The position numbers and the translations under genes are program-made. The notes under the pieces are model-generated. The model did not search any database. It worked only from the letters and a program-made list of their open reading frames with translations, and had not been told where the DNA came from. Below are positions 1-64,000 of a stretch of DNA of 64,000 nt, in pieces. The stretch's first letter is position 1; the number at the start of each line of letters is the position of its first letter. The stretch comes from Hyaloraphidium curvatum (lineage: Eukaryota; Monoblepharomycota; Hyaloraphidiomycetes; Hyaloraphidiales; Hyaloraphidiaceae): positions 62,001 through 126,000 of the forward strand of contig JAIVFI010000019.1 in NCBI GenBank assembly GCA_025558095.1, given 5' to 3'.

Positions 1-239
1 CCAACGCGGCCTTGAACTCCACGGGTCCGAAAACCGGCTTGGCGTCGCGCGGGCGCCGGAACCTTCATCGCGACACGTCAGAGCGCGCCGGTCAGCAGGC
101 GCGGAAGGACATGCCATTCGAAAGAGGGGTGGAGGTGGAACTGGAGCCGCGGCAGGTTCGCGGGGGTCCATGGCGTCGTGAGGAACGAGGTGACGAGCAG
201 CGCCGCATCGGTCGGCAACGGAGCGTAGGTCGACGTCAT
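1..239 (-). CDS. 5' part of an unidentified gene cut by the left edge
   Basis: A minus-strand ATG at 237-239 opens a frame of about 43 codons (hydrophobic stretch ALLVTSFL, then FHLHPSFEWH) that meets a stop at 78-80. A GT at 109-110 and an AG at 38-39 would remove 73 nt (38-110) in phase 0 and join it to a clean frame at 1-37 ending PVFGPVEFKAAL, which runs off the window. The splice is inferred; without it the product would be a 53-residue peptide. I do not recognise the protein. It is head-to-tail with the multicopper oxidase gene, with about 250 bp between its ATG and that gene's stop. Confidence 0.3.
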
Positions 240-490
240 GGCGGTGTCTAACGAGCAAGATGCGTCGAGACAACCGGGATTCAGGAAGGAGAACGCGTTT
301 GAGGGCCGACGCGGGAGACGCTCTCGGAGCAAGCAAGCACGGCTGCAACGATTCAGCCGCGACCGCCCCTCCAAATCTCGTCTGCAGTCTAGCCTTGCAC
401 TTGCAATCTGTAAGATTTAAGAAGCCACTACTCTTTACAACGATCCTATGAGATGATACAAGATTGGCCGACGATTCCAACCGTGGAACG

Positions 491-2512
491 TCACGCAACC
501 GGCACGAAAGGCCTCATCATCGCGTTGTCCTCTGGCAATGTGGATCAGCATCGCCTGCGCACTTCCTTCTGCGAAGGATACTGACCGTGATGGAGGATGT
601 GGCAATGATAGACGTACCCCGGCCCGGCAGTCGCGTTGAACGGAAACGCCTCGCCTCGCGTCCCTGTGAAGCGCACCCCGAAGATGGTGACGTACCCCGG
701 CGGCGCCTTTCCCGTGTCTTTCCATCCTTGCTCGGCGATTTCGGCCGGCTCGGGGTTTCCCTGCAGGTACGGAGTGACGTCGAGGGGCCGCGGGGCCGAA
801 GACAGCGGCAGCTCGTCCGCCTCGTTCAGCCTCTGCCAGTCCTTGAGGTAGTCCTCCGCCCGGAACTTCTGCCTCGAAGCAATCTGGAACTGCACGAGGT
901 GGATGTGCATCGGATGCGTGTCCTGGGTGGGGTTGATGAACATCCAGTCCTCCGTGCCGCCGAGCTTGGGAAACTCCGTCGCGGCCACTTCGAACGGGAG
1001 GCCGTTGATGAAGAGACCAGTCGGCCCATTCTCGCCCACGGCTTCAGTCAGGACGATCTGGCGGCGGACCGTCGGCGCGGGCAGGTTCGGGAAGGGGCCG
1101 GCCAAGGTCGGGTTCGAAACGTAGGAGTTCAGCGTAACGCCGATCGCCGCCGCGACGTTGAAACGCATAACGAGTCTCGTCGTTTCGGGATCCACGGGAT
1201 CGCCATCGGGGAAAGGAGCCGGCGCCGAGTTGCGCCAGTAGAGCTTGGTGTTGGGCGGGAATGGCGAAAAGTCGACCACGATGTCGGCACGTTCGCCGGG
1301 CGCAAGCAAGATCGAGGACAAGGTCGCGGGGCTGTACCGGAAGACGCCGTCGGTGCCGATCATCGTGAAGGGCACGGTAGTGTTGGAATCGCCGCGGACC
1401 AGCGCCAGGTCAAAGAACCGCGAATCAGCTCCGTTGAGCATGCGGAAACGATAGGCGCCTCGGGCGACTTGGAGGTTCGGCCTGAGGCGGTCGCCGCATC
1501 AGATGGACTGGCAGCAGATGCTTCAGATCACCAACCAAGCTTTGCCGTTGACCACGACCACATCACCGAAGTATTCCGGGTTCCAGTTTGGATGGACGGA
1601 CGGGTTGTCGCCTTCCTTCTCGATGTAGATCGAGCCGTCGGCGCGGAACGTGCGGTCTTGCATCACGATCGGAATCTCGTACGGTCCGGAGGGAAGAACG
1701 CTGGCTTCGACAGGGTGCTTGATGATGTAGAATCCCGCCATTCCTGCCCCTGCGCCTCAGTACTGCCCGATCGCAAGAATCGGGGGTTTGAACTCACCCG
1801 CGAGCACGTTGAGCCTCGTCATGTACGCGACATGGTCGTGGTGCCATAAAGTCGTGGGCTTCATCGCGTTCGGATAGACAAACACGGCCGAATCCGTCCC
1901 GGTGGCTTCGGCACTCGAATACGTCGGGCCCCGCTGCCCGGCAGCCGTCCAATAGGCGTCGGGATGGCCGTCCGAGGCGCTCGGCGAGGCGGAGCCGTGC
2001 ACGTGTGCGACGATGGGGACGCTTGTCTGGGCGTCGAAAGGGCCGTCCCAGAGCGTGGGATCCACGGGGAAGAGGTGCGGAACGGCCGTGATCCGGTTGG
2101 TCCACTTGACCTTGAGCGTTTCGCCTGCGACGGACGCCTTCCATGAGCTTCACAGCACGCGCATTGAGCATGAAAGCTCATGCTCACCCGGGGCAACGAC
2201 GAACGAGGGGCCAGGGTAGCCCCTGACGTACCCAAGCGGCGCTCCCGTGGCCGAGTCGACGGCCTGTCCCCCGTAGCCGAACACTGGCGTCTCCGGGAAT
2301 CCGGGCGGCAGAACCTGCGCGTTGAACGCCGAGACGTCGACATCCACCGGAGACGCGGCCTTGCTGTACGCGGGGACGGGCCCGATCTCGTTGGCCCACT
2401 TCGGGACCGTGCGCGGGTCGATGCGGGAGTCCCCGTTGTGCTCCGCCCCCAGCACGGCGGGGGTGACGGCCAAGAGAAGGACCAAAACGGCGGCCTGCGA
2501 GAGGGGGCGCAT
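491..2512 (-). CDS. CotA/bilirubin-oxidase-type multicopper oxidase, secreted
   Basis: Five exons: 2188-2512, 1798-2124, 1536-1743, 586-1481, 491-531; introns of 63, 54, 54 and 54 nt; 598 residues, close to bilirubin oxidases. The ATG at 2510-2512 is preferred over an in-frame ATG 21 codons upstream because it starts a clear signal peptide (MRPLSQAAVLVLLLAV). All copper motifs are present in family order: HVHG, WHHDH, HPMHIH and a C-terminal HCHILHHEDNAMM. The last motif is completed only by splicing 586 to 531: GAG is split G/AG, giving EDNAMMRPF and the true stop. Such enzymes oxidise phenols, bilirubin or metal ions while reducing O2 to water. The CotA-like rather than classical laccase class is inferred from the HPMHIH and HCHILHHEDN spacing. 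Extracellular location is inferred from the signal peptide; the substrate is unknown. Confidence 0.9.
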
Positions 2513-2718
2513 GACGAATTGCGTGTCGCGTGTGGTTGACTCGAAGGAGTAGTGAGTCACCACGGCTTTGCTCATCTCCCGTCTCCTTTACCTCTTCCTC
2601 TTTCTGCTGAATCACCACAGATCCAATCAGGGTTCGTGATGGTATCCCCATGTAGAGAAAACGATACTAACAAAGATCCAATCTCATCGGCTGCTACACA
2701 AATCGGCTGCTACACAAC

Positions 2719-4324
2719 TTAGATCCTCCCCCGCATCGGCGCCTTCCCCTCCTCCTTCCCCGACTTGCCGAGCAGGTACTCGTACGGATTCCCCCTTAGC
2801 CTCTCCTCCCCCCCTTCCTCCACGAACGGCGGCACGAACCCCGTCGGCCTCGTCTTGCGCAGCACCTCCCTGCACTTTTCCAGCTCCCCGATCGCCCGGT
2901 CGAGCAGCTGCATCGCGTCGTCGCGGTCCTTCTCGGCGTCGGCGAGCCACGAGGACATGGCGCGGCCGAGGCCGGCCGAGGTGCCCAGGGGGGCAGGTTT
3001 GGGACCGTTATAGGCCAGCTTGAGGATCTCATTGCTGCGCCAGGCGCAGTGCATGAGGCTGTCGGGGGTGAGCCGAGGAAGGAGGGGCCGGCCGCGCGGC
3101 GGGACTCACTACTCCCTGTAGCTGAGCCACGGCGGGTCGACGCGGCCGTAATACTCGCCGATGGAGTAGTCCGGGGCCGAAGCGAGGCGGAGGCTCTGGT
3201 AGCTGTTGACGACCGAAAGGCGGGGGTGGTCGGGGTGGCAGGAGATGACGGGCGCTACCTGGTGGTAGAACCGGGCCCTGCGTCGCGAAAGGTAAGCACG
3301 GCGCTGGCTTTGACGGCCGGGACAGGAGCGACGAACCCTTGCTGCGAATCGGAAGCCGTCAGAGGCAGTTTCGACAGGCCGCACGAACACGCCCACCATG
3401 AAGATGCACCACCCTTCGCCGGGGTACTTGACCTTGATGATCTTGTCCGCCGGCAGCTTGGCGATCGCCTCGTCGTTCATCTCCACGTCCTCCCGCGCCT
3501 TGTCCTTGCCGACCGCGACCACCTCGAGCTCCCCGCCGACCATCTGCGACGTGTCGCACAGCATGATCACCAGCACGTACTGCACCGAATCCGAGTGCCA
3601 CGCCGCCGCGGACCTCGCCGGCGCCCCCGGCGCGGGCGGCAGCCCCAGGTTGGTGTGCATGTAGTTGAGCGGGATGCTGTCCGGGGCCACCACGTCCCCG
3701 GCCAGGTTCCCCAGGATCCCCAAAACGTCGGGCGACCGGACCGAGTCCCGCGCGAACCGGCTCGTGTACCCCAGCCCCCGCAGGGACGCGGGGAACAGCT
3801 CCTCCCTGTGTACGGCAAAGGGGCGGGAGGCGGCGTCGCGGCCGATGATTTCCTTGAAGCGGGCGACACCCTCGGCCGAGAGGAGCTTGAAGGGGGTGGA
3901 GAAGCCGAAGCCGGACCAGGTGTCCTTGACCTTGGGTATGTCCTCGTAGGCGACGCGGTTGAAGTCGAGATCGTAGACGAATGCGGGGGGCTGGACGTGC
4001 CCGTGGCGGGAAGGAGCGGTGCCCGTGGCGAGAGGCGGTGCGCGTTGGCGAGGGGAGGGAGGGGCGTGAGATGGAGATAAGGCACCGTCCGGCCGCGCCC
4101 ACCTGGAAGTCGATGTGCCTCCCGAAATCGAAACGGAATCCCTCCTGCTGCTCTTCCAGCCCTCCGGCGACGTACTCCGGGAACGGCGGCATGTCCGCGA
4201 CGTGGTCCAGCGGCATGGGGGGCAGGTAGTTCCTTTGCGCGCCCGTGGCCTCCCCTCGCGACGAGGATTGGAAGACGTGGTCCGTGGTCGCCTCGAGGAC
4301 GATGTTGCCGCCTTTGGCGTTCAT
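2719..4324 (-). CDS. 2-oxoglutarate/Fe(II) dioxygenase-like protein
   Basis: Four exons: 4103-4324, 3389-3990, 3110-3277, 2719-3058; 443 residues. The core has a likely iron-binding HxD pair in AWHSDSVQYV, followed by MVGGELEVV, and a distal His in FYHQVAP followed by the Arg-containing HPRLSVVNSY. This matches the HxD...H...R layout of a fungal 2OG oxygenase group. There is no signal peptide. The C-terminal 110 residues are charged and helical (LLDRAIGELEKCREVL) and probably a coiled coil. The 3' junction (SYREY/LMHCAW) is clean. The 111-nt intron 3278-3388 is less certain: a 14-codon insert inside it could be an exon, but excluding it fits the family better. Substrate unknown. Confidence 0.75.
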
Positions 4325-4737
4325 TGCGGCGGCGGCGAGGAGGCGGGGGGCGCGGAGTTTTGATGTGCTGGAGGTTCCCGATCGGCGCCGATCAGAGCTG
4401 CGAGCTGGGCACTTTCCCCCACGCGGTGGCGTCTCGTGAGTCTAGAAAATGCCAAGGACACTACCCAAGGGAAGTCCGCAAGCCTGGAACTGAGTGGATG
4501 CCGTGGGGCTTCGGACGGATTGACGACCACGGCCTCGGAACGGCCTGCTTTCGAACGGGAGGGTCGCCACACCGCCGCGGGAACTGATGAAACAGAGCTT
4601 GTTCTAATGCTTACTCCGGACGATTGGACTTCCGTCCTTCGCGGGGATTCGGTCGGACGGCGGCCGCCTGCAGCGGGGGTCGTGTCCTCGGGGCGCCGCG
4701 GCTGGTGCGGCCCGCCGAAAACAAGGAACCTTTTCCC
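4325..4737. other. Divergent intergenic region
   Basis: Space between the minus-strand dioxygenase start and the plus-strand methyltransferase start; presumably holds both promoters. An open frame continues upstream of the methyltransferase ATG to 4624, but that part is low-complexity and lies before the signal anchor, so I treat it as leader. No TATA box or repeat stands out. Confidence 0.4.
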
Positions 4738-5829
4738 ATGTCCTCCTTCCTCCGCTCCCGCCTGGCGGTGTTCTCCGCCGGCGCGGTGCTCTCGTACTTT
4801 ATGTTCCGCTGCCCGGCGGACAGCGGCGGCGGCTGCCGGCGGGACGCGCTCGGCGGGGGCCTCTGCGTGCCCGGCTTCCCGCGGCTGCGCGTGGAGCTCG
4901 CCGACGGCGGCCCGTGGTTCCGCACGGCCGGCCGGTCGCCGGGCGGCGACTTTGCCGTGTACGTGCACGACCCCGCGTCGGACGTGTGGACGTCGGCGCA
5001 GATCGCGAGGGAGGGCACGTGGCACGCGCACATCCTGGAGCGGCTCGGGGAGGTGCACGCGCGCCTCAGGCGGGGCCGGCCGCGCGGGCCGATCACGCTG
5101 CTGGACGTGGGCGCCAACGTGGGGTTCATCTCGGCGTGGTTCGCCGGGCTGGACGCGCAGACGTACTCGATCGCCGTGGAGCCCCACCCGGTCCACGCCG
5201 CGTGCCTGGAGCGCACGCTGGCACACGAGGCCAACGCGCGGTGGGCGGACAGGGTGACGCTGCACCGGCTGGCGGCCAGCGACACGTGGGAGGCCGAGGA
5301 GGCCTGCATGAAGGTCGACCCGACCAACGCGGCGCAGACCTACGTGGACCGCGCGATCCCGGACCGCGAGGGGGACGACCTGCCGTGCACGCGGGTGCCC
5401 ATGGGCAGGCTGGACCAGCTGATCGTGGGCAACTCGTCGTTTCCGGCGCCGCGGATCGATTTCGCCAAGCTGGACGTGGAGGGCTTCGAGCCGCTCGCGA
5501 TACTCGGGTCGGTGGGGTTCATGTTCAACGACTTTGCCCGGCAGCCGTACCTCATCATCGCCGAGTACAACCCCAAGCTGATGGGCAACGCCATGCGCGG
5601 GTCGCGGGACTGGGCGGCGCTGGCAAAGGGGTTCGGGCTGCCGGCGGGCGACGCGCGCGCGTTCCTGCTGTGGATGGCGGACCGCGGCTACTCGGTCGAG
5701 GAGGCCTACACGGGCGAGGCGTGGAAGAAGAAGGAGGCGCTGCTGACGGCGTTCGGCGACGCGTTCTGGAAGCGCACGCCGAGCGGGCACACAGACCTGT
5801 TCTTCCGGCTCGACATTCCGTGGCCTTGA
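4738..5829 (+). CDS. FkbM-family SAM-dependent methyltransferase with N-terminal anchor
   Basis: Intronless, 363 residues. The start at 4738 is chosen because MSSFLRSRLAVFSAGAVLSY forms a signal anchor; an ATG at 4624 would bury it behind 38 low-complexity residues. Motif I, the SAM-binding LLDVGANVGF, is at about 121-130; the acidic pair of motif II is in AVEPHP (about 146-151); and the family-typical FAKLDVEGFE is at about 242-251. FkbM enzymes mostly O-methylate sugars or polyketides; the anchor suggests action in the ER/Golgi lumen, perhaps on glycans, which is inference. Head-to-tail with the vWA gene, 360 bp downstream. Confidence 0.85.
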   Translation: MSSFLRSRLAVFSAGAVLSYFMFRCPADSGGGCRRDALGGGLCVPGFPRLRVELADGGPWFRTAGRSPGGDFAVYVHDPASDVWTSAQIAREGTWHAHILERLGEVHARLRRGRPRGPITLLDVGANVGFISAWFAGLDAQTYSIAVEPHPVHAACLERTLAHEANARWADRVTLHRLAASDTWEAEEACMKVDPTNAAQTYVDRAIPDREGDDLPCTRVPMGRLDQLIVGNSSFPAPRIDFAKLDVEGFEPLAILGSVGFMFNDFARQPYLIIAEYNPKLMGNAMRGSRDWAALAKGFGLPAGDARAFLLWMADRGYSVEEAYTGEAWKKKEALLTAFGDAFWKRTPSGHTDLFFRLDIPWP

Positions 5830-6189
5830 GGCAGGAGGGGCGACGGAGCGCCGGACCTGGCCCACGTGGCTCGTGCTAAGCTAATTGATACCCAGTAGAG
5901 GATCGCTGGCGACTGAGAAATAGAGAGAAGGGGCACAGCATTTGACGGTTGGGTCCGACGCTCCGAGTTGGTCAGTCAGTCAGACCACGACTGACGTATT
6001 GAACTGGGCCTTCCCCCGGCGAACGGAGCCATGCCGGGCCGTGCCGGCCCGGTACAGCGATAGCGTTGTATCTGCTCCCCACGCCGGCCGTCCCCCGGGC
6101 CCCCATCCCCGACGCCTAGGCGCCTGGAGGAGCTTCAGCCCTCGACCGGCCCCTCATCCTTAGCCCTCCTCCCCGCTCTCCCATCCCCG
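5830..6189. other. Intergenic region upstream of the vWA gene
   Basis: No gene-like frame with support. It should contain the methyltransferase 3' end and the vWA promoter; the last 60 bp before the ATG are pyrimidine-rich. Nothing else seen. Confidence 0.4.
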
Positions 6190-7975
6190 ATGTCCGCGCC
6201 GGGCCGCTCCGAGCGGTACGACGAGCTGATGGCGCGCGCCAAGGCCAAGATGGACGAGATCAAGCGCGCGCGCGGCTCGGCGCCGCCGTCGCCGCCGCCG
6301 CGCTCGCGCCCGCCGTCGCCCTCGCTGGCGCGGTCGACGTCGGACCCGGTGGTCACCGAGCCGGCAAACGGGCTGCCGGGCCTGCGGGTGCCGCCCGAGG
6401 TGGCCAGCCCGCCGGCGCGCGTGAGCCCGTACAACCCGGCGTTCGGGGGCGTGCAGGTGCTGCCGGCCGCCGGGGGGGCGGGGGCCAGGCCGGGGAAGGA
6501 CGAGGCGAGGGTGGCCAGGGACGAGGCGGACGACGCGGCGTGGGTTTCTCCCGTCGATTTCCACGTATCGCGTCTGATTTGGTCGTCCTCCGTTGACAGG
6601 GAAGCGCTCCGGAGGCTCGAGATCGCCAAGGCGCGCGAGGAGCTCGAGGCGCTGCGGCGGCAGGAGGAGGAGCTCCTCAAAAAGGCGCGCGAGCGGCGGG
6701 AGCGCGAGGAACGCGAGGCCGCGGACCGTGCCAGGCGCGAGGCCGATGCCAGGGCGCGGAGGGAGGCCGAGGAGCGGGCCAAGAGGGAGGCCGAGGAGCG
6801 CGCGCGGAAGGAGGCCGAGGAGCGGTACCGGAGGGAGACGGAGGAGCGGCTGCGGAAGGAGGCGGAGGAGCGGGTACGCCGCGAGACGGAGGAGCGCAGG
6901 CGGCGGGAGGCCGAGGAGGCCGCGCGCCTGGAGGCCGCACGGCAGGAGGCCGCGCGGCAGGAGGCGGCGCGGCAGGAGGCGGCGCGGCAGGAGGCGGCGC
7001 GGCAGGAAGCCGCCCGCCGCGACGCCGAGAACCGCATCCGGATGCTGGAGCTCGAGCGCGCGCGGATGGAGGAGGAGGCCCAGCGGCGCGCCGCGCAGGC
7101 CGGCGAGGACGAGAGCGTCGACGTGGCCTTCCTCTTCGACTGCACGGGCTCGATGCAGGTCTGGATCGACCGCTGCAAGGCCACCGTCAGCCAGGTTCTG
7201 TCGCGGATCCGCACCTCGTACCCGGGCGCGCGGCTGCGGACCGCGTTCGTGGGGTACCGCGACTTTTCCCCGCCCGCCTTCCGCTCCTCCTACGCGCTCG
7301 AGGACTTCTGCCCCCCGGAGCGGCTCGAGGCCCAGCTGGGCAAGGTCACCGCTTTGGGCGGTGAAGACGCGGCCGAGGACGCGATCGGCGGGCTGGACCT
7401 GGTCCCCAAGCTGTCGTGGGCGTCGCGGACCAAGCTCGTGATCCACGTCGCGGACGCGCCGCCGCACGGGCAGCGGTTCCACGACTTCCCCGTGGGGCCG
7501 AAGTACGACCGCTACGCCGCCGGGCCGGACCCGGCGGGGAGGAGGCCGGAGGATATGGAGGCGGTGCTGGCGGCCATCGTGGCCAAGGGCATCGACATGT
7601 ACTTTTTCAAGGTGCGCCGCGCGCTCCCCGTCGACGCGCCGGCCGCTGACCCGCCTCGCGGCCCTTTTGCAGGTCCACAAGTGCACGCGCAAGTACGAGC
7701 ACGAGGTGGACGCCATCCTGCGTGGCATGCGCTCGCGGCTGACGGTCGTCAGCCTGCTGGACGGGAACCAGGACCCGGCGGCGTTCCTCGACGGCGTGCT
7801 GGGGGCCGCGGTGAACAGCATGCGGGCGTACAGGGCGCCGGCGCCCTACGCGGGCGGGGGTGGTGCGGCGCCCTATGCGGGTGGGGGCGGGCAGGCTCCC
7901 TATGCGGGCGGGGGTCGGGGTGGGGGTTACGGGCAGGCCGCGTACGGCGGGTACGCGCAGGGAGGGTACAGGTAG
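6190..7975 (+). CDS. Coiled-coil protein with alpha-kinase-type vWA domain
   Basis: Three exons: 6190-6539, 6600-7611, 7673-7975; introns of 60 and 61 nt; 554 residues. Layout: Pro/Ser/Arg-rich head (1-100), a highly charged single helix or coiled coil made of EAEER and EAARQ units (about 118-285), a vWA domain starting VAFLFDCTGSM (a MIDAS variant DxTGS) and continuing AFVGYRDF, GGEDAAEDAIGGL and HVADAPPHG, then a Gly-rich tail with APYAGGG repeats. The vWA is of the kind found in VwkA-like alpha-kinases, but no kinase domain follows. Metal-dependent protein binding at a cytoskeletal or membrane site is inference. The first intron rests on restoring the heptad pattern (DDAA/EALRR) and the second on MYFFK/VHKCTR. 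Confidence 0.8.
6931..7020 (+). repeat. 15-bp tandem repeats encoding EAARQ
   Basis: Five copies of a unit like gaggcggcgcggcag start at 6931, 6946, 6961, 6976 and 6991, with a decayed copy at 7006-7020 and another just before at 6916. Three central copies are identical, so the array has expanded or homogenised recently. It stays in frame inside the coiled coil of the vWA protein. Confidence 0.9.
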
Positions 7976-8208
7976 CGGGGCGGCGCAGGGTGGCTTCGCG
8001 TGTTTCTTTGTCGCGGTATTGCGCTTGTCTGGCGGGCCCGATGTATGGACCTGCTGCGAATGGAAGCTGTCTGGTACACGGATGCCATTCGTGAGACGTG
8101 CTCAGATTTCCCCTGCGATACAGTGAATTGTCGATACAGTCTGATTTTTCGCTCCCAGTCCCGAAGCGCAATGGGCGCCGACTGCCCGTTGCCGAGTCAG
8201 GAGACCCC
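7976..8208. other. Convergent gap between vWA and beta-galactosidase genes
   Basis: Both neighbours end here. It should hold two polyadenylation regions; no further feature seen. Confidence 0.4.
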
Positions 8209-11200
8209 TCAGTGCCCGAGGACGGTCTGCGCCCACGCCGCCTTGGCCCCCGCCTCGCCTCCCCGCGAAAGCACCACCTCGGTGACAAAGTCCGCGCCCT
8301 GCGGCAGCACGTACTCGGGATCGACGTTGGGCGACCACGCGTCGTGCCCGCCGCACCCCATCATGCGCGAATCCACGTGCACGTACACCTTTTCCGGGTC
8401 AGGCTTCAGCTCCCAGTCGTGCAGCGCCTTGTCGACCGCTTGCCACGGGAACGGCAGCGCCGAGAAGCCGTACCCGTCGCGGAGCTTGCCGTCCCTGGCC
8501 GCGCACGCGATGCCGATCGACCCTCCTACGCCGGAAAGGGCGACCCAGCGCGCGCCGGCGCGCCAGCCGCACTCGCCGGGGAACACGTACGGCTCGAACA
8601 GCTTCTCGGGGGTGCTCTCCCAGATCCCCTTGCGCACGCAGGCCACGCGGTCCGGGTAGGCCTCGTACGGGCCGAGGCCGGACCACCTGACCTTGGCTGC
8701 GGCCGATCTGGGCACGGCGAACTTGAAGCCCACGCGCGGGAGCGGGGGCAGCGACCCGGGCGGGGCGATCGTCGAGCAGAGCCTGATGTCGCCGTTGGCC
8801 TCGAACTCGTACCGCACGTGCGCGAGGATGACGGCGCCGGCCAGGGCGGCCCCCTTGGGCGCCACCATCTCGAACAGGGTCTCGACCGTCGTGCGCTTGC
8901 CGTCGGCAGCGTGGGCCACGATCGCCGTGCCGTCCTTGCCCGCCGGACGGCGCTCCATGCTGCCGAGGCCCATGCTCTTCCACCGCGCCGAGATGGAGAA
9001 GGGGCCGCCGCCGTAGTCGTTGTCGGTGCTGGCGCGCTCGATTCCGATGTCGACGGGCTCGGCGAGGAGCTCCTTGCCGTCGGGCGACTTCCACGAGAGG
9101 AGCCGGCCGCACTTGACGCCCACCACGGCGCTGCTGCCGTCGGCCATCTTGACGGCCAGGTCGCCCTTGGGGACGTCGAACGGGGCCGGGGCGCCCGAGG
9201 CTGCGGCTATGCCGTTGGCCATCTTGCCCTTGGAGGTCGCGAGTCCGGCGGCTAGCTCCGGTGCATCGAAGGAGGCGCGGAGGATCTCGGTGCCCTTGGG
9301 CAGGAAGTGCGTGCCGGCGGCGTTCTCGACAGTCACCTCGATCCACGCCTCGGTCGCCGCCTCGAGCTTGTTCCCGAGCAGCTTGGCCAGGGCGGCGGCG
9401 TCGCCGCCCGCCGCGGCCGCGAACCCCGGCAGCACGTCGGCGAGCTTGAGCGCCTGCTCCTTCTGCGGCGCGACGCCCTCGAGCCCCTTGACGGTCACCC
9501 ACTCGCCGCCGGCCTCGGCAGCGGCGTCGCACCCGACCCTCGCGCGGATCGAGACCGCAGCAAGGGGGCTGAAGTCGAACCTGTTTGTGACGACCAGCTG
9601 CCCGTCCTTGACCGCCAGCCCCACAGGGCACTGCTGCGCTGCGGCCTCGAGCGCCTGCGGGTGGGGGGTCCTGTCGGGGGCCAGGATGCCGTTGATGCAG
9701 AACTGCGCCGAGTTGGGTATGTCGCCAAAGTCGCCGCCGTAGCCGTACGCGGGCCTGTCCTTGGGGAAGCTCGCGGGGAGGTTGGGCAGGGCGGGGTCCA
9801 TGAGGATGCCCTGGTCGACCATGTCCCAGATGAAGCCGCCCTGCATGCGCGTGTTGAGGCGGTCGCGGAAGCGGCGCCAGTAGCCGGCGAGGCAGCCGCC
9901 CGAGTTGCCCATGGCGTGCGCGTACTGCGGGAATGCGTCGGGGTTCCGTTGGTTTCATTCATCCCCTGCAGCATGCAGAACGAGCCCACCTCGCATAAGA
10001 TGAGCGGGCGCCCCTTGGGATCCTCAGCGACGCTGCCGAGGCACTGCTCGGGTCGGAAGTACATGGGCACGATGATGTCGGTGGCATCGTTGAGGACGCC
10101 GCCGGACTCGTACCTGGAAGCATAGCGCTGCGGTCAGAACAGATGCATCGCATGCAAGTCGCGCGCGAAGCACTCACTGCACGGGCCGCCTCCCCCCGTC
10201 CCTGGCCCTCAGCCAGTCCGCCGCGGCCTGCGTGTTCCTCCCCATCCCGCTCTCGTTGCCCACGCTCCAGGCAAAGATGCACGGGTGGTTGGAATCCCGC
10301 ATCCACATGCGCGCGCACCGGCTGACGTAGGCCGCCGTCCAGTCGGGCGAGTCTGAGAGCGTGCCCGCGGGCTGCCCCGAAATCTGGAACCCGTGCGTCT
10401 CGAGGTCGCCCTCGTCGACCATGTACAGGCCGGCCTGGTCGCAGATGTCGCCCATGAGCTGGGACGAGGGGTAGTGCGCGGTGCGGATGCCGTTGAAGTT
10501 GAGCCGCTTGAGGAGCATGGCGTCGGAGGCCATGACCGACAGCGGGATGCCGCGGCCCATGGTGGCGTGGAATTCGGGGCGGTTGACGCCGCAGATGGTG
10601 ATGGGCGAGCCGTTGACGGTGACGAGACTGTTGGGCGCCGCGGTGATCTTGATGTCGACGAAGCCCGTGCGCACGGACTCGACGTCGAGCGGGGACGCGC
10701 CCGACTCGGCGTCGGCCTTGCTCGCGTGCAGGGAGATGACGGCCGTGTACAGATTCGGCGTCTCGGGGGTCCACGGCTTGGCGTTCGCCACGGCAATCGT
10801 GGCGCGGGCGGCGGCGGGCTTGTCGAAGGGCGCAAACTCGGGTTCCGACGCCGGGTCCCAGATCTTGTGAGCGGCTTCGAGCTCGGGGCTGGAGATGCCG
10901 CCGTCAGCGGCCGCCATCGCTGTGGCGACGGGCGCACCCGAGCCACCGTCGGCGCCCTCGTAGACCTCGACGCGGACAAAGTGCCCGGCTTTGGTGCCGG
11001 CCACTCCCTCGCACAGAACCTCGAAGGAGATCGTGCCCTCGCCGAGCGAGGCCTTGGTGCGGTAGTCGGCGATGGCGGCCTTGGGCTTCTTGACCAGGTA
11101 GGCCTCCCTGTAGATGCCGCTGATGTTCCACTTGTCCTGGTCCTCGATGTACGACCCGTCGCAGTAGCGCATGACCTCGGCGGCGATGACGTGCTCCGTG

Positions 11201-12018
11201 GCGGAGCGGTCGAGCAGGTCGGTCACGTCAAACTCGCACGGCAGCGCGGGGTCCTTGGAGAAGCCGGCGAACTTGCCGTCGACGTAGGCCTTCACGCACG
11301 AGTCGACGCCCTCGAAGACGAGCACGACGCGCTGGTCGTCGGCCTTCCACCGGTCGGGCAGCGCGATAGTGCGGCGGTACAGCCCGGTCGGGTAGGGGCC
11401 ACGCTCGCGGGGGTCGCGCGGCACAAAGTCCTTGTCCATCCAGGGCCTGTACTGCATCACGCCGCGGTCGTTGGCCTCGAAGGTGAACTTGCCAGTGCGT
11501 GCCGCGACGGGCGGGTTCTTCTCGCAGGCGTAGGTGGTGTTGGTGTAGATGGGGATGTCGCGCGTGGCCGCGGGCAGGCCCGAGGTCGGCAGCTGCCAGT
11601 GCGACGGCAGCATGATCGGGGCGAACGAGTCCGGGGGCAGGCCCTCGGCCTGCACCTTGGCGGCGGCCTCGTCGAAGCCGGGGGCGTTCCAGCCCTTGGG
11701 CGCGTCCTTGAGGTCGCCGACGAGCAGGAACTTCCAGCCGGGCGCGGGCTCGCCGGCCTCGCCGGTCAGCATGAGCACGTTGGGCGTGCACTCGCGCGCC
11801 AGCTTGGTCGGGTTCGCGGCGAACTTTGCCCAGAAGGCGCGCGCGGCATTGGCGTCGGGGAACGCGCGCATGGGCGCGTGGCCGGGCCTCCGCTTCCTGC
11901 CGACCACCCGCGGGTCGGCGTGGTCGGGCGAGCCGTCGGGAATGGGCCGCAGATACTTCTCGGCGAGGCGCTCCTCGAGCATCTTGTACGCCCGGCCGGG
12001 CGCCGCAAAGACCGACAT
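8209..12018 (-). CDS. Beta-galactosidase, glycoside hydrolase family 2 (LacZ/LAC4 type)
   Basis: Three exons: 10178-12018, 9990-10113, 8209-9924; introns of 64 and 65 nt; 1226 residues, somewhat longer than E. coli LacZ. It hydrolyses lactose and related beta-galactosides. Acid/base Glu is about E589 in WSVGNESGMG; the nucleophile is about E655 in LILCEYAHAMGNS, restored only by splicing 9990 to 9924. The C-terminal beta-galactosidase domain has GPYEAYPDRVA, VFPGECGWR and GGHDAWSPNV. There is no signal peptide, so it is probably cytosolic and needs lactose uptake. The ATG at 12016-12018 (MSVFAAPGRAYKMLEERL) is chosen; an upstream in-frame ATG at 12136-12138 adds 40 low-complexity residues. 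It is transcribed divergently from a lactose-permease-like transporter, the LAC4/LAC12 arrangement of Kluyveromyces. Confidence 0.93.
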
Positions 12019-12702
12019 GGCGGCGAGGCGCAAGAGATCAAGGCCACCAAAATCCCGGCTTCCGGGAGGCCTGCAGCTGCGATTCGTCCAGCGGCCAAAA
12101 CGTCCGTGGGAGACTGCGAACGGAGGAACCCGTGGCATCTGTCAGCGCCGGCACACAACCCACTCGGACAGCTCAGTGGCGACGCTCACCGACCGCCTCT
12201 TGGCGATTGAATGCCACGCGATGCGTAAACGGTGACCGGCGATTCGGTCGGTGTTGACGGACTCGCCGGCAGGGCCCTCGCGAGCCCTTGAAACGCCACC
12301 ACCCCGAACCTACGCGGGACCAAACCGACGAAACACCCCTGGCCGTCCACCTGAAACCCCTCACCAGGCTTCCGCAACACCGCCTCCGTCTCGAGGTAGG
12401 GCAAGCGTTGACATTCCGGTGCTCCACACGCTGAAGACCGACTTTTCCGTGTTAAGGGCCCGGCACATCGCGCAGAATAGCGCGCTAACTCGGACGCCCA
12501 AGGTGGACACCGAAGGGACATCCTAAGGCCCGCTCCATACCTGACCAGTAGGTGGCTGTCGCCGGACCCCTTTGCTCCCCCCCCAGGGTGTCCTGACACC
12601 GTCCCTGTCCCCCTTTCCGCAACGCCGACGGGCAATCCCCGACTCGCGCCTGTCCTCCTCGGCGACCCTTCCTGGCTCCGTCCTGCACTCAAGAACACAA
12701 AC
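12019..12702. promoter_or_regulatory. Shared promoter region of beta-galactosidase and sugar transporter
   Basis: 684 bp between two divergent genes of one pathway. It contains a 9-bp inverted pair, CACCGACCG at 12187-12195 and CGGTCGGTG at 12245-12253, and between them GACCG at 12234-12238 facing CGGTC at 12245-12249. CCG/CGG half-sites of this kind are typical targets of fungal Zn2Cys6 regulators, but in GC-rich DNA chance occurrence is possible. No clear TATA box. That it is a bidirectional promoter is inferred from gene order. Confidence 0.5.
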
Positions 12703-14898
12703 ATGGCCCCCGCCGCCGCCGGGCCCGTGCCGGACGACTATCCCAAGGCCGTCACCGGCCGGAGCCTGAACACACTGTTCCTCCTGTCCCTGGTCGCCTT
12801 CCTCTGCTCGGCAACCTACGGCTACGATGGCTCGCTCATGTCGGGCATCAACGCCATGTACGTTTCAATCATCTGGGCAGCTCGCGGGCGCCGTGGCAGG
12901 TTGCTGACCGCACCTCCCAATCACGTGCGACCTCTACAGGAGCCAGTACCAGGACTTCTTCGGGTAGGCAGGGCCTTTCTTGTGCTTGGCTTGCTTCTTC
13001 TGATTCCGGACTTGCAGCGTCCAGCCCACCGGTGCCATGACCTCGCTCATCTTCTCCATCTACGTGGGTATCTTCAGGGTTTGTTCGACGCCTCTGACCC
13101 CTCCGGCGCAGAACGTCGGCAACATCTGCGCCGTGCCATTCTCGGGCCCCATCGCCGATCGCTTCGGCCGCAAGATCAGCATGGCCATCGGCTGCGGCAT
13201 CATCGTCGTCGGCGCCATCATCAACGGCACCTCGACCGTGCTGGCGCAGTTCATCGTCGGCCGGTTCGTCCTCGGCTTCGGCATCTGCATCGCCTCGGTC
13301 GGCGCGCCGTCGTGGGTCGTCGAGACCACGCCGCCCGAGTACCGCGGGCGCGTGACGGGCCTGTACAACACCTTCTGGTGCGTCTTTCCTCGCTTGCCGT
13401 CCCGATTAGCGGCTGACCCCGTCCCGCAGGTGGGTCGGCAACATCACGGCTTCGTGGACTCTCTACGGCACCGCCTACATCCAATCCGAATGGGCCTGGC
13501 GCATCCCGCTCTTCCTCCAATGCATCTTCGGCGGCTCCGTCTGCTTCCTCGTCTGGCTTCTGCCCGAGTCCCCCCGCTGGCTCGTGGCCAAGGGCCGCAA
13601 CGACGAGGCCCGCGCCGTGTTCACCAAGTACCACGGCGCCGGCGATCCCAACCACCCGATCGTGACGGTGCAGATGGAGGAGCTCATCGCGGCGCAGGAG
13701 GAGGAGGCGCGCAGGAAGGAGGCCGAAGCCGCCGTCACCTCGAGCAAGGGCGGCATCTCGCAGTACATCGGAGATTACTCGCCGCTCTACAACTCGCGCT
13801 CGGCGCTCTACCGCACCTTCATCCTCGCGTGCTTCTCCATCTTTGGCCAAGGATCGGGCAACGCCGTCGTCTCGTACTTCATGCCCGTCATGCTCGACGC
13901 CGGTTGGTCTCATCTTCGCTAGCCTGATCTCTGGAATTTGCCCTAACCCTAGCGTTCCTCGTGAACTCTTCAACATGGCTATTCTTGGATCGCCCTTTCC
14001 GAAGCTGGCATCACGGACCAATCGACGCAGCTCCTGCTGAACGCCATCAACTCGGTGCTCTCATTCTCGTCCGCCGTCACGGGCGCCTCGCTCATGGACA
14101 AGTTCGGCCGCCGCCCCCTGCTGCTCACCTCGACCTCGCTCGCCACCCTGCTCTTCACCGGCATCACCATCACCTCTGCGCTCGCTGCCGAGTCGACGAA
14201 CGTCAACTCGTCCCTTGGCACGGCGACGGTGGTGCTCATCTACGCCTTCGGCATCGTCTTCTCCTTCGCGTGGACCCCGATGCAGGTCCTCGGCCCCGCC
14301 GAGGTGCTCTCGAACGAGGCCCGCGCTAAAGGGATGAGCTTGAACAACCTTTTGGTCAATGCTGCTGGATTCTTCAACTCTTTTGTGACGCCGATCGCCA
14401 TGGGCGCGCTCGGGTGGTACGTGCTGCTGGCCTTCGCTTCGTGGACTCGTCTCCTGACGGGATCTTGATTGCATTCGCAGGAAGTGGTACATCTTTTACG
14501 TCATTTGGGACACACTCGAGGTCATCACCATCTACTTCTTCTTCCCCGAGACCAAGGGCCGCACCCTCGAGGAGCTCAACGCCGTCTTCGAGGCCAAGAA
14601 CCCCGTCAAGGAGTCTCTCAAGCCCCGCGCCGCCCCCGTGCTCGCAGAAGGCGAAGAAACGGTGCCAGAGGTCGCCGCGATCCCCAAGATGACCGACCTG
14701 GTGCGCGTGCCGACGGTGCCCGGGTTCCTGCCCGTCGCGCGCGTCGGCACGGGCGAGGACCGCTCGACCAACCAGCTGCGGAAGCGCACGATGACGGCGA
14801 CGGCTCTCGAGGCCGGGATGGCGGGCGAATCGGTTCAGCTCGGTGAGACGGCGCCGAAGATCGATGCGGTGCAGACGGATGTGGCGGCGCCGAAGTGA
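12703..14898 (+). CDS. MFS sugar transporter, lactose-permease-like
   Basis: Seven exons: 12703-12857, 12940-12963, 13018-13063, 13112-13377, 13430-13902, 14005-14416, 14481-14898; 597 residues. Exon 2 is only 24 nt (SQYQDFFG). About 12 membrane segments. Sugar-porter hallmarks are visible: DRFGRK in loop 2-3, then [48 protein letters not shown] and a C-terminal [11 protein letters not shown]. The [15 protein letters not shown] stretch resembles fungal lactose permeases and relatives of LAC12. It should bring lactose, or a hexose, into the cell by proton symport; substrate choice rests on its divergent partner, a cytosolic-type beta-galactosidase. The junction at 13902/14005 (acceptor GAAG) is the least certain. 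Confidence 0.88.
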
Positions 14899-15307
14899 GG
14901 GTGATCGGAGGGGAAAAAAACGGCATTGTACATGCAGTCTGGGCCGCACAAGCTCATCGAGTGGAAAACTGTGATATCGCGGATGTCCTCCGCATTAACA
15001 TGCGTGCATCGTGCGCTGTTGCGGGAGGTCGAACCGTCGAGTCATCGCGATTGGCCGTCGGACGTCAGACCAACAATCCACTGGAACGGACGGCGGCAGA
15101 GCGCCAAATCGCCGGCTGCGGCCCAGATCGGCTTGTGGCCCTGTGTTTCAACGGGCCGTCGGCGGCTTCAGCACCATTTTTCTTGCGGGTGGCGTCAGAG
15201 AGACGAGGGCCCCGGAGCCAACGGACCCTGACCCCGAACTGACGGCCGTCCATTTGTCCCCCCCACATCTCCGCCGCCCCGCGCTGCCGCCCTCCGCGTT
15301 TCCCGCC
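14899..15307. other. Intergenic region between transporter and galT
   Basis: 409 bp with no supported gene. It holds the transporter 3' end and the galT promoter; the last 60 bp before the ATG are rich in C and T. Confidence 0.4.
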
Positions 15308-16665
15308 ATGGCCGCATCGCAGCCCGCCGCGCCCGCTGCCGGGGAGTTCGACTTCACGTCGCACCCGCACCGGCGGTACAACCCGCTCAACGACACCTGG
15401 GTACTCGTCTCGCCGCACCGCGCCAAGCGGCCGTGGCTGGGCCAGACAGAGCAGCTGCCGCCCGACGACCGCCCGGAGTACGACCCCAAGTGGGATTCGC
15501 GAACTGCGGTTGCGGGGCACCCGTTTAACTCGTCGAACCCCACGACGGCAGGTGCTACCTGTGCCCCGGCAACGCCCGCTCCTCCGGCGCCGTCTCCAAC
15601 CCGCCGTACACGACCACCTACGTCTTCACCAACGACTTCCCCGCGCTGCTCCCGTCGCAGCCGCCCTACTCCCCCGCCGGCTCGCGCGAGGCCATCGGGC
15701 TCACCCCCGACCGCGCAGGCCTGCTCGACTCGCTCTACAAGGTCGAGGGGGACATGGGAACGTCGCGCGTGGTGTGCTTCTCGCCACGGCACGACCTGAC
15801 GCTCGCCGAGATGTCGGCCAAGGACCTCGAGGCCGTGGTGGACGTGTGGGTCGAGCAGTACAACGACCTGGCGACGCTGCCGTACGTGGGGTACGTGCAG
15901 ATCTTCGAGAACAAGGGCGCGGTGATGGGGTGCTCGGCGCCGCACCCGCACGGGCAGGTTCGTGGAGCCTGCCGCGCGTCCCCGGCCGCGTCTGAACGCG
16001 TCCGCAGATCTGGGCGACCGAGGAGGTCCCCACCGAGCCCGCCAAGGAGATATCGGCCTTCAAGAAGTACAAGGAAAAGAACGGCACCTGCCTCATGTGC
16101 GACTACGTGGCCAGCGAGCTCGCCGGGTCGAAGGCCCGGATCGTGTGCGAGAACGACTCGTTCGTGGCCATGGTGCCCTTCTGGGCCGTCTGGTGGGCAT
16201 ATTCTGCACCGCTATCGTCGCAGCTCACGCCTGACGCGCTTTGTGTGCAGGCCGTACGAGGTCATGATCGCAAGCAAGCGGCACCTCGCCGCCCTCCCGG
16301 ACCTCTCGGACAAGGAACGCGCCGACTACGCCGACCTGCTCCGCCGCGTGACGTGCCGGTACGACGACGTGTTCAAGTGCCCGTTCCCGTACTCGGCGGG
16401 GATCCACCAGAGCCCCACGGGCAAGGAGAAGACGGGCGATTTCCACCTGCACCACCACTTCTACCCGCCGCTGCTGAGGAGCGCAACGGTGAAGAAGTTC
16501 CTCGTCGGGTGCGTATTCCGCTCGGCATTGCAGTGGACGGTGCTGATCGTTTGGTGCTCCAGGTTCGAGATGCTCGGCGAGTCGCAGAGGGACCTGACTG
16601 CGGAGCAGGCGGCCGAGAGGCTGCGCGGGTGCTCCGAGGTGCACTACAAGCATGCGCAGAAGTAA
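15308..16665 (+). CDS. galT: Galactose-1-phosphate uridylyltransferase
   Basis: Five exons: 15308-15489, 15552-15957, 16008-16192, 16251-16508, 16563-16665; introns of 50-62 nt; 377 residues, normal for the family. It catalyses UDP-glucose + galactose-1-P <-> glucose-1-P + UDP-galactose, the second Leloir step (GAL7 in yeast). N-terminal [21 protein letters not shown], zinc-ligand-like CYLCPGN, and the catalytic APHPHGQ, where the second His of HPH is uridylylated, are all present; the C-terminal [14 protein letters not shown] supplies further metal or active-site His residues. Every splice joins conserved blocks. It follows the transporter by 409 bp on the same strand, so beta-galactosidase, transporter and galT are consecutive. 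Confidence 0.95.
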
Positions 16666-16734
16666 AGGGCTGGCGGATGCCGTAGAGTGCGCAACAAAAA
16701 AGGTCTTCTTATTGTGTATGTACAGCGACCACAG

Positions 16735-17296
16735 TCAATACAGCTTCCATCTGCGGCGCACCTCCACGATGGAGGCGCAGAGAAGAACGAAGAGGCCGAA
16801 AGTGAGTCCAGCTGTTGGAATCCACACGCCAGCGAGGCGACGCTCCGATTCCAGTAGAAGAGGATAGTCGGCTCTGCATAGAACGTCTGTGCAGTGCAAA
16901 ATGAGAAAACAGATGTACGAAAAATAGAGGATCCGGTACACGTAAGTATCCAAGCATCCGTTGCCGCACCTGAGCAGGAAGATGCGGAAGCCCAGAAGGA
17001 GAGTGACCGGTAGATTCCAGAACAATACGCAAAAGAAGCACTGTCCACGCGAACTTAAGTGCGTTCCACAGCGCGCCCAGGAAGGTAAAGAGAGCGGCTG
17101 CGGCAACGGCCAAGAAGGGGACGAGTGCCGCTGCAACCACGACCATCAAGAGGAGCACGGCTTCGTCCGGCCACGCGCCGATGCCATGGCAGTACTGCAC
17201 CAGCGCCCCCCGCGTATGCACCGCCACCGTGACCGAGAGACCGGAGCCGAACGAGCCAAACAGGGCGGCGACGTCTTCGAGGAAGGAGCCAGACAT
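16735..17296 (-). CDS. Small predicted membrane protein
   Basis: Probable two-exon gene, 17108-17296 and 16735-17040, with a 67-nt intron (17041-17107); 164 residues. The N-terminal exon begins MSGSFLEDVAALFGSFG and contains a hydrophobic run (AVLLLMVVVAAALVPFLA); the second exon has three more (LPVTLLLGFRIFLL, ILYFSYICFLILHC, TFGLFVLLCASIV) and a basic end (RRRWKLY). Without splicing, the first frame continues but loses the hydrophobic pattern, so I infer the intron, though other boundaries are possible. Base composition is less GC-rich than the neighbours. No family recognised. Confidence 0.45.
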
Positions 17297-17685
17297 CGTA
17301 GACTTCGTGGTTGGGATCGCAAACAAGATTGGGTATGGTCTCTGATTGTTCGCGCGCGCGCCCGCGCTTTTGTATGAGAGCGCAGTCGCATGGGCGCAGT
17401 TGGAGGCCCTCCGACACATGAATCACACCAGGGCCATGATGGCGCCCTGGAAACCAGAGAGCGATCTCCTTATGGACCTGCAACAATCAGTGCAGATTTT
17501 GCCTTTGCCAAACATCCTTTCCGTGATAGAATTGACCGGAAAACCGATGCATACATAACAGTTCCCCTGCTACCGTAGGTGCCCGTTCCCAAAGTACGGT
17601 TCCATGACTTCCAGTTCCCAAACTCGGCGCCTTCGTTCATGCCTGCGCCGCCGTGAAAGAATCCGGGACCGATCGCTCCCGCCGC
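17297..17685. other. Intergenic region
   Basis: 389 bp between the start of the small membrane gene and the end of the CAP gene, both on the minus strand. It contains the run cgcgcgcgcccgcgc near 17350. No supported gene. Confidence 0.35.
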
Positions 17686-18696
17686 TCACCCAGGAAGCTC
17701 CGGGTCGCACTCTCCCGCCGCCGGGTTGAACCGGTACCCGTTACAGTTCCCTGGTCTCCGGTAGTTGCACGCGACGATGACCCCGCCCTGCCACCCCGCG
17801 CCGAGTTTGGAGCAGCCCGCCTCGTTCTGAGCGCAGTCGCGGCAAGGGGCGTTGGCGGGGACGGTGGCTTGGGCGCAGCCGACGTAGCCGGTGTTTTCCC
17901 ACATGACCTGTGGGGGGCGGAGGGGTGAGCCGGGATGCGGATGAGCATCAAAACGGCTACTCGCCTGCGTGTAATGGCCGCATACTCCGCCGACGCAGTC
18001 GCCGTTCCCGCTGGGATCGTAGAAGGAGATCTCCTCCTCGACCCAGCTCCGCAGCACCGCCTCGCCGGTGACAGCCGATCCCCACGCGGCGAACAGGTTC
18101 TGCCCCGCGCGGTAGCCCGCCGACGCCGGGGGATGCTCGAAATCGCACTGCGCGGCGAGGATGTCTGCCCATTCCTTGGCCTGGCCCTCGAGGAAGTCCG
18201 AGTACTGCAGCGCCGGCACGGGGCCGCCCATGGCCGGGTTGGCGCGGCGCGAGTTGTGCGAGGCGAGGAGCTGCGCGCCCAGCGAAGCGGAGGGCGGGCG
18301 GGTGGTCACCGGGCGGCGGCTGGTGATCGCCGGAGGGCGCCGCGTGGTGGTCTTGCGGCGGGTGGTCGTTTTGCGCCGCGTAGTGGTCTTTCTCCGCGTG
18401 GTCGTCCTTCTCCGCTTTGTGGTGGTCTTGCGCCGCCTCGTCGTCGTCTTCTTGAGCTGGCGCGGAGCGAGGACGGGTGCAGCGTCGCCGGCGAGCCCGA
18501 CGCCGCCCGCCGGCTCCAGTGAATCCGCCGACCGTGAATCCGCCGACCGGGGCCGCAGGAACGGGAGACCGTCCGGCCAGGAGGCGTCGGTGCGCATCTT
18601 GATCGGCGCCGGGGGGACCGCCGACGCGGGGGGGGCGATGGCGCACAGCGAGAGTGCTATGGCGGCGGGCAGCGCAGCGGCCCAGAACGACCGCAT
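17686..18696 (-). CDS. Secreted CAP/SCP (PR-1-like) protein with basic Thr-rich linker
   Basis: Two exons, 17965-18696 and 17686-17907, 317 residues. The start at 18696 gives a signal peptide (MRSFWAAALPAAIALSLCAI); an upstream ATG in frame would hide it. A linker of repeated KTTTRR units (about residues 86-125) separates the N-terminus from a CAP domain beginning LLASHNSRRA. The CAP1 signature GHYTQVMWENTGYVGC appears only if a GC-AG intron (17908-17964, donor CAG/GCGAGT, acceptor CCCACAG) is removed; reading through stays open but inserts 19 residues into the signature. Cysteines CRDCAQNEAGC and CNYRRPGNCNGY fit the fold. CAP proteins are extracellular and bind sterols or lipids; the linker may be O-glycosylated or bind anionic wall polymers (inference). 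Confidence 0.88.
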   Translation of the reverse strand: MRSFWAAALPAAIALSLCAIAPPASAVPPAPIKMRTDASWPDGLPFLRPRSADSRSADSLEPAGGVGLAGDAAPVLAPRQLKKTTTRRRKTTTKRRRTTTRRKTTTRRKTTTRRKTTTRRPPAITSRRPVTTRPPSASLGAQLLASHNSRRANPAMGGPVPALQYSDFLEGQAKEWADILAAQCDFEHPPASAGYRAGQNLFAAWGSAVTGEAVLRSWVEEEISFYDPSGNGDCVGGVCGHYTQASSRFDAHPHPGSPLRPPQVMWENTGYVGCAQATVPANAPCRDCAQNEAGCSKLGAGWQGGVIVACNYRRPGNCNGYRFNPAAGECDPELPG

Positions 18697-19230
18697 GGCG
18701 GGTGCGTCCAAAGGAGCGAGAGTGCCAAGTAGCGTGAAGCGGCTAGCGGGGAGCCGCGGTCGGTTGTTGGAGGTGCTGTGCGTTTTGCGGCAGGGGTTGC
18801 GGGGTGCGGGCGGCGAGCGGTCAGCCGCCGCCTTGCGAGGCGGAGCTCTGCACCGCCAGAGAGCCCCACGTCCCAAAGGCCCCAAAGGCATAGGGAAAGG
18901 CGAGAAAATGGCCGCGATAGCACTGGTCCACCTAGCATAGCATCGGCCCAGTGATCGCGGGGCCGTCTAGCGGTGACCTGCAAGTGGTCTGACGATGATG
19001 GGACGTTCTCACCTAAGGAACATTCCCCGCCACCAAGTCCATTGCCAAGACGACGATGTGCCCTCTCGAGATACCCAAAATGACCATTCGAGGCACAACA
19101 GCAATCGCCACGGCCTGCCTCGTAGGGACGCTCTTCCGCCGAAAGTCCCTCCACACCAGCCTCCAACGTCACAAACTCCCGCGCTCTCCGGAGCCCGCAG
19201 CCCGTTCCAGCGCTCGGACACCGTGCCGCG
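18697..19230. other. Divergent intergenic region
   Basis: 534 bp between the minus-strand CAP gene and the plus-strand surface-protein gene, both secreted products. Presumed bidirectional promoter; no TATA box or repeat stands out. Confidence 0.4.
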
Positions 19231-21375
19231 ATGCGCTCGGCCATGCGGCGCCGCCGACCTCCCGGGGCCGCGAGCCCGCCGGGCGCCGCGCCCCCCCGCC
19301 GCGGCCCCTCCCCGCTCTCCCTCCCCTTCGCCGTCGTCGCCGCCCTCCTCGCCCTCCTCCTCCCTCCCGCCCTGGCCTACGACTTCTCCAACACCCCCAC
19401 GATTAACGCCATGGGCTCGTGCCAGTCGGCCGCCCCCGGGAGCATCCCGCAGCTCGACATGCCGCGGACCAACATGTCCCGCAACGCCGTCAACATCGTC
19501 GCCGCCACGCAGCCCGTGCCCGGCCGCAAGATGGTGGCGTACCTCGGAACGGGGGCCAGGGACCAGAACTGCTTCGCGGGGAACCCGATCGCGGACCCGC
19601 AGGGGTGCAGGTACTTCATCGCGATCCAGGGGACCTGGCAGTCGATGCGCAACTGCGGGTGGAGCGGGCCGACCATCAACGGGTCGTTCGAGATCCGGAC
19701 AAACACAATCTGTGGGTGTCTCGTGCCATGGCGTGGGGGCGGGCCTGTCCTGCCGCACCTGCGAGGCATTTTGGAAACGGTCGACTAACCCTCCTGGCCC
19801 CCCAGGGCTCGAATGGGAGGACGTGTACCCCGGCAACATCCGCCGCCCATCCAAGGTCCCGTACCAGGTGTCTATCGCCCTCCCGACCACCGTGACGGTG
19901 TCGGCCAACGTCACTGTGCTCGAGGAGTCGGGCATTAGGAACTTCAACCTCACGGGCATCTCGTACGAAAACACGGGGACGGGGTCCAAGTACCTGTTCA
20001 TTGACTTCACGATGTTCTCGCGCTGGTGCGTGCCTTTGCCGCGCACCATTTTCGCATGGCTGACCGTCGCTGGCACGCAGGCCAAACAACCTCACCCTGG
20101 CCGAGGGCGGCTTCCTCACCACGCCCGGCTTCCCCGGCAAGGCCGACATATTCTCGTACCAGCTCCCCACCTGCAGAAAGACCGACGGCTCGCAGAGCCC
20201 CTTCACGACGCAGGACTTTTGCTTCCAGACCGGCACCGTGCGCCTCGAGATCGGCGACCAGTGCCAGGTCGGCGGCGCGTACCGCTTCGCCTTCGACACC
20301 AACTGCTTCCCCGGCGCGGCCAACGTCAGCGACTGCAGGGGCAAGGTGCTGACCGCCGAGGCCTTTGTCGGCTCGGCCAACGCCACGGGCCAGCTGGATC
20401 TGGACGTCTGCCGCGCCATCCTCAACACTGTCGCGCAGGTCAACGGGACCATGGTCGCCGACCGGCCGGGCGGGTACTTCTTCGGCGACACGGTCACGCT
20501 CGTTGCTACCTTCTCCTCGCCCGACCTGCCCATTTTCGAGTCCCGGCTGACGGAGCTGGTCATGCAGCGCCGCACCGTCCGGCGCACGCCCAACGTCGGC
20601 AGCCCCTCGGAGCTGGACCGCAATACCAACACCACCGTGTACTTTTCCCAGCTGGGCCCCGCCAACGACCCCGGCGGTGCCACCGTGCTCGGCCGGAACA
20701 CCAACTTCTCCTACGTACCGGGGGCAAACACCGTCATCATGCGGATGGTGCCCAACATGCTGCCCGCCGCGCCGGGACTCAACTACAACCCGGATTCGTA
20801 CCTGACCACGGACGACTTTGACTCGATCACCACGTTCGGGTACTTTGCGGTACGCTATCAAACACCCTCCGCAGTCGCACGTTCGTTGACTTTTGCCGTC
20901 CCGGACGTAGGTCTTCCGCATCTACTTCGACTCCGTCGCCTCGGGCGGCCAGCGCCGGCGCCGCCTCGCGTACCGGCAGTCCCGCCTCCCCTCCTCCTCC
21001 ATCCGCCAGACGATCGAGCAGCGCACCGACGTCCAGGCGTCCGTCACGGTCCCGCAGGACCCCGACGCCGTCCCGTCGCCCACCCCCGTCGCGGAACCGG
21101 CACCGGCGCAGCAAGGGGGGCTGTCGACGCCCGCGGTGATCGGCATCAGCATCGGCGTGGCGGTGCTCGCGATCCTGTGCATCGCGCTGATCCTGGGGAT
21201 GGTCGCGCGGAGGAGGCGGCGGCGGAAGGTGGAGGAGGAGGAGGAGCTGCGCGCGCTGGCCAAGGAGAGGGTGCACTACGGGGGCAACGCGGAGAAGGAG
21301 GCGCCGACGTGGCAGCAGGTGCAGGCGGGGTCGGGGGAGCAGACGGCGTCGTGGGGCAGCCAGACCGGCGCGTAG
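19231..21375 (+). CDS. Type I membrane cell-surface protein, unknown family
   Basis: Four exons: 19231-19711, 19806-20025, 20081-20849, 20911-21375; introns of 94, 55 and 61 nt; 644 residues. Seen: a basic N-terminus followed by a signal peptide (LPFAVVAALLALLLPPALA), an ectodomain of about 500 residues with several Cys and many N-glycosylation sequons (NMS, NGS, NVT, NLT, NAT, NTT), a Pro-rich stalk (PDAVPSPTPVAEPAP), one membrane segment (VIGISIGVAVLAILCIALIL), a basic stop-transfer (RRRRRRK) and a short acidic cytoplasmic tail. Exons join at W/LEWED, RW/PNNLT and FA/VFRIY. I do not recognise the ectodomain; a receptor or adhesin role is inference. Its stop is 59 bp from the converging SDR gene. 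Confidence 0.75.
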
Positions 21376-21434
21376 AAGGATGTTGTTTCCAATCCGTCTA
21401 TTTGGAACGAGTTCCGTGACCAGCTGAATGCCTT

Positions 21435-22455
21435 CTATGCTTTGTCGTTGCCCGATGCCCCCGCGACTGCCGCCTGCCGCACGTTGTCCTTGAGCTTCGC
21501 GATTCCCTCGCTGAAGTTGCCCGGCCGCACCCTCGAAATGACCTGCTCGGCGCCGAACCCGACCGGCGGGTACTCTTTCGCCACGCCGCCCTCTCCGCAC
21601 AGCACCAGGCACGTCCCCCTCTCGTCCTCCCCCTCGACAAGCCTCACGAACGCGTCGATCGTTGCCTCCATGGGCGTCCAGTAGCCGTACGGAGGCAGAA
21701 CGTCCTTGTACAGCGGATGCGATTCGGCTTCCTTGGGGTTAGCGCCGTAGCCGGCCTTGGAAAAGATGGAGGTCCAGACGAACGAGGGCGCGAGGCACGA
21801 AAAGCGCTGGGGGGAGCGCGACAGGCCGAGGGTCCCAGCGTGGAACTCGGCGTTACCCTGCATGAAGTCGATGAAGGAGATGATGCCACCCTTGGCCGCC
21901 GCGTCTGTTGGAAGGGTCAAGGGCGTTTCGCTGGTTTCGGCACGCCATTTGCCCACATGCGATCCATTCGGGCGCCTGGAAGTCGCGGAACAGGCCGTGG
22001 AGCCCGGCAAACGACGCGTTGGCGACGAAAGAGGCTGGCTTGCCTGTCTCCCGCCAGTGGTTGGCCGCGGCCTTGCCGAGGGCCATGGTCCCGCACAGAT
22101 TTCCGTTGACCTGGTCCAGCCAGAACTTGTCGTCGGCCGTAAAGAAGTTTTCGGGGATCTGGAAGCCGGCGTTCGCGAAAACAATGTCGACACTCCCGAA
22201 GGCGGCGACGCCGGCTTCGAACGAGGAATAGATGGACGACAGGTCCAGCAGGTCCATCTTATGAAACACGAGGTCGCCCTCCTCGACGCCGTGCTTCCGT
22301 CTCAGTTCCGGCAGCAGCTTCTCCGCGACGGCCTCGCTTCTGTTCGCCACGAGCACTCGGGCGCCCAGTTGGAGCAGACGCTCCACGGCGGCGAGGCCAA
22401 TGCCTTCGGTGCCTCCCGTGACCAGCGCTGCTTTGCCGCGTATGGAGAAAGCCAT
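21435..22455 (-). CDS. Short-chain dehydrogenase/reductase
   Basis: Two exons, 21957-22455 and 21435-21904, with a 52-nt intron; 322 residues. Cofactor motif TGGTEGIG at about residues 14-21, the NAG motif in FANAGF, the catalytic Ser in ANASFAG, and the YxxxK catalytic pair, which is created exactly at the splice (IA/YAAAK). The NRSEA after the second strand suggests NADP preference, which is inference. Substrate unknown; C-terminus about 50 residues longer than minimal SDRs. It converges on the surface-protein gene. Confidence 0.87.
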
Positions 22456-22531
22456 TGCGATGGCTTCAGTCTAGTTTGGGAGAGGTTTCGGCGATGCGGA
22501 TCCGGTTGCCACCTCGACCGGCGACAAACCA

Positions 22532-23238
22532 CCGCGCCGCCTAGGCAAATGCGGAATCTTCCCGCTACCTTCTGAGTTGCATTCACATGCGATGCTTCTC
22601 AAACACTTAAGAAGCGACAGTGATGGAGCCCGTAGGCGCGCCGGTTCGCGTCGGCTCGCCTTTCTTTACTCAGGTGACAGACGCCATAGCGTAGATCGAT
22701 GCTGTTTCCGTTTCGTACGACCGTTTGTTGGGAAAGATTGAGCTGCGGCCTCGTACATGCCTAGACCGACATTAGAAACCCGGACATGCAAAGTCCAGGG
22801 TCACAAAGGCGCCGCCGCCGCGGAGGAAGCTCCAAAGCGCCACGCCGACAGTCAGCATAGTCACGACCATGGTCCTCAGAGTCGTAAATGTGACGACGAA
22901 TCCGAGGATCCGGCCCTTCCACTGGTCGACGTCCATATAGGTTTTCAGCAACGGTCGTCAGCCTCAATGAGCGCGAGGTATGCCTCCAGCCGCGAAGTCG
23001 GGGGGAAGCGCCGCCGTGCCTTTGCACAAAGCTCGCGAAGCGACCGACGGGCGGTGCGATACAGCTCCGTGACGCCCGAGATGTGCTGGTTGGCCACGGC
23101 AACGTTGACCATGTCCGACGCGGTTCCAACGCCGAGGTACGCGAACATGCCGAGGACGTACGGGACGCAGTTGCCCACGGCGACGTTGATGACAGCGGCG
23201 AGGAGGGTGCCGAGGACGTAGAAGCCGAGGTAGACGGC
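22532..23238. repeat. Segmental duplication, copy 1
   Basis: This segment matches 26270-27000 at roughly nine in ten positions by eye, starting near accaccgc and ending at gtagacggc. It includes about 240 bp beyond the stop codon as well as the 3' third of the seven-helix gene at 26.5-28.1 kb, so it arose from DNA, not mRNA. The right end joins abruptly to a MYND-finger fragment. Confidence 0.85.
22772..23238 (-). pseudogene. Truncated pseudogene of the seven-helix family (C-terminal part)
   Basis: Corresponds to the last ~155 codons of the gene at 26521-28116. Intact-looking text such as VYLGFYVLGTLLAAV and GTASDMVNVAVANQHISG is followed by a shift: a base is lost at the run encoding DDRVLKSY (agcaacggtcg against agcacacggtcg), giving an early stop. 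A 3-bp loss also removes one residue in NCVP-YVLG. The N-terminal two-thirds, with four predicted helices, is missing. Not expected to make a working membrane protein. Confidence 0.85.
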
Positions 23239-23306
23239 GCTAAGATGCAAGGTCAGAGCGGCTTGTCAAGATCGGTCGTCCGAATCTGATCTCGCGCACG
23301 TGGCAG

Positions 23307-23393
23307 GTGGCTTTCTACTGCTCGAAGGGGTGCCAGAAGGCCGACTGGCCGAGACACAAGGACCACTGCGTGGCTCCTCCGCTCCCGAAGTAA
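23307..23393 (+). pseudogene. C-terminal half of a MYND zinc finger (orphan exon)
   Basis: After an acceptor (tggcag), the plus strand encodes VAFYCSKGCQKADW then RHKDHC and stops at 23391-23393. The Cys, His and Cys spacing is the second half of a MYND finger. Upstream, a donor-like tgcaag/gtcaga at about 23250 lies at the usual position of an intron inside MYND domains, but the first half of the finger is absent: the seven-helix duplication begins within 15 bp. It is therefore a gene fragment at a rearrangement junction. The gene at 58069 carries the opposite half. Confidence 0.75.
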
Positions 23394-23779
23394 CTGGCCG
23401 GTAGGATTGCATTGCGCGGCTGCGCTCGATTCGGTGCGGTGTCTGGCTGCAAAGGTATACTACGTTTCTACTACGTTTGTGTCCAGCCGTGGACAGCAGC
23501 GAGACTTGCCCCGTAGATTTAGTCCCGTGTATCCGCATTTGACCTCCATCAGACCCAGACACTGCCCCCCGCGGATCCCAGCCCGGTGGCCTCGCCGATC
23601 CCCGGTGGTAGCCCACCGGTGCTGTTGCACCGACCTAGCACATGTGCTAAAGGCGGGCGGTCTGCGCACAGCCCGCGGACGAATCAAGGACCCGCCCAGC
23701 CGCCAGCCGCGCCCGCTGACTCAAACCACGCATTCATTCGAACAACTCCAACGAACACACCACTCTCCGCTCTCTCTCA
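23394..23779. other. Upstream region of the cysteine-rich secreted gene
   Basis: 386 bp without a supported gene; presumed promoter and leader of the gene at 23780. A polypyrimidine stretch (cactctccgctctctctc) lies just before the ATG. Confidence 0.4.
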
Positions 23780-24764
23780 ATGCATTTCGAAGCCATCTTC
23801 ATCGCGGCATTGCTTGTCGCCGCCACCCTGTCCGGTGCGCTTGTCGGGACGGCGCCGCCCGCGCGGATTCTGACTCGTCCGTCCCTCCGCGCACGCGCAG
23901 GCAACCCGGCCCTCGCCGCCCCGAGCCCCAAGTCCAACCCCCAGGCCACATGCGCGCAGTGGTGCGCCGCCTCGTTCGGCCCCGGCGGCGCGTCGCCGGC
24001 CGGCCGCAACTGCACCTCGCTCGCGGCCCAGGGCGGCGGGCCGTGCTACGGGTGCGGGCCCATGCAGCCCGCGAGGGGAACGCAGGCGTTCTGTGAGGCC
24101 CAGTGCAAGGATACGGCCTCGGACGCGGCCAACTGCGGGGGGTGCGGGAACGCCGTGGGTGCCGTCTGATGCGGGATATTCGTTGGAATGCTGATTCGGC
24201 GCGCAGTGCCCCGAAGGCTCGCGGTGTAACTCCGGCTCATGCTGTGCATCAGCAGAAGTTTATAGTGGGGTGAGTGTTGCTGTCCTCGGTCGCTCTTCGT
24301 CCGGCCTGCTTCACATCGCCGTTTTCCGCCAGCATCGTTCGACCGCCGACCTCAGGATACCTGGTTGCTCATCCGAAGGAAAGAACTTCACCGCGGTTAT
24401 TCGGAACAGCGCGTCGGCAAGGAGCATGTCTTCCATCTTCGGCTCACTGCGCCCGGAACTCCTGTTTGGAAACTTCTATTCCGCCTGGTTCGCAGCAAGA
24501 ACGGTCTTCGAGGACACGCTCGTCCGTCCCACGGGAGACAATACTCCCTATTTGATGATATATGTGCCATATTGGTACGGACACAACTCAGATGGAAAGT
24601 ACGTGGCCACGGCTCTCTTGTGCGACTGGAGCATGTACCAGGGCAAGGGGCGTCTCATGTGCACTGACCTCCAGCTTGAATTCCCTTGGGACGAACCCAT
24701 CTCGTCGGTGACGGGTCCGGACGATTTTTCGGTCGTGCTTTTTGAGCCTGCAGATGCGTGCTAG
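23780..24764 (+). CDS. Small secreted cysteine-rich protein
   Basis: Probable exons 23780-24154, 24207-24269 and 24333-24764; introns of 52 and 63 nt; 289 residues. Signal peptide MHFEAIFIAALLVAATLSGA, then a mature region with CAQWCAASF, GPCYGCGPM and FCEAQCKD, and the splice NCGGCGNA/CPEGSRCNSGSCC that completes a common CGGCGNxC...C secreted-protein motif. This first splice is well supported. The last exon (SSIFGSLRPELLFGNFY, then YVPYWYGHNSDGKY, ending EPADAC) is less GC-rich and could belong to another gene or be read through the second intron. No enzyme motif; extracellular role unknown. Confidence 0.6.
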
Positions 24765-26269
24765 AACGAGGTCGGCGGGGCTACGTGATCTGCGGACGTA
24801 CGGGCCTGTATTCTCCTATTCACTGTACATAGACGGACTGGGCGGGCTGCTGAGCGCTCGGGTCCGAACCGCGGCTAGCCTGGTCCAGCTCCGGTCTGGC
24901 CGGGGTTCAAACTGCGGGTGCGGCGGCGGCAACGCAGCCCGTCCGCCTGTCCTCGTGCGGACTCGGGCGATCGAGCATCCAACCAGCGGGACAATCCGCT
25001 CTTCCGGCGATGCCTGCTGTCCTCGAGCAGGCTGGTCAGGCGACGGAACGGATCGGGCCCGATCGTCGTTCACTCGCGGGCGGGTCGGGCCGTACCAATG
25101 CAAACGTCTTCGTACCCATTGTGGACCTAGTAGCTGCCATCGCGGACGTAGTCGTAGGGCTCTCTGTTCTCCGCGTCAGAGACCTAGGTTGGACGAGCGG
25201 CGCCAGCTACCTACCGATCAAACCAAACCGGCAGACTCCCCAAGTCGATCTCCGCGTAGGGCTCTTCGGGATCCTTGATCTTCTGTCGTCGCTTCGGAGC
25301 TGCCGCCGGAACCGCCGGCGCCACGTCCAGCTGGGAAGCCGGCTTGGGAGGCGCTCATTTCGAACGCACTCCAAACACTACGTACGCGATCGAGGATACC
25401 CTACTCGCCTCGTCATTCAGGTGTTCCACAAGATGTGGCGCCACCTCCCTGACTCAAAAGCCCACCTCTTGGACGACCGCGACCGTAACTCATTCGCGAA
25501 GGAACTTAAATGCTCCTTATACCCTCTCGAATCTGCCTTTGCGAACTCATGAGCCCCACCTCCTCCGGCGCTTGGGCGCCGATCTATTCATCCAATCTCT
25601 CCCATATACCTCCACATAGATAATGATCTCCTCAATCCACGAAACCTACGTCTCGCTTCTGCATGACGGCTCGTCGATCCACTTTGAAATGTCAGGTGCG
25701 TGCCCTCGGTCCGTTGCTTCTTCGGTCGCGGCGTAGCCTTCCCATCCTATGAATAGCCCTCCAACAGGGGAAGGAATCAGGCCGGTCCTCTATCGCGTGC
25801 AATGGTTTTACCTCGGTCGTTGATGCTGGTAGTTGAGTTCAGGTCCGATCTTGTCCCGTACTGGGACAGTCAGCGGAGGACTTGAGCCCCGACCGCCCGA
25901 GCACAACAACCTCCAAAGCAAACACCCACGCAACCTCGGACAGCCCCTTCTCAGCGTACCGGTGCCGCACGAGAGACTCAAGGCGCACTCTCACGGCCCC
26001 TGCTGTTGGACGATCTCGGCTATCGAACCCCTTGAGACGTCGCTCACCGAATTGCCGCTCCCTCCCCCCCTGCGACCTCTGTTTGCTCGTCAACACTGCT
26101 CGCGGGGAACCCGCTCTCAACTTTCCACGGCTAGGTGAGTACTCGATCGGCGTCAGCAGCCCGGGCTCTGGTAGGTGTGTTTATCGGCAAACGTCCTTCC
26201 GAAAAAGGCCTAGGGAGCTTTCGCGTGAAGCGCCGAGTATCTTGGCGTGTGATTGCTTGACCAAAGCTT
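24765..26269. other. Gene-poor stretch with scattered coding remnants
   Basis: About 1.5 kb with lower GC and no convincing complete gene. On the minus strand, 25215-25310 encodes KIKDPEEPYAEIDLG then LPVWFD, and 25127-25175 encodes ENREPYDYVRDGSY with a stop; both look coding, but their phases do not join cleanly through the donor at 25214. On the plus strand, 25623-25695 starts MISSIHETYVSLLHDG and ends at a GTGCGT donor, and 25768-25815 reads EGIRPVLYRVQWFYLG. I see no domain. These may be decayed exons around the seven-helix cluster. Confidence 0.35.
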
Positions 26270-27000
26270 GAACCACCGCCGCCTGCGAAATCTTCCCGCT
26301 ACCTTAGAGTTGCATCACATGCGATGTTTCTCAAACACGTAAGAAGAGACGGTGATATCGCAGCGCCTGGCTCGCGTCGGCTCGCTTTTCTTTACACAAG
26401 ACCCGTTCTGAGGGGGCACTGCTGACAGTCGCCATGGCGTAGATGGATGTTGTTGTTTCCGTTTGTACACCGTTTGCTGGGAAAGATTGAGCTGCAGCCT
26501 CGTACATGCCTAGACCGACATTAGAGACCCGGACACGCAAAGTCCAGGGTAACAAAGGTGCCGCCGCCGCGGAGGATGCTCCAAAGCGCTACGCCGACAG
26601 TCAGCATCGTGACGGCCATGCTCCTCAGAGTCGCAAACGTGACGACGAAGCCGAGCACCCGGCCTTTCCACTGGTCGACGTCCATGTAGCTCTTCAGCAC
26701 ACGGTCGTCAGCCTCAATAAGCGCGAGGCATGCCTCCAGCCGCGAAGTCGGAGGGAAGCGCCGCCGTGCCTTTGCAGAAAGCTCGCGAAGCGACCGACGG
26801 GCGGTGCGATACAGCTCCGTGACGCCTGAGATGTGCTGATTGGCCACGGCAACGTTGACCATGTCCGACGCGGCTCCAACGCCGAGGTACGCGAAAATGC
26901 CGAGGACGTACGCTGGGACGCAGTTGCCCACGGCGACGTTAGTGACGGCGGCGAGGAGGGTGCCGAGGACGTAGAAGCCGAGGTAGACGGCCAGGAACTC
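26270..27000. repeat. Segmental duplication, copy 2 (intact source region)
   Basis: Partner of 22532-23238. Here it is continuous with the full seven-helix gene, so this is the likely source and the 22.5 kb copy the derived one. Differences include a ~25-bp insertion near 26400 (acccgttctgagggggcactg). Confidence 0.85.
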
Positions 27001-28116
27001 CATGAAAGTGAAGCGCTGTCGCCACAGCGCACTGAGCTCCTCGTGAAGTTGTTGGTACAGCTCGTAGTCGTCCGAAGGCTGGGCCGCCATTGCACCTTCC
27101 TTGTTGAGCGTGCCCGAGATGGGCTCGCCATGTGCGGATTTTCGAACCAGCTTCTCCCCAGGGCGGGGCTCCGAATCCAATTCCGAGAACAAGTTCCGTT
27201 CGTGGCGCGAAACCAGGGAATCCAGGGCGATCCAGACGGCACGGCGCTGTAGCCGCCGGGAGAGTTCGAGGCTGGCCACATTGGCCCGGAAAGTGGACCC
27301 CAGGATGCTGATGTACCCGTTGTTGACCCACCACAGGGCAATAATCACGACAAGGGAGAGGATGCCCCACCACGTCCCAATGGCAACTTCCCCGAACGTG
27401 ATGGCCATCGTCCACACCATGCCGAACAGGCTGCTGACCGTCAGAAGGCAGATCCTGGCCACCAAATCCAAAATGGAGTAGCCAGCAACCCTCGACATGA
27501 CGTCCCCCACGCAGGCCGGGCAGGGGCACAGCCCATCGCCGTCCTCGTGCGCGAGGAGAGGGGAACCCTCGGGTTCCTGGCCAACTAGCTCCGTCCAGCG
27601 AACGACGCCGGACAGATTATGCCCTGATACATCCCCGTCCGATCCTTTCTTGTGGACCGCGAATCGCAGGCTGTAGCGCGTGAACAGCGGCGGCAGCAAG
27701 AGCATGACCACGTTCAAGGATAGCATCGCAGAGAAGCCACCCCAGTAGTTCCGGCTCGAAAAATGGGGGAGGAGGGTGTTCGCGTGCCACAGTGCCCCCA
27801 GCATGACGAAGACGGCCCCGAGCATTAGCAAGTTGCGGAGCAGAGAGCGACGCGCCCACGGCGCCAGCCACAGATTGAGGACGACGAGGGCGTGAAGAGG
27901 TTTGCAGGCAGAAAGAATGGACAGAAACTCGGGAAGGGGGAGCTTGGGCCGCACATGCCGTTCCGCGAACACCGCGCCGAACGTTGGAGGGAGCGGAGGG
28001 GAGGCGGGGAAGAGCGCGGCCCACTCGGCGTTCGAGAATCCCGGTTGGTCGACACGGGCTTTGTCCTCAACGTCCAGCCCTAGTTCGGCGATGTGATTTG
28101 GCGGCGATTCCGCCAT
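26521..28116 (-). CDS. Seven-transmembrane protein A, GR/OR-like topology
   Basis: Intronless, 531 residues. Predicted helices at about 94-113, 126-146, 215-240, 249-271, 371-394, 399-424 and 485-516. Loops after helices 2, 4 and 6 are long and rich in Arg/Lys (for example RRLQRRAV and TARRSLREL), while loops after helices 1, 3 and 5 are short and neutral. The positive-inside rule therefore puts the N-terminus inside and the C-terminus outside, opposite to GPCRs and as in insect gustatory/odorant receptors. A CPCPAC motif lies before helix 3. Closest relative in the window is protein C (30039-31604), nearly identical over ELYQxLHEELSALWRQRFTF and helices 5-6. A divergent paralog B starts 126 bp away on the other strand. 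No Pfam family recognised; the receptor-channel idea is inference. Confidence 0.8.
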   Translation of the reverse strand: MAESPPNHIAELGLDVEDKARVDQPGFSNAEWAALFPASPPLPPTFGAVFAERHVRPKLPLPEFLSILSACKPLHALVVLNLWLAPWARRSLLRNLLMLGAVFVMLGALWHANTLLPHFSSRNYWGGFSAMLSLNVVMLLLPPLFTRYSLRFAVHKKGSDGDVSGHNLSGVVRWTELVGQEPEGSPLLAHEDGDGLCPCPACVGDVMSRVAGYSILDLVARICLLTVSSLFGMVWTMAITFGEVAIGTWWGILSLVVIIALWWVNNGYISILGSTFRANVASLELSRRLQRRAVWIALDSLVSRHERNLFSELDSEPRPGEKLVRKSAHGEPISGTLNKEGAMAAQPSDDYELYQQLHEELSALWRQRFTFMEFLAVYLGFYVLGTLLAAVTNVAVGNCVPAYVLGIFAYLGVGAASDMVNVAVANQHISGVTELYRTARRSLRELSAKARRRFPPTSRLEACLALIEADDRVLKSYMDVDQWKGRVLGFVVTFATLRSMAVTMLTVGVALWSILRGGGTFVTLDFACPGL

Positions 28117-28241
28117 GGAGCCTCAGGTTGAAGAGGGGTGCGGACCGCAGTAGCGAGTTGGCTGCCGCGCGATCGACGTCACGTTTCGTTGTCTGGCCGT
28201 CTCCCACATCTAAATCGCGGAGCCGACCGCCGAAGTCGCCC
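28117..28241. promoter_or_regulatory. Short bidirectional promoter between paralogs A and B
   Basis: Only 125 bp separate the ATGs of two divergent family members, so their promoters must overlap and the pair may be co-regulated. No defined motif seen. Confidence 0.45.
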
Positions 28242-29888
28242 ATGGAGGGCGCAACGCGTGAAGAAGCCGACAGCCGCGGCAACGGCGCGTCGGAAAAGCC
28301 GCCCCTCTCCTTCCTCACGGGGGATGAGCTCCTTTGCCTCCTGCCCGCTCCCGTGGCCCCCGCGGCCGGAATCGGCGTGCCAGCTCAAGAGGATCCCGCT
28401 GCGGCAGCCCGGAACGCGCGTCCGCTGACGGCCGCGGCGGTGAAAGAAGTCGTTGCCGCCGCGGAAGATCCGGTGCTGGAATGGTTGACGCGCATCTCTC
28501 TCGCCCTGGCCCCGTACGCGGCGCGTTCGAGGTTCCGGATCGGCCTGTGCCATCTTATCAGCATCTCTACCATCATTCCTTTCCTCTGGATTGCCGGGAT
28601 CCCGTATGGATTCGGCCGGAAACAGCTCGTTGCCACCACCGTGGCCTTCAGTCTCGAGTGCGCGTTTTATTCGTTGCTCGCTACGAACATCGGCTGGTTT
28701 GCGGGACGCCGAAGCGGGGCGCGACCGGCTCCGTCGAAGGAGGATGACCCGGAAGGAGGGGAAGCCGCAGGCGATAGCCCAGTCCCAGGCGGATTCTTTG
28801 CGGCCGCAACTCTCGACGTCTGGCCGGATTCGTCCTTCTGGCGGTACCTCATTCTCTGTCAATCCGGTGCACCCCGGAACCAGCTTTTCCTGATGCACAT
28901 TGATGCAGACGGTTCGAATTGCTGTTGCCCACGCAAATCCTGCGCCGGTTCGGTCGCATCCCGTGCCGGCCTTGTACGCAGTGTCACCCTCGCTTTCTTT
29001 TCGCTCGTGGTCTTGCTGAGCTACGTGACTAAGTTTTTTACGGCTATGGTGACCCTCGGCGGACAAATGTGGACGACCGCGTGGACGCTTGCGGGCATCC
29101 TTTGGATCCTTTCGTCTTGCAACAACGAATTTGTATCCACGTTCGGTGGTGCCGGAACCTCGGACAACCTGGCCGCGAGGGAACTTGAACGGAAACTCAC
29201 AGTCCGTGCCGTGCGTCGGTCATTGGAGGCCCTTGTGGAACGCCTTCAGGGCCTCGTGGAGGGGCCTGCTGATGCGAAGACAGCCGCATGTGAAAGATGG
29301 TACGCTTCTCTGGTTCCCCTTCTTGCAGCCAGGTGGCGACAGGACGTTCTCTTGCCGCAGTACGCCGCGCTAGCTGGAGTTTTCTTCATCGCCGAGACAA
29401 CTGCCTTCATCATTTACGTGGTACGTAACGTAATCCTGTCGATCCTCTGATGGCGTCTGAACCATCTTCAATCCTCGTTCCAGACCACGGGCAACTGCGT
29501 TCCAGTCTACGTGATCGCTCTGCTGTTGATGGGATACTCCGGTCTCATGTACCCCCTCTTCAACGCAGCGGTCGGCAACGGGCGCATCACGCAGACCACG
29601 GCCCTCCTCCGCTCGGCCTCTCTTTCCCTCAGCGAACTCGAGCTGGCGTGCACAGAAGCTCAGCAACCCCTTGCGCGCCGCATCGCGGCGCACCGGGCCA
29701 GGCTCCGCGACCTGGAGGAGGTCCACGTGGATGGTGCAGGCGTGCGGCTCTTCGGAGCGCGGGTTACGGCCAGCCTAGTGCGCAAGATAATGGCAGCCAC
29801 GGTGACGGCGGTGTTTGCAGCGTGGACGGTGCTTCGCGCCCTGGGGGTCGTGCTGACCATGGAAATGGTCTGTCCGGCGACGTCTTGA
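28242..29888 (+). CDS. Seven-transmembrane-family protein B (divergent paralog)
   Basis: Two exons, 28242-29420 and 29484-29888, intron of 63 nt; 527 residues. Relationship to A and C shows best at the splice: YV/TTGNCVPVYVIALLL aligns with NVAVGNCVPAYVLGIFA, and GRITQTTALLRSASLSL with QHISGVTELYRTARRSL. Hydrophobic segments include LCHLISISTIIPFLWIAG, VAFSLECAFYSLLAT, VTLAFFSLVVLLSYV, QMWTTAWTLAGILWIL, YAALAGVFFIAETTAFIIYV and ATVTAVFAAWTVLRAL. The N-terminus is unrelated to A and C. The in-frame frame extends upstream, but the ATG at 28242 lies after the divergent promoter and is preferred. Function unknown; same 7-helix layout inferred. Confidence 0.75.
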
Positions 29889-30038
29889 TTTTGCGATGCA
29901 CGACCAATCGCAGCACTCACTGACGCTAACGTCGCATGCAAATCGTCGCTTATCTAGAAAGTTTTGCTGAATGTGTATGATTTGGCCGTTCTATTGACGT
30001 CTGACCATGTCGCCAGCTCCGATCCCCGGCCGCCTTGC

Positions 30039-31604
30039 CTATGCAGAAAGTAAATACAGACCCGGACATGCAAAATCCGGGGTCACAAAGGTACCCCCGT
30101 TGCGAAGGATAGTCCACAGCGCCACGCCGGCCGTCAACATCGTGGCGAGCACGCTCCTCAGCGCCGCAAAGGTGACCACGAACCCGAGGATCCTGCCCTT
30201 CCACTGCTCCACGTCCGTGTAGCTCTCCAGCACCCGATCATCCGCCTCCACGAGGGCCAGGCAGGTTTCGAGCCGCGGGCTCGGGGGGAGCTGGCGCCTC
30301 GCGCCGGCGGAGATCTCGCGCAGCGCGCGGCGGGCGGATCGGTACAGCTCCGTGACCCCCGAGATGTGCTGGTTGGCCACGGCGACGTTGATCATGTCCG
30401 ACGCGGTTCCAACGCCGAGGTAGGCGAACAAGCCGAGCACGTATGTGGGAACGCAGTTGCCGACGGCGACGTTGATCACTGCGGCCAAGACGATCCCGAG
30501 GACGTAGAAGCCGAGGTAGACCGCCAGGAACTCCATGAAGGTGAAGCGCTGGCGCCAGAGCGCGCTTAGCTCCTCGTGGAGCCCCTGGTAGAGCTCGCGC
30601 TTCGAACCGTGCATCAGGGCGGGTTCGGCGACCGATCCCCAAGCAAGTTTCTCATCGGAGCCCAGCTCCGCGTCCGACGCCGCAGACAACCTCTGCTCGT
30701 GCCGCGACACGAGGGCATCCAGTGCCATCCAAACCGCACGGCGCTGCAGCCTCCGCGAGAGATCCAGGCTGGCCACGTTGGCGCGGAACTGCGCACCGAG
30801 GATGCTGACGTAACCGTTGTTGATCCACACGACGGCGATCAGCAGCACCAGGGAGAGGACGCCCCACCAAGTGCGCGAGACCTCGCGGAAGGTGATCCCC
30901 ATGGTCCACACCGTTGTGAAGAGGCCCGCGGCCGCCATCAGGCACAATCTCGCCCCCACGTCGGCGAACGAGTAGGCGGCGACCCTCGACATGACGTCCC
31001 CCACGCACGCCGGGCAGGGGCACAGGTCGTCCCCGTCCTTGTGCGCCAAAAGCGAGGCATCCGGTTCCCCGGCGACGAGTTCGGCCCAGCGGACGACCGC
31101 GGATAGGTTGTGGGCCGACATGTCGCCGTCCGGGTCCTTCCTGTAGGCCGCGAAGCGCAGCCTGTACCGGGTGAAGAGCGGCGGCAAGAAAAGCATGACG
31201 ACGTCCCAGGATACTATCGCCGCGAATCCGCCCCAGTAATTTCGGTTGGAAAAGATCGGAAGGAGGCTGTTCGCGTACCACAGCGCTCCCAGCATGACGA
31301 TATTGGCCCCAAACATAAGCACGTTGCGGAGGAGCGAGCGGCGCGCCCACGGTGCCAGCCACAAGTTGAGCACCACGAGGGCATGCAAAGATCTTGAGGC
31401 AGAGAGAATCGAGAGGAAGCGCGGCATGGGGAGCTTGGACCGCGCATGGCGTTCGCTCGCGGGTCCGAACGTCGGGGGAAGTGGGGGGGAGGACGGGAAG
31501 AGCGCGGCCCACTCCGCGTCCGAGAATCCCGGCGGGCCGCAATTCGGCTTCGTCTCGATGTCGAGCGAACACTCTGCGCGGCCGTTTGGCGGCGGGTCCG
31601 CCAT
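30039..31604 (-). CDS. Seven-transmembrane protein C (close paralog of A)
   Basis: Intronless, 521 residues, co-linear with A from MADPPPN and EWAALFPSSPPLPPTFG to GGTFVTPDFACPGL, with the same seven hydrophobic segments, the CPCPAC motif and the basic inner loops. It lacks about 17 residues of the loop after helix 4 relative to A and carries a five-residue C-terminal extension (YLLSA). Strongest conservation is in the helix 5-6 region (MEFLAVYLGFYVLG, NQHISGVTELYR), weaker in the N-terminal half; this suggests constraint on a C-terminal functional core. Separated from B by 150 bp, tail to tail. Confidence 0.8.
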   Translation of the reverse strand: MADPPPNGRAECSLDIETKPNCGPPGFSDAEWAALFPSSPPLPPTFGPASERHARSKLPMPRFLSILSASRSLHALVVLNLWLAPWARRSLLRNVLMFGANIVMLGALWYANSLLPIFSNRNYWGGFAAIVSWDVVMLFLPPLFTRYRLRFAAYRKDPDGDMSAHNLSAVVRWAELVAGEPDASLLAHKDGDDLCPCPACVGDVMSRVAAYSFADVGARLCLMAAAGLFTTVWTMGITFREVSRTWWGVLSLVLLIAVVWINNGYVSILGAQFRANVASLDLSRRLQRRAVWMALDALVSRHEQRLSAASDAELGSDEKLAWGSVAEPALMHGSKRELYQGLHEELSALWRQRFTFMEFLAVYLGFYVLGIVLAAVINVAVGNCVPTYVLGLFAYLGVGTASDMINVAVANQHISGVTELYRSARRALREISAGARRQLPPSPRLETCLALVEADDRVLESYTDVEQWKGRILGFVVTFAALRSVLATMLTAGVALWTILRNGGTFVTPDFACPGLYLLSA

Positions 31605-31988
31605 GGAGCAGCGGTAAGGCTGACGGGGGACAGTCCTTGCCTCGCCACCCTCGCCACCTCGACGTTACACCTGATGAACCGTTTCAAGCTTCACACCGGG
31701 CATCTCTATCTCATGTTCGTTCTTTGCTGCTGTTCATCGGCATATTGCTTCGGCGACGCAACTGCAGGCATGTGCTCGAGTCTCGGCGATTGATGAGTGG
31801 CGAGAAGAGGAACAGGCAGACAGGCGGATGCACTTCACGGGCCAGATCCTCAGCATCGTGGAATACTACACATCTCGGTTTCGAAGCCTGATCGGGTCCG
31901 CTCGCGGTTCTCACGTGCGCCTGCCGACGGGTTTTCAAGGTTGCCGCGCCGGGGGCTTTGGGGCCACGCCACAGAAACCAGGAACGCG
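31605..31988. other. Divergent intergenic region
   Basis: 384 bp between paralog C (-) and the phosphatidylserine decarboxylase gene (+). An open frame precedes the decarboxylase ATG but shows no conserved sequence. No other feature seen. Confidence 0.4.
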
Positions 31989-34900
31989 ATGGCGTCGCCG
32001 CCGCCGGCCGGGCCCGGAGCCGCGGGCGCCGGCGGGCCGCTGCCTGAGCCGCCGCGGCCGGCGCGCGTGGTCACGCTGACGGACGTCGACGCGGGGGAGA
32101 CGGTGCTCGCGCCGCCCGCCACGCCCGACACGGAGCTCCCGCCGTACTCGGCCGCGCCCGCCGCCGGCGAGGCGTCGTCGGGCGTCGCGCGGCTGCGTGT
32201 GTGGGAGGCGCTGGCAGCAGACTCGGACGACGACTCGCTCGGCTCGCGGGGGTCGCGGTCGCCCAGCCCCGACACGCTGTCGCGGCCGGCCGATCAGAGC
32301 TCCGATCGCGGCGACCATCTGAGCAGCCCGAGAGATGGCAGCCAGTCGCGGAGCGCGTCGCCGGGCCCGTTCTCGCGTGCCGAGCAGGCCGCCCGCATGG
32401 GCCTATCGGGGCTTTCGCTAGAGCCGCGCAAGGCGCTGTCGGAGGCGTGGACTCTCCCGGCGTCGTTCGACGAGAAGAAGGTGCAGCCGCCTCGGACGCC
32501 GACGGCCCCGCCCCGGACGGGGTCGGCCAGCCCGGTCTTTTCCAGCAAACCGGGGCGGAACTTGAAAGGTGGAGAGCTGTACGGCACGCTCAAGATCGAG
32601 AGTAAGTGCTCGCTGGTTGCTAGTTTAATGTTACTTTGTGCTCATCGTTCATCTACTCGCAACTCTCCTTCTCTGCGGTCGCTAGTCGTCAGCGTCACGG
32701 ACCTCCCCGTGCGGCGCCGTTCGACCCTCACCAAGGCACTCTTGCTCAACCAGAAGCCCGAGCGCCGGTGGACGCCTTTTGTCGTGGTCTCGTACGGTGC
32801 GTCGACCTACAAGACAAAGGTCCGCGCCCAGCTCCCTGTGCCCTACGGCTCCGACACGGCCTCGGTGGTCTTCAACGCCAACATGCCCGACGTCGCCGTG
32901 CTCCGCTCCCAGCTGCACTGGGACGTGGTCTTCTCCCTCTGGGACTCGCAGGCCATCGGAACCAACAAGGCCATCGGGACCAGCCTGAGCGTGGAGGTCG
33001 AGGACCTCGTGGACCCCGTGCAGCGAGACGGCGGCGGCTACTGGGAGACGTCGCGGCAGGCCCCGCCGGAGCGCCGGAGCTTCGACGACGTGCAGCGGCC
33101 CGTCACCCCGCCGAGCATGCCGGACGACGGCGTCCCCGTCGCCCGTGCCAAGTCGTGGACCAACCTGGACGTTTTCGACGGGAGCCAGGCGGACATTGAT
33201 CCTCCTTCGCCCACGTCGCGGACAACCGCGGACCTCAACCTGATGATCCCCTACCCGACCACCGACGAGGTGCCGCTGGCGATGCCTGGCCCCAGCGCCG
33301 GCAACGGCAAGCGAAAGGGCTGGCTCCGCTCCCGGCGCACCCGCTCGCGGTCGGCCTCCCCCTCGCCCGCCAAATCCTCGGGCCAGACCTCTGGCGGGTC
33401 GGACCAGGAATCCGACCGCGCGGACCGCAAGGCCTTCCGCCGGCCCATGTCGCCGCTGTTCCGCCGCTCGGGGTCGTTCACGCCCCCGGCGTCGCCGGCG
33501 ATCCCGGGCCTGCGCTTCCCGGTGATGAGGGAGAAGAAGCTGCTGGTGGAGCAGCCGCCGATCGTGGATTCGGACGGGAGGGTGGAGGAGCTGCCGCCCA
33601 TCACGCTCAACATCCGGTACGGGTTCAGCCCGAGGTTCCGTGGGTTGCTCTTTCCTTGCAAACTGGCACAGCAGCTCTGCTCACTGGTCGATTCCGCCTT
33701 TCAGATCTCATCCGCAACTTTATCCTCACCGTGCTCCACAACATCCGCGCCCGGCAGCTCGCCACCGGGTCCCCCATCGGCGCCCCGAACCAGATGATCG
33801 ACCCCACCGCGCCCATCACGCACATCTCCATCGTCGACGTCCTCCTCATCAACGCCGAACGGCTGGGCGGCTGGTTCGCCGACGAGGACCTGGACGCCAT
33901 CTTCGTGGGCCGGGATGAGATCACGGTCGACGAGTTTGTGGAGCGCTGGGACGCAAGGGACTGGGAATCGCGCGAGGCCGAGCTCCCCCCGAGGCCGCCC
34001 AGCCCCGGACCGAAGAGCAAGGCGGCGGGCAAGGAGAAGGAAGGGAACGGGAACGGGTCCGCGTCGGCGGCGCCGGGGACGCCGGCACCCGAGGATGCCT
34101 TTGCCGAGCTGGCCTGCTTCATCTGCGAGCAGCCCTTCCCCCCCGCCGATCCGACCTCTGCGCTGCCCTACTCGGTGCAGCAGCTGAACCACCTCCTCGT
34201 CTGCGCCAGCAGGGATTACTCCGCCGCCGCGACGAGCATGCTCAAGCGCCGCGAGTTCCTCACCGAATCCGCCGCCGCCCGGGGCCTCTACACCTCGCTG
34301 CTCGCGCGCCTGGGGCTGGGCACCTACCGCGTCGGCAAGCACGAGGGGTTCATCCTCGTGCAGAACCGCGAGACGGGGCAGCTGGAGGAGGAGTACATCC
34401 CGTCCTACGTCCGGCTCGGGATCCAGCTGCTCTACCGGAGCCGCGTGTCGCGGTCCATCGTCGAGACGAACACCATCGCCGGGCTGTTCCGCAACACCAC
34501 CGCTGGGCACGGGGCGCGGTACGACGACCCGCGGTCGGCGTCGGGGATCGCAAAGTTCATCCGGACGTACCGGATCAACGTGGACGAGGTGGAGAAGCCG
34601 GTGGCCGAGTACAGGACGCTGAACGAGTTCTTCACGCGGAGGCTCAGGGCCGGGGCGAGGAAGCTCGACGCGCCCGGGGACCCGGGGGTGCTGGTGTCCA
34701 TGGCGGACTGCAGGCTGACGTGCTTCGCGTCGGTGAACGAGGCGACGCAGGTGTGGATCAAGGGGTCGGGGTTCACCATCACTAGGCTGCTGGGCGGCGA
34801 TGCGGCGATGGGGAAGGAGTTTGCGGACTCGACGGTGGTGATCTTCAGGTGCGAGGCGAGCGCAGGCGAGGTGTTTCGTTGCCTTGACACTTCGCTGGCT

Positions 34901-35557
34901 CTTCTTGGCAGACTGGCACCCTGCGACTACCATCGATTCCATTCGCCGGTCGACGGAAAGGTCGTGGGGTTCGTGCCGGTCAAGAGCCCTGGACTATAGT
35001 GAGTCGGTTGCCTGCAATAGCAGATGGAGTCCTAACAATCGATCTCTTCTCACTCCTAGCTATACCGTCAACCCGGTGGGTAGCTTTCCGCATTCTCTCC
35101 TCCGATCATTCTGACTGTTTCGCGGCATTCAGATGGCCGTCCGCTCCCCCGTCGACGTCTTTGGCGACAACGTGCGCGAGATCTGCTACGTCGACACGGG
35201 CCCCGACCGGTTCGGCCTCGTGGCGATCGTGGCCATCGGCGCCATGCTTGTCGGCAGCATCGTGTGGACGGTCAAGGAGGGGCAGGAGCTAAAGCGCATG
35301 GACGAGATGGGCATGTTCAAGTTCGGCGGGAGCACGGGTGGGTCTCCTCTCTCCATGCGTGCTTATTGTATCTGACTCGTTTTCACCCTACAGTCGTCAT
35401 GCTGATCCAGAAGGGGATCGCTCAGCTGGACGAGGATCTGCTTGCCAACAGCGCCAAGGCCCTGGAGACCGTGGTGCAGGTCGGCAACAGGATCGGGGAG
35501 CTCGTGCACGGGAACGGGGGAGACTGGGAGGAGCAGGGAGATGCGGGTGCTGGTTGA
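31989..35557 (+). CDS. PSD2: Phosphatidylserine decarboxylase, PSD2 type with C2 domain
   Basis: Seven exons: 31989-32601, 32686-33639, 33705-34848, 34912-34998, 35060-35075, 35133-35337, 35394-35557; 1060 residues, close to yeast Psd2. Exon 5 is a 16-nt microexon. Layout: disordered Ser/Pro head; C2 domain (IVSVTDLPV, FVVVSYGASTYKTKV, VLRSQLHWDVVFSLWD) interrupted by a Ser/Arg-rich insert; then the catalytic part with LNEFFTRRL, DCRLTCF, IKGSGFTITRLL, DYHRFHSPVDG, YTVNPMAV and the self-cleavage motif GGST near the C-terminus, where Ser becomes the pyruvoyl group. It converts phosphatidylserine to phosphatidylethanolamine in Golgi/endosomal membranes (family knowledge). The GGST is split by the last intron (acceptor side V). 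A choline/ethanolamine kinase gene is 14 kb away. Confidence 0.94.
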
Positions 35558-35934
35558 TGGCATCGCGGCCTGAGCTGGGGCATGGTGAAGACGAAAGGGT
35601 AATTGTACGACGCGGGCAATGAAGCCGCCGTGGCAGGTTGAAGCAGTACGACTCGGTGCAGGAGCGTGCCAGCGTCAAGCCGTTGTGTCCATCCCGCCGA
35701 GCATCACTTCGCCTACTTCACTTCAGTCCACATTCAGCGATGATTGTTTGTACGGCAGGGCAACGGAGTCACAGAGAGCCCTGTTTGTGAGTTCAGGGTC
35801 TCGGGGCTTCGGTCGTCGTCCCCCAACGCCACGCCCGAACGTACGCGAGTACTGCACCGAATCCGCAAGGGAAGGCTGCCAGTAGAGGTAAATTCTAGTG
35901 CTTCGTCGTCCCGGGCATCGCTGACGTCCCTCAG
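35558..35934. other. Galactokinase upstream region with probable leader intron
   Basis: 377 bp. The last 47 bp, 35888-35934, run from GTAAAT to CTCAG with CTGAC 13 bp before the end, and stop exactly at the galactokinase ATG. This looks like an intron whose 3' end abuts the start codon. The rest shows no gene. Confidence 0.5.
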
Positions 35935-37239
35935 ATGGCCGCAAACGGGACGGCCGCGGTCCCGCTTCTCTCCGTTTCGCCGACGGTGCTGTCACAGGAA
36001 CGCCTCGATGCCCTCATGGCCGCGTTCCGCGAGACGTACCCCAAGCACACCGACAAGCCGTTCGTCTTCTCTGCTGCGGGGCGCACCGAGATTAGCGGGA
36101 ACCACACGGACCACCAGAACGGCCGCGTCGTCGCCGCCGGAATCGACCTCTCCGCAGCAATGGCCTGCGTGCCCAGCGGCACCTCCGTCTTCAAGCTCGT
36201 CTCCAAGGGCTGGGACCCCGTGGTCGTGGACCTCGCGTCCCTGGACCCCGTCAAGTCGGAGGAAGGCACCACCGCGTCCCTGATCCGCGGCGTGGCACAG
36301 GGGCTGTCCAAGAAGGGCTACAAGATCGCGGGCCTGGATGCCGTTGCTAGCTCCACGGTGCTTCCTGGCTCCGGCCTCTCTTCTTCGGCAGCTTTCGAGG
36401 TTCTCATCACCTACGCGCTCATGGGGACCCTGAACGACCCCCTGCCGGCGGGCGCCGAGCCGCTCAACCCCAGCGACGTCGCCATCATCTCCCAATGGGC
36501 CGAGAACGTGCACTTTGGCAAACCCTGCGGCCTCATGGATCAGATGGCCTCGGCGCACGGCTCGGTCGTCGCCATCGACTTCGGGACCAAGCCTCCCAAG
36601 GTCGAGAAGCTGCCCTTTGACCTCGCCTCGACCGGCTACGTTCTTGTCATCGTCAACAGCGGCGGCTCGCATGCCGACCTCACCCCCGAGTACTCGGCGA
36701 TCCGGTCCGAGATGAACTCGGTCGCCAAGTGGGTCTCGGGCGGTCGCACGGAGCTCCTCGGCGAATGCAACGCCGACGAATTCCTGGGCATGGTGCGCAA
36801 GCTCCGCGAGTCGGGTGTTTCCGACAGGGCCATTCTCCGCGCTTTGCACTTTTTCGAGGAGTGCGGCCGCGTGGACAAAATCGCGGAGCTGCTTCGCACC
36901 AAGCCCCTGGACATGCCCGCCTTCCTCGATACGGTGCTCTCCTCGGGCAGATCCTCTGCCATGTACCTGCAAAACCTGCACGCCGAGTCGCACCCCGAGG
37001 AGCAGCCCGTCGGGCTTGCACTGGCGATGACGGAGCAGTTCCTGTCGGCCAGGAAGGTGCCCGGCAAGCACCCCGGCGCGTACAGGGTTCACGGAGGCGG
37101 GTTCGCGGGCACGATCCAGGCTTACATTCCCAAGGACATCCTGCCCGAGTACATCGAAATGATCGAGGGGTATCTTGGCAAGGGGAAAGTGATGCAGATC
37201 GCTATCAGGGCCGAGTCTTCGGGGCGGGTCATGTACTAG
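35935..37239 (+). CDS. galK: Galactokinase, bacterial-type GHMP kinase
   Basis: Single coding exon, 434 residues. It phosphorylates galactose to galactose-1-phosphate, feeding the galT product encoded at 15.3-16.7 kb. Galactokinase signature GRTEISGNHTDHQNG at about 50-63; phosphate-binding GHMP motif PGSGLSSSAAF at 144-154; C-terminal GGGFAGTIQAY. The signature reads GRTEISGNHTDHQ rather than the GRVNLIGEHIDY of fungal Gal1, and the whole protein resembles bacterial (Firmicute-like) galactokinases. Absence of coding introns in an intron-rich region fits a bacterial origin. Codon use matches the neighbours, so any transfer is old. Cytosolic. Start chosen as the first ATG, directly after a probable leader intron. 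Confidence 0.92.
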   Translation: MAANGTAAVPLLSVSPTVLSQERLDALMAAFRETYPKHTDKPFVFSAAGRTEISGNHTDHQNGRVVAAGIDLSAAMACVPSGTSVFKLVSKGWDPVVVDLASLDPVKSEEGTTASLIRGVAQGLSKKGYKIAGLDAVASSTVLPGSGLSSSAAFEVLITYALMGTLNDPLPAGAEPLNPSDVAIISQWAENVHFGKPCGLMDQMASAHGSVVAIDFGTKPPKVEKLPFDLASTGYVLVIVNSGGSHADLTPEYSAIRSEMNSVAKWVSGGRTELLGECNADEFLGMVRKLRESGVSDRAILRALHFFEECGRVDKIAELLRTKPLDMPAFLDTVLSSGRSSAMYLQNLHAESHPEEQPVGLALAMTEQFLSARKVPGKHPGAYRVHGGGFAGTIQAYIPKDILPEYIEMIEGYLGKGKVMQIAIRAESSGRVMY

Positions 37240-37372
37240 CTGAGCTTTGTCGGGCTGAGTCGGAGAAAAAGGGGCACTTGTATATCCCATAAGAAAGGGA
37301 TGAGGAAGAAATCGAGGTTCATCGCAGTTTCTCCGTGGACATCGACACGTCAGCTTTTGACAAACCGCGCCA

Positions 37373-38510
37373 ATGACTGCCCCTGAAGCGCAACCACCGA
37401 GCTTGCGACCAGTCAATGTCCTTCCTCTCCCCGTCCTGCAGCGGATACTGAGGTGCAGCGCGTTCTTTAGCCCTGGACTCCGGCAACGTGACTCAACGAG
37501 ATGCTTCCGCCAGCTTCCTTGCCTCTGCGACCAGCGCAACCCTGGGCTCACATTCCCGGCTCAGCGAAGATTGTTGCCTTCTCCGTGCTTCCGCCTCCGC
37601 CCTTCTGGGGGCTGCGCAGGTCAATTCGGCTTGGGCGGGCGCCTCTCTCCCAGAACTGTGGCGATGTCGCCGAATCGTCGGGCTCGACCAGCTCGCTTCC
37701 CTCCATAGGCTCATTGTGCCCCATCCGTCCGTACCGAGACGGACGCGGGAACGGATTGAGCTCTGTCGCTCCTCTCTGCGGCACCTCGATTTTCCTACCG
37801 TTCCCGAAAGCGCCCGGGTGGAGCCCCACGACTTCAACAAGGAAGGATTGCGCACCATTACCCTCCTCGCCGCTGTGCTTTCGGTCTGCACTTTGCTGTC
37901 GTCTGTGTCGGTGTCCGACCGCGGCTGGCGCCTCGGAAACGGAACGATTGCGGGCCATGATCTCGTCTTGGATTCGATCCCGGGAAAGGTCGAGGCTGTT
38001 CGACTGGAAGGCGTCGAGTTTTCCGCAGAGGCCTCGCGAAACTTGCTGGATCAGCTCCCCAGGTTGCGGGAGCTCGCGCTCAAGGAGTTTGATTCGCCGT
38101 TTAGCAACAGCGATCACCTGAGTCCGCTCGCTGATGCCGTTCCTGAGGCTTTGACTTGCCTGGATTTGGATCTTGCCAACGATGGCGTCGGGGTTGGAAT
38201 CTCAGACCCCGAATTTGCCCTGCTCTTTCGGCGGCTTCGCGGCCTGCGCGAGCTGAAGCTCGTGCGGTGCCACGATCTCTCAACCAGCGTTCTGCGGACC
38301 GGACTTCGGAACTTCAAGAAGCTGGAGGTGCTTCACCTTGTTGTGGCGAGCCGCCATCAGGCGCACCCCGAGCCGCCACCGGGCTGCGAGCTAAAGCTTG
38401 CTGCGGATCCGCGCGCACCGCCGCCTCGCGTCGTCGTCAAATCGGCCATGGTGCAGGTGCCGAACACGTACTTGACGGGGATCGCGGAGACTTCGGACCT
38501 GCGACCGTAG
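37373..38510 (+). CDS. F-box/LRR-like protein
   Basis: Two exons, 37373-37452 and 37514-38510, intron of 61 nt; 358 residues. The splice (LQRIL/SFLASATS) assembles a diverged F-box: LPLPVLQRIL near residue 20, then CLLRASASALLGAAQVNSAW and LPELWRC. After that come irregular Leu-rich stretches (LPRLRELALKEF, LTCLDLDLAND, RGLRELKLVRC, KKLEVLHLVV). Family knowledge: F-box proteins recruit substrates to SCF ubiquitin ligases through the LRR-like part. Partner unknown. The 3' end overlaps a coding-looking minus-strand stretch, so the last ~30 codons are less certain. Confidence 0.65.
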
Positions 38511-38674
38511 GCAGACACGAGCGTGAGCTGATCGCCTCCAGACGCCCGGCACGGACCCACTTCTCGGGCGAGTGGTCGGCCTTGGCGCACCACCCCGGCC
38601 GGGCTGTGTCGAAAAACAGCGGGCGCGAGGGGCAGAACTGCACGTTGGGATGCCGAGGATGGCGAGGAGCATAC

Positions 38675-38891
38675 CGACGTTGGGGGGAACGGGGTGACCG
38701 GCCTGCCCCTGCTCGGGAGCGTCGCCCTTGTCCGAACCGTCCTCGCCATGCTCCTCCTCTTCACCCTCCTCCGAGATGTACTCGAGCGGGGGGAGGTCAT
38801 CGTACTCCTCCTCCTCGCGCTCCTCGTCGGCCCGGCCCCTTGCACGTCGAACCTGTCGCTCGGGCGTGTTAAGGTACCGCGGTCCCGGCAT
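38675..38891 (-). CDS. Acidic N-terminal exon of a putative gene
   Basis: The minus strand from ATG 38889-38891 encodes MPGPRYLNTPERQVRR followed by a strongly acidic run (EREEEEYDDLPPLEYISEEG, then EEEEHGED). A GGTATG donor at about 38675 would end the exon. Possible continuations at 38437-38640 lie in two competing frames (FCPSRPLFFDTARPGW or LPLAPAVFRHSPAG) and would overlap the 3' end of the F-box gene. No domain recognised; it may be a short acidic nuclear protein or a decayed gene. Confidence 0.3.
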
Positions 38892-39278
38892 GCCGAACGC
38901 CCTCCCGCCCCTCAGCCGTGTTGCCGCCGCCGTCCCCCTTCATGTCCGCCATTTTGCTGTCCGCCGCCGTCGACCGTGGCTGCGGTCGAGGGGCGCCGAG
39001 GGGTGCAGCGCGTGAGGGAGGTCCGACGGGGAGCGGCGCCGGGTTGCCCCCACCGCGCCTCGTCCCGCCGCCGCGCCGCGCCGCCGCCGCACAGGAACGC
39101 GCCCGCCGTCACCGCGGTGGTGTCCTCCGGCCCAGGGAGCCGTTCCGGTGGACGTGGGAGCCGGTTTGGGCGAGGGGGTGTTGGGCGCGCGCTCCGCCCG
39201 GGGTCTGGCCCCCACCGGCCCGGAAGCCCCCCGGCAGGGGATCTCACTACCCATGCATTTCCCAGCGGGTTTTATTGC

Positions 39279-39626
39279 ATGAAAAGCATGCTTCTGCATC
39301 TCAACGTCCGAATCCCGCGCGCCGCCGGCGGGCGTTCACGGGGGAAAGAACTGCCCGCGAAAAGTTATTGTAGCCTGCTGCTCGTTGACCTTGCGCTCCG
39401 ATCATCGGCTCTTGCGCCGGCCGTCCTCCGCGACGCGATCCCCTCTTTCCAGGGCAACCTCGTGCGCTTGGACTTCTCTGGTTCGTTGCTTTCAAGGGGG
39501 GTGCTGGAAGCCATCGGTTCTTCTTTTCCAGATCTGCAAAGGGTTCAGTTGGAGGGATGTTCAGGCTGCTCTCAAGGGGAGATTGCCGATCTGTGCCGCA
39601 GGTTGGAGAGCAACCTGGGGAAATGA
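39279..39626 (+). CDS. LRR-like fragment
   Basis: A frame from ATG 39279 to 39626 (115 residues) ends with LRR-like text: NLVRLDFSGSLLSRGVLEAI, then FPDLQRVQLEGCSGCSQGEI. Its composition is like the LRR part of the F-box gene just upstream, so it may be a 3' exon of a second F-box/LRR gene or a remnant of a tandem duplicate. The start and any 5' exons are not resolved. The 38.9-39.25 kb stretch before it is GC-rich with no supported frame. Confidence 0.35.
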   Translation: MKSMLLHLNVRIPRAAGGRSRGKELPAKSYCSLLLVDLALRSSALAPAVLRDAIPSFQGNLVRLDFSGSLLSRGVLEAIGSSFPDLQRVQLEGCSGCSQGEIADLCRRLESNLGK

Positions 39627-39836
39627 AACAGAGGTAGATGCTTCGCGTTGTTGAATCCTGAGTATGCTCCCGTCCGCGGAGGCTTTAGGTTGCCGCGTTG
39701 GTCTTGCCACGGCCTGCGGAGTGCGGCCCGCGGCGCCACGGTCACGTCGACAAAGCTCAGCGACACAGCACCGTTCTTCGGAGCCAATCCCGCGCGGGGG
39801 CGTTGCTGCCCTTGCTCTCGTTGCCGTCCCGCCCGA

Positions 39837-40916
39837 ATGGCACCGCTGGTCGGCGCCGGCGCGGCGCCGGACGCGTCGGAACTCGGAGCAGCGCTGCTCG
39901 CCGGCGCGACCCAACTGCACAACTTGGCGGCGCGCCAGGTCCCAACTGATCCCGGATCCTCAATTACTTATCAATGGACTCATCTCACGGATGCGACAAA
40001 GTGGGTTTTGCGGCCGAGGACGCTCTGCAGGGCAGGTGCTGACGCTCCGACACGGCATTTCCTTCTTGGACGTGAAATCGGACCGTACTCGGGCAGATAC
40101 ACCCTCTACTTTCTCGCCGGCTTTTTTGTCGCGATCCTTATCCTGTGGCCGATTCCGTACCTGAACTTGGTCCTGTATCCCTTCAAGCTCGTGACCATCT
40201 CGTTCCACGAGTTTGGGCACGCGTCGGCAGCGTGGCTCACGGGCGGGAGGGTGACAGGGATCACCGTGGAGCCGAATCTTGGCGGCAAGACAGAGTACCG
40301 GGGAGGCGTGCAGGCCATCATCCTCCCGGCCGGCTACATCGGCTCCTGCTTCTGGTGGGCACACTTGCTTGCTCGAGCCGGAAGTCTTCCAACAATGACC
40401 GACCGTAGGGGCTCGATAATGGTCTTTGCGGCGTTCGACGCCCTCGCGACGAGGATCGTGTCTCTCATCATTTGCGTCCTCCTCCTGATTGTCATCGTCG
40501 TCGCCAAGAACTGGCTTCCGCGGCTCCTGAACGCCTTCTTCATCGCCGTCATCTGCGTCCTCTGGTGGCTCTCGACGACGCAGTATGATCCCAACGGCTA
40601 CGGCCTGCGCGCCGTGACGCTCTGGTTCGGCGTCATGTCGAGCATGTACGCGCTCTGGGACATCATCGAGGACCTGGTGACGCGGAGGGTCAACGCCAGC
40701 GACGCGACGCAGTTTGCCAAGATGTGCGGCAAGTCGTGCGCGGCGACGGCGCAATGCTGGGGCGTCATGTGGGTTTCCCCTGCCCGGCGGGAGGGACGGA
40801 CGGCTGATCCCAGATCCCGCGAACGCAGATGGTTCATGATCTCGCTCGCCTTTCTCGGCCTCGCAATTTTCGGCGGGGTTACCGCCTTCAATCGCGCGCC
40901 GTACCCACCCATATAG
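39837..40916 (+). CDS. Peptidase M50B-like membrane protein
   Basis: Three exons: 39837-40354, 40409-40768, 40829-40916; introns of 54 and 60 nt; 321 residues. The first membrane segment (LYFLAGFFVAILILWPIPY) leads to PFKLVTISFHEFGHASAAW, where HEFGH is the zinc-binding HExxH of M50 proteases, then GGVQAIILPAGYIGSCFWG, typical of the fungal M50B-like family. Further helices: TRIVSLIICVLLLIVIVV, RLLNAFFIAVICVLWWL and WFMISLAFLGLAIFGGV. Splices at CFW/GSIMVF and GVI/WFMIS each restore a family block. The N-terminal 75 residues before the first helix are unlike the family and may hide another intron. Probably an integral protein of ER or vacuole; substrate unknown. Confidence 0.78.
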   Translation: MAPLVGAGAAPDASELGAALLAGATQLHNLAARQVPTDPGSSITYQWTHLTDATKWVLRPRTLCRAGADAPTRHFLLGREIGPYSGRYTLYFLAGFFVAILILWPIPYLNLVLYPFKLVTISFHEFGHASAAWLTGGRVTGITVEPNLGGKTEYRGGVQAIILPAGYIGSCFWWAHLLARAGSLPTMTDRRGSIMVFAAFDALATRIVSLIICVLLLIVIVVAKNWLPRLLNAFFIAVICVLWWLSTTQYDPNGYGLRAVTLWFGVMSSMYALWDIIEDLVTRRVNASDATQFAKMCGKSCAATAQCWGVMWVSPARREGRTADPRSRERRWFMISLAFLGLAIFGGVTAFNRAPYPPI

Positions 40917-41457
40917 CCGTTTGGCGAGGTGGTCGGCTTGTTGTTGGGGCATAGTCGCGCGAGGAGGCGCCTTGCTTGGGCAAGGTGTATTCGGGATGTG
41001 GTTCCCGCAGGGACTCAATTTATGTAATGATGTTAATGGTACGGTATGGTGGCAAGAGAGAAAGCGAGTCCGACATTTCCTTGTTTGGGTATTCGGTGAC
41101 GTCGGAGCGATCCCGCGCGAAGGGCGGATGAATGCGGTCTCGCTTCACTCACCCAATTGCGCGCAGGCGTGCATTTTCTGCCTCGGCTCGCACCGCAATA
41201 TCTCGCTAGCTACTTTCTCGCTGGTAGAAGGTCGGTGGCCCGCGACTTTGCTGGGTGCTGATCCGACCGGAGAAGCCTCCGCAGTGCAGGCGCTGGGGCT
41301 GTGCCCTGTGCCCGCCGGATTCACCCGCAGGCAACCGCACCCAGCATCCGCATCTGCAGCTATAAAAAGACGGCACCCGCCCTTCCCTTCGACACCAGAG
41401 CGACAAAGGCACCCACCTCGGAAACACCAGAGCAACAGACTCAACCGACAGACAACG
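40917..41457. other. Promoter region of the four-helix membrane gene
   Basis: 541 bp with no supported gene. It is less GC-rich at 41010-41070 (tttatgtaatgatgttaatgg). A TATA box is listed separately. Confidence 0.45.
41361..41367 (+). promoter_or_regulatory. TATA box
   Basis: tataaaa in a GC-rich setting, 97 bp upstream of the ATG at 41458. It is the clearest TATA element in the window and suggests a strongly regulated or highly expressed gene. Confidence 0.6.
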
Positions 41458-42116
41458 ATGGGCACCTCCCACTGCGGCCGCTTCACCCTCTTCGTCCTCA
41501 ACTCCCTGGTCCTCGTGGCCTCGGTCGTCGCCCTCGGCATGGGCATCTACTCACTCCTCCGGTACCCGGCACCGCCGCCGCTGCAGCTGGCCACGTTCGC
41601 GAGCCTGGTCGCGGCGGGCGGCTCGGGGCTGCTCACGTCCGGTGAGTTCGACTTGGTCCGCGGACGGCGAACCTCAAGCTCACCACTTCCGCCAATCAAG
41701 CAATGGGCTTTGCCTGCACCTGCCTCGGCGGCCGCACCCCGTTCGCCATCTACCGCCTCCTCGCGGGCCTCGCCATGCTCCTCTCGGCGGTCGCCGCGGG
41801 CCTGGCTACCTACAATTACGTTAAGTATCAGGGCCCCTCCGAGGACTTCTTGCTGCAAGTCTGGAACGACATGGGTGCCCTTCGGAACTCTTTCCAGAGC
41901 ACCTTCGGCTGCACGGGCTTCGAAGGCTGCCTGCCGCAGCTCGAGGCCATCGCCCGCGCGACGTCGCTGGGGTGCATGGCCGCGGGCTGGGCGACCTTCG
42001 GACTGCTGGTGCTGGCCATGGTCATCGCGTTCGCGGTGCCGGAGGAGGAGGAGGAGCGCAACGCGGTGGCGCCGGCGGGCAACGTCGTCGTGATCCAGGG
42101 CAAGTCGTCGGCGTAG
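41458..42116 (+). CDS. Small tetraspan membrane protein
   Basis: Two exons, 41458-41641 and 41701-42116, intron of 59 nt; 199 residues. Four hydrophobic segments: FTLFVLNSLVLVASVVALGM, ATFASLVAAGGSGLLT, LLAGLAMLLSAVAAGLATY and MAAGWATFGLLVLAMVIAF. A loop of about 45 residues between helices 3 and 4 has CTGFEGC, and the C-terminal tail starts with EEEEE. The layout is tetraspanin-like, but the CCG motif and the full Cys set are missing, so assignment to tetraspanins is not secure. The splice (LLTS/AMGFACTC) is phase-consistent. Confidence 0.75.
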
Positions 42117-42238
42117 TGCGGAAACCACGAACTGTATCTTCGCAATCACGAAATTGTACACGGAGGTATCAACCACGAGAGAGAGCTCCATCCGAACCGT
42201 CAAGTCCGAGTGCCGGTTGAGCCGTCGCATGAGCGCCA

Positions 42239-43018
42239 TCAGCAGCCCGCCCCGGGGGCGTCGTAGAGCAGCGAGTCTTTCTCCCGCAGCGGGCAGTATG
42301 GCCCGCAGGAGTCCTGATTCAGGTCGTAGTAGACCAACATAACCTGATGAAACCAAAAATGAATGGCTGAAGGGGGAAGAAGAAGCGGCGCAACGCACCC
42401 AGTCCGCGCCCTTGATCCAGTTGAGGTCAATCTTGAACCAGTTCGGGTTCTGAGGCGGGTTGGGGATGTGGTCGCGCGATCTCCAGTTGCAGCCCGTTCC
42501 CATGTCGTTGGCCTCGCAAAAGATATTGCCCCATTCTAGCGCGAAGGAGGGTGAGCGAGGCCGAGACCGGCGCAAGGCGAGGAAGACTGACCATCCTTCT
42601 GAACCCAGAGCACCTCCGAGCACCAAGAGGTTGGCATGGTCGACCAAATGCCCTGGTAGGGGGCAACCCAGGGAGCAGTCGGCTTCCGCGGCGGGGGCGG
42701 AGGCGGTGGGGGCGGCGCCGGAGCGGCGTTCTTCGCGAGGGTGGGCGTCTTCTTGGCTGGCTGCTTCTTGGCGGGCTGCTTCTTGGCAGGCTGCTTCTTG
42801 GCGGCTGCCTTGGCGGTTGCCTTGGCCGCCTTCGCCGTCTTGGTGCCCGCGAGCTGCCTCCGCTCGAGCCCGCCGAGTCCGCTCATCACGCCGACGTTGG
42901 CGAGGCCGTCGGGCGCGGGGCGATTGCCTGCCAGCATGGCGCCGCCGGGGATCACGGCGGCGTTGACGGCGGCGACGAGAGCGGCGGCGACGGAGCCGAG
43001 GAGGGCGAGGGCGCGCAT
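42239..43018 (-). CDS. Secreted protein with Lys/Pro-rich linker and C-terminal Cys domain
   Basis: Three exons: 42592-43018, 42399-42535, 42239-42343; introns of 56 and 55 nt; 222 residues. Signal peptide MRALALLGSVAAALVAAVNA, then a linker with AKATAKAAAKKQP and three AKKQP units, a run of ten prolines, and a C-terminal domain with Trp and Cys: WSTMPTSWCSEVLWVQ, GNIFCEAND, GTGCNW, DLNQDSCGPYCPL. Exons join at KD/EWGN and DW/VMLVYY. A basic linker tied to a Cys-rich, Trp-rich module suggests a wall- or polymer-binding protein (inference). No known domain recognised. The frame also continues upstream of the ATG, but the signal peptide fixes the start. Confidence 0.75.
42748..42803 (-). repeat. 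15-bp repeats encoding AKKQP
   Basis: Near-identical units of the form ttcttggcnggctgc on the plus strand, three full and one partial, within the linker of the secreted protein gene. They keep the reading frame. Confidence 0.8.
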
Positions 43019-43699
43019 CGCGGCGGCGGGCGGCGGAATCGCGGCGGCGGTCGACGGGGCTGCTGTTGCGAGATCATGGCCGGAACAGCGCGCTTTTATG
43101 GCGGGGAGTTGGGGGTCCGGGGGACAGGGGACGCGATGCACAGCAGGGGACTTCCGGTGGGCCCTTTGGCTGTTTGACAGCCAGCCGGGGTTCCGGGGTT
43201 CCGCCGCAGAGCAACAAACGCACCGCGAGCAAGCGGAAGGAAAAGGGCCCATAGGGGCCTGCCAAAAGGGGAAAAAAGCACCAAAGCTTGCTGCGGCTGG
43301 GGCTCGGGAGGCTCCGGGGCTCGGGAGGCTCCGGGGCTCGGGAGGCTCCGAGGCCGTGCCGTTGTGCCGCGGCGCGGAACCCAGCAGAGTCGCGGCGGCA
43401 AACCTCCCGCACCGCGGGCGACGGGCTGCAGGCAGGCCGGAACACCTCGCAAGTGCGCATGCAACTCTCCCCACTCGGTTGCCGGTAGCCATGGTCGCGA
43501 TGCGCTCGGATCGGCTCGGCGCCGGGAAGCAGTCAACCGGGCGTTGTAGGGCCACCTTCTCCCCGCTCATGTCTCGCGCACACGAAATGAAGCCCGAACC
43601 CCGACGATCTCTTCCGTGCTACATGATGCCCATCTGCCAGAGTACATTCCCAGGCCGCCTCCCGCGGCTCGTTCCCCCTCCCGTGCCCCGTCGCAGCAA
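43019..43699. other. Intergenic region
   Basis: 681 bp between the secreted-protein start and the CBM21 gene stop (both minus strand). It contains the 17-bp tandem repeat listed separately. Open frames on both strands are low-complexity and unsupported. Confidence 0.4.
43301..43351. repeat. Three perfect 17-bp tandem repeats
   Basis: gggctcgggaggctccg occurs three times in a row without a mismatch (43301, 43318, 43335), about 285 bp upstream of the secreted-protein ATG. As 17 is not a multiple of three and it is outside genes, this is a minisatellite, possibly regulatory. Confidence 0.9.
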
Positions 43700-46600
43700 T
43701 CACCCCTTCCTCCCCGCCATGAACGCCGACCTGCCCCCCATCCTCGCGTACTCGGTCACGTCCACCACCTCGGTCCGGAACGTCCGCTTCTCCTTGCCTT
43801 CCTCGGGCGGCGCCGCCGCGGGCGGGCCGAACAGGTTGCGCCGCCGCGCGGATGCCCAGTCCCCCGAATCGTCCCACGACCCCTGCTCGCGCAGCTTGCG
43901 CACGTAGAAATCCTCGTACAGCCCCGCGTTAGGGGACCCGCTGGGTAGCGGCCCGTTCAGGCTCGGTCGGCGCGGGGGGGACGGGTTGCCGCTCCGCGCG
44001 CCGCGCGGCAGGGCGTCGCCGACCGTGTTGGCCGACAGGTCCGCCTGCGAGGTCGGCACGCTCGAGTACGACCCCGAGTTGGAGGCGAACCACCCGCCCG
44101 GCCGGTCGGCGGCAGGCAGGTGCGTCTCGAAGGTGAAGTCCGCGAAGAAGGGCGACGGCCCCGCGCTGCGCCGCGACGGCGACGCCGGGCTCTCGGGCTC
44201 CCGCGTGGGGCTCGTTGCGGGGAGCGCCTCGGTGGCGGGGAGCAGCGAGGTGTCGAAAAAGATGGAGGTGTACACCGGCCCGGGCTTGTCCCCGTCCTTG
44301 CGCTCCGGCGGGGGCGGCGGCGCGGGTTTTGGCTCGGGCGTCCCCGAACCGGCCGGCGGCACGAACCCCGGGCCCCACAGCGGGCCCGTGAGGAAGTTGG
44401 AGTGCGGCCAGAACCCCTTTGCGGGCGAGTCCATGGGGGTCTCGACGGTCGCGCCGGGCTGGGTGAGCCACAGGGGGGTGATGGTGCCCGGCTGCAGCCA
44501 CGCGGCCGAGGGGAAGACGGCCGAGCCGGGACCGCGCGACGTGACGGGGCCGGGGGCGGTCGAGTTGGGCTCGTGCCCGGGGACGCCGACGCCGCTCCCG
44601 AGGAGGTCGGGCGCGCGGGTGAGCTCGACCTCGTAGTTCTGTGGGCCGACAACGAATGTGATCAGCAGATGATCCGCGATCCCGCACCGGGTCCACCCAC
44701 CATCCCCCAGTTGTTGTCCCACCACTCGCCGCAGTTCTCGGCCACGTACCGCACCGCGAAGATCATCGTCAGCCGCACCAGCTTGCCCGAGCTCTCGCGG
44801 TCGCGCTCGTAGATGCGCCGGAAGGTCTCGCCGATGTCGAGGTGGAACCCGAACCGGTCGATGCCGTAGGAGGATTCGAGGGGGGAGAGGTAGTGGCACG
44901 TGAGGTCGTCGTACGACTGTGGGAACACGTCGACCAGAAGCGTTAGCCGACATGGGCCGCAAACGCCCGCCGCGCGGACCCACCTGCCAGAAATCCAGCG
45001 TGTACCTTACCGACACCCTCTTCCCGAAGCTCAGGTTCCTGACGTGCACCTCCCCGAACATGATCCCCTCGTCCATCCTCCTCAGGCTCCGCAGCACCAC
45101 CATGTGGTCCGGATGCGTGAGCTCCCCCTGCTCGGGCACGTGCTCGCTCCGCATCACCAGGTCGTACCGGAACCGCGTCTGCACGAATCCGGCGGGCAGC
45201 GAGTCGCTGTCGGGGGCAGTGTACCGCGGCGCGGCGATGACGGCGTAGGGCACGTCGTGCTTCTCGAACAGCACGACGGAGCGGAGCGAGGTGTCCGAGA
45301 ACCGGAGGCTCTTCTTGTAGTGCGACGAGTGCCTGCTCGACCGCAGCGCCGGGCGGACGAGCTTGCCGCTGCGCAGGGTGGGCAGGTGGTCGAACAGCCC
45401 GGCGTTGGGGTGCGGGCTCTGCAGGTTCAGCAGGCCCCTCTTCCCTTGCAGGAGGGAAGGCGCCGACGCCGAATGGGGGAGGTACCTACCCCCCCCGATC
45501 CTCACGTCGAACGTCGTCACCTCCTCGTCGAACCACCCGTCCTCGCTCCCCGACGCCGAGCTCCCGGAGCTCCCCCCCGCGCTCGTCGCCCTCCCACCCA
45601 GCTCCAACGACCCGCGGCGGTGCCTCGCCCCCGCCACGTCGCCCGACGAGCTGTACCCCGCCTGCCCCGCAAACGTATCGCTCGGCTTCTCCCTCGGCGA
45701 ACCAATCACCCCGCCCTGCGAATCCTTGAACCGCTCGTCGCTGAGCCGCTTGCTGCTCGTCACCCTCTTGAGCCCCCCCTGGTTCGCGGCGTGCTGCGCC
45801 CCCGGCACCCGCGACGGCAGCGACAGGTCCAGCCCGCGGATCCCCATCCCCGCGCCGTCCCCGCCGAACGACACGGGGCTCGCGCCGACGCTCACGCCGA
45901 ACATCGGCCTGCCCTGCGGGAGCTCGTCGTCCTCGCTCTGCGTGTCCGAGGTCGAGTCCGAGGGGGGCAGCGAGAAGGGGGAGCCGATCCCGCGGCCGCC
46001 GCGGGGATCGTCGACCTCGGCTTCGGAATCGGTGTCCGAGTCCGAGTGCAGGTGGAACGAGTCGCGCGGGGAGAGCCGGGGGGCGGGGGACAGCGGCGGC
46101 GCGGGCCCCGAGGGCGGCGAGGGCGTCCTGTCGTCGGGCTTGCCGGCGGGCGGCTTGGCGACCTTGGGTGCTGGCTTCTTCTTGGCCAGGATCCGGAACA
46201 GCTCCTTGGCCGCCTCGGGCTCCGCCGCGTCCCCGGCCGCGGGGGGCGCGGCGAACGACGGCGGGCGCGCGGCGAGCGCCACGGGCTTGGGCGCCGCGGC
46301 GACGGGCACCGGCTTGCCGATCGCCCCGTCGCCGATCGAGATGGGCCTGGGGACGATGCCCGACTGCTGCGCGGGCGGGGGCGGCTGCACCGCCGAAACG
46401 ACCGCCGCGACGACCGATATCGCCTTTGGCGTGATCCCGCTCGGCCGTTCCTCCGCCTCCTCCTCCCGCGGTGCTGGTTCCGGTGCGGGGAGGGGCACGT
46501 CGCATTCCGCGACCTCGACCTCCTCCCCCGCGTCCAGGGTGGCTTCGGAGCCGTCGGACCCGCCCGCGGGCGGGGTGGCGCTCGAAGGGGTCGGGGAGGC

Positions 46601-47992
46601 GCCGAGGACGATCGAGGCGACGTCGGCGCGGAGATCGCGCCGGCGGGGCGGCGCGGTGCCGGGCGCGAGTTCCGCGTGCGAGATCTCGGGGGAGGCTTCC
46701 GAGGCGGTGGAGGGGGTGTCGGTGTCGGTGCGGCCGAAGGAGATGCCGGAGCCGCGGCGGGTGGGCGAACGGCCCCGCGCCGAGTCGGGTTCCTCGTACG
46801 ACGGGCGGTACGCGGGGAGGATGGATGCGAGGGGCGCGGGCGCCGCGGCCTTACACAAACGGGGTGAGCACGTTGGCGCGGGAACTCGAAAGCCCTGCCG
46901 CCGGAAGCCCACCTCAAGGGTACCCGTCGACTCCCTCCGCTCGAGCTCCCTCGGCTCCATCAGCCGCATCAGCATCGCTACCCCGTCCGCGCTCCGCGAC
47001 TTTTGCATCCCCCTGGAGCGCATCAGCCTCTCCTCCCTCTCCTTCTCCGACTCCTCGGCGTCGTTGAGCCCGCGCCTCTCCGCGGCGCCGAAGCTGTGCG
47101 AGGGGGTCGGCGCCGTCGGGCGGGTCGAGGGGACCAGCGGGGGGTAGGTGAGGGAGGAACTCGAGGCGGAGGAGCTCGCGAGGCTCTCGGTGTCGCTTTC
47201 CGACATCCACGCCTCGAAGCGTTCGGGGGGCAGCACGTCCCGCGGGGACGGCAGGGTGTACAGGGAGCTCGGCGGCACGGCGTAGGGGTCGATGGCCGTT
47301 GGCACAAAGAGCCGCCTGGCGGGGCTGCTGGTTTCAAAGACGGGGGAACGCCCGGGCTGCTCGGACGAGGTGCGGCGCATGCGGCCGGGGCTCGACAGCG
47401 GCGACTCCGAGTCGGACGAGGTGCGCCGCCTGCGCGAGGGCGAAAAGTCGATCTGTGGGCCGAAGCGCTGCGGCGCGAAGCCGAAGCCGCCGAGGTCCTC
47501 GAGGCCCTCGTCCGGGTCCTTTGGGCCAGTGCGCATGATCTTCGATTGGGGCGAGGGCGGGTCCAGCACGGAGGAGAGCGACGACGCCGAGCGTGCCGGG
47601 GAGTGGCTGGCCGACGACGAGGGCGAGGCCGAGCGCGGGCCTTGGGAGAGGCCCGGCAGCGGGGGGAAGAGGGGCGGCGGGCCGGGGCCGCCCGCCGCCC
47701 GCTCGCCGCCCAGGCCGCCGCCCGCGGCCACTCCGGCGACTGGGAAGGCCAGGCCGCCAGAGGAGGGCGGGAAACCGGGCGACGTGAGCGCCCCCGCGCT
47801 CGGGGCACCGGCAGCAGGCAGCCCGCCCTCGCCGCCCGGGAACACCACGCCCATGCCGCCCAGCATGACGAACCGCCGTGCCGGCTGCGCGAACTTGCGC
47901 ATTCGCGGCGGCGTGCTCTCAGACACCTCCTCGGGCGGCACCAGCGCCGGGAACAGCCGCCCCAACGGGGGCGCGGATGACTCGCCCGGCAT
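43700..47992 (-). CDS. PP1 regulatory subunit with CBM21 glycogen-binding domain
   Basis: Three exons: 44984-47992, 44701-44916, 43700-44638; introns of 67 and 62 nt; 1387 residues. The first 880 residues are disordered and rich in Ser, Pro and acidic patches. Then KKSLRFSD, an RVxF-type PP1-docking motif, followed by VVLFEKHDVPYAVIAAP and a CBM21 domain: VRNLSFGKRVSVRYTLDFW, DRFGFHLDIGE, LTMIFAVRYVAE and WWDNNWGMNYEVEL. The last block is assembled exactly at the second splice. RVxF plus CBM21 is the layout of Gac1/PPP1R3 proteins, which bring protein phosphatase 1 to glycogen to activate glycogen synthase. The head is far longer than in most such proteins. Function is by family; target inferred. 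Confidence 0.9.
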   Translation of the reverse strand: MPGESSAPPLGRLFPALVPPEEVSESTPPRMRKFAQPARRFVMLGGMGVVFPGGEGGLPAAGAPSAGALTSPGFPPSSGGLAFPVAGVAAGGGLGGERAAGGPGPPPLFPPLPGLSQGPRSASPSSSASHSPARSASSLSSVLDPPSPQSKIMRTGPKDPDEGLEDLGGFGFAPQRFGPQIDFSPSRRRRTSSDSESPLSSPGRMRRTSSEQPGRSPVFETSSPARRLFVPTAIDPYAVPPSSLYTLPSPRDVLPPERFEAWMSESDTESLASSSASSSSLTYPPLVPSTRPTAPTPSHSFGAAERRGLNDAEESEKEREERLMRSRGMQKSRSADGVAMLMRLMEPRELERRESTGTLEVGFRRQGFRVPAPTCSPRLCKAAAPAPLASILPAYRPSYEEPDSARGRSPTRRGSGISFGRTDTDTPSTASEASPEISHAELAPGTAPPRRRDLRADVASIVLGASPTPSSATPPAGGSDGSEATLDAGEEVEVAECDVPLPAPEPAPREEEAEERPSGITPKAISVVAAVVSAVQPPPPAQQSGIVPRPISIGDGAIGKPVPVAAAPKPVALAARPPSFAAPPAAGDAAEPEAAKELFRILAKKKPAPKVAKPPAGKPDDRTPSPPSGPAPPLSPAPRLSPRDSFHLHSDSDTDSEAEVDDPRGGRGIGSPFSLPPSDSTSDTQSEDDELPQGRPMFGVSVGASPVSFGGDGAGMGIRGLDLSLPSRVPGAQHAANQGGLKRVTSSKRLSDERFKDSQGGVIGSPREKPSDTFAGQAGYSSSGDVAGARHRRGSLELGGRATSAGGSSGSSASGSEDGWFDEEVTTFDVRIGGGRYLPHSASAPSLLQGKRGLLNLQSPHPNAGLFDHLPTLRSGKLVRPALRSSRHSSHYKKSLRFSDTSLRSVVLFEKHDVPYAVIAAPRYTAPDSDSLPAGFVQTRFRYDLVMRSEHVPEQGELTHPDHMVVLRSLRRMDEGIMFGEVHVRNLSFGKRVSVRYTLDFWQVGPRGGRLRPMSANASGRRVPTVVRRPHVPLPLPPRILLRHRPVRVPPRHRRDLPAHLRARPRELGQAGAADDDLRGAVRGRELRRVVGQQLGDGGWTRCGIADHLLITFVVGPQNYEVELTRAPDLLGSGVGVPGHEPNSTAPGPVTSRGPGSAVFPSAAWLQPGTITPLWLTQPGATVETPMDSPAKGFWPHSNFLTGPLWGPGFVPPAGSGTPEPKPAPPPPPERKDGDKPGPVYTSIFFDTSLLPATEALPATSPTREPESPASPSRRSAGPSPFFADFTFETHLPAADRPGGWFASNSGSYSSVPTSQADLSANTVGDALPRGARSGNPSPPRRPSLNGPLPSGSPNAGLYEDFYVRKLREQGSWDDSGDWASARRRNLFGPPAAAPPEEGKEKRTFRTEVVDVTEYARMGGRSAFMAGRKG

Positions 47993-48941
47993 CGCGGCCG
48001 CGTCCCGCCGGCGCCGCGTGCTGAGGCGGGCGGGCAGCCCCCGCTGGTCTGCCGCCGCCGTTAACGGGGCGGGCAGCCGGATCCCGCGGGCAGGTGGGTG
48101 GACGCGAAAGATTGGTAACGGCGCAGGCCGTGCGGAACGAAAGACGCGACCGGCCGGCCGCAGAACGCGGATAATCGCGGCTCGACTTGCCCCCGTCCCG
48201 TCAGCCCGGGACGCGGACGCACGAGCAAGCTGCTCGGAAACGGATTCGAGCCTGGTGCGCGGTGCGGGTCGTCCCGGAGGTTGAGGTTGTCCGCGGCGCT
48301 GGCCGACTCGAGTGAATCACCAGCCGGCCATATCCCGAACATCCGCACCCCGGTCCCCCACGAGTACCACTTCATCGCCATTCTGCTCCCCGCATTTACT
48401 CCGTCGAATCGCCGCGCTCCGGGTTTTGGGGCCGCGGTGCAAGGACGCCCCGCGGGCTGGGCAGCGCAACGCCGCTCCGCCCAGCCTCTTCCCTTCGGAA
48501 CATCGGCCGCGACCATCCCGTCGCATCCTTCCCGAACGGGCGGACGAGCGCGTGCACGCGCGCACGAAGGTGCTGATGATGATTCCCGACACCCGTTTGC
48601 GCCCTCTGCGGCCACAGCGTCACGATGCCGCGCTTATCTGCCTCCCACGCACCGACCCCGGCCGCCCGCCCACGTCCCCACCCGCCCGGAACCGCATCCC
48701 ACCCATCGCAATCCACGCACCGATACCCGCCGACCCAATGCAATCAAAATCGCCCGGCCACAAGTGTTAGGGCAGGTGTTTAATGGCGCAGGTGGCTAAA
48801 CGGTTCAGGGATGCGCGCGACGGAGCAACGCGGAGTATCATTTCCCGCGGACTTAAAACCCCGCGCCCCATTCCCATTCCCGCCATCCGCACCGCCCGTC
48901 CGCAAACGATTTCCCACCATCCGCACCGCCCGCCGCAAACG
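47993..48941. other. Divergent intergenic region
   Basis: 949 bp between the CBM21 gene (-) and a small membrane gene (+). Frames on both strands are Arg/Pro-rich shadows without conserved text. Short repeated text cccattcccattccc / ccgcaccgcccg lies near 48870-48940. No gene supported. Confidence 0.4.
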
Positions 48942-49316
48942 ATGGCCCCCCTCCTCTTCACCTCGCTCGGCCTCCGCTCCGCGGCCTTCGGCGCTTCCCT
49001 GTGGGCCGCCGGCGTCGGCATCATCCGCGCCGGCGGCGACACCCTCTTCCCCCCCGGCCCGGACCCAAAACGCCAAGCCGCCCTCTTTGCCGCGGGCGTC
49101 CCCATTAGTTGGGCGACCATCAAATCCCTCCCCCTCGTCGGCGTGCCGCCGCAGCACAAGCTGGCCGCCATGGCGATCGGCTCGGGCACCGCGATCGTCC
49201 TGGACGGCGTCGCGATCGAGCGGGGGCTGTACTCGGAGGACACGGAGGTCAAGGCCAAGCTGGGGCCGGTGCTGCTGTGGACGGTCGGGGTGGGGCTGCT
49301 GATGGCGGCGCTGTGA
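48942..49316 (+). CDS. Small hydrophobic protein, unknown family
   Basis: Intronless, 124 residues. Four hydrophobic stretches: GLRSAAFGASLWAAGVGIIR, AALFAAGVPISWATIK, AAMAIGSGTAIVLDGVAI and LLWTVGVGLLMAAL. The layout (short four-helix protein, few charged residues, no introns) is reminiscent of small bacterial membrane proteins, but I cannot name a family. ATG chosen because the first hydrophobic segment starts right after it; the upstream in-frame part is Pro/Arg-rich leader. Confidence 0.6.
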   Translation: MAPLLFTSLGLRSAAFGASLWAAGVGIIRAGGDTLFPPGPDPKRQAALFAAGVPISWATIKSLPLVGVPPQHKLAAMAIGSGTAIVLDGVAIERGLYSEDTEVKAKLGPVLLWTVGVGLLMAAL

Positions 49317-49533
49317 GCGGGCCGGGGGGACGTGGCGGGCGGATGACGAGGGTCGTGCGCCAATGAACCGATGTATACACTCCAATCGCCCGATACATGG
49401 TTACGGACGCCAGATAACGATGCAGACCTGCAGACCAGAGGGTTTTCTCCCAGTGCGGATCCAAAAAGCCACCCGCCGCCAAGCAGCCCCAAAGACCCGG
49501 CAGCCCAATTCCAGATCCATCCCCGCCAACGCC

Positions 49534-51655
49534 TTACCCGTCCGTGATCCCCAACCCCTCCAGCATCTCCGCCACCCCCCCCTTCTTCTCTCTGTACGCC
49601 GCGAACCTCCGCATCCCGTACCCCAGGTTGTCGTACTCCCACTCGTCCCCCGCATCGTACCGCTTCCTGTTGGCCGCCTGCATGATGCCCCACAGCCCCC
49701 AGTGCACGTGCACAAGGAGCTCCAGCAGCCGCACCTCGGCCGCCAGGTGGTCGAGCTCCCCGTCGAGGTCGTCGGGGGCCGCGGCGCCAAAGAGGCGGTA
49801 GTACGACCTGAGGTAGGCGGAGAGGTAGAAGCGCTGCTGCTCGGGGGTGGGAAACCATTCCGTGTGCATGAGGTGCGGGCGGGGGAGGTGGTAGTCGTAC
49901 ATCCACTCGCAGAAGTGGTTGGCGATGTCGTAGCCGCGCATGTTGAAGCCTGGACGGGCGGAGGAGGGTTAGCGTGGGGTGGGAAGGGCGACCACTTTGT
50001 AGGTTCCCACCGGCATACTCGTAATCAACGCTGTGGGTTTCACATGTTGGCTGGTCAGCAAAAGGATAACTGACAGGCACCGCGTAGAACCCACAGGACC
50101 AGCGAATCGTCCAGCTTCTTCTTGAGCACGTTGCCGTACTGCATGTCGTTGTGTGAAAACACGATCGGGCTCCCCAGCTTGCCGACCATCCGCCTGATCC
50201 ACTCCACCTCCTTCTTCCAGTGGTCGAACCCCTCGAAACCCTCCAGGGCGGCGCGCTCCTCCGGCCCCCTGAGGCGCAGCTCGGCGGCGTTGCCCTCGGC
50301 CACGGCGAACCACGACGCCAGCCGGGCCCACATCTCCGACGCCTCCTCGGGGCTCGCGCTGGGGTCGAGCCGCGGGCTCGCGAGCGCCTCGAGGGTCGGC
50401 GAGCGGAGCGCCGTCAGCCGCGGGGACTTGAGCGACGCGGGGGTCCCGGTGCGGCGCGGGACGAGCCCGGGCGACCTGTGCGCCGGCAGAGGGGGCGACC
50501 GGGGGGTGGGCGCGCGGCCGTTCAGGGCCGGCGAGTCCCGACCGGCGGCGGCGGCCATGCGGGGGGAGCTGGTGCCCGAGTCGTGCGAGTCGCGGCGGGT
50601 TCTGTCGCCCGAGGAGGACGAGGAGGAGCCGATGAGGTGGAAGCGGGCCATCTGCTCCGCGATGCGGGGGGAGAACTCTTCGGTGCGCATCTGCGGGCTC
50701 GTCAGGGTGTCCGAGTCGACGAATTCCTCCAGGCGGCCGTTGGCGAAGCACCCCACGATCCGCGGGCCCACGCCCATCCGGGAGAGGCGGTGCATCCAGA
50801 CCAGCTCGCGCTCGCGCTGGACAAAGTTGTCCACGCCGACGCCGTAGATGCGGAGGATGAGCTTGCGCGAGGCGGGGCGGCCGTCACGCTTGAAGCGGGG
50901 GAAGAGGGAGAAGAAGCCGGAGGAGGGTTCGGGCTCGGGGACGGTGTCGGGGAAGGGAGGGCACTTGACGATGAAGACGTAGTTGGTGCACGCCGCGGAG
51001 AGGCGCAGCAGGGTCAGCTGGCCGGGCGACGTGACGCCCCGCATTTCCTGCGGGATGAACCGCTGCAGCAGCGGGAACAGGGCGACGGCGAGGTCCGAGT
51101 GCTCGGGGAAGTCCCTGTCAGGGAGGTCAGGCGGTGCCCAGCGGGCTCCTTCGAACGGCAGACCCACTCCAGGTTGAGCACGACGTCTTCCGCGGTCGGA
51201 ACGCCCCGCTTGCGGAGGTAAACCATGATGGACGAGCTCTCCTTCTGCGGCTTTGCCACGGACGAGCGCCTAGACGCGTCGTCGACGTGCACGACCGTGT
51301 CGTCGTCCAGCGCCTGCGCCGGCGGCGGCAGCAGATCGTCGAGCGGCGGCGGCACCGGCACGGCCTGCGAGCCGGGCAGCAGCGAGTAGAGCGCCGACGC
51401 GATGGAGCCGAGGATGCCCGGCGCGTCCTCCGTGTCGGCGACCGACGGCGGCAGCGACGGCGGGTCGGGCGACGGCGGCCGGATGAGGTCGAACAGCGGC
51501 GCCGACGGGTCGATGTAGTCGTCGTCGCCCGCGCCGCCGTCGATGTACGCGTGGTTGGCGTCGTCGGGTTCGGTGTGCCCGTTTGCGTGGCCGTCCGCGC
51601 CGTCCGCGGGCTCCGCGGCCGGCGGCACGCCGCTGAGAGGAGGTTTGGACGCCAT
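49534..51655 (-). CDS. Choline/ethanolamine kinase
   Basis: Four exons: 51168-51655, 50095-51114, 50011-50030, 49534-49949; introns of 53, 64 and 61 nt; 647 residues. Exon 3 is a 20-nt microexon that encodes most of VDYEYAG. Motifs: Brenner's phosphotransferase motif VFSHNDMQYGNVL and the choline-kinase motif VDYEYAGFNMRGYDIANHF, which needs both flanking splices. N-terminal ~165 residues are disordered and acidic, and a Ser/Pro-rich insert (SPRLTALRSPTLEALASPRL) splits the lobes, making it longer than yeast Cki1/Eki1. It phosphorylates choline or ethanolamine in the first Kennedy-pathway step; which one cannot be told from sequence. Cytosolic. Confidence 0.92.
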
Positions 51656-51959
51656 ATCTTAGGCGGCCGAGCCTGCTCGGCGCTCAGATAGCGTGGTGAC
51701 GTGCGGTCACGAGCTTGATCCGTCGGGTGGCGCAGAAGCCGGCCAGCTTTTGGGTCTCCCTCCCTCTTCTCCCCTTAATAAACACTTAGAACTCCGCGAT
51801 CGGTGGTCGTCAGCGCCGGTAGATGAATTCCAGGAACCTTGGCCCGAGGCCGCAAGGGCGGAAACGCTTATTCAAGCACGGAAGAAGAGCGATCACATGG
51901 TCCCATTTCTCTTCATCGTTTCAATCCCATACTTCACGCACAGCGAGCCAGACCACGTA
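51656..51959. other. Intergenic region
   Basis: About 300 bp upstream of the choline kinase gene, up to the seven-helix remnant. Less GC-rich near 51770-51800 (ccttaataaacacttag). No gene seen. Confidence 0.35.
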
Positions 51960-52315
51960 TCACAACGTCGCCGGGCATACCATATCCATGGTGAGCACGA
52001 CCCCCAGGGCGCGCAGCACCGTCCAGGGGCAAACTCCGCCGCCACGGTTGCTTCCACCACCTTGCGCACTAGGCTGGCCGTGACCCGTGCTCCGAAGAGC
52101 CTCACGCCCGCTCCGTCGACGTGGACCTCGTCGAGGTCGCACAGCCGGGCCGGTGCGCGGCAATACGGCGTGCGAGGGGCTGTCGCGCCTCCGTGAACGC
52201 CAGCTCGACGCTGCTCAGAGACAGCGATGCCGAACGGAGGAGCGCGGCGGTCTGCGTGCATTGCCGATGGCGGTAGTGAGGAGGGGGATTAGAAGGGCCG
52301 AGTATCCCATCAACG
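51960..52315 (-). pseudogene. Remnant of the seven-helix family, C-terminal exon (B type)
   Basis: The minus strand matches the last exon of paralog B (29484-29888) over about 350 bp: TAALLRSASLSLSSVELAF, then ARQPLARRIAAHRP, later GVRLFGARVTASLVRK and finally VLTMDMVCPAT with a stop. A base is missing in the segment encoding RARLRDLEEV (caccggcccggctgtgcg against caccgggccaggctccgcg), shifting the frame, and there are further indels near the 5' end. Everything upstream of helix 6 is absent. It lies 22 kb from its relatives. Confidence 0.82.
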
Positions 52316-52599
52316 TCCGGGAGACCCAAGCAGCAAGTCAGCAAGGTGCGAACGGACTGCAGCGGGCTTCACGTGACGTGACTTTGCGCCCACCTGAACG
52401 TCGGCCGCATCCATCGGGATCTACCAGCCTTGCGCATTAGTTGAAGGTTGCTCACAGCCTGACGGGGATTCGTGGCACCGGCACGCGATGGGCGCCCGAC
52501 GACCCGGAAAAGCCCGACCGAAGTGAGGACCCGCCCACGCTCCACCTCGTGCACAGCCCCACTGTCCCTCAAACACCCACAACACTGAGCGCCTTCGGA

Positions 52600-53859
52600 A
52601 TGCCCCCCCGCGCCACGCTCCTGACGTCCAGGGTCATTCAGGAAAAGGAGGACTACCCTCCGGGCGACCACGCCTTCCTCGTCCCACACGAGTGTATTCG
52701 GCGCGACCTCCGGAGGGGGGAGTATGCCCTCGCGAGGGCCGATGCCGCGAAGGACCCGTGGAAGGTGTACGCCTTCGCGAGATGGTACTCGGGCTACTAC
52801 TGCCCGGCGCTGCACGCGCACCGTGGGTTGGACCGGGCAGGAGGTCGAGCGCCCCCGCTGACCACCGCGTCCCCCTCCTTCGCCCTCGGCCACTGGTGTG
52901 CGCCGCTCCGTCGTGCGCGCCGCTCCGCCGCTCTCTCTACGCCGACACCCCGTCTTTGGCCACCGAAATCCTCCACAGACGACGCCGAGGAGGAAATCTT
53001 CATCCCGTTCTACTCCGACCTCGGCGAAGGGGATGTGCACATGGGGAGGGAGTACACGCACAAGCGTTTGCTCGAGCTCATGGACAGCGTGTTGGAGCTG
53101 GCAAAGGAGGCCTGCGCGCTTGCCGACGAGGCCAAAGCTGCGGGCGGGGAGGCCGGCAAAGCCAAGCTCTCCGCCAAGTTCGACGAGGTCAAGGCCCGGT
53201 TCACGGAGATGGCGGACTACACTCGGGACCACCTGGACGAGGAGGAGCGGTTCTGGCCCCCGATCATCGAAAGGCACGGCGAGGACGAGCTCAACAAGGT
53301 TGGATTGCGCTCTCAACTTGGCTGGCTAGCCTCTTCCTAACTTCTCCGAATCAGGCGATCGCCAAGCTCGTCGCGACGGACCTGGCCAAGAAAGGCGACG
53401 CATATCTCGCTTTCAAGGCTTTTGGAGGCGGTCTCATGGACGCCATAAGCCCCGCCTGCGGCTACGCCCACGGGGCGGTCCCCCCGTCGCTGCCGTGCGC
53501 CGAGAACCTGGCGCCCTGGGCGAAGGAAGATTTCGCGGACAAGTTCTATGCGACCATGGCCTTCGTTGTGGGTCTCTTTCCGAAGTCATATCTGTGATCA
53601 GCGCTTGACTCGTTGTTTTGATGGGAATATGTTCGTGCCCCCGCACTCCAGCCTCGGATCTTTATCTTCCCTTCGTATGTGTTCCAAGCCTTATTCCCCG
53701 ATCCGCAACATGCCTCTTACGGCCGTCATCTTTCGCAGGTGGCGCAGGGAGTACGTCACAAAGTGGCGGACGATGATCGAGTCGGTCGGGGGCGACGTCA
53801 ACGTGCTCCAAATTGAGTCGCTCAAGGAGCCCGAGTCGTCGTGGTGCTCCGTCATGTGA
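52600..53859 (+). CDS. Hemerythrin-like (HHE) domain protein
   Basis: Five exons: 52600-52822, 52979-53298, 53355-53567, 53652-53674, 53739-53859; 299 residues. Exon 4 is a 23-nt microexon (PRIFIFPS) bounded by CTCCAG and GTATGT and required to keep phase. His/Asp/Glu ligands of the four-helix di-iron bundle appear in DHAFLVPHECIRRDL, ALHAHHDAEEEIFIPFY (made by the first splice), REYTHKRLLELMD and RDHLDEEERFWPPI. The C-terminal part (PWAKEDFADKFY, WRREYVTKW) matches the extra helical region of fungal HHE proteins. It may bind O2 or sense iron or oxygen; role inferred. Confidence 0.8.
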
Positions 53860-53886
53860 TGGAAGAGGCAAACGTGCCGTGGACCG

Positions 53887-54179
53887 TCACATTTGCGGCG
53901 CCAGGCAAGGAAAGTACATTTCTTCGTTGTAATTCCCCAGACCAAAGCAGAGCCAGAGCTCCATTGATACGTCGTTCACGATCACGGTGCCCGCGAATTG
54001 CGCCTCGGGCCCGATGACGGGCGCAGTAGTAGCGCGTGGCGGAGCAACCCCGCCCGCTTCCCGATCTTCCACACGGCGGGCGGCAGTACCCGAATCGGCC
54101 GGCCGGCCCGCAGCGCAGCCTTAAGCGGTGCGTGGGCGGGCTCGGTCCCGGTGCCTGTCTCCGACGCCTTCTCAAGCAA
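53887..54179 (-). pseudogene. Coding-looking minus-strand remnant in the lectin-gene promoter
   Basis: From ATG 54177-54179 the minus strand reads MLEKASETGTG then PPAVWKIGKRAGLLRHALLL in one frame; a neighbouring frame continues FAGTVIVNDVSMELWLCFGLG then YNEEMYFPCLAPQM with a stop at 53887. The two pieces overlap around 54000-54050 and would make one protein after a one-base shift. No splice sites reconcile them. It may be a small broken gene; no family recognised. It overlaps the presumed promoter of the gene at 54189. Confidence 0.35.
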
Positions 54180-54188
54180 GTAGCGAGC

Positions 54189-57100
54189 ATGGCCCGCCTT
54201 CCCCGGGTCCCCCGCGCGCTCGCCCTCGCCCTCTGCGTGCTCTCAGCGGCGCTCGCGTCGTCCGCGGCGCCGATCGCGCGGCGATCGATTGCGCCGCCGC
54301 TCGGCACCGCGACGGTCGGCGTCGTCGCGGCGGGCTGCGACGGCGCGCCCGCCGCGCCGGCGTGCCCCGCCGGCCGCCAGATCCGCGTGGCCGCGCTGAC
54401 GTTCGGGACGGCCGCGACGGCGTGCGGCGGCCCGCTCGCCCCGCCGCGCCCGCCGCGCCCGCCGTGCGCGCTCTCCGCGCACGACCAGGCCGCGGCGACC
54501 GCGCTGGCCGCGCAGCGCTGCGACGGCCTGCAGGCGTGCTCGGTGGCGCCCGCCGACCTCGTGCGCCTGTTCGGCGACCCGTGCGCGGGCGTGGGCAAGG
54601 CGCTGGCCGTCAGCTACGCGTGCCTCGACGCCGTGCTGGACCCGCCGGCGCCCGCCACGCTGCCGCCGCCAGGCGACCTGTACCTCCGCCGCCCGTCGGC
54701 GTTTGCCGCGCCAAAGTGCCCCGCCTACGCCGCGGGCGTGGCGGCCGCCTCGGACGCGGGCATCTTCTGGTCGTCGGTGGTGGCCGGCTCGGCCAGCGTC
54801 GTCCGTGTGTCGGCCGTCTACGTCGACCTGAACGCGACAGACCTGCCCGGCCTCGTGCAGGCGGCAACCAAGGGCGCCTTCTCCCTCGACGACGTTGCGG
54901 AGCTCAACGTCACGGCCGTCAACTTCCAGGTGCTCCCCGGCGCCCTGGTCTCCATCGGCAGGAACAACCCGGGCCTCACCCGGGTCCGCATCCGCGCCGT
55001 CAACGTGATCGCCAGCGGGACCGGGGAGCTGGACGTGCGCTCCAACGGCCCCGACGCCGCGGGGAACTTTGGACCGGACGTGGAGGTGGTCGCCGCCAAC
55101 ATCTACGGCGCCCTGAAGATCCGCCAGAACGGCCTGACGGCGCTGAACCCGCTCGTCTCGACCAACCAGTACGCCGCCAGCCTCCAGATGTGGGAGAACG
55201 AGAACGACCCGGTCACCTACTACTCCGCGTGCTCCACCACCACCTTCAACGCCGAGTCGGTGAACGGCGGCGTCCTCATTCCCCCCATCTGCAGCGCGGG
55301 CTCGGGCCCCGACCCGACGCAGTTCCAGCCCTTCTGCGCGACGAGCCCGCAGACCACCTGCACGACCTTCTGGACCGATGCCAACCAGCCCGGGCTCACG
55401 TTCTGTGCGCGCTGGTCCGTCAACATCGCCGCGAGCGTGTACTACGGCACGCCCATGCTCGGCGCGGGGCAGAACGACAGCTGGAGCTACTTTGGCGTGA
55501 AAACGGACAGGTTCACGTGGCCCCAGTACACCGGGTTCGCGTCCGGCAACGATCCGAACCCGCCCACCCTGCCCGCCAAGGCCGCCCCGCACGGGAGGGT
55601 GACCACCTCGGCCCTGAACTTCCTCGGTGCGGACGCGGATCCGGCTTCCGCGGTCGGCTCGGCGACTTGGGGCGCGAACCCCGCCGGTGTCTTCTCCACC
55701 GCCGACTACTCGATCGCCCTGGACGCCTTCCCGTCGCAGGAGTACCTCTACAGGCTCCTCGGCCAGGGCCAGATCCCGAGCAACCTCTCGTACGCCGGCT
55801 TCCTGGAGGTCTCGGCGCGGTGGCAGGACAACCCGCCCTCCTCGGGGATCGGGACCGACTGGAGCGCTGCGATGGACGCCGCGTGCCCCTCCAACAACGA
55901 GCCCTTCAGCGTGCTCCAGGGGACCATAAGCCATACCCCCTCGCAGACCTCCCCCTCCTCCTTTCCCGGCCTGGACCCCACCGTCGCCCGCCTCGCGCTC
56001 AACTGCCTCGACGAGATGGTCGCCTCGTCCCGCTTCCCCGACGCCCAGGCCTTCGCCGCGGACCTCGCCCCCGCCTTCGGCCCCGGCTCCGGTACCTCCC
56101 GCGGGCTCGCCGCCTCCCTCGCCCGGATCGTCTCCCGCGCCTCGGAGCTCCGCACGGACAGGACCTCCCCCGCCGTGCGCACCGTGCCCTTCCTATCCGG
56201 GGCGACCATCGCCGACCAGGCCGGCGGGGTGCTGGACGCGCTGGTGGCGAGCGAGGCCGCGCTCGACGCGCTGATGCAGCAGGGGGCGGGGTATTCGACC
56301 GCCGTGGCGGGCGTCCAGGGGACGCTGGCGATGCTGGACGCGCAGGTGCAGGGGGACGGGGCGGCGATGCAGGCCGACGAGGAGTTCATGCGGTCGATCG
56401 CCGCGGTGGCCGCCAGGCTCAACGAGACTTACGTCGAGGCGATCGCAAAGAGCAACGCGACGCTCAAGGTGTTCGAGGCGGGGGTGCGCAAGAAGATCTC
56501 GGAGGAGGTCGGGGAGGCCGTGTTCCAGTTCTTTGCCAGCGCCGTGGCGGTGGTGCTCGGGGACGTCGGCGCGATCGCGGGGATGGCGGCCGCGGCCGAG
56601 GGAGCGCTTGGACAGGCCGTCAAGGACGTGGAGAAGATCGCGAGCTTCCTGAGCAACCTCGGAAACCTCGTCAACAGCATCTTCACCCTCATCAACGTGG
56701 GATCCGCGCGGGGCGATGCCGCCCGCGACGCTGACGCGGCCCTCTGTCCCGCAGAACATCATCACCTTTGTCAACCAGCTGCAGAACACCCCTAACCAGC
56801 CCAACATATCCGTGACCCCCCAGCTGTCGGCCAGCTTCCAGAACAACACCCAGGCATTGGTCTCCCTCTCCGTAGCCACCCTCAACTTCAAGGACCTCCA
56901 CGACGAGGTCTTCATCGCCCTGAGCCCGGCCATCGCCATGGGCATCGACGGCTCGACCGACTACGCCGAGGCCCTGGCGCACGTGGCCAACACGGGGTTC
57001 GACTGGTCGCAGGCCCAGATCCAGCTCCTGTCGGCGCAGAACAAGTACGTTCAGGACGGGCTCAAGCTCCAGGCCGCCCAGGCGCAGCGCGACAAGGTCG

Positions 57101-58006
57101 CCCTCGTGGTGCAGCGCCTGCAGGACGTGGAGAACTCGCTGGACCTGCCCGCAGCCGTGACGGAGGGGTACCTCGACCTCCTGGACGGCAAGATGCGCGC
57201 CCTGGAGCTGTTCGGGCAGGCCTGCGACGCCTACTCGTTCGCCTACACGGCCGAGTGCCCGCTGCGGGCGTCGGGGATGGCCCCGAACCCGACCTCGCCC
57301 GCGGCGGTGTTCAAGGCCGCGGTGCAGGGTTCCCTGGCGAGCCTGGACGACGTGTTCCACGGATCCAGCTGCTTCTGCAACGCGAGCTTCGTGGTCACCG
57401 ACCCCGGGTTCATCGGGAACCTGACGGGCGGGAACGGGACCGCGGTGCTGGACCTGAGCGACCCTACGAACCAGCAGCTGTACAACTTCTTCGGGCCGTT
57501 CGACGACGTGCACGTCTACCAGCTCAACGTGGGTCTCCATGGCGGCCCTCGCAAATCCGTCGATCTCACGCGCTCCGTTCCGTCAGCTGAAGCCGTACGG
57601 GATCGTTCCCATCAACCCGCCGCCGGGCACCGCGCCCACCTTGACCCTGGACGTCCGCCCCGTGGGCCTCTTCACCAACACCTTCTCCTACTCGGGCGGC
57701 TGGTACGAGCGGCAGTTCCTCGCGCGCCCGTACGGGATCACCGTGCAGCTGGAGCCCACCAACGACTGGACCGTCACCGTGCCGGGCTCGCTGTCGGGGC
57801 TCGAGGCCGGCAAGGTGTACGCGCCCTCGCCGTACGCCCGGTGGTCGATCCGCGAGAGCGGGGAGGACCTGGTGCGCTGGGACTGGAGCGGGGTGTGGGG
57901 GGTGCAGGTGGAGATGTGGGGGAAGCACGCGCGGAGGCACTCGCTGAGCAAGCCGGCGGCCACGCCGCTCTCGGCGCTGCAGTACTGCACGTGTCCGGGC
58001 TCGTAG
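54189..58006 (+). CDS. Large secreted protein with N-terminal SUEL-type lectin domain
   Basis: Three exons: 54189-56696, 56755-57528, 57587-58006; introns of 58 nt each; 1233 residues. Signal peptide LALALCVLSAALASSAA, then a Gal-lectin/SUEL-like domain: GTATVGVVAAGC, GRQIRVAALTFG, RCDGLQACSV and LFGDPCAGVGKALAVSYACL, matching the end signature (FGDPC..G..K.L.V.Y.C) of L-rhamnose/D-galactose-binding lectins. The middle ~600 residues hold many N-glycosylation sites and Cys; about 720-850 are helical (ALDALMQQGAGYSTAV, KSNATLKVFEAGVRKK), followed by an Ala/Gly-rich amphipathic stretch and a second helical region in exon 2. The last 140 residues end in a CTCPGS tail. No membrane anchor. Extracellular adhesion or sugar binding is inference. 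Exons join at LIN/NIITF and QLN/LKPYG. Confidence 0.85.
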
Positions 58007-58068
58007 CTCCCAACACGATCCATCCAAACCTGCGGACTGGGTAACCCCGATTGCTACGCCAGGCCCAG

Positions 58069-58277
58069 ATGGAGCATGATTACTCGTTCTTGCCCGACGA
58101 TAAGCCGATCCCTGGAATGTGTTGGTGTTGCAGGACGGTCAGCGAGGACGAGAAGACGGAACTGCAGCGGTGCGGAGCTTGCAAGTATGTCCCTAGCTAG
58201 TCACTGATCTCGCCTCGTGGCGCAGGGTTGCCGGCTACTGCTCGGCTCGCGGGACTCAAGAAAAGCTGATGAGATAG
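58069..58277 (+). pseudogene. Truncated MYND-finger gene
   Basis: ATG 58069 encodes MEHDYSFLPDDKPIPGMC, then the first half of a MYND finger (CWCCRTV...LQRCGACK). A 41-nt intron (58185-58225, GTATGT to CGCAG) sits at the same place as in the orphan exon at 23307; the second exon reads VAGYCSARGTQEKL and stops at 58275-58277. The later Cys-x3-Cys partner and the His/Cys ligands are missing, so zinc binding cannot be complete. 55 residues. Probably a decayed copy of a larger MYND protein. Confidence 0.65.
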
Positions 58278-58471
58278 ATCGAATCCAAATGTTCATCACG
58301 GTGCCGAAGCGGCTTCCGAAGCTTCCGCAACTTTGTGCAGCGGAAACGAGGAGCAAGACAGATTTGCCTTCACCTCCGGAGCAGGCTGCCTTGCCCCCGC
58401 CACACTTCCGCTGTCGCCCAGCAGCTCCTTTCCCCGCCAATCGCCAATCCCGACCGGCAAACCGTGCAGCG

Positions 58472-60233
58472 ATGGCCACCGATGACGACTACCACGACTC
58501 GGGCATCCGCCCCGCCTCCTCGCTGCGCTCGTGGCACGCCGTCCCCGCCTCATCGGACTTCCCCATCCAGAACGTCCCGTGGGGCGTCGGCACCTTCCCC
58601 GACGGCGCGAAGCACATCTGCACGCGCATCGGCGACACGGTGCTCTCCATGCGTCTGCTGACGGCCTCGGAGTCGCCGGCGAACCCGTTCCGCGGGCACG
58701 CGGACCTCGTCGCCGCGTTCGCGGGCGACGCGCTCAACGCGTTCATGGGGCTCGGCAAGGCAAAGTGGAGGCAGGCGAGGCAGATTGTTCAGGACCTGCT
58801 GAAGGAGGGCGCGTCGGCCGAGGTCCAGGCGTACGTCAAGGCTTGCGGCGTGGACGCAAAGGACGTCAAGATGGGGCTGCCCTGCGTGATTGGAGACTAC
58901 ACGGTGAGGTTCGGCGAGCTTTCTGGCCTTCTGGGGCCCACATCGGCTACGTGGATGTCTTGCACGGCCTTGAGTGACAAGTTGGCGGGCCTCGGAGGGA
59001 GTCGTTGGTGGTCACTAGCATCCTTCTGATCCTCGCCCCTTCCTCAACCATTCAGGACTTCTACGCCTCGAAGGAGCACGCCACGAACGCCGGTATCATC
59101 CTGCGCGGCAAAGACAACGCCCTCCAGCCCAACTGGTACCTTTTGATCCTCCGCACTTGCCGACACCCGCTCACCGTTCTCCGATCGCCAGGCTCCACAT
59201 CCCCGTCGCTTACCACGGCCGTTCCTCCTCCGTTGTCCCCTCGGGCACCCCCATCGTCCGGCCCCGCGGGCAGGTCAAGGGCCCCGAGGGCGTCAAGGTC
59301 GTCAAGTGCGAGAAGTTCGACTACGAGCTCGAGATGGTCGGTCTCTGCCCCTTTTGTCGGCCTGAACCGGAACTGACCATCCTATTGGCCTGCTGGACAG
59401 GCCTATCTGATTGGCGGCCCCGCCAACGAGCTCGGCGCCCCCCTCCCCGTCGCCACGGCGGCCGAGAACGTCTTCGGCCTCGTGATCCTGAACGACTGGA
59501 GCGCGAGGGACATCCAGGCGTGGGAGTACGTCCCGCTGGGCCCGTTCCTGGGCAAGAACTTTGGTGGGCTCCGCGTGCTGGCTGTCAGCGGCTGAGAAGG
59601 GCTGACGGGTCGTGCAGGGTCGACGATCAGCTGCTGGGTAGTCAGCGAGGCGGCGCTCGAGCCGTGGCTGGTGCCTATGGCGGAGCCTGAGGTGCCGGTG
59701 AGAACGATCTGGACGGAACTTGGTGGGCTTTCTGCTAAGCACTGTTCTAGGTCCAAAAGTACCTCGACGGCGGTCCCGAGACCAGGAAGATGTGGGACGT
59801 CAAGGTCGAATGCCTCATGAAAGGTGATTGGCAGCTCAGTGGCTCATTGCCTCCTGATCGTCTGACTAGATTGGTCATTACAGCCGACGGCGCCTCCGAG
59901 CTCACCCCTCTGACCCACACCTCCCTCCGGCACCTCTACTGGTCACCCGCCCAGTTCCTCGCGCACCACACCGTCAACGGCTGCCCGCTGCGCCCCGGCG
60001 ACCTCCTGGGGACCGGCACCATCTCGGCGCCCTCGCAGTCGCCACTGTCGTTCGGATCGCTCCTGGAAAAGAGCTGGAACGGGACCAAGCCGTTCCCCGT
60101 CGCCGGCGGCGGCGAGAGGACCTGGCTCAAGGACGGGGACGAGGTGGTGATGCGGGCGTGGTGCGAGGGCGACGGGTACAGGGTGGGCTTCGGGGAGTGC
60201 GCGGGCGTGGTGAAGCCGGCCCTGGACCTTTGA
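58472..60233 (+). CDS. Fumarylacetoacetase
   Basis: Seven exons: 58472-58903, 59056-59135, 59192-59336, 59401-59563, 59618-59697, 59751-59823, 59884-60233; introns of 53-64 nt except the first (152 nt); 440 residues, the usual FAH length. It splits fumarylacetoacetate into fumarate and acetoacetate, the last step of tyrosine and phenylalanine breakdown. Family blocks: [109 protein letters not shown] and LGTGTISAP; these include the metal ligands and the catalytic His of YHGRSSS. All splices restore conserved text. Cytosolic. No other tyrosine-catabolism gene is in the window. Confidence 0.95.
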
Positions 60234-60421
60234 GCTGCCGTCCAATGAAAAAGTGAACGAGTAGAGCAACAGGAGGTACGCCCTTCTATCGAGGCGAGCA
60301 GCATGCAGCAGCAGCGCAGCTAGCAAGCGCCTCCGAGCTGATGGATTGAGTGACAACAAAACTACAAACGGTCCCAGGCACTTCAGTTCCCGCCGAATCG
60401 GAGCCTGTAGCCGGGAAAGCA

Positions 60422-61309
60422 ATGACCAACGATACCGAGACCGCGATGGACATTGAGGTCCCGGCGGGGAGCGGCTCGACCGGAGCCCACGAGCCCCCTG
60501 CTGCCGAGTCTTCCGCTGCTGCCCCTACCGGCGAAGCGGGGAAAGGCCCCGAGCCGCCCGCCAAGAAGCGGCGCACCGAGAACGGCGGATCGGCGGACGG
60601 AGCGAGTGCGCCCGCGGACGGGGCAGCCGGCCCCAACCCGCGCCGCCGCGGCTCCCCGCCGCCGTGGCCGCCCGCGGCGCTGCGGCCCGACATCGAGCTG
60701 TTCGGCTGGGCGCCCGACCCCGCGCTGCCGTTCGACGACAACCTCGTGACGCTGTCGCTGCTCGTGTGTCGCTCCTCGCTCTCGCGCCGCGGCCACATGG
60801 GCGCGATCGTGGTGCGCCCGCCCGCGGAGACCAGCCCTGGCCACGCGCCGCCCGACATCCTGGTCATGGCAAACAACGTGCCGGTCTACCCGCCGGCAAA
60901 CAACAAGAAGGGCCAGAGCGCGGTCGAGATCCACGCCGAGGCGAACGCCGTCGCCCTGTGCGCCCAGCGCGGGATCGGCACACAGGGCGCGTGGATCTAC
61001 ATCTCGTTCCCGCCGTGCAAGGACTGCTTCATGTCGGTGCTCTACGCGGGCATCAAGCGCGTCGTGTTCCGGAACAGGATGATGCACGAGGACGTCAAGG
61101 CCACGGCAAAGGCCTGGGGCGTCGAGCTCGTCGAGTTTGACCGGGAACGGGACATGGCCTGCAACCAGCTGTCGCGGGAGATCGCAAACAAGTGGAAGGA
61201 AGAAAGGAACGTGGCGACGGGCGGCCAGCAGGAGGGGGCCGGTGCGGAGGCGGCCGAAGAAGCCGACGCGGACGCCGCAGGGCAGGAAGCGAATGGGGAG
61301 GCACCCTGA
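60422..61309 (+). CDS. Cytidine/deoxycytidylate deaminase-like protein
   Basis: Intronless, 295 residues. The zinc-dependent deaminase core is clear: EIHAEANAVALCA (His ligand and catalytic Glu in HAE) and FPPCKDCFMSVLYAG (PCxxC), followed by KRVVFRNRM. It is preceded by about 90 low-complexity residues with a basic AKKRR patch that could be a nuclear signal, and ends with an Ala/Glu-rich tail. The substrate could be dCMP or a free or tRNA cytidine; the compact PCKDC and the two-strand extension favour the dCMP/CMP-type family. The first ATG (60422) is used; the open frame continues upstream without one. Confidence 0.85.
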   Translation: MTNDTETAMDIEVPAGSGSTGAHEPPAAESSAAAPTGEAGKGPEPPAKKRRTENGGSADGASAPADGAAGPNPRRRGSPPPWPPAALRPDIELFGWAPDPALPFDDNLVTLSLLVCRSSLSRRGHMGAIVVRPPAETSPGHAPPDILVMANNVPVYPPANNKKGQSAVEIHAEANAVALCAQRGIGTQGAWIYISFPPCKDCFMSVLYAGIKRVVFRNRMMHEDVKATAKAWGVELVEFDRERDMACNQLSREIANKWKEERNVATGGQQEGAGAEAAEEADADAAGQEANGEAP

Positions 61310-61860
61310 CCGGGTGTTTGCCCTCGAGTACTATCCGTTTCTGTTGTAACCGCTCCTGCTAAAGGGTAGCGCAGCGATTTTCCGGCCGCACGAAGAGAGT
61401 GACGACGCAACCAAGCATCCGCTCCGATCAGATCTCTATCACAGGCGCTGAGCGCCCCCCAACCCCGATACATCACGTCACGCCATATACATTGAATTCG
61501 GGGAAGAGGGGAGGGGTTAGATGTCCGCCGAGCTGCCGGGTACAGGCTTCCTTGAACCTGTTCATAAGCTGTTGGCAACCCAGTACGCGCCCCCGCTGAA
61601 CAACGGCGCGCAGACGGCCGGTCTGGCGGGCCATGAGACCATCGACATCCCAGTCTTTGCCGTCGGATTTGGTGCGCGGGGGAGAGATCTCTCGAGACCA
61701 AACACGGAGTTGTTCGTCCGCCGCGTCGTGCAGGCGGCCGAAGGTCGAGACCGCAAACCAAACGAGGTTGTGCACGGGGGGATCGGGAACGTAGAACGAT
61801 CACGCCGCGGCGGGAACGACCAATTCATCCGCCCCTGTCTCCCCCGTCCCCCGCCCCACG
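61310..61860. other. Upstream region of the P450 gene
   Basis: 551 bp. Frames on both strands (for example from ATG 61521 on the plus strand) show no conserved text. Presumed 3' end of the deaminase gene and promoter of the P450 gene. Confidence 0.4.
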
Positions 61861-63899
61861 ATGGCCGGCCTCGTCGACGCCGTGTTCTCCAACCCGCTCG
61901 TCCTGCTCTTCCTCTCGGCCTGCGTCGGGCTCGGGCTCCTCCTCGCCATCCTGGCGATCCAGTTCCCGGACCGCGCCATCTTCACCAAGAAGCGCAACGA
62001 CGTCGTCCTCGCCAAGGGCGGGAAGCCCATCGTCGGCCACCTCTACGACGCAAAGTCGCTCGCCAACATTAACCGGAGGCTCGAGTACGAGCTCGAGCGG
62101 ATCAAGGAATACGGCCTCGTTCGGAGGGTCACCGTCTGGCCCATCTTCAAGCCTTCGCTCGATGTCATAATCAGCAACAACCCGGCGGACATTACGCACA
62201 TCCACTCGGACCCGTACCTGTGGGTCAAGGACGCCGAAAGCGACAACACTTTCGAGCCGCTGCTCGGGGAGGGCATTTTCAACTCGGACGGGTGGGGAAC
62301 CAGCTTGCCTTTCGACGCGAGCCGTGTGCTTAGGTCATATACCCTTCTTTGCAGCCACGCGTGGTCGGCTTCGCGGAAAATCGCGTCGAAGCTCTGTGGG
62401 TTGCCCGTCCGGCGCCGCCGCGCGAGGCCTCGGGGCCCCGCTCACTCCAAACCCCGCAGTCACCCTCAAGGGCTTCCGCGACTACTTTTCCGGCGACTTC
62501 ATCAACGAATGCGATCACCTGTCGGAGCATCTGCGCGCCGCCGCCGATGCCGGCGCCGTCGTCGACCTCCAGGACCTCCTGCTCCGTTGCACCCTCGATT
62601 CGTTCACCCGCCTCGCGCTGGGCAAGGACCCGAAGTCCCTCTATGGCAAACCCATCATCAAGGACGGCCGGTACTCGCTGCCGCCATCTGAGTTCATGAA
62701 CGCTTTTGATCAGCTCATCCTGCTGTGCTCGATGCGCGGCGCGGACCCCCTGTGGCGCTGGACGGAGCACCTGAACGGGAGGCGCAAGCAGGTCGAGCAC
62801 TGCGTCAAGATCGTGGACGGCTTCGCGTACCAGGTGATGAAGGAGAAGAGGGCGGCGCTCGAGAAGCGGGGGGAGAAGAAGGAGGGCAGCTCGCCGGACG
62901 ACGACCGTATGGACCTTTTAGATTTCTTCCTCTCCGCCCGCAACGACGATGGCTCGCCGCTGACGGACCGTCAGCTGAGGGATGCTGTCTTGTGAGTTGG
63001 CTCTCGCGTGCGAGAAACGGTCAATCTTGACCCACCCAACCGCAGGAACTTCCTGATCGCCGGGAGGGACACCACCGCGCAGACGCTTAGCTGGTGCTTT
63101 TGGGAAATTGCGCAGCGCCCCGACGTCGAGGCCAAGCTTCGCGAGGAAGCCATGCGCGTGCTCGGCAAGGACGGCAAGACGACCTACGAGACGCTCAAGG
63201 ACCTGCCCTACGCCTACTCGGTCTTCAACGAGACGCTGAGGCTGCACGCCAACGTGCCCGCGCAGGGCAAGACGGCCACGGCGGACACGGTGCTTCCGGG
63301 GTCGGGGATCAAGATCGACAAGGGGATGATCGTGGGGTGGAACAACTGGGCGATGGGGCGCCTGACCGAGGTCTGGGGCCCGGATGCGGAAGGCAAGTCG
63401 AGCGTTGCGACTCTAGTTGAAGACAACGCTGACTTTGGAACGCAGAATTCAAGCCCGAGAGGTGGATGCTCGAGGAGGGCGGCGTCATGAAGCAGAACTC
63501 GCGCGTCAAACACTACGTCTTCAACGGCGGCCCGAGGCTCTGCCTCGGCATCAACTTTGCGCAGCAAGAGGCCACTGGTGAGCGGAAGCGGGATGATTGC
63601 CGTCTTTGGCTAACTGGTTGGCAGTCTTCCTTTCCACTCTCATTCGCCGTTTCAAGCTGACCCTCGTGAACGAGGACGATCCCACCAAATGTGTGCTTTT
63701 CGTACATTTCCTCTGCCGCGGGCTCACGAGTCTTTATAGGGGGCAACTGGAACGAGGACCCGGCCAAGCGCGACGGCCGATACACTCTTGGCGTGTGAGT
63801 GGTTTCGCTTGCGGTCCTGGGCGCTTTTCCCTGATCGCCGGGATCTCCAGGACGCTTGGACTTCGCGGAACGGTCGATTTCGCAGTGCAGACGTTGTGA
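61861..63899 (+). CDS. Cytochrome P450, CYP52/fatty-acid-hydroxylase-like
   Basis: Eight exons: 61861-62291, 62355-62395, 62460-62991, 63046-63392, 63446-63577, 63625-63690, 63740-63794, 63851-63899; 550 residues. N-terminal membrane anchor (LVLLFLSACVGLGLLLAILAI); I-helix oxygen motif AGRDTTAQT; ExxR in NETLRLH; PERW; heme-binding FNGGPRLCLG with the Cys thiolate. FEPLLGEGIFNSDG and the C-terminal GNWNEDPAKRDGRYTLGV are like CYP52-related alkane/fatty-acid omega-hydroxylases. Expected in the ER, fed by a reductase. The intron 63393-63445 has a GC donor (GAAG/GCAAGT); removing it gives EEFKPERW. Introns 47-64 nt. Substrate inferred only. Confidence 0.92.
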
Positions 63900-64000
63900 G
63901 TTGTATTTGGATTCAAGAAGTTGTCTTCTGTGCCACGCTGGCATCCAAAGGCCGTTCTCGTCCGAAGATTGGAGCCTTACAAGCAATCCGGAGGAGCACT
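63900..64000. other. Right end, downstream of the P450 gene
   Basis: 101 bp after the P450 stop; AT-richer start (gttgtatttggattc), probably 3' UTR. Nothing else seen. Confidence 0.4.

What the first reader, a model, noticed from the sequence alone, without database searches (positions are those of the whole stretch)
26521..31604. Cluster of seven-helix proteins with inverted (N-inside) topology: candidate chemoreceptor/ion-channel family
Seen: three neighbouring genes encode ~525-residue proteins with seven hydrophobic segments. In protein A, the N-terminus and the loops after helices 2, 4 and 6 are long and basic, while the loops after helices 1, 3 and 5 are 4-12 residues. Known: insect gustatory and odorant receptors and their GRL homologues have this N-in, C-out layout with large inner loops after helices 4 and 6. 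Inferred: the family could be a highly diverged GRL-type ligand-gated channel or an unrelated 7-helix invention. Strongest conservation between A and C is in helices 5-6 and the loop before helix 7, the part that forms the pore and anchor in ORs. I recognise no named family.
Basis: partly seen in the sequence, partly recalled or inferred. Interest (0 to 1): 0.88.

Follow-up and report, generated by a model that had tools for sequence, protein, structure and literature searches.

The report
Huge inverted seven-helix family in fungus
Three neighbouring genes belong to an unnamed family of membrane proteins with a seven-helix core, oriented the opposite way from ordinary receptors, that has multiplied to roughly two hundred or more copies in one single-celled fungus and looks like a sensory receptor repertoire, although its fold and function remain unproven.

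Summary
The genes are real: A 26521-28116(-), C 30039-31604(-), B 28242-29888(+, one small intron). The genome is almost certainly the fungus Hyaloraphidium curvatum. Six capped protein searches give 222 merged loci of this family on 44 of 55 contigs. Word-based protein searches returned no other species; Pfam, NCBIfam and PDB sequences gave nothing significant.

Over 51 aligned members a seven-helix core recurs (TM2-TM7 in 51 of 51, TM1 in 47-49). Charges put its C-terminus outside, which argues against a GPCR. A further hydrophobic stretch before TM1 leaves open whether the N-terminus itself is inside. In 12 of 12 close pairs, helices 1-6 vary more than helix 7 and the cytoplasmic helices: a conserved pore or coupling part under a variable sensing bundle would look so. 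Hallmarks are a cytosolic H-x3-D-x2-C-x-C-x2-4-C motif (probable metal site) and paired outer cysteines (probable disulfide).

Membership in the insect OR/GR (GRL/7TMIC) superfamily is not shown: the helix-7 motif is absent in 51 of 51, profile comparison is not significant, and the decisive fold test could not run. Best reading: a very large chemoreceptor-like repertoire that works like, and may or may not descend from, 7TM ion channels.

The parts
26521..28116 (-). Gene A: 531-aa protein with seven-helix core, intronless
   Evidence: Single ORF; 73% identity to C; dN/dS 0.205; 222 merged family loci in the same genome
28242..29420 (+). Gene B, exon 1 (start MEGATREE...), divergent from A with 125 bases between the two start codons
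   Evidence: ORF 27984-29450 with ATG at 28242; relatives at G000:C9:71963 (61% identity) and C30:488897 (64%)
29421..29483 (+). 63-base intron of B (GTACGT...CAG), chosen from several in-frame GT-AG options
   Evidence: One search lists 11 in-frame options in all; relative L069 is interrupted at the same place, before TTGNC. Nearby donors, such as 29430, are not excluded
29484..29888 (+). Gene B, exon 2 (EL3 Cys, TM6, IL3, TM7, C-terminal Cys); ends tail-to-tail with C
   Evidence: Frame continues to ...MEMVCPATS
30039..31604 (-). Gene C: 521-aa paralogue of A
   Evidence: Single ORF; 73% identity to A
27835..27951 (-). A residues 56-94: hydrophobic or amphipathic stretch before TM1, candidate re-entrant segment or eighth helix
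   Evidence: Family-mean window hydropathy 0.59-0.79 against minima of 0.10-0.27 for the core helices; picked in 20-44 of 51 members by threshold
27511..27549 (-). A residues 190-202: H-x3-D-x2-C-P-C-x2-C motif in inner loop 1, probable metal site
   Evidence: H190, D194, C197, C202 in 51 of 51 and C199 in 50 of 51 aligned members
26920..26922 (-). A Cys399 in outer loop 3, probable disulfide with Cys528
   Evidence: 51 of 51 members
26566..26652 (-). A residues 489-517: TM7, the most conserved of the helices (G489, R498, T506, R516)
   Evidence: Mean column entropy 1.51 bits against 2.5-3.0 for TM1-6; G489 and T506 51 of 51, R498 50 of 51
26533..26535 (-). A Cys528 in the outer C-tail
   Evidence: 50 of 51 members
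22567..23238 (-). Truncated, disrupted copy of the 3' part of A, with A's 3' flank (described only)
   Evidence: blastn 92% identity over 22675-23238 and 82.5% over 22567-22669 (the latter to A's 3' flank); the tblastn match changes frame and runs on weakly to 23565

Best explanation
A, B and C are three members of a lineage-specific repertoire (222 merged loci found) of surface receptor subunits in the fungus Hyaloraphidium curvatum. They most likely work as ligand-gated channel subunits in the manner of insect OR/GR-type 7TM ion channels. Each has a seven-helix core whose first helix starts on the inner side and whose C-terminus is outside (supported statistically). Helices 1-6, the fast-evolving part, would form the variable ligand pocket (inferred). 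Helix 7 and the cytoplasmic stretches after TM4, before TM5, after TM6 and before TM7 are the conserved part and would form the pore lining and the subunit anchor (inferred). An outer-loop cysteine (399) and a C-terminal cysteine (528) would be disulfide-linked, pinning the outer end of helix 7 (inferred from conservation and topology). The cytosolic H/D/C/C/C motif between helices 2 and 3 would hold a metal ion, probably zinc, that shapes or gates the inner face (inferred). Whether the family descends from GRLs or arose separately is left open.
For: Topology: family-average profile and K+R asymmetry; TM2-TM7 found in 51 of 51 and TM1 in 47-49 of 51; 47 of 51 members agree in a second charge count. 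Size: 222 merged loci on 44 contigs from six own-genome searches, rough Chao-type estimate 345. 55 of the 60 loci fetched have no stop in the best-matching frame. Conservation: TM7 75%, cytoplasmic helices 64%, TM1-6 46% identity in 12 close pairs (44-73% identical overall), 12 of 12 in this direction, Wilcoxon p 0.0005 each. Star-like tree with median terminal branch 0.77, as expected of a birth-and-death receptor family. Pro+Gly is low (3-8%) in the four cytoplasmic stretches and high (27-29%) in the linkers between them, as expected if TM4-TM6 and a pre-TM7 helix project into the cytosol. Purifying selection: dN/dS 0.205 for A-C and 0.271 for a second pair.
Against: No structure, no electrophysiology and no expression data. 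No significant sequence or profile similarity to any OR/GR protein. The stretch before TM1 is scored as a helix in 20-44 of 51 members depending on threshold, and total helix counts vary, so an eight-helix protein with its N-terminus outside is not excluded. Helical periodicity of the cytoplasmic and N-terminal stretches was not significant in any of 7 stretches tested, for either measure. Four of 51 members do not show the charge asymmetry in the flank count. H. curvatum is described as lacking a flagellate stage (recalled), so classical chemotaxis is not an obvious use. Metal-site-like residues could also point to an enzyme or transporter. Confidence was lowered from 0.42 to 0.40.
Confidence: 0.4

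Rival explanations
1. True, highly diverged members of the GRL/7TMIC superfamily: same fold and common descent with insect ORs and GRs, massively expanded in one fungus. (A special case of the best explanation; its odds overlap with it.)
For: Resembles the layout criteria for unicellular GRLs: seven TMs, inner loops longer than outer, inner side before TM1 (criteria read in PMC7746228 section 5). Chytrid fungi already have one candidate GRL each in two Spizellomyces species, with only one of four TM7-motif positions conserved (passages). The extra stretch before TM1 resembles the re-entrant N-terminal segment noted in that paper. TM7 is the most conserved helix, and an invariant T506 lies in its second half.
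Against: TM7 motif absent in 51 of 51. hhalign of the C-terminal half against seven OR/GR sequences: probability 0.31%, E 0.19, and 30 of 200 segment-preserving shuffles score as well. PF08395 and PF12056 found nothing in the genome, though the control genomes were silent too.
Confidence: 0.32
2. A new family of transporters, lipid-modifying enzymes or other membrane enzymes that use the conserved H/D/C/C/C site and the conserved polar residues of helix 7.
For: H190, D194, C197, C202, R292, N426, T506 in 51 of 51 and C199, R498 in 50 of 51 could be catalytic or metal-binding.
Against: The motif lies in a soluble loop, not in the membrane. Helices 1-6 are less conserved than TM7 and the cytoplasmic helices, whereas a transport path or active site in the membrane would be conserved. 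Hundreds of diverged copies in one genome is unusual for an enzyme.
Confidence: 0.2
3. A rapidly diversifying recognition family (self/non-self or surface variation) rather than a sensor of small molecules.
For: Large copy number, broken copies (5 of 60 fetched loci with stops; truncated copy at 22567-23238), scattered loci (155 of 184 clusters single).
Against: Outer loops are only 8-11 columns long and comparatively conserved (EL1 65%, EL2 55%, EL3 72% identity in close pairs), so there is almost no exposed variable surface. Variation sits inside the membrane. If the stretch before TM1 crosses, the N-terminus (48% identity) would be exposed.
Confidence: 0.08
4. G-protein-coupled receptors, for example a chytrid analogue of the expanded Pth11 receptors.
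For: Seven-helix core; fungal GPCR classes expand in a lineage-specific way (PMC12842992, passages).
Against: Charge distribution puts the C-terminus outside; no GPCR Pfam match in 34 members or 3 consensus sequences.
Confidence: 0.03

Closest known systems
Gustatory-receptor-like proteins / 7TM ion channels (insect OR, GR, Orco; GRLs of Spizellomyces and protists; plant DUF3537; PHTF)
   Same: Seven-helix core with C-terminus out, short outer and long inner loops, a pre-TM1 hydrophobic stretch, TM7 the most conserved helix, large species-specific repertoires in insects (last point recalled)
   Different: No TM7 motif in 51 of 51; no significant sequence or profile similarity; longer (A 531 aa, C 521 aa); long inner loop 1 with an H/D/C/C/C motif; an outer Cys pair; 222 merged loci in one single-celled species; fold untested
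Pth11-type and other fungal GPCRs
   Same: Expanded seven-helix families in fungi (Pth11-like are the most abundant class of fungal GPCR, PMC12842992 passages)
   Different: Predicted orientation is inverted; no Pfam match; that paper's main text does not name Hyaloraphidium
PAQR / haemolysin III-type receptors
   Same: Seven helices with N-in topology and a metal site (recalled)
   Different: No Pfam match; here the candidate metal residues are in a soluble inner loop

Membership tests
GRL / 7TMIC superfamily | Predicted seven transmembrane domains | tested here: met
   Core TM2-TM7 in 51 of 51, TM1 in 47-49 of 51; family average. Caveats: boundaries set by hand, and a further pre-TM1 stretch scores as a helix in 20-44 of 51
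GRL / 7TMIC superfamily | Intracellular N-terminus | tested here: inconclusive
   The side just before TM1 is inside by K+R asymmetry (47 of 51 members), but the N-terminus itself would be outside if the pre-TM1 stretch crosses
GRL / 7TMIC superfamily | Inner loops longer than outer loops | tested here: met
   Inner 73, 77, 62 columns; outer 11, 9, 8
GRL / 7TMIC superfamily | Length about 350-500 aa | tested here: inconclusive
   A 531, C 521, B 527 aa. The other aligned members span 480-588 aa, but I chose their start codons to fall within 470-590
GRL / 7TMIC superfamily | Top hit to a GRL or DUF3537 in reciprocal search, or no similarity to other families | tested here: inconclusive
   No significant similarity to any other family, but none to GRLs either; protein searches returned only this fungus
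GRL / 7TMIC superfamily | TM7 motif (T/S)Yhhhhh(Q/K/E)(F/L/M), described as diagnostic but not definitive | tested here: not met
   0 of 51; at best the invariant T506 matches one of four positions
GRL / 7TMIC superfamily | HMM-HMM similarity to animal GRLs | tested here: not met
   Probability 0.31%, 30 of 200 shuffles as good; only seven insect reference sequences, C-terminal half only, so a weak test
[not shown]
   Structure prediction busy in 17 tries, then switched off
GRL / 7TMIC superfamily | Tetrameric ligand-gated cation channel | not testable with these tools
   Needs experiment
GPCR (fungal classes) | C-terminus inside, seven-helix core starting from outside | tested here: not met
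   (a prediction from charges)
GPCR (fungal classes) | Match to a curated GPCR family model | tested here: not met
   None in 34 members or 3 consensus sequences
PAQR | Match to the Pfam family of PAQR/HlyIII proteins | tested here: not met
   No such family listed

The most novel reading that the evidence does not exclude
A single-celled fungus independently invented an inverted seven-helix receptor-channel family, unrelated to insect ORs and GRs, with its own metal-bearing inner domain and an outer disulfide, and expanded it to hundreds of genes. That would be a second, convergent origin of the inverted seven-helix chemoreceptor plan and one of the larger receptor repertoires of a unicellular organism.
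Probability: 0.3. Interest if true: 0.87.

Novelty: new variant of a known kind. Interest (0 to 1): 0.68.

Why it matters
Benton and colleagues argue that the insect-type 7TM channels date from the last common eukaryotic ancestor, yet the single-celled species in their 2020 table have one to six copies each. A fungus with some two hundred loci of inverted seven-helix proteins would show either that this superfamily can become a large sensory repertoire outside animals, or that the plan arose twice. Either way it gives a testable system for what microbes without a nervous system sense with such proteins, and a sharp new sequence marker (H-x3-D-x2-C-x-C-x2-4-C plus paired outer cysteines) with which to look for relatives.

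Tried and rejected

Profile search of PDB sequences found nothing credible (best E 0.16). NCBIfam hits were single-member and weak (best E 0.014). Pfam hits were single-member and weak (best E 0.061). Helical periodicity was not significant. Profile comparison with OR/GR sequences was not significant. Searches for PF08395 and PF12056 in the genome are uninformative because the controls were silent. The alignment-based protein search found only A and C. A GPCR was rejected on topology.

Of 60 loci fetched entered the 51-row alignment with A, B and C. Dropped: 5 with stops (L009, L010, L011, L031, L037), 3 short (L012, L023, L053), 4 without a start codon in my length window (L025, L026, L039, L050). 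The locus set was chosen by similarity to A. Alignment A1 used 34 of these 51 rows. The 12 close pairs were picked by me from the tree. The count of 222 comes from capped searches (81-105 candidates scored each) and a merging rule of 350 bases, so it may contain a few double counts, and it includes fragments.
Full report
What is there. A (26521-28116, -) and C (30039-31604, -) are intronless and 73% identical. B (28242-29888, +) lies between them, head-to-head with A and tail-to-tail with C, and has one small intron, best placed at 29421-29483. A relative of B on another contig is interrupted at the same place; nearby donors are not excluded. A and C evolve under purifying selection (dN/dS 0.205; a second close pair 0.271). 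A truncated, disrupted copy of the 3' part of A sits at 22567-23238.

Whose genome. The 12 protein-database relatives outside the window's own two are all hypothetical proteins of the fungus Hyaloraphidium curvatum. Seven of the nine distinct contig lengths of those records (472503, 786496, 589908, 607112, 752701, 937392 and 749587 bases) equal contig lengths of the window's own assembly; the other two (206727, 558393) belong to contigs that I did not fetch or could not match. The window's contig is given as 721311 and 720000, a small discrepancy I did not resolve. Taxonomy places the species in Monoblepharomycota.

Size of the family. A protein search of the genome with A gave 135 match pieces. 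Searches with five further members, each scoring 84-105 candidates, kept giving new places: 27, 30, 29, 11 and 44 new loci (tallied). Merged, they are 222 loci on 44 of 55 contigs, with a rough Chao-type estimate of 345. The queries are not independent, a few loci may be split, and fragments are included, so 222 counts loci found, not intact genes. 155 of 184 clusters are single genes. Of 60 fetched loci, 55 have no stop in the best-matching frame. Median pairwise identity of 51 aligned members is 29%, and the tree is star-like with long tips: an old, much-diversified family.

Topology. Averaged over 51 members, hydropathy passes threshold in five stretches, two of them long enough for two helices each, which makes seven (boundaries by hand). 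Member by member, TM2-TM7 are found in 51 of 51 and TM1 in 47-49, but a stretch before TM1 also scores as a helix in 20, 35 or 44 of 51 at three thresholds, and total counts vary. Inner loops are long and outer loops 8-11 columns. K+R is 7.3, 10.3 and 8.6 per inner loop and 4.3 in residues 67-94, against 0.9, 0.4, 0.0 and 0.5 outside; residues 1-66 carry 4.4 K+R and 7.5 D+E. A second count over flanks gives the same sign in 47 of 51 members. So the core runs from inside to outside with the C-terminus out; the position of the N-terminus depends on the pre-TM1 stretch. In known GRLs such a stretch is read as a re-entrant segment (PMC7746228 section 5).

Conservation. H190, D194, C197 and C202 of an H-x3-D-x2-C-x-C-x2-4-C motif in inner loop 1 are present in 51 of 51 members and C199 in 50; the exact spacing is found in 48 of 51, B, L047 and L066 departing from it. 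Cys399 (outer loop 3) is in 51 of 51 and Cys528 (C-tail) in 50 of 51. With the predicted topology both lie outside, where a disulfide is possible. R292, N426, G489 and T506 are in 51 of 51, R498 in 50. TM7 has the lowest mean entropy of the helices, 1.51 bits against 2.5-3.0 for TM1-6; outer loop 3 is lower still at 1.40. In 12 close pairs chosen from the tree, mean identity is 75% in TM7, 64% in cytoplasmic helices and 46% in TM1-6, with the same direction in 12 of 12. Membrane helices 1-6 being the faster part is natural for a variable ligand pocket above a conserved pore and anchor; that reading is inference. Helical periodicity gave no support in any of 7 stretches.

Is it a GRL. The published screen for unicellular GRLs used five criteria (PMC7746228 section 5). 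Seven helices and longer inner loops are met, the inner N-terminus is likely but not settled, length overlaps at best with the upper end, and the similarity criterion is empty (no significant hit to anything). The TM7 motif is absent in 51 of 51, though the same paper calls it diagnostic but not definitive and reports only one of four positions in the fungal GRLs (passages). A profile comparison of the C-terminal half with seven OR/GR sequences aligned TM7 with TM7 over 16 columns only, at probability 0.31% and E 0.19; 30 of 200 shuffles that keep helices and loops in place scored as well. The 2023 structural screen found no fungal proteins, noting that chytrids were not surveyed (passage). 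I therefore do not file the family under GRL/7TMIC. The statement that it works like one rests on topology, the conservation pattern and family size.

What could not be done. The protein database search depends on shared short words and is insensitive, so absence of relatives in other species means only that no close relative was found. In the held PMC library, searches on Hyaloraphidium and on GRLs and chemoreceptors in fungi listed no title that describes this family; some listings were partial (20 of 41, 20 of 35, 15 of 546). I saw only passages or single sections of four papers: PMC7746228 and PMC9998090 (passages plus section 5, of the latter part 1 of 2), PMC12842992 and PMC12115818 (passages).

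Verdict. Observation partly confirmed (genes, core and loops yes; 'basic' and exactly seven with qualification). Interpretation partly supported. An orphan family with an inverted seven-helix core, 222 loci found in one fungus, most likely a receptor-channel repertoire, with deep homology or convergence to insect-type channels undecided.

Noticed in passing
window 22567-23238 (-): A truncated, disrupted duplicate of A's 3' part together with A's 3' flank (92% and 82.5% nucleotide identity), showing local duplication and decay.
   Followed up: partly
window 33656-34999 (+): ORF matching phosphatidylserine decarboxylase (PF02666, E 9.4e-17), next to the cluster; no evident link to it.
   Followed up: partly
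G000:C18:778-7887 (+): Three close tandem paralogues of P0010 near the start of a contig, each matching in two pieces that meet at about query residue 386; two of the three with a gap of 41-47 bases, possibly an intron.
   Followed up: no
L069 and L070 (B relatives): L069 shares B's intron before the EL3 Cys; both have a CCCPR-x-SCAG form of the metal motif; in L070 the long open frame departs from the family sequence before TM5.
   Followed up: partly
window 26569-26571 (A residue 516): A conserved Arg/Lys (46 R and 5 K of 51) at the outer end of TM7, against the positive-inside rule; it may line an outer vestibule.
   Followed up: no
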